DNA of 28,686 bases from a virus. The notes beneath the pieces were generated by a model, which did no database searches, was not told the DNA's origin, and was given only the letters and a program-made list of their open reading frames with translations. The position numbers and the translations under genes were made by a program. Location: the IMG/VR virus record IMGVR_UViG_3300044699_000126, positions 1 through 28,686 of that record; one strand, 5' to 3'. Below, piece after piece: positions 1-28,686 of the stretch. Position 1 is the first letter of the stretch. Every line of letters starts with the position of its first letter.

Positions 1-2834
1 CGACCTGATCGACTTGCAGTTTGCCGTTGGCATCGCGCCTCTTGGCTACGACCATCCACTGGCCGAAGCGATCCAGAGGAAAAATAGTTTTCCGCGCATC
101 TCTCTCGTCGAACTGCGCGCGTTGATCTCGGCGGTGGCTTTGGCGAGTGCATCCGGATCTGAGATCTCACGTTGCAGTTCGGAGATCGTCGCCTGCCGTC
201 AGCGCTTCCCAGGAGTCATGGAAGAACTGCTGAATCTGGTGGTAGACCTCGTAGCCCTTTTCGCTGACGCCGTATAGAGGTCACCGGTGCGGGCCAGTTC
301 CTCGGGAGAGAGCTTGCGTTGGAACGTGTCGCTCGCCTTGGTGGCGGCAAAGGCGAGATCGCTGACGGCTTGCGCCTGCTCGGCTCCGAGATTGCGCCAT
401 GCCTTGGCGATCTCCCCGCCCCGGTCCTTCCACCGGAAGACTTCTATCTCCAGCCGGTCCTTTGGCCTGAAGCATCGCCTGGATGGGAGCGAAGTCCTTG
501 AATTTCCAGGCCGCCCAGCGGAACTGGGTGAGGAGGCGCTGCAACTTCCCGAAGCTCTTGACCGAATCCCCGAACCGCCGCGTGCGCGTCCGAACGCCCC
601 GGGTCGGTGGCGTCGGGCATCGCACCTAGCGGCGGCTCTACGGGCGGCGGCGTAACTGGGCCGCTGGCTGGCCCGTAGACGAGCCGGTGGGCTGGGTGGG
701 CTGTGAGGGACGGCTGAGCGGCAGCGGGCGCTCCTGGGCCGTTTGCGGGCCAAGAATGGTGGTTCCTGCGGCAGTCAGCTTCTCTCGCCTTGACCAGATC
801 CTGCGCCTGCGCGAATACCTGCGGAGCCACCACCCGCGCCTCCGGGCCGAACTTGGCGACGATGTGCTCAATGGCGTTGCCGAGCTTGATCGCGCCGGCC
901 CGTATGTCATCGGCGATCACTACCGCCATGTCAGTAATCCACTCGACATCGGCGAAGGGATTGGATGAGAGCGTGGTGCCGCGCTTGGCGAGCCGTTCCT
1001 TCGAGGCTGCCACCCTCGCCTGCCAAGCCGAGGGTTCCTGCATCCCGCCGGGCTGGAGAGTCTGCTCGGTAAACACGTCCTCGCTGCGCCGGCTTGCGGG
1101 CCGTTCGGACCCTCGACCACCATGTCGGCATCAGGAACCGTGGTGGTAGGAGCCAAGTTCTCAATGCATCCAGCCTGACAAGGCGCGCCGTCTCCGGACC
1201 GAGGTCTGCATAGGGCCTGCCGAAGAGGGACTGAGAGATGCGCTCACTCTCGGCATCGACCGGAGACGCAGGTGCCGCTGGCTGGGGAGGCTGGATCTCG
1301 ACGCTCGGCTGCGCAGCGGGAGCAGGAGCAGCAGCAGCAGGAGCCGTCCTGCATCGATCAACAGGGTCGAAGCCCCTTCTCGTCCGTGCGATGCCGTCTC
1401 AGCCGCCCATGCGTAACTCCGGGTGCCTGAGGGAGGAGCGGAGTCGTGGTGTAGCGAGCTGTAGCGGGGCCTTAGCCTCATCGGCCATCGTTGGAGGGGC
1501 CGAAGCGGACCGGACGCAGGCGGCGCAGTACCACGCCTCCCCGCAGCAGCCGCTGTATGTCGTCCCGGTTGTAGCTTCGGCAGCACGGGCCGCGCCGCTT
1601 GTCTGGATAGGGTTATCGAATGGACTACGGGATCTTGTCGCTCCCGGCCGGGAGGAGGAGGTGGCGGCACCGGGAGGTGGTGAGTGGGACCGGTGCTGCC
1701 TGGGCAGCCTTCGATGGACGAGCCGCCACATGCGTCCCGCCTTCGATGAACATGCCGAGCAGGAAGTTCTCCATCAGCCGCCAGAACGGGATCTTTCACC
1801 GGGATGCCTAAGAAATTCTCGTGCAGGATCGCCATGATTTCCTGCACTAACTCAGTGCCGACCGCCGACACCAGCCGTCGAGAGTAATCCCTTGGTGACG
1901 CCTCTCAGTTGCAGCCACGGGCCGAGGGTGTCGAAAGCGCTGATGAGTAAGCCGGTGAATATGCCCGCCGCCGGAGCATTGACTTTCTCCTTGAGCGCCG
2001 TGTTATAGCGCTCCCCGATATTGTTGACGGCGTTCATCAGGATGCCGCCGAAAGGACCGGTAAGCGCGGTGGCCGCACCCGCAGCGGCAAACTGCGGACC
2101 CATTTTTCCCACGCCCTGCGCGAGCCATTGCGGTGCCTTGGTGATGTCGCCCGTCACGTCCTTGAGCGAAGGCCCCTGCTTGAACTTCTCGAAGGCTTCG
2201 GTGATGGGTTTCTTTGTAACTTGACCCCACTCAGGATCGTAAGTAACGGTTCCCTTTTCGTACTGTAAAGGACTCCATTCTTTGGCTTTGCCGAGAGCCT
2301 TCGGAATGACGTTGAGGTCGGCAGGTTTAGCGCCGCGCATCCGCTCGCCGAAGCGGATGAAGGGTTCGTCGATGTTTGCCTTCAACTGGGCTAAGGCTTG
2401 AGCGGTGCCCACCGCGTTTTCGTAGACGGTGCCCATGTTTCCCAGTGCAGCCGTGGGAATCCCGCCGACACCGAGCGCCCTCTCCACCCAGTTGGGTGAA
2501 GGAGCAGGTTCAGGCGCGGCAGGAGGCGGCGCCACGGTGAGTTGAGGCACGCCGCTGGCTCGGGCGCCGGCGCACCAAAGACTGGCGCAGAGGGACTCTG
2601 TTGAGGAAGCCCCCCTGTTGCAACCGTCGGGGATACCGCCGTTGTTGGCGACGGAGCTTGAGTTACCAGACGAGCGCCTGGCGGGAGAGGAGGCACTACC
2701 TCCGGAACCGGAGTAATCAGCCGAGCACCGGGAGGCAAGGGCGGCATCCCGCCACTTACCTGCACCTGAGCAGGACCAGTAACTAACCGAGCGCCGGGAG
2801 GAAGCGGAGGTATTACCGAGGCCGGAGAACCCAT
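1..2834 (-). CDS. Large polyvalent / internal virion protein, 3' end beyond window
   Basis: This is a very long minus-strand gene, frameshifted many times and cut by the left edge. It starts at ATG 2834, overlapping the upstream gene's stop. The N-terminus has three copies of a PPLPPGARLVT/I motif (about 2820-2650). A segment around 2500-1860 follows, with an amphipathic/hydrophobic stretch rich in Gly and Ala (around PFGGILMNAVNNIGERYN) of the kind seen in phage ejection proteins. Coding then resumes in other frames: HENFLGIPVKDP near 1820, MENFLLGMFIEGG near 1760, ESERISQSLFGRPYADLGPE near 1220, and a helical block near 960-790 (WITDMAVVIADDIRAGAI). At the edge the text FPLDRFGQWMVVAKR resembles the 'PLxRFGxYxV' motif of phage large polyvalent proteins. 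Such proteins are thought to be packaged and ejected with DNA. The frame between about 1740 and 1350 cannot be resolved. The phage assignment is firm; the specific role is inferred. Confidence 0.6.
2650..2825 (-). repeat. Three PPLPPGARLVT repeats
   Basis: The DNA text CCTCCGCTTCCTCCCGGCGC and close variants recurs three times at 54- to 60-base intervals within the start of the large polyvalent gene, encoding (I/M/V)PPLPPGARL(V/I)T. It is probably a flexible or interaction-bearing N-terminal tail. Confidence 0.7.
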
Positions 2835-4184
2835 TGTCCACCCTTGAGATCCCAGACATTGCCCTTGTCATCGGCTGCGGTTTGGGACTGCCCCTGTGGC
2901 GCAGCGGCGGGACCAACCTGCGTGGAGGGTGCGGATTGGTCCTTTATCTCCTGCAACAGCTTTTGCGTCTCCAGCGCCATCTCTTGATCGAAGGTCATTG
3001 GAGGGCCAGCAGTCTTCGCGCGCTGCTCACGCTCATCCGAAGACATGTTCGGATCGTTGGCAGTAGCATGCTTCGCGAGAATATTCTTGCGGGCCTGCTC
3101 CTGTACGTCCCCAAACTTAGGAAGCTTTTCCTTGGCGGCGTTCGCCCGCTTCAGAGCTACCTCGGCTTCGTTGACGGCAGCGTTCCGCGCACAATCTCTG
3201 CTTTAGATTTGTTATTCCGGACGGCCTCGTCGAGTTCCTTCTTGCGGGTATTGGCGTTCGCCCAGGCAGTGGCTTGGGCTTGGTAGGCAGCCCTCGCCTG
3301 CGCCTCGTAATTCGCCTTGAGAGCGTCGGCTCTCTCCTGATCGATAGTGGTCCGCTGCTCTTCGGTAGTGGCTTTTCGCCTCTCCGTATTGGCCTTATCG
3401 ATAGCCTCCATCTCCCTGACAGCAGCATCCTGCCGGGCTTGGTTGCGCTTTGCCCTTCGCATCCTCGGCTTCGTCCTTGATTTTCTGCTGCCGCGACTTG
3501 CTCTCAGCTATCTCCTGCTCGCTCTTCAACTTATCGATAGCAGCCTTATCCTGCTTCGCCTTCACTCACGTTCCGCTAACTCTCTGGCAACCTGCATCTG
3601 CCTCTGCTGGGCGAGCGTGTTATACCCCGCAGTTACTGCGTTAACGGCGTTACCAATGCCGCTCTCTCCGGGGTATCTGGCGCGAGTCATCTGCTGCCCT
3701 GCGGCCAGCGCAATACCGGCTAAGCTGGGTCAGTCAACCTATCCCAGATACCGGGTTTCTTAGCCTCAGCAGGCGGCTGCCATGTGCCCGCACCGGGACT
3801 TCCAGGAGGAATAATCGTATCAATCAACTTGTTGTCTTTGTCGAAGACGCGCTTAGTCCCATCGTTGTCTTCCTCTACATAACCTCCGTCCGGATCGTAA
3901 GTCGTTTTAGCGCCTCTCTGTCGCTGCCGGTTTTGGAGTAACAGTCCCGAGAGTCTCACCGAGCGATGGCGGCATCGTGCGCGGCGCACCGGGAGTAGGC
4001 ATGGTGGGTCTGCCGAGCACCTCGCCACGTTGGGCCATGCCGCCGCCTCCGTATCCAGGAGGAGTGCGGGCGTTCGGGTTGATCCCCGGCGTGCCGAACC
4101 CGGGTTGACCACCGGAGCGATGCCTCCGAACTTCTGCGCGAGAGCCATCAGCAATTGCGGATTAATGGGGGGAACTCCGGGCAT
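2813..4184 (-). CDS. Coiled-coil internal virion-like protein (frameshifted)
   Basis: The start is ATG 4184, which overlaps the preceding stop as TAATG. The reading frame must change at about 4105 and 3912 (an out-of-frame block closed by a compensating indel), then near 3722, 3572, 3450 and 3180 to give about 456 aa. The N-terminal third is Pro/Gly-rich (INPNARTPPGYGGGGMAQRG), followed by an acidic stretch (YVEEDNDGTKRVFDKD). A Gly/Ala helix (GIGNAVNAVTAGYNTLAQQ) leads into roughly 200 residues of charged Ala/Lys/Glu/Arg/Gln coiled coil (ERADALKANYEAQARAAYQA). The C-terminus ends GNVWDLKGGQWVLRPR. No enzymatic motif is visible. The position between Pro-rich virion proteins and the large polyvalent protein suggests an internal or ejection protein. 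No family could be named. Confidence 0.6.
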
Positions 4185-5088
4185 TATCGAACTCCTGCGA
4201 GAAGCTGACCGATCGAGGGAATGGGGTTGCCGCGGCCTTGCGGCTTGAAGACGGGGGCGACGGGGGTGTGCGGGCCGAGGTGCGCGTAGGGCGCGGGCGT
4301 GGTGGTGGTGCCGCCCTGGAACGCGGCGAGCATGGGCAGCGCGGCGAGGAGCTTGCCCCTACTCCCGGCTGCTGCGGCTGTTGGCCCGGTTGCTGCGGTT
4401 GAGATTCGTTCGTATCGCGGAAACGTTTCTGTCGGCGTCTCTCTCGGCGGTGTCGTGATCACCGGCCCGTTTATAGGTGGTCTCGTCGTCGTCGGCGGTG
4501 TCGTCGGAACCGGAGCGAAATAGGTGTGGTAATCCTTGGCACTCGGATCAGTGAAGTAAGTGTAGGTATTACCCCTAGTAGGATCGCCGAAACTTGGGTC
4601 GGAGAAGTAGGTGTAGGTGTTGCCGCGCTCCTTCGGCGGGGAGGGATCAGTGAAGTAGGTATTGTATTGCCGTCCGCCGGCCGCCGCCTGTATCACCGCT
4701 ACCGAGATCCCCGGTGAAATACGTCTTGTAATCTCCACCGTGCCTCCCGCTGTGGCCGCCTCCCGGCAGCTGACGCGAGGTAATCATTGAGGGTCGGGTC
4801 GCCGATGTTAGATGCCGATAGTTTGCAGAGGCTGGTTGTTGCCCCACACGTCAGTGAAAAGACGGATCTTGCGCGTGCCAGTGGGATCTTGCGGCTGGTT
4901 GACGGTCGTGCCCCTCGTTGACTGCTGAGGCGGAGCTGCTGGCTTTGCCTCAGGAACTCCCGGTACGCTTCCTCGAAGGACTGATTCTGGTAGTCCTACC
5001 GCTACCACCAGTCAATCTTCGAGCCACCAGCGGCCGGAGGAGGATTGCTCGTGGGGCCTCCAGGAGGACGATTGCCAATGTATTCCAT
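4184..5088 (-). CDS. Pro-rich structural protein with TYF-DP tandem repeats
   Basis: The chosen start is ATG 5088 behind an AGGAGG-type site (GGAGGACATAAC). The gene reads MEYIGNRPPGGP, then in shifted frames NQSFEEAYREFLRQSQQ (near 4970), TRKIRLFTDVWGNNQPLQT (near 4850) and NIGDPTLNDYLASAAG (near 4795). A short array of a Thr-Tyr-Phe motif follows: KTYFTGD, NTYFTDP, YTYFSDP, YTYFTDP and HTYFAPV, between about 4725 and 4510. The C-terminus is Pro/Thr-rich and ends GQLLAGVR. At least four indels are needed; alternatively the 5' part (5088-4808) is a separate small gene. No known domain was recognised. It lies among putative internal-virion proteins and has a strand and overlap pattern consistent with co-transcription. 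Confidence 0.5.
4510..4730 (-). repeat. TYF-DP repeat array
   Basis: Five degenerate copies of a Thr-Tyr-Phe motif, three of them with Asp-Pro (plus-strand core GTGAAGTA(A/G)GT), 30 to 60 bases apart. The two most alike share GGTGTTGCC/GGTATTACC spacing text and the following peptide DPS. Confidence 0.6.
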
Positions 5089-5089
5089 G

Positions 5090-6018
5090 TTATGTCCTCC
5101 TGCCCAGAATCCGGCACCCGGCATCAGCGGCTGCGTGCTAGTGGGCGTGCCTACCGTGGTGCCAGTCCGGTCACGATCGGCGGCGTCCCGGCGGTCTGCC
5201 CCTTCTTCCGCATCTCCTCGATGATCTGCAACAAAGCCGGAATACTCAGACCGGCGCCGATGATGGCGCTCGCCGTACTCGGCTGCGGCACCTTCACCTC
5301 TGACTCCGCCTCGGCCCCGAACGGCTGCCGAATGAGGTTCCCATAGTTCAACAGATTCTCAGTACGGCAACCGCTGTTCATACTCGTACGGTTGGCATTC
5401 TCGTTCCGCTGCGCTTCCTCCTGCGCCCGGATCTGCGCGCCCACCGCCCCCGTGATCTGCCCCGGCGCCGTCAGGTTCGCCTGCAACTGCGGGATGTTCT
5501 GCATCGTCTGCATCGGCCTGCTGCTGCGCAGACAGATAGCCCTGGTTGGCGAGGCCAGACGACACTTCCCCCGCCACGCGCTCGGCATCGCGCACCGCCT
5601 GCGCCTCCCCGATCTCTGCCTCGAGCCGCCATAGCCGCCGCTGGCAATCCCCTGGTGCCGGATGGCCGGCAGCGCCCGCGTCAGCAACTGATCGCCGATG
5701 GGTGCCACGGCCGCCGAGATCGCGTTCTTCAGGTACGGGTTGGTCGCCGGATCGCGCCCCGCCCCGAGGTTGAACTCCGCGCTCTTCGTTCCGAGCTCGG
5801 CGAGATACTGCGCCGGGGTGACTGCGGCGCCGAGCTGCTTCTGCGCGGCAAGTTCATCCTGGTTGAAATCAGCAACCCGTGGTTCTGGCGATAGCTTGGG
5901 TCCACCCTGCTGATACAATCGAGTCGACTCGTCTACAAAACTGTTTTAACCGCCGGTTGCTGGAAGCTTGGGTATGACGACGTGCTAGTCGATATGTTGC
6001 GCCGGAGCTTTTTCCCAT
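5090..6018 (-). CDS. Virion-associated protein, possible internal/ejection protein
   Basis: The best start is ATG 6018, three bases past the GNAT gene's stop and behind AGAGG. The reconstructed N-terminus is MGKSSGATY, then TSSYPSFQQPAVKTVL and DESTRLYQQGGPKLSPEP after two frame changes near 5990 and 5935. The body (ADFNQDELAAQKQLG, then TNPYLKNAISAAVAPIGDQL) is clean to about 5640. A block to about 5520 is out of frame and should read RDAERVAGEVSSGLANQG. The C-terminal half is helical and ends near AIIGAGLSIPALLQIIEEM. The frame as sequenced stops at 5151; one indel extends it through TPTSTQPLMPGAGFWAGG to a TAA one base before the next ATG. Similar Ala/Gly/Gln-rich proteins occur in podovirus tail or ejection modules; the role is inferred. 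Confidence 0.55.
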
Positions 6019-6020
6019 GG

Positions 6021-6514
6021 TTAATCCTCTTTACCGATGCCCTTAGGGGCACGCTGTTTGTGATTACGCACTTCAAGAATGAGCGTCGTGTATGCAGGTT
6101 CAAAACCGAGAGGAGCAAGAAGTCTGGCGAGTCCTTTACGGCCCGAGCTTCGAGTCTCTCGCAGCCGTTCTCGCGGGCAAACGCTTCTAACGCCACGCGA
6201 GCGTGACCCGACCAACTCTTGAAGTTGATCCCCTGAAGGAGGACGATCCTCAAAACCCGGAGCGTAGGATATTCCGAGATTTCCGAAAGGATCACGCCCA
6301 AAAGTTCGGCTCCGTCACCAGCGAGCGCAATCCACAACTGTTGCCGATCCGCCGGCAACAAACGCTTTGATGGAGATTCGGAAAGTTCGCCGTGGCAGAA
6401 ACGAAGTGCGTCCCTCAGGTAGGGAACGAGGCGGGCGAAAACCGCCGGTTCAGTCGCCATCTCCGAACTGAGGCGAACAACCTGCAGCTTGCGTGGAGCC
6501 AGTTGCTGGGCCAC
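6021..6514 (-). CDS. GNAT-like acetyltransferase-fold phage protein (frameshifted)
   Basis: The gene starts at GTG 6514 and, after one frame change near 6148, ends at TAA 6021 for about 164 aa. The visible pattern is an N-terminal helical region (VPYLRDALRFCHGE), a beta strand after QLWIALAGDGAELLGVILSE, a second strand LRVLRIVLLQG, a helix VALEAFARENGCERLEA, then GRKGLARLLAPLGFEPAYTT. The order strand, strand, helix with 'ARENGC' and the terminal 'R-G-x-L-x-x-x-GF' element matches the GNAT-like proteins often encoded in podovirus structural operons. Their substrate is unknown. The uncorrected frame would replace the last 50 residues with unrelated sequence. It is followed after three bases by the next structural gene. 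Confidence 0.6.
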
Positions 6515-6559
6515 CGGAAGAGGCGTAACTTCTTCTAGAACTTGCTCAGTATTTCATGT

Positions 6560-6565
6560 TTAAAT
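6560..6565 (+). promoter_or_regulatory. Possible -10 element of HNH gene A
   Basis: TTAAAT followed by GGG lies about 60 bases upstream of the ATG. It resembles the element found at a similar place before the other plus-strand HNH units. No good -35 is visible at 16-18 bases. Confidence 0.3.
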
Positions 6566-6625
6566 GGGTGAGCGGGAGATGCTGCAAACATCCCCGCCCG
6601 ACATCCAGGAAAGTAGGTTTCCAGA

Positions 6626-7098
6626 ATGCCTCTCAAGTCTAAGACGATTGAAGAACTGCTGTCTAAATTTGTGCCAAATCGACACCCGGATCGATGCTGG
6701 ATCTGGAGTGGGTCTACCTGTAAGGGTTATGGCAAATGTACTTGGCGAACGAAGACCTTACAGAGCACACCGACTGGTGTACGAGCACCTCGTCAGCGCT
6801 ATCCCTGAAAGCTTGGAACTCCATCACACTTGCAGAACGCCGCTGTGCGTTAATCCCGCTCACCTGGAAGCGGTTACGCACCTGGAAAATATCCGCCATG
6901 GCTCCCGACGTGAGAAAACGCACTGCCCTAAGAATCACGCATACGATGAGGCCAACACCTACCTCGACAAAAAGGGGACGTCGCTCCTGCCGGGAATGCA
7001 AACGCCAGTGGAATCGAATCAATTACCATCGGAAGTCCTCGCAGCGGCTAGCTGCTCGACAAGAGGAGCCAACCAGCCCGCATCTGCTACGCGAATAG
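6626..7098 (+). CDS. HNH homing endonuclease A (frameshifted)
   Basis: This plus-strand gene faces the minus-strand structural genes. It starts at ATG 6626 after GGAAAG. The frame changes near 6740 and again near 6980. The reconstructed order is MPLKSKTIEELLSKFVPN, then CWIWSGSTCKGYGKC, then AHRLVYEHL, ELHHTCRTPLCVNPAHL and HLENIRHGSRREKTHC, ending with a Cys pair RSCRECKRQWNRINY. This is the HNH_3 arrangement: a His, then H-x-C-x-x-x-x-C-x-x-P-x-H-L, followed by an extra C-x-NH...C-x-x-C knuckle that probably binds zinc. Such free-standing enzymes nick or cut DNA and spread between phage genes. It lies between the GNAT gene and a small conserved gene on the other strand, converging with the latter. 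Confidence 0.8.
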
Positions 7099-7370
7099 GG
7101 GTAGCCGAGTTCGATCGCCGCCGCCAGAGCTTTCGCCTCATCGCTCTCAAGTTCCACGCTCTTGGTTGCATAGCCATTGAGTTGCGGCTTCCAGTTGTAG
7201 CTCTGCCCATTGCTGGTGAACTCGATCTCCCGCTGCTCCTGCTCGGTGAGCCTGAGCTTCTCGATGATCCGCAGAAAGACACTAGCCTCCCGGAGGTTGG
7301 CTGCGTTGTGGTTGCCGCACATATTCCACAACCACACTCTCTGGAAAAGCGGCAGTGTCACTGTTTGCAT
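7023..7370 (-). CDS. Conserved small phage protein of unknown function
   Basis: The gene starts at ATG 7370 with AGGA upstream. The first ~95 residues are well formed: MCGNHNAANLREASVFLRI, then KLRLTEQEQREIEF and VELESDEAKALAAAIELG. The pattern 'N-H-x-A-N-L-R-E-A-S-V-x-L-R-I-I-E-K' is one I associate with small proteins in podovirus structural operons, but I know no function. The last ~20 residues (CGLVGSSCRAASRC...) look out of frame; a single indel would end the protein at TAG 7087 instead of 7023, converging with the stop of HNH gene A. It lies ten bases downstream of its upstream neighbour. Confidence 0.6.
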   Translation of the reverse strand: MQTVTLPLFQRVWLWNMCGNHNAANLREASVFLRIIEKLRLTEQEQREIEFTSNGQSYNWKPQLNGYATKSVELESDEAKALAAAIELGYPYSRSRCGLVGSSCRAASRCEDFRW

Positions 7371-7380
7371 TCTTAGAATC

Positions 7381-7667
7381 CTAAAGGAGCTTGTTCACAA
7401 CGGCCTCGACGGCTCCTGTAAGGAAGCATCCGAGACTGCCGCTCCATCCTGTTGGACCGCCGGATCCATTACTGTGGGCGGCTGGATCTGGTTCGCCACC
7501 ATGTCCGGTTGCTGCATCGCGTTCTGCGCCCATTTCACTCTGGTGTTGTGGGCGGGGACGCTCGAAGCCTCAATGAGAATCGAGTCGGAATACTTGAGGA
7601 CAGCGATCTTCACGCGGCTCCGAAATTCTGGATCTGCGGTGAGAGCGGCACTTTCTAGATATGTCAT
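7381..7667 (-). CDS. Small structural-operon protein, about 95 aa
   Basis: ATG 7667 follows the tail fibre stop by one base (TAATATG). The protein begins MTYLESAALTADPEFRSR and continues VLKYSDSILIEASSVPAH, RVKWAQNAMQQPDMVANQI. As sequenced it ends at 7395. An indel near 7420 restores the more typical ending AVEAVVNKLL and stop 7381. The layout (N-terminal 'ADPEFRxRV', central 'RxxWAQ', C-terminal 'xxVEAVVN') resembles small proteins of phage structural modules that I cannot name. It is all helical with no enzymatic motif. Head or tail completion would be a guess. Confidence 0.55.
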
Positions 7668-7668
7668 A

Positions 7669-8889
7669 TTACTTTCTCATACGATTTTCAAGACTTGGCC
7701 ACCTGGCAACATCCACCCAGATATCTCCCGTGGTCAATCCCGCATTGGAAGTCGGCAACCCCACCACCGATAGCTTGGTGCGCGGGAAGGCTGTGCCGAT
7801 GCCGACATTGCCCGCTGACGTTATGGTTACTCTCGTCGCGACGCCGCCCCCGTAGTTGGTGCGAAAGGCGAAACCGGAATAGGTATCCTGATTCCCTGTT
7901 AGAAACAGGAAACCGGTGCCGTATCGCGGGTGATGTAGTAATTGTCAGGACTAGAGCCGATGCCCACGCTGCCCGCATTATTCAGGTTGAATCGGCCGCA
8001 TCGATATTCTGTAGCCACGGTGTCTGGATGGAGGCTGTGGTTGGCGCTCCGGTGATCTTCGCGTAGGCCAAGCTGGTGATCAGGAGGGGTTGGCATAGCT
8101 TCCGAGCGTCGACACCGCATTGGTCACCTGAGCAGCGGTGTAATCCCCGGTCGCCGCGACAACCGCGCCGGTCCTGGTGAATACGCTGGTGACGGCTGAG
8201 GCTGGCAAAGCGGTCCACGCGCCATCGCCTCGTAGGAAGTTCGAACTCGACGGTGTTCCCGTGCCGAGCCGCGCCACCGCGAACACGCCCGAGGTTGTAT
8301 CGGCCGCCGCGTGAACGTGGGCGGCTGGCGTAAACGAAGTGGGAACACCAGTCAGCTTCGAGTAGGCGTAACTGGGAATCCAGGTGGGATCGGGATAGCT
8401 GCCGAGCACCGAGACGGCGTTAGTCACCTGGGCTGCCGTGTAGTCGCCAGTGACCGCAACCCACGGCTCCGGTGCGCGTGAAGACGCTCGAGACAGCACC
8501 GCCACCGCCGCCTGGAATCGTCACCACCGTGCGCGTGCCGTCATCTGTGGCTGTGACGCCCGCACCCACGAAGTTGAGGGTCGTTCTGACGGTGAGAGCC
8601 ACGCCCTCGTCCTGCAACGGTGTGTATCCGCCGCCGCCGCCGCCCCGCCGCTCATCGGATGCCACGCGCCGGCGTAATAGACGTAGTAACCGCGCCGCTA
8701 CCCGGATTCCAGTTCGTACCGTCGGCGTACACGAGCATGCCCTCCCGCGGCTTGGCCGGCGCCACATGCCAGACCTTATGATCGGAATCGCGGTGACGGT
8801 TGATATGCGACCTGCTGCTCCTCGCTGACGCTCCACAGCATCTTGAGCGCCTCGCGGTGTTCGTCGGGGAGCGGCCGGTCTAGTGGCAT
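7669..8889 (-). CDS. Tail fibre / receptor-binding protein (frameshifted)
   Basis: The gene starts at ATG 8889, four bases inside the nozzle gene's end, and finishes at TAA 7669, about 405 aa after several frame changes (near 8800, 8690, 8650, 8470, 8095, 7985 and 7920). The N-terminus is MPLDRPLPDEHREALKMLWS, probably the virion-anchoring helix, followed by KPREGMLVYADGTNWNPGSG, a common fibre element. Then come a Gly-rich hinge, TVRTTLNFVGAGVTATDDG, and two copies of the fibre repeat SVFTRTGAVVAATGDYTAAQ ending in a 'Y-A-K-[IL]-T-G-[AV]-P' strand. A shaft with GTGTPSSSNFLRGDGAW and the C-terminal signature GNVGIGTAFPRTKLSVVG follow; this signature occurs in many fibre tips. It recognises the host surface; the receptor is unknown. 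Confidence 0.8.
8030..8500 (-). repeat. Two tail fibre modules of about 300 bp
   Basis: The segments encoding FTRTGAVV(A)xTGDYTAAQ recur about 300 bases apart (near 8480 and 8180 on the plus numbering), each followed by a 'SYxxPxWI-Y-K-TG-P' strand. They are protein-level repeats of the fibre shaft and also recognisable at DNA level. Confidence 0.6.
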
Positions 8890-8890
8890 G

Positions 8891-10473
8891 TCATAGGCTC
8901 GCCGTCGGTTCCAGGTCGAAGTCAAACCCGATGAGCTTCCAGGTGACTGCCCACACGCGAAGCACTGCACGCGGATAGGACAGATAGCGGAAGGTGCCAA
9001 AGAAGCCGAGCTTCACGGTCTGCCCTTGCGTGAAGGTCTGCGCCGGCTGCCACGAGACCGGTGCCTTGCGGCCCATCGAGAAGCCCACGCTGATCGAGAA
9101 GGTGATGTTGTCGTCGCAGACGAACTTGGGCCAGATCTCGCGCATCACCGCCAGACGCCCGTGGTCGATCACGATCTCACCGCGCGACGTTCCCTTCACC
9201 GCCACGCCGATCCGCTCGACGTAGTTGACGGAAGTATCCCCCACGTCCACCGTTTCCCCATTGACTCGAAGGCGCAGGGCCGTCGCCGCCAGCGCCAGGC
9301 CCTCGGAGGCCCGCTCGTAGACGTTGTATTCCCATGTGGTGGGATCCTGCGCGGGCCAGTCACCGATCGCCGCGACCCAGGAGTTGGTGCTCGGCGTGGA
9401 CTTGCTGGGACCGGCAGCGAGGGCGTGGTTATTGTCTTCGAGGTCGCGGATCGCCCAGGTGTCGAACTGCCAATTCCAGACCAGCGCGAGGTTAGTGGCC
9501 ACCGAGCCGCCGGCGGGAAAGCAGATCCAGACTTCCTTGGCATTCATCTTCCGGACAACACGCACTTTGTCGTAAGAGGTGGCAGTCAGTTGCGAGAAGA
9601 ACCAGCGCTTAGTGCGGTCGTATCCTATGCTGGTGACACTCTGGAGATCGTGAACGACGAAGTCGTCGGCGGTAACCTGGAAGACTTTATTGAGGAAGGT
9701 GACGGCGCAGCCTTGCGCCAGAGCGCCGATCTCGGAGAAGACCCGCGGAAGGCCATCACATCCTGACCGCCGATGAAGGTCATTGCCCACGTCTGCACGC
9801 CGGTCATGATCATGAGCTGGTTGCCCACCTGGAGGGCATCGATGATGCGGTCCTCGCCCTCGGAGAGCGAGATCTGCCCGGCGTCGAGCGTCTCATCGGA
9901 CACGTCCCAGGAGGGCGGGATGCCGAGCGGATCGGCGGGATGCGACCACATGATCAACCGGTCGTCGCGCTCGCCCGAGATCGTCACGTCGAGGGCCACG
10001 AGGAACTGCTTGAAGGGGGTGATCACCTTGGCGCGGTGCGTGGCGGGCCAGTTGGGAAGATCGATGAGATCGGTAGCCGCATTCGGCAGATCCCAGTTCT
10101 GCGGAACGTCGACGCCATTGTTCAGGATCAGGTGATCGTTGAACATTCCGCCATTCCAGAAGTCCTGGGTGGTTCCGGTATAGGAACCGGCGAGGCGGGT
10201 AATGTCGGTCACGGTATCGCCCGTAAGAGAGATGACCTGCTGGAGGCCCGTGTAAACCCAGTACCGGCCGATGAGGCTGTGGACGAAGAACAGTCCGTAG
10301 GGAATAGGTGAGCCGGCGAAGTTGATCAGGGTGCGCCAGGAGGGCGCTCGCTGCACGCCTCCGAGTTCGAACTGCACGTTGCGGCAGTCCGACCAGAAGT
10401 TAGGCGGCAGATCGTAGGGGGGCTGGTCGGTGATGAGACCGGTCTTGCCGACGAATTGGACGGGAACGATCAC
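8891..10473 (-). CDS. Tail nozzle / tail tubular B-like protein
   Basis: The gene starts at GTG 10473, overlapping the adaptor stop as GTGA, and ends at 8891. It needs one frame change near 9755, giving about 527 aa. The N-terminus VPVQFVGKTGLITDQPPYDL then FWSDCRNVQFELGGVQRAP is the typical 'LPPxxWxDxxNVxFxxGxxxRxPG' opening of podovirus tail tube or nozzle proteins. The body is beta-rich (WNGGMFNDHLILNNGVDVPQ, RLIMWSHPADPLGIPPSW, LQVGNQLMIMTGVQTWAM). The second half contains WFFSQLTATSYDKV and EVWICFPAGGS, also common in these proteins, and ends FDFDLEPTASL. It would form the distal tail tube below the adaptor, matching the gene order. Confidence 0.75.
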
Positions 10474-11161
10474 GAGAAGACGTCCTCCCGAGCGGCTTGT
10501 CCCAGCATGGCGTCCTCGCCAGAGCCGATGACGACGCGGCGCATGGATTCGAGCCTTGACGTGGTTTCCTGCGCGATACGGCGCCGGGCTTCGGCGCGGT
10601 CCTGCCCGAACTCGGAGGCTCGTTGGGCATCGCGGATATTGCGTGCCACATGCCACCCGGCTTCGGCGATGAGGATGTCCTCGCCCTTGACGCTCCATAT
10701 ATTGGTGCTGCCGGGACCGGAGAGTTCAGTGTCCCGCCGGTAGTAAAAGAACTGGACCGTGTAACTGATATCGGGAGTGGGGTAGAACTGGATCATCGCC
10801 TGACTTGTCCCTTGGAGATTGAAATTGCGGGGCCTGCCCCGCGCGCTCCGGCCCATCGTCTGGATATGCTCCTGGTAGCCGCCGTACACTTTCACCGGAT
10901 TCGCGTAGTATTTTTCGTCGGCGGTCGCCTTCACGATATAAACGATGTCATCGGCCATCTCAATGAAGTTGTCCGGCGTCTGGAGCCACTGTTCCCCGGC
11001 AAGGCTTCCGTATTCGATTGACTTTGCAGGAACCAGGGATAGGGCGGGGTCTTCTCGAGGACGCGCTGCGCCTGTCGGATCTCCGAGTAGATCATGTTGT
11101 CGATGTCGGTGCGCTGGCCCAAGCGCCCGGCGAGCAGCGATTTCATATCATCGAGGGTCAT
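10470..11161 (-). CDS. Head-tail adaptor / tail tubular A-like protein
   Basis: ATG 11161 begins MTLDDMKSLLAGRLGQRTD, followed by IYSEIRQAQRVLEKTPPYPW; this is the helical opening of phage adaptor proteins of the P22 gp4 / tail tubular A type. A frame change near 10995 leads to LQTPDNFIEMADDIVYIV, YYANPVKVYGGYQEHIQT, a beta section (MIQFYPTPDISYTVQFFYYR) and a C-terminal helical part ending EDAMLGQAAREDVFS, about 230 aa. Position directly before the nozzle gene and after a tail protein supports the call. The protein would connect the portal to the tail. Confidence 0.7.
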
Positions 11162-11165
11162 ATCG

Positions 11166-11887
11166 TCACCACCCGAATTCCAGGACGATGCAGTAACCCG
11201 AACCGCCGGTGCCGCCGGGGTTGCCGTTGGTGCCGTCGCAACTGCCGCCGCCGCCGCCGCCGCCCGAGTTGGCCTGCGAGGCTTGCCCTCCGCGCGCACC
11301 GCCGCTGCCGCCGCCGAGGCTCCCAAGGAGCGTGGCACCGACGACCGGGGGACTGCCGGACTGGCCGTCTCCGCCGGCGAACTTGATGTCTCCTACGTTG
11401 TTGGTGAGCGGACTAGCCACTCCACCGAAGTATTGAGGCGAGCCGCCGCTCAAGCCCTTGATGCCGAGGCATTGGGTGACCGAACCGGCGGTCACGAAGC
11501 TGGTGTCACCGCCGTCAGATCCTGCCGCAGCCGCTGCTCCTGCTGCCCCTCCCCCGCCGATCGTCACTGTGGCGCTCGAGATAGCGGAGACATCGAGCCA
11601 CTTGATGCCGGTACCGCCGCCTGAGCCGCCGCCGCCCGAGTACCCGGCCGCCTGGCCGCCGCTGCCGCCCGCGCCCCCGCCGAGGCAGTAGATGATGACT
11701 TTCTTCACGTTGGCCGGGCGGGTCCATGTTCCCGAAGCGGTAAAAGTCTGATCGACTTCATGAAGGTAATGCTCTGCATCACCGTCTTGATCAGGCGGAT
11801 GTGGTCGTCGCCCGAGGAGACGGCGTCGGTGGAGAGCGGATTGGTGGGGACCAGATCCCCGATGCCCGTGCCTGTTTCAAGCCCCAT
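11166..11887 (-). CDS. Glycine-rich tail fibre / tip protein
   Basis: The gene starts at ATG 11887, overlapping the glycosyltransferase end. The first 43 residues, with MGLETGTGIGDLVPTNPL and SSGDDHIRLIKTVMQSI, match the conserved N-terminus of many phage collar or tail fibre proteins ('GDDHxRLxKxxx'). A one-base frameshift near 11760 then gives DQTFTASGTWTRPANVKKV, the well-known 'FTxSGTWTxPxxV' module, and a long glycine-rich domain (GGGAGGSGGQAAGYSGGGG) ending GGSGYCIVLEFGW. Glycine-rich adhesin domains of this layout are used for host binding. About 240 aa. Without the frame correction the two halves appear as unrelated ORFs. Confidence 0.75.
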
Positions 11888-12568
11888 GCGTTACCTCCTC
11901 CGCAGCGCGCCCTTCGTAAATGACTGTGGTATTGTCCACTCTATGTTCCTCGTAGCGAGGAAGCGAATACATCTTGTTGCCCCAATGGCCGACCAGTGCG
12001 CTCGTGTCGTGGTCGACCCAGATGGGGATGCCTGCTTGCTCGAGCTTCTCGCAGAAGCCCCAGTCTTCCCCCTGCCACCGCTGTTCCTCCTCGATCCACT
12101 TCACCGGAAACCACGGCTTCTTGATGTCATGAAACACCGTCGACTTGATCATCATGACGCCGGTACCGACGCGCCAGACCTTCTCGAGGCCCGTGGTCCG
12201 CTCGCAGGGGATGAGCTTGCCGGCTTCGTCGATCCCTTGCAGGCGGTCTCCATCGGCGGATCCACCTTCGTCGCGATGTTACAGGCGACGACTGCCCGCT
12301 GGTGAGTGAGCAGCCGCGCGACGACGGAGGCCGGGAACGATTGATCGGTGTCGATGAACAGTAAGTGGGTGAAGGAGTACTTCAACGCCATCTCGCCGAA
12401 GTGCTGGCGCGCCGCCCACAGCATGGAGGTCTTGTGGTTCAAGACCGCCATCTCGATTTGAGGCTCGTGGCGCATCGTCTGGGTGAGCATGTTGCACATG
12501 GCCATCCCAAATTGATCCGACCAGTGGCCTGTGGTGGGAAACCCGACCAACACTTTGGCTGAGATCAC
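11877..12568 (-). CDS. GT-A type glycosyltransferase-like protein
   Basis: The best start is GTG 12568 behind GGGAG; MCP ends 24 bases upstream. It needs one frame change near 12245 and gives about 230 aa. The N-terminus VLVGFPTTGHWSDQFGMAM resembles the first strand of a GT-A fold. SFTHLLFIDTDQSFP carries the DxD metal-site motif at residues 73-75. VWRVGTGVMMIK is followed by the acceptor-side motif QGEDWGFCEKLEQAGIPIW and a late His (ALVGHWG). This is the usual order for family-2-like transferases. A phage copy between capsid and tail genes could glycosylate capsid or fibre proteins or host polymers; the target is not evident. Confidence 0.7.
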
Positions 12569-12591
12569 GCGAGTTGTCTCCCGGCTTCGAG

Positions 12592-13811
12592 TTAGATGAC
12601 CACCATATTGCCGATGTAGGCGCAGGTTTCCTCGGCGAGCACCTCGAGTCCGCACTCGGTGAGCCAGCCGTCGATGATCGAGTCGGTGCCCTTGTCCTGT
12701 TGATCCTCCATCAGCTTGGTATCGCGGAGGAAGCGGTACTTCAGCACCGTGGGATCGAGGATGAAGGCGGAGTTCGTATATTGCGCGTGGACGTTCATGA
12801 GCGGGTGCGTCTTGAACCCGATCTGCCCCTGCGGCAGGGTCCAAACGTTGAGGTTCATGCCGAACATCTTGACCACACCGTCCTGGTTGATGACCGAATC
12901 GGTCTTGGCCAGTTTGTTCAGCGAGTTCAGGAAGCCGTTGCCGCAGAACGCGATTCTCTGATCGCCGGCGCGGGTATCCCAGTTCCAGATCGGATACGTC
13001 GCATCCATGAAGGTGCTCGTCGTGATGCCGGTCGACGACTGGAAGATGGTGACGTTCGAAGTGATGAACGATCTCAGACCCGCCCGTAGTGCGCGGTCAG
13101 GTTGCCGGTGGCTTGCGGCGAGGGATCGACAACTTCCGATGCCGAGCCCGTAAAGGAACTGCATCTCGATGTCGCGGCCGTGAGCGAAAGTAGCCCTCTC
13201 CCGGTCGTTCTTATAGGCATCGCCGGTGCGGGCAAAGGTCTTATCCGCGGTGCCCGTAACGGCCCAATTCGTGCGGAAGATCTGGCAGTAGTTGGTGTAC
13301 TTGGTCGGGTTGTTCGACACCGCTGCTGGGCGGGTCGAACCTTCTCCAAAGGCCGTGCCGAGCGCGGTCAGGAAGGTGAAGCCGGTGGTGAGGGCCACAG
13401 GAGTCGGTACCGAACTGGCCGCGCTTGAGCACAACCGTCGTGTCGGAGGTGACCTGACGAGACGAGGGCGATCTCGACGTTGGCCGCCACGTAGGAAACT
13501 GGCTCGGTGGTACCGATCGAGTCGACCTTGATCAGTTGGTTGGGCCGGAGCGCGAGGGCGCCGCCGGTCACGGTGAGCGTTTGTGAGGTGGTGATAAAGG
13601 CAGCGGTCAGCGTCAGGCGGATGACGGTGTTGCGCTCGTTCCACCACGAGAATTGCGGATCAGTTACAGAGGAGCTGCCGAGCTTCTCGGTGAGGGCAAA
13701 CAGCGGCGACTTGCCGTTGGGGTTGAGGAAGAGGATCGTCTCCCGGAAAGACTTAGGGCGTTCGTCGGTGCCCCAGTCATCAGTGGCGCGAACGCCTGCG
13801 AAAAATGCCAT
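12592..13811 (-). CDS. Major capsid protein, SU10 / DUF5309-like
   Basis: ATG 13811 lies 7 bases after a strong AGGAGAA site. The start MAFFAGVRATDDWGTDERPK, then SFRETILFLNPNGKSPLFAL, matches the SU10-type major capsid family (HK97 fold, formerly DUF5309). The body reads DPQFSWWNERNTVIRL, TLTVTGGALALRPNQLIKVD, VVLKRGQFGTDS, TKYTNYCQIFRTNWAVTG, RATFAHGRDIEMQFLYGLG, TNSAFILDPTVLKYRFLRD, and ends TCAYIGNMVVI. At least four indels break it (near 13459, 13405, 13130 and 13085); corrected length is about 406 aa. It would form the head shell. Position after the scaffold-like gene is classical. Confidence 0.85.
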
Positions 13812-13835
13812 TGAAGTTCTCCTGGTTCGAGAGCC

Positions 13836-14882
13836 CTAGCGGCCACCGCGCGCGAAGTTCACCATATCCGCGAACACGTTGGGTTGCGGAGAGGGTGACG
13901 GGGCTACGCTGCCGGGTCCAAGCGGGGTGCGGGCAACGATATTCGAGTTGCCGTTCTGATACCCGTTTTGGTATTGGGGCTGGGCCGCAGGAGGCTGGGG
14001 AGCATTGGGTGCTGGGGCATTGGTGGAGGGAGACAAGCCGAGCATATTGCGTACCAATATGCCGATCTCCCGGGTGGCGATGTCCCGGGTGAGTCCCGGA
14101 TTACCGCGGTTGGCCTGTATGTACAGGGCGGAAATTCTGTCGATCTCGTGCTTGGGCACTTGCCGCAAGTCCTGGTTGACGGTGAAGAAATCGTTCTCGG
14201 CCTGATGCACGGCAAACATCTGCTGGATGGTCGACTGAACCACATGCGCCATCTGCTGCGCGGATCTGCGGGTGCTCGGCGATGATCTGCGGCATCTGCT
14301 GCTGGAGCGTGGCGACGGTCGCCTCGTAGGCGTTGAGCGTGATGTCGGCCGCCATATCGGGAGCACGCGCTCGGGCTCGGTCGCCATCATCAGCGCGCGA
14401 TCGGGGGTGAGTTGATAAGAAGAAGCAATCTGCTGGCGCACCGTGTCGCGAACCTGCGCGTGTTGAGCCGCCTGCTGCTGCTGCGTCATGGGCGGCGCTT
14501 GCTGCTGGTATGGCTGCGGAGCTTGCTGTTGATATTGCGGCTGCGCCTGCTGCTGACCCGGCTGCGCTGGTCGCTGCTGCTGCTGGAATTGCGGGGGAGG
14601 AGGAGCACCGTTGACGGGGGCACCTTTCCCGATTGAGGGCACGACGGGCTGCGGGGGCTTGGTCTCGGCCGGCCCTCGGGCGTGGCCCATGATGTCGGCA
14701 AGCACCGACTCCTGGCGGGCCGCGGTTTCTTTGCCAGGCGCGCTCGAAGGAGATGAAGAGGCGGAACTGTCTGATGACGGCGGAGCGGAGGTACCGCCGC
14801 CGCCAAGATCCGCCCCTCCCCCCTCGGCCTCGGCCGAGAGAAGCCCTAACTCCATTTCATCAAATCTACTCTTCTTCCACAT
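13836..14882 (-). CDS. Scaffold-like Gln/Pro-rich protein
   Basis: The gene lies between the portal side and the major capsid gene. The start is ATG 14882 or the internal ATG 14855. It has an acidic/Gly/Ser N-terminus, a long low-complexity Gln/Pro/Ala region (QQQQRPAQPGQQQAQPQ), then a helical core: VRDTVRQQIASSYQLTPDRA and QQMAHVVQSTIQQMFAVHQA. An out-of-frame block from about 14357 to 14265 is bracketed by two compensating indels and should read MAADITLNAYEATVATLQQQ. The C-terminus is DIATREIGILVRNMLGL plus an Asn/Pro/Gln tail ending MVNFARGGR. Long helices flanked by disordered tails and the position favour a scaffolding protein; I see no protease motif. Confidence 0.6.
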   Translation of the reverse strand: MWKKSRFDEMELGLLSAEAEGGGADLGGGGTSAPPSSDSSASSSPSSAPGKETAARQESVLADIMGHARGPAETKPPQPVVPSIGKGAPVNGAPPPPQFQQQQRPAQPGQQQAQPQYQQQAPQPYQQQAPPMTQQQQAAQHAQVRDTVRQQIASSYQLTPDRALMMATEPERVLPIWRPTSRSTPTRRPSPRSSSRCRRSSPSTRRSAQQMAHVVQSTIQQMFAVHQAENDFFTVNQDLRQVPKHEIDRISALYIQANRGNPGLTRDIATREIGILVRNMLGLSPSTNAPAPNAPQPPAAQPQYQNGYQNGNSNIVARTPLGPGSVAPSPSPQPNVFADMVNFARGGR

Positions 14883-15201
14883 TTTCGATTTCTCGCTTCA
14901 GTACTTCGATGGCGTTGCGCCAGTTTTCGGCGAGTCGCTCGGGAGCTTGCCGGGCCATGTCAAGCCCCTCGCAATATCCCTGGAGGATGGCGGACTGCTG
15001 GAGCTGCTCTCCCACCAGGGGCTTAGTCGCAAGCTCATCGCGCTTATAACGAAGAATGGCTCCGAGCTCACGGCGCAATATACGCCAGCCTGGGTGCTGC
15101 TCAAGACTTTCAAGGTGCGTGACGTCATTGCGGTGCTCCGCCAGCTCCGTTGACCATGCTTGCAATCGCTGCTGTCGGACTTGTTCCGGGGTATCCGCCA
15201 C
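14866..15201 (-). CDS. Small helical protein downstream of portal, 111 aa
   Basis: An intact open frame starting at ATG 15201, overlapping the last 77 bases of the portal gene, and overlapping the next gene by 17 bases. The sequence is charged and helical: EQVRQQRLQAWSTELAEHRN, then SLEQHPGWRILRRELGAIL and LATKPLVGEQLQQSAILQGY, ending IENVEEE. The 'HPGW+xLxxEL' core followed by a long basic/acidic helix is a pattern of small proteins often encoded just after podovirus portals. No function is known to me. Confidence 0.65.
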   Translation of the reverse strand: MADTPEQVRQQRLQAWSTELAEHRNDVTHLESLEQHPGWRILRRELGAILRYKRDELATKPLVGEQLQQSAILQGYCEGLDMARQAPERLAENWRNAIEVLKREIENVEEE

Positions 15202-17062
15202 CGCCTTCGCCTCCCATTGCCTGCCCCGCGGGGACTAGATTTCCGGCCTGCGCCTGCTGCATCGCCGCCTCATCCGGAGTGATCCGGAACTGCGTGATGT
15301 TCTTCAAACCCGCCAGACTTGCCATGTGCCCGAAGATGCGCGAGATGTCGTACTGCTGGGCGATCTGCGGGTTCTTGCCGATCACCGAGAAGATCTCTTT
15401 CCACAGCGTGGCCTGCGCGAACCGGTCTACCGGGCAGCGTGCCGTCGACGGGCACGTAGTCGAATTCGCCGGTGATCATCGTCTTATCGACCGTTGACGA
15501 ACTTGGTGCCCTGCATCAGGTCGCCGGCGATGCGGAACATCTTCTCCTGGTCGTAGAACTGTTGTAAGTTCGCCACCATTTTGCGGCTTAACGCGACCCA
15601 GCCCAGCGCCGAGGCGAAGTCGCAGAATGTCTTCATGCGGTTCGCCCCCTGCGCGGCGGCGGTCGTACCTCGGTCGCCGTTTTCGCCCACGCCCGAGCGA
15701 ACCCATGAGGGAATCGTTCGAGCCCGGTGATCTGCTGCATCAGCCCTTCGGTGAACTGCGTGTCCGAGAGATGCCCGCGCGTCGGATCGACGTTCATCAG
15801 CTCGGCGACGGCGGAGCGCACGTCGGTGCCATAGCCTGTGCCGGGGCGCATGCGGACGATCCGTCCGGGTCCGCCGTCGATCAAGTCTTTCACATTGATG
15901 CGGTCGGGATCGATGATGAGGTTGCCGTTGAGCGAACGCCGCACCGAGAACATGTGCGTGTTGTAGAGCCAGTTGATCACGTCGTTCAGCGGCTTGGTGA
16001 CTTCCATCATGCCGCGCGTCGACGAGTCGTAGCCATCGGTCTCCCACGCAATCGCGTCGTAGGGGAACTTACAATGCCGCAGCCCGAGCGGCGAAGCCTT
16101 GATGATGACCGAGTTATTCGCCACCAGAATTCCCACTTCTGGTAGTACTTGCCGGGGAGCTTCCACGCCTCCGGCACCACGTTAACGACGACGCGGAAGA
16201 TGCCTACCTTGCCGCCCTTGAGATCCTTGGGATCCCAGACCTTCTCGGCGGCGAGCATGTTATCGCGCGAGCCTGCCGTCGACGGAGCCATGTTGTTGCC
16301 GCCCACGCCCATGCCGCCCTCGAGTTGGTCGAGGTTGAACAGATCCCACTCGTTCTTCATCGAGCGGAGGCGTTCCAAACCCATCATCATCGTGTGGCCG
16401 CAGAACTCGCCATCCTGGAAGTTGACGAGGGGGACGCCGGGGTCCGGATACCAATCGTAGGGCCGGACGTTGGTGAGCCGGTTACCGCAGTAACCTTCCA
16501 CGCGCTCTTCCACCAGTTCCCATTTCGGATCCGCACCGAGGTCGATGCCGCCGAGCGTGGGCGCTATCGGGACGTACTCACTGAAGATTTGATATTCCTT
16601 GGCGTAGTCCGAGCCGACGACGCCGCAGCCGTATTTAATTGCGTCTAATAACCAAATAAATTGATTCGATGCCATGTCCCCAATGTCTTGGTTATAGCCC
16701 ATTAAGGCTTCTAAACACTGGGTACTTTGCTCGGTCTCGCCGTGGCGCCCCTTGAACATCCACACTGGATCTCTTCCGAGGAAGACACTCGTCGCATATG
16801 TATGACTGGTAAGGGCTAACGCGTACGAGTACGGGAGCGTCACTTCGCTGAACTGACTTGCCGATCCCTGTTCCCTAGCACGTTGTTTCTTGGCAGAAGC
16901 TTCAGTAATAGGTAGATAACTTCTAAACAAATCCTCAGCGATTTTCCATTTATCATGCCTTGAAGACATGCGATTTCTGGAAGAACTGAACATGTGAAGG
17001 AGCTTATCCAGCACTTCCTCGTGAGTCTCGGAATCGAAAGGAATTTTGAATTTTCCGGTCAT
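15125..17062 (-). CDS. Portal protein (frameshifted)
   Basis: ATG 17062 overlaps the upstream micro-gene's stop (ATGA) behind GGGGGAA. The first ~310 residues are intact: LHMFSSSRNRMSSRHDKWKI, LPYSYALALTSHTYATSVFL, GDMASNQFIWLLDAIKYGCG and VRPYDWYPDPGVPLVNFQDG (the 'D-x-x-x-DP' element typical of portals). Frame changes follow near 16138 (into LVANNSVIIKASPLGL and NDVINWLYNTHMFSVRRSLN), near 15690 (GANRMKTFCDFASALGW), near 15490 (MITGEFDYVPVDGTLP) and near 15430 (WKEIFSVIGKNPQIAQQY). Corrected length is about 645 aa, usual for podovirus portals. It forms the dodecameric DNA channel at the head vertex. Confidence 0.85.
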
Positions 17063-17136
17063 GAGAGTTCCCCCAGGAAGAAGGCCATCGAAGCCAGAGC
17101 CATGATGGCGAGCAGGAGTGCATCGAAGTTGCTCAC
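17059..17136 (-). CDS. 25-residue membrane micro-protein
   Basis: A GTG-started frame of 25 codons, overlapping its upstream neighbour's stop (GTGA) and the portal start (ATGA). The product begins VSNFDALLLAIMALASMAFF and ends LGELS: one hydrophobic helix with almost no soluble part. The exact stop/start overlaps on both sides are the main evidence. Function unknown; a lysis or membrane role is possible. Confidence 0.5.
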   Translation of the reverse strand: MSNFDALLLAIMALASMAFFLGELS

Positions 17137-17276
17137 TTCCGAAGCTCCACGATCAGATAGATGATCCCCAGCAGAATGACCACGAGCACGGCAATCTCCG
17201 GCCACGACAGCTCGCGGCGCCACATCGGCTCGAGGCCCTTCAAATCTTGGAAGCGGAGAGGTGATCTCAATCCCAT
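17133..17276 (-). CDS. 47-residue single-pass membrane protein
   Basis: ATG 17276 to TGA 17133. The N-terminal 28 residues are polar and basic (MGLRSPLRFQDLKGLEPMWR), then one membrane span (PEIAVLVVILLGIIYLIV) and a short basic end ELRK. It sits between a two-span membrane protein and the 25-residue micro-protein, all translationally coupled to the portal gene. It could belong to the lysis module; this is inferred from position only. Confidence 0.55.
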   Translation of the reverse strand: MGLRSPLRFQDLKGLEPMWRRELSWPEIAVLVVILLGIIYLIVELRK

Positions 17277-17330
17277 ATAGGAAATCCATCTTAGCCGAGA
17301 TTCGTGGATAAGCGCTCGCTTTTTGCATAA

Positions 17331-17531
17331 TTACCGCGCAGGGAACAGCCTCCCGCCGCCGCCGACCCCGAGTTGATGGCTGATGAACAGGAGCAGGATG
17401 ATCAGCAAAATCGCCCCGACAATCCAGACGATCGGCTGCGGCAGCGCGAACTTCACGCAGACCCACCACAAACCGTACCCGACGACGGCGAACACGATGA
17501 TGTAAATGATCAACTGAATTAACGCATCCAA
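17331..17531 (-). CDS. Two-span small membrane protein, holin-like
   Basis: ATG 17531 follows AAGGAGGT by seven bases. The 66-aa product starts MDALIQLIIYIIVFAVVGYG, with a first span to about residue 24, a short loop with WVCVKFALPQP, a second span IVWIVGAILLIILLLFI, and a Gly-rich end GVGGGGRLFPAR. Small two-span proteins with 'W-x-x-x-K-F-x-L-P-Q-P' loops are common in phage genomes and are usually annotated hypothetical or holin-like. No endolysin is visible beside it. Confidence 0.65.
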   Translation of the reverse strand: MDALIQLIIYIIVFAVVGYGLWWVCVKFALPQPIVWIVGAILLIILLLFISHQLGVGGGGRLFPAR

Positions 17532-17550
17532 TTGGCACCTCCTTCGGTGG

Positions 17551-17556
17551 CATAAT
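17551..17556 (+). promoter_or_regulatory. Possible -10 element of HNH gene B
   Basis: CATAAT is followed by GAATCGAGCCG. The same ATCGAGCCG downstream text occurs after the TAGAAT before HNH gene C, then GTGTTG in both. No clear -35. Confidence 0.4.
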
Positions 17557-17626
17557 GAATCGAGCCGAGAGGCGTGTTGCAGCGCCCCCCGACTCTGACC
17601 GATCCGACCTTTTCCGAGGAGGCCGA

Positions 17627-18226
17627 ATGGCTACAAGAGATGGTAAATCGCTTCCACCCGTTCCTGTAAGGACCGTCGAAAAATACTGGCTGCTCATCAA
17701 GCGAAGCACAGAAACAGAGTGCTGGATTTGGACGGGTCACTTGACCCCAGCCGGATACGGAAACATCAGTATCGGGCCAAGAGGCAACGCTCGAAACGTG
17801 TTGGTCCACCGGCTGTCTTACTTCCTCCACACCGGGGAAGATCCGGGTAGCCGGTTCGTGCTGCATCGCTGCGACACTCCCGCTTGCGTGCGTCCTGACC
17901 ACCTTTTTTTGGGTAGTCAAGCGGACAATGTCCACGATTGCATGGCTAAGGGACGCTTCCCGTCGGGGGATAGCCACTACTTCCGGAAGCGCCCGGAGCT
18001 TGTGCCGCGCGGCGACAATCACTACAACCACACGAAGCCTGAGCTTATACGGCACGGGGAGCAACTCTGGAATGCCTCGTTTAAAGACGCTCAGGTCGTC
18101 GAGATTCGAGCGATGTATGCCACCGGCTTGTGGTCCCACAACAAACTCGCCGCCAAGTTTGGCGTTTCCAAATGCGTCATCGGACAGATACTCCGCCGAA
18201 GAACCTATAAGCACATCGTGCCCTGA
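17627..18226 (+). CDS. HNH homing endonuclease B with C-terminal HTH
   Basis: Start chosen at ATG 17627 because GAGGAGG lies five bases upstream; an in-frame ATG at 17555 overlaps the -10-like element and is less likely. The 199-aa product has TECWIWTGHLTPAGYG near residue 30, the HNH_3 core VHRLSYFLH (His 61) and VLHRCDTPACVRPDHLFLG (His 80, Cys 82, Cys 87, His 92), then QADNVHDCMAKGR. The C-terminus is a helix-turn-helix (LAAKFGVSKCVIGQILRR) giving site specificity. It is intact, and sits between large terminase (ends six bases away on the other strand) and the membrane-protein cluster. It is paralogous to HNH gene D. Confidence 0.9.
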   Translation: MATRDGKSLPPVPVRTVEKYWLLIKRSTETECWIWTGHLTPAGYGNISIGPRGNARNVLVHRLSYFLHTGEDPGSRFVLHRCDTPACVRPDHLFLGSQADNVHDCMAKGRFPSGDSHYFRKRPELVPRGDNHYNHTKPELIRHGEQLWNASFKDAQVVEIRAMYATGLWSHNKLAAKFGVSKCVIGQILRRRTYKHIVP

Positions 18227-18231
18227 TCGGT

Positions 18232-19737
18232 TCATGGACAAAGCCTCCAGCCTGCCTCGATTTCTGCGGGGCTGCCAACGTTCATATCGTTGAAGTCCAT
18301 CATGCCGTCACCTAGCTCCAGAACGAGCGAGACGGCCATGGCGGTCGCGTCTAAAATGTCATCGTGTGCCGAAGCCGGATAGGTTTCCCACTGTTCGAGC
18401 CAGTCGCGCATCCCCCGATGCACATACAATTTGCCGTTCGACGCTAGACCAGCGAGGGATTGCCGGATGCGAACCGGCTTCGCCCGTTGGTCTTTAAACA
18501 CCTCCACAACGTGGAACTTTCCACGGCGTTTCATCTCCTGATCCAGATGCCATTTCAGCGTGGCTTGGTAGGCAATTCCCTCGCAGCGTACCCGCAGCGG
18601 ACGCCATTTCCCGGCGAGTTCGAAGAACGTGTTCGCGGACCAGTCGGGATGATGCGATCTGGAAGTGACGACTTGGAGAACATAGACGTCGCGCGAGGCG
18701 GTCATACCGACGCAGACGTGTGCCTCATAGTCTTTGGACGATAGGCTGCTGGCAACCTGCGCAGCAGTCGGCGGGGGAACCGGATCAATTCCTATCGCGG
18801 TGACCATGTTCAACGGGGGCGTCTCGTAGTAGCGAAGATCCGAACTGCGGAAGTAGGTCCCCTCGTCGGGAACCATCCAGCACATTTTTTCGCGCGCGAA
18901 GTAGCTCCAGGTTTGTTCACGCCTCGCCGCGTCTTCTTCCCTCTTCACCTCGACCGTGGGGAAGCGCTCCTCCCAACGGCTCTTCCCCGCATCATCGTAA
19001 ATCCCGAACTTGCGGAAGCAGTAATCCGGATTCTGTTCAGCGCGAGCAATCAAGTCTTGCGGCCGCATCGGCGTCTGCAGGAGCACCATTTTCGAGTTCG
19101 GTGCTTCCGAGCGCGGAGCCATGGTGTTAAAAATTGAAGCGTAAACTAACTCATTCAGCTTCGCTCTCTGGGTCTCATTGCCGCAATTTTCTTCGGTCTG
19201 CACGTCGTCGAGGCAGACTAAGTCGGGGCGGAACGAGTTGATATTGAGTCCACGTACCGAGGAGGTGATACCGAGACAGACCAGCGAAATGGTCGTTTCC
19301 GGCTTCTGCGGAGAGAGGCGGCAGAGCACGTCGAGGCGGTCACTGTTCCAGATGTTGCCGGGGCGCAAGCCGAATACCTGTGCGAAGGAGAGACCGTCCT
19401 CCGAGTTGCCCTCGATCAGCCGGCGCAGCCAGTCACCGGACTCGTGCGCTTTGTCCGAAGACGCCCCGAGGTAGGCGATGGTACGCGAGGCGCGGTAGGC
19501 TACACTCCACGCCACGTAGGCGCGCAGCAGGGTGGTCTTGGCGCCGCCGCGGAAAACGGCGATGGCCGAGAGCGAGACGTCGGGATTGGTCCAGTCCTTC
19601 CAAATCTCGCGGTGGAATTCGGGGCTACTTTGCCTAAACGCGGAGGGGAAGAAGGTGCGGCAGAACAGCTCCCCGTCGGTGGCGCACAGCGATACTAATT
19701 CGTTGAGGTCGACGGACGGGGAGCGTGCCTGCTTCAT
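18232..19737 (-). CDS. terL: Large terminase subunit
   Basis: An intact 501-aa frame, the longest clean gene here. It packages DNA into the procapsid with an N-terminal ATPase and a C-terminal nuclease. Motifs: a Walker A of the phage type VFRGGAKTTLL (about residues 61-71), Walker B DLVCLDD (172-178), coupling motif MVLLQTPM (218-225), and nuclease acidic residues in AIGIDP (Asp 319) and AHDDILDATA (Asp 459, 460 and 463). EGIAYQATLKWHL is also typical of this region. Length is in the usual range. It starts four bases after the small helical protein's stop. Conservation without any frameshift makes it the best marker for phylogeny. Confidence 0.95.
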   Translation of the reverse strand: MKQARSPSVDLNELVSLCATDGELFCRTFFPSAFRQSSPEFHREIWKDWTNPDVSLSAIAVFRGGAKTTLLRAYVAWSVAYRASRTIAYLGASSDKAHESGDWLRRLIEGNSEDGLSFAQVFGLRPGNIWNSDRLDVLCRLSPQKPETTISLVCLGITSSVRGLNINSFRPDLVCLDDVQTEENCGNETQRAKLNELVYASIFNTMAPRSEAPNSKMVLLQTPMRPQDLIARAEQNPDYCFRKFGIYDDAGKSRWEERFPTVEVKREEDAARREQTWSYFAREKMCWMVPDEGTYFRSSDLRYYETPPLNMVTAIGIDPVPPPTAAQVASSLSSKDYEAHVCVGMTASRDVYVLQVVTSRSHHPDWSANTFFELAGKWRPLRVRCEGIAYQATLKWHLDQEMKRRGKFHVVEVFKDQRAKPVRIRQSLAGLASNGKLYVHRGMRDWLEQWETYPASAHDDILDATAMAVSLVLELGDGMMDFNDMNVGSPAEIEAGWRLCP

Positions 19738-19740
19738 CGG

Positions 19741-20130
19741 TTATTTGTGAGCGGTGTGCGCGGCCGGTGTGGTGGCCGCGACGGGAGGATGCTTGTCGTT
19801 CTTGTCATCCTTGGTGTCCTTGGGTTTGGCCGGATCGCCGAAGGCCATATCGCGGACGTGCTGGAAGGCGGCACGGTCGTCCTCGGCTTGGCGGCGATGT
19901 TCATCCGGATCGTCGAAGGGACCGCGGCCGATGGCAAGATTGGCCACCGCGCGCCACCGGAGCTTGGCGCTCAAGGCCACATCCTTCCAGGCCGGGCGCT
20001 TGGCCTCGGCCTTCCAGTACGACGCCCAGGCTTCGTAGAGCTTCTCGGCCAGCCCTTCGGCGGTATGCTCGGGGCCGGGCGCCGGGAGCGGTGTGGGTTC
20101 CGGCTTGTAGGCCGTATCTTTTTCTTGCAT
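19741..20130 (-). CDS. Small helical protein sharing a domain with its neighbour
   Basis: An intact 129-aa frame between the beta-rich protein and large terminase. The N-terminus is Pro-rich; then GLAEKLYEAWASYWKAEAKR and LRWRAVANLAIGRGPFDDP form a short helical domain with the pattern L-A-E-+-L-Y-x-A ... W ... A-V-A. The same pattern occurs at the N-terminus of the next gene upstream, so the two are related. The C-terminus is a Lys/Asp/Pro/Ala tail (DPAKPKDTKDDKNDKHPPVA), probably disordered. This helical motif is found in small proteins of many phage packaging regions; the function is unknown. Confidence 0.6.
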   Translation of the reverse strand: MQEKDTAYKPEPTPLPAPGPEHTAEGLAEKLYEAWASYWKAEAKRPAWKDVALSAKLRWRAVANLAIGRGPFDDPDEHRRQAEDDRAAFQHVRDMAFGDPAKPKDTKDDKNDKHPPVAATTPAAHTAHK

Positions 20131-20192
20131 TTGTTCAATTCTCCTTGGATCGAATCAAACGAGTAATCGAGTCAGAGTCCCTCGCGAGGACT

Positions 20193-21120
20193 TTACTTTC
20201 CTTTGCCCTTGGCGATGATGCCGCCCGCCAGTGGCGGCTTAACGGCCATGGCTGCCCCGCCGATGGCAGTCTTGCGGGACATAAGCGGAGCCGAAGCCTC
20301 ATCCGCGGCAGGAGCCGTGGAGATCTCGCGGTAGGTGACGTCGACGGTGAGCGTGCCGTCGCCGCCGGTCACGTCCGCGGGTTCGATGTGGAGCATCAGC
20401 GCCGTCGCCTCGGGCGCCACGTTCTGCGGGTAGGGCAAGGCCGGTCATCGCGCCGGTCGAGGAGGCCGGGGTATCGAGGAGACCGGCGGCGGGGAGAGTA
20501 TTCGAGACCGCGGTGCCCGCTGCCTTGACGACGAGCAGGTTCGCGCCGGCCACGTAGGCGAGCGTGCCGAACGTGTAGGAGAGCGCCGCGGAGACGAACT
20601 GGAGCGCAATGCCGGCAGCGGGGGCGGGGACCAGCGAGATGGGCGTGGCCACGAGCGCGAGGAGTTGCGCCGAGGAGACCGAAGCCTGGCCGGTGATGGG
20701 TTCGGGCAGGTCGACCGGCTCGTCGGTGGCGTGCTGCTTCTTCTTGAGCGGCAGCGGCTTCACGTCGCGCCTTAGATCCTCTTGGACATCGGTGGCGACC
20801 TGGCCGACCACGGCCCAATCGGTCTGGACGTCCGGTGAGAGCGCAGCCCATTGCGGATGCGGTCCGAGGATGTCGATGGCCCTCTCATCTTTCGACTCGC
20901 CGGCGGATGCTTCAAAGAGGATAGGCGGCGGGGGCGGTGGCGCTTCCTCCTCGGCGTCGATCGACTGCTGGGCGACGAGGTACCAGGCGTTCTTGACGGT
21001 ACGCTGGGTCTCGCTCCAGGTGGGGATGGGGGCGAGCGTATCGGCGGTCATCCAGTCGAGCATCTGGGCCTTGGCCGTGTAGAGGCGCTCGGCGAGTTCT
21101 TCCATCGTGGTGTTCTGCAT
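20193..21120 (-). CDS. Helical domain plus beta-rich virion-associated protein
   Basis: ATG 21120 follows the upstream stop by one base. The N-terminus MEELAERLYTAKAQMLDWMT and VKNAWYLVAQQSID is the same short helical domain as in the neighbour. After a Pro-rich linker comes a beta-rich part beginning ASVSSAQLLALVATPISLVP, then AGIALQFVSAALSYTFG and LLVVKAAGTAVSNTLPAAG. One indel near 20435 restores LPYPQNVAPEATALMLHIEP, GGDGTLTVDVTYREIS and the end AGGIIAKGKGK; corrected length is about 309 aa. The 'SA-x-LLAL-x-ATP-x-x-LV-x-APxAG' pattern is frequent in small phage proteins encoded near packaging genes; it looks like a structural beta-barrel. Fusion of the two modules is notable. Confidence 0.6.
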
Positions 21121-21615
21121 CTAACTTTCCTGTTCTTCGAGGGTGGCTTCTAGGGTGAGGGGCGGGGCGCGGCGCTGGAGCGCCCGCTCGCGCGCCTCAT
21201 TAATAATGTTCACGTCGACCTGGAGGTGCGAGTGGACGTGCATGTCGGTCGAGTAGCCTTTGGGGTTGATGTAGCCGAGGGCGGTGAGGGACAGCTTGGC
21301 GGCGGTGAGCAGCTCGCGCGACTCGAGCTCGTTCTCTTCGAGGCGACGGTCGATTTCATCCAGCGAGCGGTGCGCCAAAGAATTCAGCTTCTCCGTGATT
21401 TTGGCACCGACGAAGACCGCCTCCGTATTTTGTTCCTTGCAGGCTTCTAAGTACGCAGCCTGGAACAGATCGTTGTGGAGAACCGTGCTGACATACTGCC
21501 TTCCTAGGTTGAGTTCGATCGCCGCTTCGCGCAACTGCCGATGCGGATTTGCCAAAAGCCATGACAGCAAAGCCCGGTGCCGATGATTCAAACTCTTGAG
21601 TTCAGTGGCCAGCAT
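21121..21615 (-). CDS. Putative small terminase subunit
   Basis: An intact 164-aa frame beginning at ATG 21615 with AGGA upstream. The N-terminus has an HTH-like region (HRQLREAAIELNLGRQYVST), then NDLFQAAYLEACKEQNTEAV and a long helix with LNSLAHRSLDEIDRRLEENE, LLTAAKLSLTALGYINPKGY. An HTH followed by coiled oligomerisation helices, with 'ALGY' before a flexible tail, is the layout of small terminases, which recognise the packaging site. It is the first gene of the leftward cluster that contains large terminase. Without a profile search the call is positional plus fold-like. Confidence 0.6.
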   Translation of the reverse strand: MLATELKSLNHRHRALLSWLLANPHRQLREAAIELNLGRQYVSTVLHNDLFQAAYLEACKEQNTEAVFVGAKITEKLNSLAHRSLDEIDRRLEENELESRELLTAAKLSLTALGYINPKGYSTDMHVHSHLQVDVNIINEARERALQRRAPPLTLEATLEEQES

Positions 21616-21682
21616 TCAGATTCCTAAAAGAGAGGGCCGATGAACCTAGTCAGCGCCCACCGACCCTTCCCCCCGAACGGGG

Positions 21683-21820
21683 ATGGATCACACGAGCGAC
21701 CCGTCCGAGGAACCAATCAACCAGATTGTGCCCAATTCAACCAAGGGCCGCGGATACGGAGGTCGAGTCCGCGACACCATTGCCGCAAGTTTACGCGCCT
21801 TTGCGTCGATTCGTCAATGA
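21683..21820 (+). CDS. Possible 45-aa plus-strand protein
   Basis: A short frame from ATG 21683 to TGA 21820 just upstream of HNH gene C. It reads MDHTSDPSEEPINQIVPN, then STKGRGYGGRVRDTIAASLR and FASIRQ, with plausible composition (acidic start, basic amphipathic end). A GGGG lies right before the ATG, but there is no proper spacing. It could be non-coding leader between the divergent small-terminase and HNH genes. Confidence 0.3.
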   Translation: MDHTSDPSEEPINQIVPNSTKGRGYGGRVRDTIAASLRAFASIRQ

Positions 21821-21827
21821 GTTGGAG

Positions 21828-21833
21828 TAGAAT
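21828..21833 (+). promoter_or_regulatory. Possible -10 element of HNH genes C and D
   Basis: TAGAAT followed by GGATCGAGCCG, matching the leader of HNH gene B over ATCGAGCCG and a following GTGTTG. It lies about 70 bases before the ATG. Confidence 0.4.
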
Positions 21834-21902
21834 GGATCGAGCCGCGCAGTGTTGGAAGCACCGCGTCGGCCCTGACCTTAGTGCTCTTGAAAGGAGAACA
21901 CC

Positions 21903-22203
21903 ATGGCTAAGAAGAATTATAGAACGCCTCACCTTCCCCACGAAAAGCATGGGGAAAAAATAGATCGGTGCTGGTTGTGGAAGGGTAAGCCCAACAACTC
22001 CGGTTATGGAGTTTTCAAGATGCAAGGCGAGAACTATCTGGCCCACCGCATCGCCTACAAACTCGGCATACGGCGTCGATCCCGGCAACAACTACGTCCG
22101 CCACATCTGCAAAGTGAAACTCTGCTGTAATCCGGCCCACTTGTTCCTCGAACCGCGAGACAAGAAGCAAGGGGATGCCGCCTCCCAGGATGAAGTTGTC
22201 TGA
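21903..22203 (+). CDS. Small HNH endonuclease C (frameshifted)
   Basis: ATG 21903 has AAAGGAGA seven bases upstream. It reads MAKKNYRTPHLPHEKHGEKI, then RCWLWKGKPNNSGYG, LAHRIAYKL; an indel near 22065 changes frame to YGVDPGNNYVRHICKVKLCC and NPAHLFLEPRD. This is an HNH_3 core (His, then H-x-C-x-x-x-x-C-C-N-P-x-H-L) in about 100 aa, without the C-terminal HTH of genes B and D. Its stop overlaps the ribosome binding site of HNH gene D, so the two are co-transcribed. Confidence 0.8.
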
Positions 22204-22213
22204 GGAGGCCAAC

Positions 22214-22757
22214 GTGATTACCAACGATTGTTGGACGCTATCTGTCGTGACCGCGAGGAACATCCAAAATTATTGGGTGAAAGTGGATGTAAAGGGACCG
22301 GACGAGTGCTGGCTGTGGACAGCAAACACGGTCAGGGGCTATGGACAGTTCGGGGTTGGACCGGGCCTGAAACGCCGTCACGTAGGGGCACACCGCGTGG
22401 CGTATTTTCTGGGCCACGGAGTTGATCCCGGCGCTCTGTGCGTCTGTCACACCTGTGATCAGCCGCTTTGTCAGAACCCGGCCCATTTGTGGCTCGGAAC
22501 CAACTTAGATAACATGCAGGACTGCGTGGCCAAGGGCGCCGCCCCACCGGGGATGCCAACTACCAGCGGAAACATCCGGAGCTTGTGAAGCGCGGGGAAC
22601 AGTGTTCCCACTCCAAGCTGAAAGAAGCCGATGTAATCGAGATCAGGAGACTTCGTGCCAGCGGCTTGGTGTATCGCGAGATCGCCGCCAAATTCGGAGT
22701 CCACCTAGGCCACATCTTCGACATTGTCAAGGGAATAGCCTGGAAGCACGTCCCTAA
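22214..22757 (+). CDS. HNH endonuclease D with C-terminal HTH (frameshifted)
   Basis: Start chosen at GTG 22214 because GAGGAGG lies six bases upstream; an in-frame ATG exists at 22175. The HNH core is HRVAYFLGH, CVCHTCDQPLCQNPAHLWLG, then NLDNMQDCVAKG. An indel near 22550 restores GDANYQRKHPELVKRGEQCS and the HTH part VIEIRRLRASGLVYREIAAK, FGVHLGHIFDIVKGIAWKHV. The frame as sequenced runs on to 22830, but a one-base correction gives KHVP and a TAA at 22755-22757, matching the end (KHIVP) of its paralogue gene B. It converges with the minus-strand gene that ends at 22754. Confidence 0.8.
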
Positions 22758-23676
22758 CCCTGACCAATCTGACCCTTCAAACCACTGGATGAGCTGCGCT
22801 TGTTGGGCATTGGACTGGGAAGGGTCATAGGTTGAGACCGGATTGCTGTAATTCCACATCCCATCTCATCGGCGCGGGAAAACCGCAGGAGCAGGGCCGC
22901 CCCACCTGTGTTCTTCAAACCGGCGGCATATCTGGCAGCGATGTCTTCAGGGCGGTCTCCCCGCGCCAAACCAGTCGCCGCAACATCAGCCCCCTGGATA
23001 TCACCAACGCCGTAGTCTAAGCCAATATAGGCGAACTCGGTGCGCTGCTTCCCGGACTTGCCATGTTGTTGAGATTCTGGCTGACCACGTTGGCGCCAAA
23101 GGTCTGGCCTATTTTCTGCGCGGCTTCGGGTGTCACGTAGTTTGGGGTTGGGATTACCGGGAGAAGCGAAGCTCACCGGTTGATCGTTGATCGAGGCTCC
23201 CACGTTCTGCGCCCAAGGGTTCTGGTCACCCCAGAAGCCGCCGGTGCCTGCGGTGGAAGCAGAGGCGGGAGTCCGGGATTGGTTTGAATGGGATTGCCGC
23301 CACTGGGCGGAGTGTTGCTGACTGGCGTGCCGCCGGAGCCGGCGGTGGGACGGGTGCCGTCCAAGGGCCATAAGCGCCTTCGGGAGTTTCTCGCCAGATC
23401 CGTATATCCGCCGGGCTGCTCGAATCCGCCGAGGGCGCCGCCCGGAGGGGCGTAGCGACCGGGATTGGGGGAGTTGGTGACATTGGGCATCCCGTCGGGA
23501 CCGAGGCCGCCGCCGCCGGTAGCGGTGCCGGGAGGGGGGAGCGAGGAGCCAGCCGAGGCGCCGCCGCCTAAGATGGGCGTGCCGGGGAGCGAGGCGAGAG
23601 CGCCTCCGAGTCCGCCGCCGCCGAAGAATGGATTATCGATGGGGCGGCCGAATTCGTCGAGCTTGGTGGCAGCCAT
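22754..23676 (-). CDS. Gly/Pro-rich phage structural-type protein (frameshifted)
   Basis: ATG 23676 lies one base after the stop of a small acidic ORF, with GAGG upstream. The start MAATKLDEFGRPIDNPFFGG is followed by a long Gly/Pro/Asn-rich region. Frame changes near 23370, 23270, 23140 and 23020 recover NPWAQNVGASINDQPVSFAS, then NYVTPEAAQKIGQTFGANVV, YGVGDIQGADVAATGLARGD and PEDIAARYAAGLKNTGGAAL. The 'YVTxExAxxI...FGxxVV...GxxxxA...LARGDxPExIxARxxAxL' order is one I associate with phage virion proteins of unknown function. The end is WNYSNPVSTYDPSQSNAQQA and, after one more indel, a stop at 22754. Confidence 0.5.
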
Positions 23677-23677
23677 G

Positions 23678-23841
23678 TTAGGTGAGTTCCTCTACTTCCG
23701 CGGGGTCAGGATCGGGGATATCGGCTTCGCCTTCCTCGGGCGGATACGGTTCGTGGGGTCGAAGAGCTTTTCAAACTCAGGGTCCGGATCAGGCTCGGTG
23801 TCGGCATCTTGATGTTGAGTATATAGCCGCTTGGCGCGCAA
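23678..23841 (-). CDS. Small acidic protein, uncertain start
   Basis: The 3' end is well supported: after an indel near 23745 the frame reads EEGEADIPDPDPAEVEELT and stops at 23678, one base before the next ATG. Upstream is DTEPDPDPEFEKLFDPTN. No ATG is in frame; a TTG at 23841 is possible but overlaps the terminator T-run and has no ribosome binding site. About 50 residues, strongly acidic, no recognised family. Confidence 0.35.
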
Positions 23842-23844
23842 GGC

Positions 23845-23890
23845 AAAAAAAACAGGGCCAGGAGGATCTGCCGATCAGTCCTGGCCCTTA
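23845..23890 (-). terminator. Intrinsic terminator after the PEP-CTERM gene
   Basis: Perfect 10-bp inverted repeat AGGGCCAGGA / TCCTGGCCCT (23854-23863 and 23879-23888), with an inner GATC/GATC pairing. On the minus strand it is followed after two bases by eight T residues (A-run 23845-23852 on plus). It lies 35 bases past the PEP-CTERM stop. Confidence 0.85.
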
Positions 23891-23924
23891 CCAATTACCG
23901 GGTCGTGTTACGGAGGGAGTCTGA

Positions 23925-24612
23925 TTAGGACCGGCGCTTGGTGAAGTAGAGTCCGATCAAACCGGCAGCCATCATTCCATACGTAGCGGGTTCAGGAACT
24001 GCAGGCTCGCAGTCCACGCCTTCGACGCAGAGCGGGTTGACGCCCACTCCGACGTAGAACTGATCGATCAGGGAGATCGTCGCGTAGCCGAGACCTTCCG
24101 AGTCCGAGCCGACGAGGAAAATATCTTTCACTATCTTGAGGTTATGGTAAGCGCCATCGAGGATGATGGCATCGGCGAGCGGACCGCCGGGAGCGTCGAC
24201 CTGACCCTGTCCGGCGAGGTGAGCAATCGGAGCAATGATGGACTCGATCACTTCGGCGAACGACTGATCGCCAACCACGGCGCCGTTGAAGAGGAGCCGA
24301 CCCCGCCGATGGCCAAGGTGGAATTGAGGTGGTAGGCGACGAGGAAATCGGCACTGGCGAAGCCCCCGTTCGAGAGCGCGGTGAAGCCGCCGGCAAAGCG
24401 GATCTGGTTATTGACGAGCGTGACGTCGATGCCGGATGCATCGAGCGGAGCGCACACGCCGATGCCGCCGCAGGTGCGGGTGAATTCAAGTTATCGATGG
24501 TGAGGTTGCCGTTGGTGAGCGAGCCGCCCGCAGCAACAGGGTGCTGAGGAGGGTGGCGTTGAGGGTCATGCTCGACAGGGCGAGCAGGGGACGCGAGGAC
24601 TATGGACTTCAT
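23925..24612 (-). CDS. Secreted protein with PEP-CTERM sorting signal
   Basis: The start is ATG 24612 with GGAAAGG upstream. The N-terminus MKSIVLASP, then (after an early indel near 24585) LLALSSMTLNATLLSTLLL, is a signal peptide. The body is beta-rich: NGNLTIDNL, CGGIGVCAPLDASGIDVTLV, RFAGGFTALSNGGFASADFL, YHLNSTLAIGGVGSSSTAPW, and after an indel near 24270 AEVIESIIAPIAHLAGQGQV and GYATISLIDQFYVGVGVNPL. The C-terminus is VPEPATYGMMAAGLIGLYF followed by TKRRS: a PEP motif, one membrane span and a basic tail, the classical PEP-CTERM signal processed by exosortase. About 229 aa. It has its own terminator and leader hairpin, so it looks like a separately regulated cargo gene. The passenger domain is not recognised. 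Confidence 0.85.
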
Positions 24613-24622
24613 GAAGGTTACC

Positions 24623-24656
24623 TTTCCAAAGTGCTCTTTCGAACGAGCATTGGAAA
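24623..24656 (-). promoter_or_regulatory. Hairpin covering the RBS of the PEP-CTERM gene
   Basis: TTTCCAA-AG-TGCTC (24623-24636) pairs with GAGCA-TTGGAAA (24645-24656): 12 bp with a two-base bulge and an 8-base loop. In the minus-strand transcript the 3' arm ends in GGAAA of the GGAAAGG ribosome binding site, 10 bases before ATG 24612. Folding would hide it. Confidence 0.5.
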
Positions 24657-24674
24657 CAGCCTATCATCGAACCG

Positions 24675-24851
24675 TTACGAATCAATACGGTCGGCGATAA
24701 TATTTCGCATGTGGAGGTCAGCCTGCTTGAGTTGCTCGGTGAGATAGCGGTTCTGCCACTCGAGGATTGTGATGTAGTGCTGGAGAGCGCGGACTTCGTC
24801 GCGCAATGCGGCGATGATCCAGAGGGGCGAGGGCCCCTCTATATTCGGCAT
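24675..24851 (-). CDS. 58-aa coiled-coil protein
   Basis: A clean frame from ATG 24851 to TAA 24675, ten bases after the neighbouring gene's stop. It reads MPNIEGPSPLWIIAALRDEV, then RALQHYITILEWQNRYLTEQ and LKQADLHMRNIIADRIDS. Leu/Ile/Val residues recur every 3-4 positions over about 40 residues, consistent with a single amphipathic coiled-coil helix. The ribosome binding site is weak (GTAGAG). It could be a dimerising regulator or a structural peptide; no family is recognised. Confidence 0.55.
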   Translation of the reverse strand: MPNIEGPSPLWIIAALRDEVRALQHYITILEWQNRYLTEQLKQADLHMRNIIADRIDS

Positions 24852-24860
24852 GAGTCTACT

Positions 24861-25449
24861 CTACACGTCGTAGGTTTTTTCCCAAGCGAGGCCGGTGGCC
24901 CGCGGCGGGATCACGAACTCAACCTTCGTATAGCGGTCGCCGGTTTCATCCTTAAATTCCTCGCCCACCCTGTACTGATGGCCGCCGTAATCGGCGTAGA
25001 GGGTGCGGCCGGGCCAGGGCTGATTCTGAAGCGGCGGCCCGATCGGCGAGGTTTCCCCTTTCGGGTGACGGGCGTCGTAGCCGGGATATTGCGCCACGGT
25101 GTCCTCCTGCGTGCCGGCCACGCATTGCAGGGAATAGAGGAGCGCTGACGGATAGATCTCCACGTTCCGGACGTCGCACTCGTACTTCTCGCCGTTGGGC
25201 AGGACCGCAGTGAACTGGGTCTGGTTTGAGGAACGAAGTCTCGGGCGAGGAGTTGCGCGTGGCATACCACTTCTCGATGGTGTGGGGCTGCTCTTCACAG
25301 AGCCAGGCGAGCTTATCGTGGAACTCGAACCGAATCCCAGCGCAGCGCGGGGAGATCGGCATAGGCGTCGTTATAGAGGTTGTCCGGATTGACGACTCCG
25401 GGCGGAACCGGGGGAATCTGGACCGCGGGGCGGCTTTTGGTTTGGCCAT
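24861..25449 (-). CDS. Conserved-looking protein of unknown function
   Basis: ATG 25449 follows GGAGAAATGAGAAAAAC. Frame changes near 25420, 25330 and 25240 give MAKPKAAP, VQIPPVPPGVVNPDNLYNDA, YADLPALRWDS, FEFHDKLAWLCEEQPHTIEK, then FTAVLPNGEKYECDVRNVEI, YPSALLYSLQCVAGTQ, PWPGRTLYADYGGHQYRVGE and ends TGLAWEKTYDV; about 195 aa. The second half is beta-rich with a 'LPNGEKYECDVRNVEIYPS' strand pair. No catalytic motif or membrane segment. Its stop lies just before the 58-aa gene, so the two are probably co-transcribed. Confidence 0.55.
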
Positions 25450-25474
25450 GTTTTTCTCATTTCTCCTGGACGGA

Positions 25475-25974
25475 CTATTTCAAAATGGAATCGAGGCTGG
25501 GGACGGGTGCGGCGAATCCCTTGAGCTTGGCAACCTGGGCCACCACGTCATTTCTATTCGACACCTCGCGCCGCTTGTCGATGGGGAGCGCGGAAAACCT
25601 GGCTTGCGCCTCCGCCTCGGGAATCTTCAACAGGACGGCCAGGGCCTTCACTACGATGCTGTAGGATTTCTCCCCGCGGCGGAAGACCCCAGTCTCCTGA
25701 CTTGAGCAGGTTCCACAGCTTGTCTGCCCGTTCGCGGGCGGCGCTCGGTGACCCGCGAGCGGTGCAGTACGCCTGCTGGACCCTGGCAATCAGGCCCCAT
25801 TGAGCAAATCATCAATGATGTTCTGCGGGAGTTCGGCGAGATTGAACACCGACTGCTGCCCGTCCTTCCAGTCAAACTGCAAGAGGCCGGTCTTGGTGTC
25901 CCAATCGATCCGGGTCGTAATGAGGATCGGAAGTGCGGCGGCCGGCCGTTGGGAGATGGTTCAGATTCTGGCAC
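25475..25974 (-). CDS. Unknown protein with helical C-terminus (frameshifted)
   Basis: The likely start is GTG 25974 (MPESEPSPNGRP), then a frame change near 25940 to ALPILITTRIDWDTKTGLLQ and FDWKDGQQSVFNLAELPQNI, IDDLLNGA; near 25800 to RVQQAYCTARGSPSAARERA and LWNLLKSGDWG; and near 25690 to EKSYSIVVKALAVLLKIPEA. It ends VAQVAKLKGFAAPVPSLDSI. The first part looks like a small beta domain, the second is helical (charged, with 'ALPIDKRREVSNRNDVVAQV'). About 165 aa. The 'RADKLWNLL...DWGLPRGEKSYS' text resembles small phage proteins of unknown role. Confidence 0.5.
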
Positions 25975-25986
25975 TATCTAGATAGT
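25973..25986. promoter_or_regulatory. 14-bp perfect palindrome at a gene start
   Basis: ACTATCTAGATAGT is perfectly self-complementary and overlaps the GTG start codon of the minus-strand gene ending at 25475. It may be an operator; an AT-rich palindrome at this exact place is noteworthy in GC-rich DNA, but a single copy is weak evidence. Confidence 0.3.
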
Positions 25987-26050
25987 AGCTAAATGCCAGG
26001 ATGGGGTCAAGCGATTTAGATTAGTGGGCGCAACGGAAGCCGGGAGGGAA

Positions 26051-26455
26051 TCAGTTTTGGATTACGATACGAAAGGACTCGCCGTTCGCTGCGCCCGTGA
26101 GGCTATTGAACCCACGATGTGGTGGCTGAAACACCACACTGATATCAAAGATATCGCCGATGGCAGCAGCGGGCGCCAAGGATGGTCCGTCCTGGACAAC
26201 AAAACAAACCGAATCGGAAGGATTTGTAACGGAGGCTTGGCGCCCCTGCTACGAAGATGACGAACGAGGCCGAAATCGTTTCGCGCGCCGGCGGCTTCTT
26301 CATCGCGCAGTGCCGGTCCCTGATGCGGATCACCCGGCCGGTGCGAGCACTGGCGATCCCCGAGGCGCCGCAACAGGTGCAGCAAAACTCCTCGGTCGCC
26401 TCGATGAGCGTCACGGCGTGCTCCCGCACATCGGGCATTTCAACGAGGTGAGCAT
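26051..26455 (-). CDS. Zinc-ribbon protein, C-terminal extent uncertain
   Basis: ATG 26455 starts MLTSLKCPMCGS; an indel near 26425 restores VTLIEATEEFCCTCCGASGI and ASARTGRVIRIRDRHC. Two C-x-x-C pairs (CPMC and CTCC) about 20 residues apart make a small zinc ribbon. The frame then continues through KKPPARETISASFVIFVAGA and, with one indel near 26200, VVQDGPSLAPAAAIGDIFDI and RIVIQN, stop 26051. The second part may be a separate gene starting at ATG 26303. A plus-strand frame (26024-26260, with GGGAGGG before a TTG) overlaps and cannot be excluded. Confidence 0.4.
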
Positions 26456-26491
26456 AAAAAGGGACGCCCCGGAGTGGGATCTGCCGGGGCG
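26456..26491 (-). terminator. Terminator-like hairpin in front of the zinc-ribbon gene
   Basis: CGCCCCGG / CCGGGGCG (26465-26472 and 26484-26491) form an 8-bp GC stem. On the minus strand it is followed after four bases by TTTTT, directly before ATG 26455. It could end transcription from the right or act as an attenuator. Confidence 0.55.
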
Positions 26492-26542
26492 CGTTTCACA
26501 CACAACAAAAGACTGACGTATCCGAGTATCGCATATCGAGGG

Positions 26543-26548
26543 TAGAAT
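26543..26548 (+). promoter_or_regulatory. Possible -10 element of gene E
   Basis: TAGAAT followed by GGGAG, as before the other plus-strand endonuclease genes, about 65 bases upstream of ATG 26612. Confidence 0.4.
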
Positions 26549-26611
26549 GGGAGAGGCCCGCACCGCGCTAACGGTACGAGCCGAGCAAACCGAGTCGAAG
26601 GAGGACTCAGT

Positions 26612-27076
26612 ATGCCAAGACTCAGTGTACATCCCATGCGAATACCATTCTTGGGCAGCGATGAAATCCCGCTGTACCAATCCCAAGACCTCGGGCTACC
26701 ATCGCTACGGCGGTCGGGGAATCAAGGTCTGTGAGGAGTGGCAGCATGACTTCCAGGCGTTCTTCGATTACATGGGTCCACGGCCATCCCCAGATCATCA
26801 ACTAGACCGCATCAACAAACGATGGGAACTACGAGCCCGGTAACGTGAAATGGGAGTACCCGCCTCGAACAGATGAACAACAAGAGCAACACGGTGATCG
26901 TCAGAAACATCCGTTCATCGAGTCGGGCTCAGAACGCCTGACCTTCGTCGAAGCCATGCACAGAAACCGGGTTATCCGAAGGCGGTATGCGCAATCGCCT
27001 CCGGCGGAACTGGCCTAAGGAAAGACTTCTGGAACCGATCAGAGTCTATCGAAGACGATCCAGGATTGAATCCTAA
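26612..27076 (+). CDS. HNH/AP2-like homing endonuclease-type protein E (frameshifted)
   Basis: ATG 26612 has GAAGGAGGA eight bases upstream, deciding the start. After an indel near 26630 the sequence reads [40 protein letters not shown] and [20 protein letters not shown], then [27 protein letters not shown] and, near 26970, [20 protein letters not shown]. This is the phage family with 'W-x-x-M-x-x-R-C-x-N-P...YGGRGIxVC-x-x-W...PSPxxxLDRI-x-x-x-GxYxPxN' and a C-terminal 'I-x-x-R-L-x-x-GWxxxxAL' helix. It is related to HNH endonucleases and AP2-type DNA-binding proteins. Four frame changes are needed; the frame as sequenced ends early at 26843. Confidence 0.75.
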
Positions 27077-27173
27077 GAAGCCCAGACACGTACGCCCAGC
27101 GTATCTGATCCACCGGGCCGTGCGCGACTCGTATGGCTAAACAAACAAAACCGGACTGACGCCCTTGAGCCTA

Positions 27174-27311
27174 TCACGATTTCTTCGGCTTCGCCTTCCC
27201 CGCCTTCGACAGGCTGATCGCGATACTTTGCTTCTGGGGATACCCCTCTTTTCGAAGCTTGGAAATATTCGAACTTAATCGCGCCTTCGACGACCCACGT
27301 TTTAGCGGCAT
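27174..27311 (-). CDS. 45-aa basic protein, 'GYPQKQ' family
   Basis: A clean frame from ATG 27311, with GGAGG five bases upstream, to TGA 27174. It reads [20 protein letters not shown], then [18 protein letters not shown] and KAKPKKS. The pattern 'SxNIxxLxxEGYPQKQAxAIALxxA' followed by a Lys-rich tail occurs in many tiny phage and bacterial proteins of unknown function. The strong ribosome binding site and family match outweigh a longer overlapping frame. Highly basic, probably nucleic-acid binding (inference). Confidence 0.75.
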
Positions 27312-27552
27312 GTTTCCTCCATTCTACGGGCATCGGCTCAACCGCTCGCGCCTTCCCCGTCTCTCCGCACGCTTCGCACACAAACTTCCCCGCCGCCTCC
27401 AGCCTCACCAAAAAGCGAGCTGCACAGCGGACAACTCCGTTAGCGTGATCAGCATATACCGTAGCTCCGAGAAATTTGCCTCTAAGAAACACGAAAACCC
27501 CAGGGGTCTGGGGCAGTCGTGCGCTTAATTTTTTTACTGTCCGATCAACCAA
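27300..27552 (-). CDS. Possible zinc-finger protein, fragmentary
   Basis: The frame from a TTG at 27552 contains [20 protein letters not shown], then [20 protein letters not shown]. The C-x-x-C pair with a preceding Cys suggests half a zinc ribbon plus a frameshift that lost the first C-x-x-C. The frame runs on to 27073 as sequenced, but that part overlaps the better supported 45-aa gene out of frame, so the true end is probably near 27300. There is no ATG or ribosome binding site for the start. Confidence 0.35.
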
Positions 27553-28473
27553 TTAACACCCCGAGAGTATCACAAACCACTGCTTTTTCCACAGGCCCCC
27601 ACAAAAAACCACTTGCACCCAACCTCCCGCCGGGTCCATGATGGGAACGCTTAATTCGTGTCCGGGGTCAACTCCCGGTGAGTCCGATCAATGAGTAAAC
27701 GACGACGTGGTTCTTCAGATCCAAACGCCTGGAAGCGCTGCGCCGCCGACCTTCCTCCTAGCCTAGACTCCGAACAACTCCGCGATAAACCCGGCTTCCG
27801 CCTCATGGCCGGCCGCCCCAAACCTTCCGCCCGTCAAAGTCATCTTTTCCGCCGATCGCGGCATCGACCGCCGCGCTGAATTCGGCCTCTCTTTTTCCGA
27901 ACTCCCTCACGTGGAATCCCGCAGCAGTCACGCCAAAACTGGGAAGCTCAGAAACCGGATCCGCTCACCCCAGACCAAGCCCTGCCCCCTTCGCGGGATC
28001 GCGCTCCATGTCGTGCCCGACTGGTAAGCGGTTCGCCTCAACCCGGGCACTCCGACCAAACCGTCTGCGGACTCTTTTCCCTCTGCGGTGAATGACGCTA
28101 GGCAGGGTTTTCGCAGGGCTGTCTCTAGGACGCATGGAGCTTGCTCCCCTCTGTGAAAGCGGTAAGACGTAGCACCGCCCGAAACTAGCGACCTCCAAGG
28201 CTGCTCTTCACCCTCGAAACTTGGCCCCCTGAAAAATACAGAGGATCGGCGTGTCAACGGGGGTGATTAATAAATAAAAGGGGGGCAGGAAAATCGCTCC
28301 CTTCCTTACCCAATAACCGAACTCTAGTGTTCCCGACCTTCGGTTTCCGAAATTCCCCCACAACCTGAAAATTCCACCACGCTCGGACTTTGCCAGCAAC
28401 TGAAAGCGGCGGCCCCCCCGGCCTGGGGGTGCCCCGGCCCTATGTGTGAAGCGCTTGGTGTGGCAGAGTGCTC
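27553..28473. other. Region without a supportable gene
   Basis: No frame on either strand shows convincing family features. A plus-strand frame from ATG 27691 (MSKRRRGSSDPNAWKRCAAD, then after an indel near 27835 KVIFSADRGIDRRAEFGLSF) is possible, but the opposite strand is equally open there. An AT-rich patch (28264-28280, GATTAATAAATAAAAGG) and C/G homopolymers near 28400-28435 stand out. No tRNA or attachment site was identified. Confidence 0.4.
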
Positions 28474-28686
28474 TTAATCGGCAAGCCCAGCCGCGTCCCA
28501 CCATCGTGAGACGCAGGTCGTCGACAGCACGCGCAGCGTCTGGTCGTCGACCGTCCTTCCACGCAAGAGCTGGTTCTGAGCTGGCAGTGGGCGCAAATAC
28601 CCCGGTTGCGGGTGTCCCTTTGCCCCGGATCAGGGCGTCGACAGCCCCACTTGGCCGAAATACCCGGCAGAAAGGCGCGGGTTTTG
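28474..28686 (-). CDS. Possible 3' end of a minus-strand gene entering from the right
   Basis: The last ~200 bases hold a frame ending at TAA 28474 that reads GHPQPGYLRPLPAQNQLLRG, then RTVDDQTLRVLSTTCVSRWW and DAAGLAD, with plausible composition. The text just inside the edge (AGYFGQVGLSTP) is joined by one indel near 28635. Two other minus frames are also open here, so the call is weak and no function is suggested. Confidence 0.25.

Follow-up and report, generated by a model that had tools for sequence, protein, structure and literature searches.

A PEP-CTERM-tagged protein encoded by soil phages, probably in a moron-like cassette exchanged among lineages

The window, which is the whole 28,686-bp IMG/VR virus record analyzed here, carries among its phage genes a gene whose product ends in a PEP-CTERM tail, and the question arises what use a phage could make of this sorting tag. 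In bacteria, PEP-CTERM proteins and exosortases stabilize the link between exopolysaccharide and the cell surface (PMC12188702, PMC9850573), and work on this system has treated it as a property of bacteria connected with exopolysaccharide, flocs, and biofilms. Based on the window and its relatives, we consider it fairly likely that the gene is a moron-like cassette for a Sec-exported, PEP-CTERM-tagged protein, and that soil phages with common fibre tips, and so probably common hosts, exchange it by recombination. The gene and its parts are as follows.

23925 to 24612, minus strand: PEP-CTERM gene, ATG at 24612 and stop at 23925, frame broken here by four single-base indels
24556 to 24612, minus strand: predicted signal peptide region, MKS followed by a hydrophobic core, from the sequence and from a helix in the model of a relative
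24030 to 24555, minus strand: beta-rich passenger, the most conserved segment
23928 to 24002, minus strand: PEP-CTERM tail VPEPATYGMMAAGLIGLYFTKRRS with VPEP motif, single membrane span, and basic end (PF07589, TIGR02595)

The sequence-only reading had described a signal peptide, a beta-rich passenger, and a complete PEP-CTERM tail, and all three were located at these positions on the minus strand. It had also proposed a search with the PEP-CTERM model. In this search the tail scored 27.8 bits against PF07589 (gathering threshold 20.7, E 2.4e-6) and 25.6 bits against TIGR02595 of NCBIfam (cut-off 16), so that a C-terminal region with PEP motif, span, and basic end stands above both curated cut-offs. 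At the other end, a hydrophobic start in all intact homologues and a helix at residues 3-12 of the structural model indicate an N-terminal signal peptide. The protein matches no family in PHROGs, and no copy of the gene was found among the INPHARED phages. Membership of the flocculation protein family PepA (NF033554) was rejected at 26.7 bits against a cut-off of 80; the tail matches the end of that model only, and the passenger gives no match.

In the window, the coding frame is discontinuous, with the signal peptide, pieces of the passenger, and the tail set apart from one another by the four indels. The portal, tail, and further genes of the same contig are split by the same type of indel relative to their relatives. 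Since essential phage genes are broken likewise, the broken frame is probably a consensus error and not decay. Many split genes are spread over positions 1 to 28,686, pointing to a low-quality consensus for this record.

The surroundings of the gene contain the following signals.

23845 to 23887, minus strand: intrinsic terminator, GC stem of 9 bp (GGGCCAGGA/TCCTGGCCC) and then a T run (TGTTTTTTTT)
24623 to 24656, minus strand: leader hairpin directly before and overlapping the ribosome-binding site, containing CGTTCGAAAG
23818 to 23846, minus strand: promoter-like site TTGCCT-17-TATACT past the terminator, 9 of 12 consensus bases

A strong terminator and a leader hairpin had been claimed from the letters of the window, and both proved real. 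The terminator, with its 9-bp stem and T run at 23887-23845, was passed over by the terminator scan because its loop is longer than 8 nt. The leader hairpin of the window has a folding energy of -20.0 kcal/mol (z -3.45), and zero shuffles were equally stable. When the other copies were compared, a terminator-like hairpin was present 3' of the gene in 10 of the 10 copies examined, with a weak T run in G020, so that the gene has the terminator of its own that marks a phage moron. Stable leader folding was likewise found in most copies, the leaders of G023, G024, and G020 being not beyond chance. These results support the claim of a moron-like, self-contained unit. The 10-base motif CGTTCGAAAG occurs exactly once each in the window, G005, G016, and G023, and because it lies just 5' of the gene each time, the leader and the gene appear to move together; the motif alone is no proof, as G010 holds one copy without the PEP-CTERM gene. 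The promoter-like site past the terminator probably serves the next operon. Upstream of the window gene no site passed the consensus promoter scan, and extended -10-like elements were recognized by eye in several copies as weak matches. The three stretches searched against Rfam gave no match.

Three further genes of the window place it among its relatives.

24861 to 25450, minus strand: upstream gene in fragments, related to the DNA upstream of the PEP-CTERM gene in G016
18232 to 19737, minus strand: terminase large subunit, intact, matching phrog_38, which sets the phage lineage of the window
12592 to 13811, minus strand: major head protein, matching phrog_1328, in two frames

As the sequence-only reading had advised, other phage contigs were searched for homologues, and these were found in 15 further IMG/VR contigs at 65-99% identity over the best segment. 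The full-length homologues are all open reading frames of about 230 aa. The gene is flanked by phage genes in all 15 records, which bears out the claim that it is phage-borne, and at least three packaging lineages carry it amid phage genes. In lineage A, to which the window belongs (terL phrog_38, major head protein phrog_1328, and a portal-like protein), the gene immediately precedes the packaging operon. The lineage A members G005 and G016 have ends with 127 identical bases, as circularly closed assemblies would show; these two and G020, which has such ends as well, each contain the gene. Lineage B comprises phages of about 65 kb with a T7-like DNA polymerase (phrog_17) and a terL weakly like phrog_5989, and here the gene is the last of the late operon and faces the DNA polymerase gene. 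The third lineage is represented by the 73.8-kb record G024 (terL phrog_2/979). The short contigs G021 and G023 also carry the gene, which adjoins a metallo-beta-lactamase-fold gene in G023 and G024.

The comparison of these lineages revealed that they share few proteins, and the PEP-CTERM protein is the best-conserved long one (79-85% identity among the best pairs listed). The distal tail fibre is also common to them (66-71% identity, A versus B or A versus G024), as are two small genes next to it and some minor ones. The common fibre tips suggest common hosts, so lineages with the same tips probably infect the same bacteria. Not all members of lineage A carry the gene: the window, G005, G006, G009, and G016 have it, whereas G007, G010, and G014 do not. 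The gene is thus present or absent at one site among close relatives, as a moron is; in G007 and G014 nothing but a spacer and a terminator occupies the slot. The finding that was to speak against a phage gene, namely bacterial flanks in a host genome and absence from related phages, was not made in its first part, as no bacterial copy was found. Its second part holds for G007, G010, and G014 and fails for the several relatives that carry the gene, and the empty slots of G007 and G014 contain no bacterial DNA. The window copy itself is a mosaic with a junction near 24450; it matches G016 at about 97% identity in the 5' part and G009 at about 100% in the 3' part, terminator included, while long matches elsewhere are at about 70-91%. 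The mosaic could have arisen by recombination or be an assembly artefact joining two phages. The gene tree is too weak for counting transfers.

Pairwise dN/dS values were 0.05-0.24, with large dS, indicating that the gene is under purifying selection. By mean pairwise identity, the signal peptide reaches 50%, the tail 62%, and the passenger 83%, and on this comparison the passenger is the part kept by selection. A genome-wide scan with the gene gave no cellular match. Profile searches with the passenger in 795 bacterial genomes (396 Acidobacteriota and 399 Burkholderiales) gave chance hits only, and a comparison with 113 distinct cellular PEP-CTERM candidates, mostly acidobacterial, revealed no relative. 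The same search method recovered bacterial relatives of a second phage family described below (E 1e-22 and 2e-24), so it can work for such proteins, although very distant relatives may be missed. A scan for the tail VPEPATY[AG]LMG matched Betaproteobacteria, mostly Burkholderiales, and two Acidobacteriota. As for the host, the terminase found relatives at 25-28% identity only, and the small gene that the phages share next to their tail fibre gave no hit. A Solibacter-type PEP-CTERM family, which presumably has a similar pattern, was not recovered by these tests and serves as a lead only.

A sequence search of the PDB gave nothing credible. The AlphaFold2 model of an intact relative (pLDDT 56) contains a signal helix, eight strands, and, at residues 209-228, one C-terminal helix. 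Both fold models have low confidence, with pLDDT 56 and 54. The best structural match of the passenger in the pLDDT 56 model was Bd1399, a secreted beta-sandwich protein of Bdellovibrio (PMC10792529), with Z 9.2, which is a weak lead. Carbohydrate-binding modules followed with Z up to 7.9, likewise a weak lead from a low-confidence model.

When IMG/VR was scanned for the tail motif, a second family of about 273 aa was found in 11 contigs (L217-L227; L120:6190-7011), whose members are 44-100% identical. Several of its carriers are T7-like podoviruses of about 40 kb, and the gene commonly lies between the replication block and an oppositely oriented late block. It has the same plan as the window gene, namely signal, passenger, and PEP-CTERM tail, and a terminator-like hairpin accompanies most copies. 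However, only the tails of the two families align; the passengers are unrelated, and the second family has bacterial relatives while none was detected for the passenger of the first. Since two unrelated families occur in phages, phage-borne PEP-CTERM genes are recurrent.

How would such a protein act? The cassette consists of one gene with its own leader and its own terminator, and it would be transcribed in the infected cell from its own promoter. The protein would then be exported by Sec. Neither the 24 phage records nor the window yielded an exosortase, which must therefore come from the host. The host exosortase would cleave the protein, and the product would be displayed at the surface or released there or into the matrix. 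Surface display during infection is strongly suggested, and superinfection exclusion or matrix remodelling would be a plausible role. As the likeliest purpose we tentatively suggest that the altered surface or polysaccharide matrix hinders the adsorption of competing phages that have the same tail tips; exclusion is proposed because of the shared fibre tips only. In a broader form, which is equally tentative, phages may have acquired exosortase-dependent surface proteins more than once and independently, comprising at least two unrelated passenger families, one of them with no detected cellular relative, and would use the sorting enzyme of the host to alter its surface or matrix, mainly for competition among phages with the same receptor-binding tips.

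The main rival to adsorption blocking is that the surface protein alters aggregation or biofilm by binding or shedding exopolysaccharide, and so aids the release and spread of the phage. Over-expression of PepA moves soluble polysaccharide to the bound fraction and restores flocs (PMC9850573), and the passenger model weakly resembles carbohydrate-binding modules (Z up to 7.9), in agreement with such a role, but the model is of low confidence and the beta-sandwich is a common fold; we regard this explanation as somewhat unlikely. Quite unlikely, in our judgement, is a decoy, in which an abundant phage substrate occupies the host exosortase and strips the host PEP-CTERM proteins from the surface. 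The self-contained expression unit with leader and terminator would suit it, yet a signal and a tail would suffice for a decoy, and it is the passenger that is most conserved.

Recent capture of a host gene, with no phage role or retained for the fitness of a lysogenic host, is brought to mind by the bacterial nature of PEP-CTERM proteins and by the bacterial relatives of the second phage family. It is very unlikely for the window gene, against which stand the dN/dS values with their large dS, the failure of the genome-wide scan, the 795 genomes, and the 113 PEP-CTERM candidates to yield a cellular relative of the passenger, and the lack of an integrase among the genes scanned, which were part of the total. 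That the locus is an assembly chimera or misbinned bacterial DNA would fit a window copy that is frame-broken and a mosaic of two relatives, but phage genes flank the same gene in the 15 other records, three of which have identical ends. We give this explanation hardly any weight, and those 15 records lead us to reject a bacterial chimera for the gene itself.

Compared with known PEP-CTERM proteins (PF07589/TIGR02595), the protein is alike in its signal peptide, PEP motif, single span, and basic end, but it is encoded by a phage, no exosortase is found in the same genome, and its passenger has no detected relative. Among phage morons and superinfection-exclusion surface proteins, lom and bor of lambda and Llp of T5 use outer-membrane or lipoprotein routes. 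The window gene resembles them as a single self-contained gene that varies among relatives and whose product would go to the host envelope, and differs in its putative exosortase route and in that exclusion is only putative here. Full-text searches of the literature turned up no report of a phage-encoded PEP-CTERM protein in the titles, abstract openings, and passages covered; the sorting tag and the moron are known kinds, and their combination appears to be new. Several soil-phage lineages that carry and trade PEP-CTERM proteins make the sorting route a phage target. This gives a testable handle on the manipulation of the matrix by phages, and it supplies a sequence marker by which exosortase-running hosts can be recognized.

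Several minor observations were made in the same records. The two small proteins adjoining the tail fibre in otherwise unrelated lineages are 64-83% and 55-64% identical (L050:8264-8898 in G024, L039:11503-11790 in G017, and about 7022-7667 in the window), and they match no PHROG family. In the 65-kb phages of lineage B, the 13-bp perfect palindrome GTTAGTnACTAAC occurs 27-43 times per genome, with about 0.002 expected (L037-L040 in G017, L041-L044 in G020, and L045-L048 in G015), and it was absent from the other phages examined. Most gene junctions have a copy in or close to them, often 2-100 nt 5' of a start codon, and copies flank the PEP-CTERM gene on either side. The palindrome looks like a stoperator or another genome-wide regulatory site. 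Directly 5' of the PEP-CTERM gene of G020, two large genes of 625 and 1107 aa (L042:10571-15784) have signal-peptide-like starts and no Pfam or PHROG match. Finally, three HNH_3 endonuclease genes of the window (6564-7376, 17555-18226, and 22175-22588, plus strand) lie between structural genes on the strand opposite to them, and similar ones are intergenic in the relatives.
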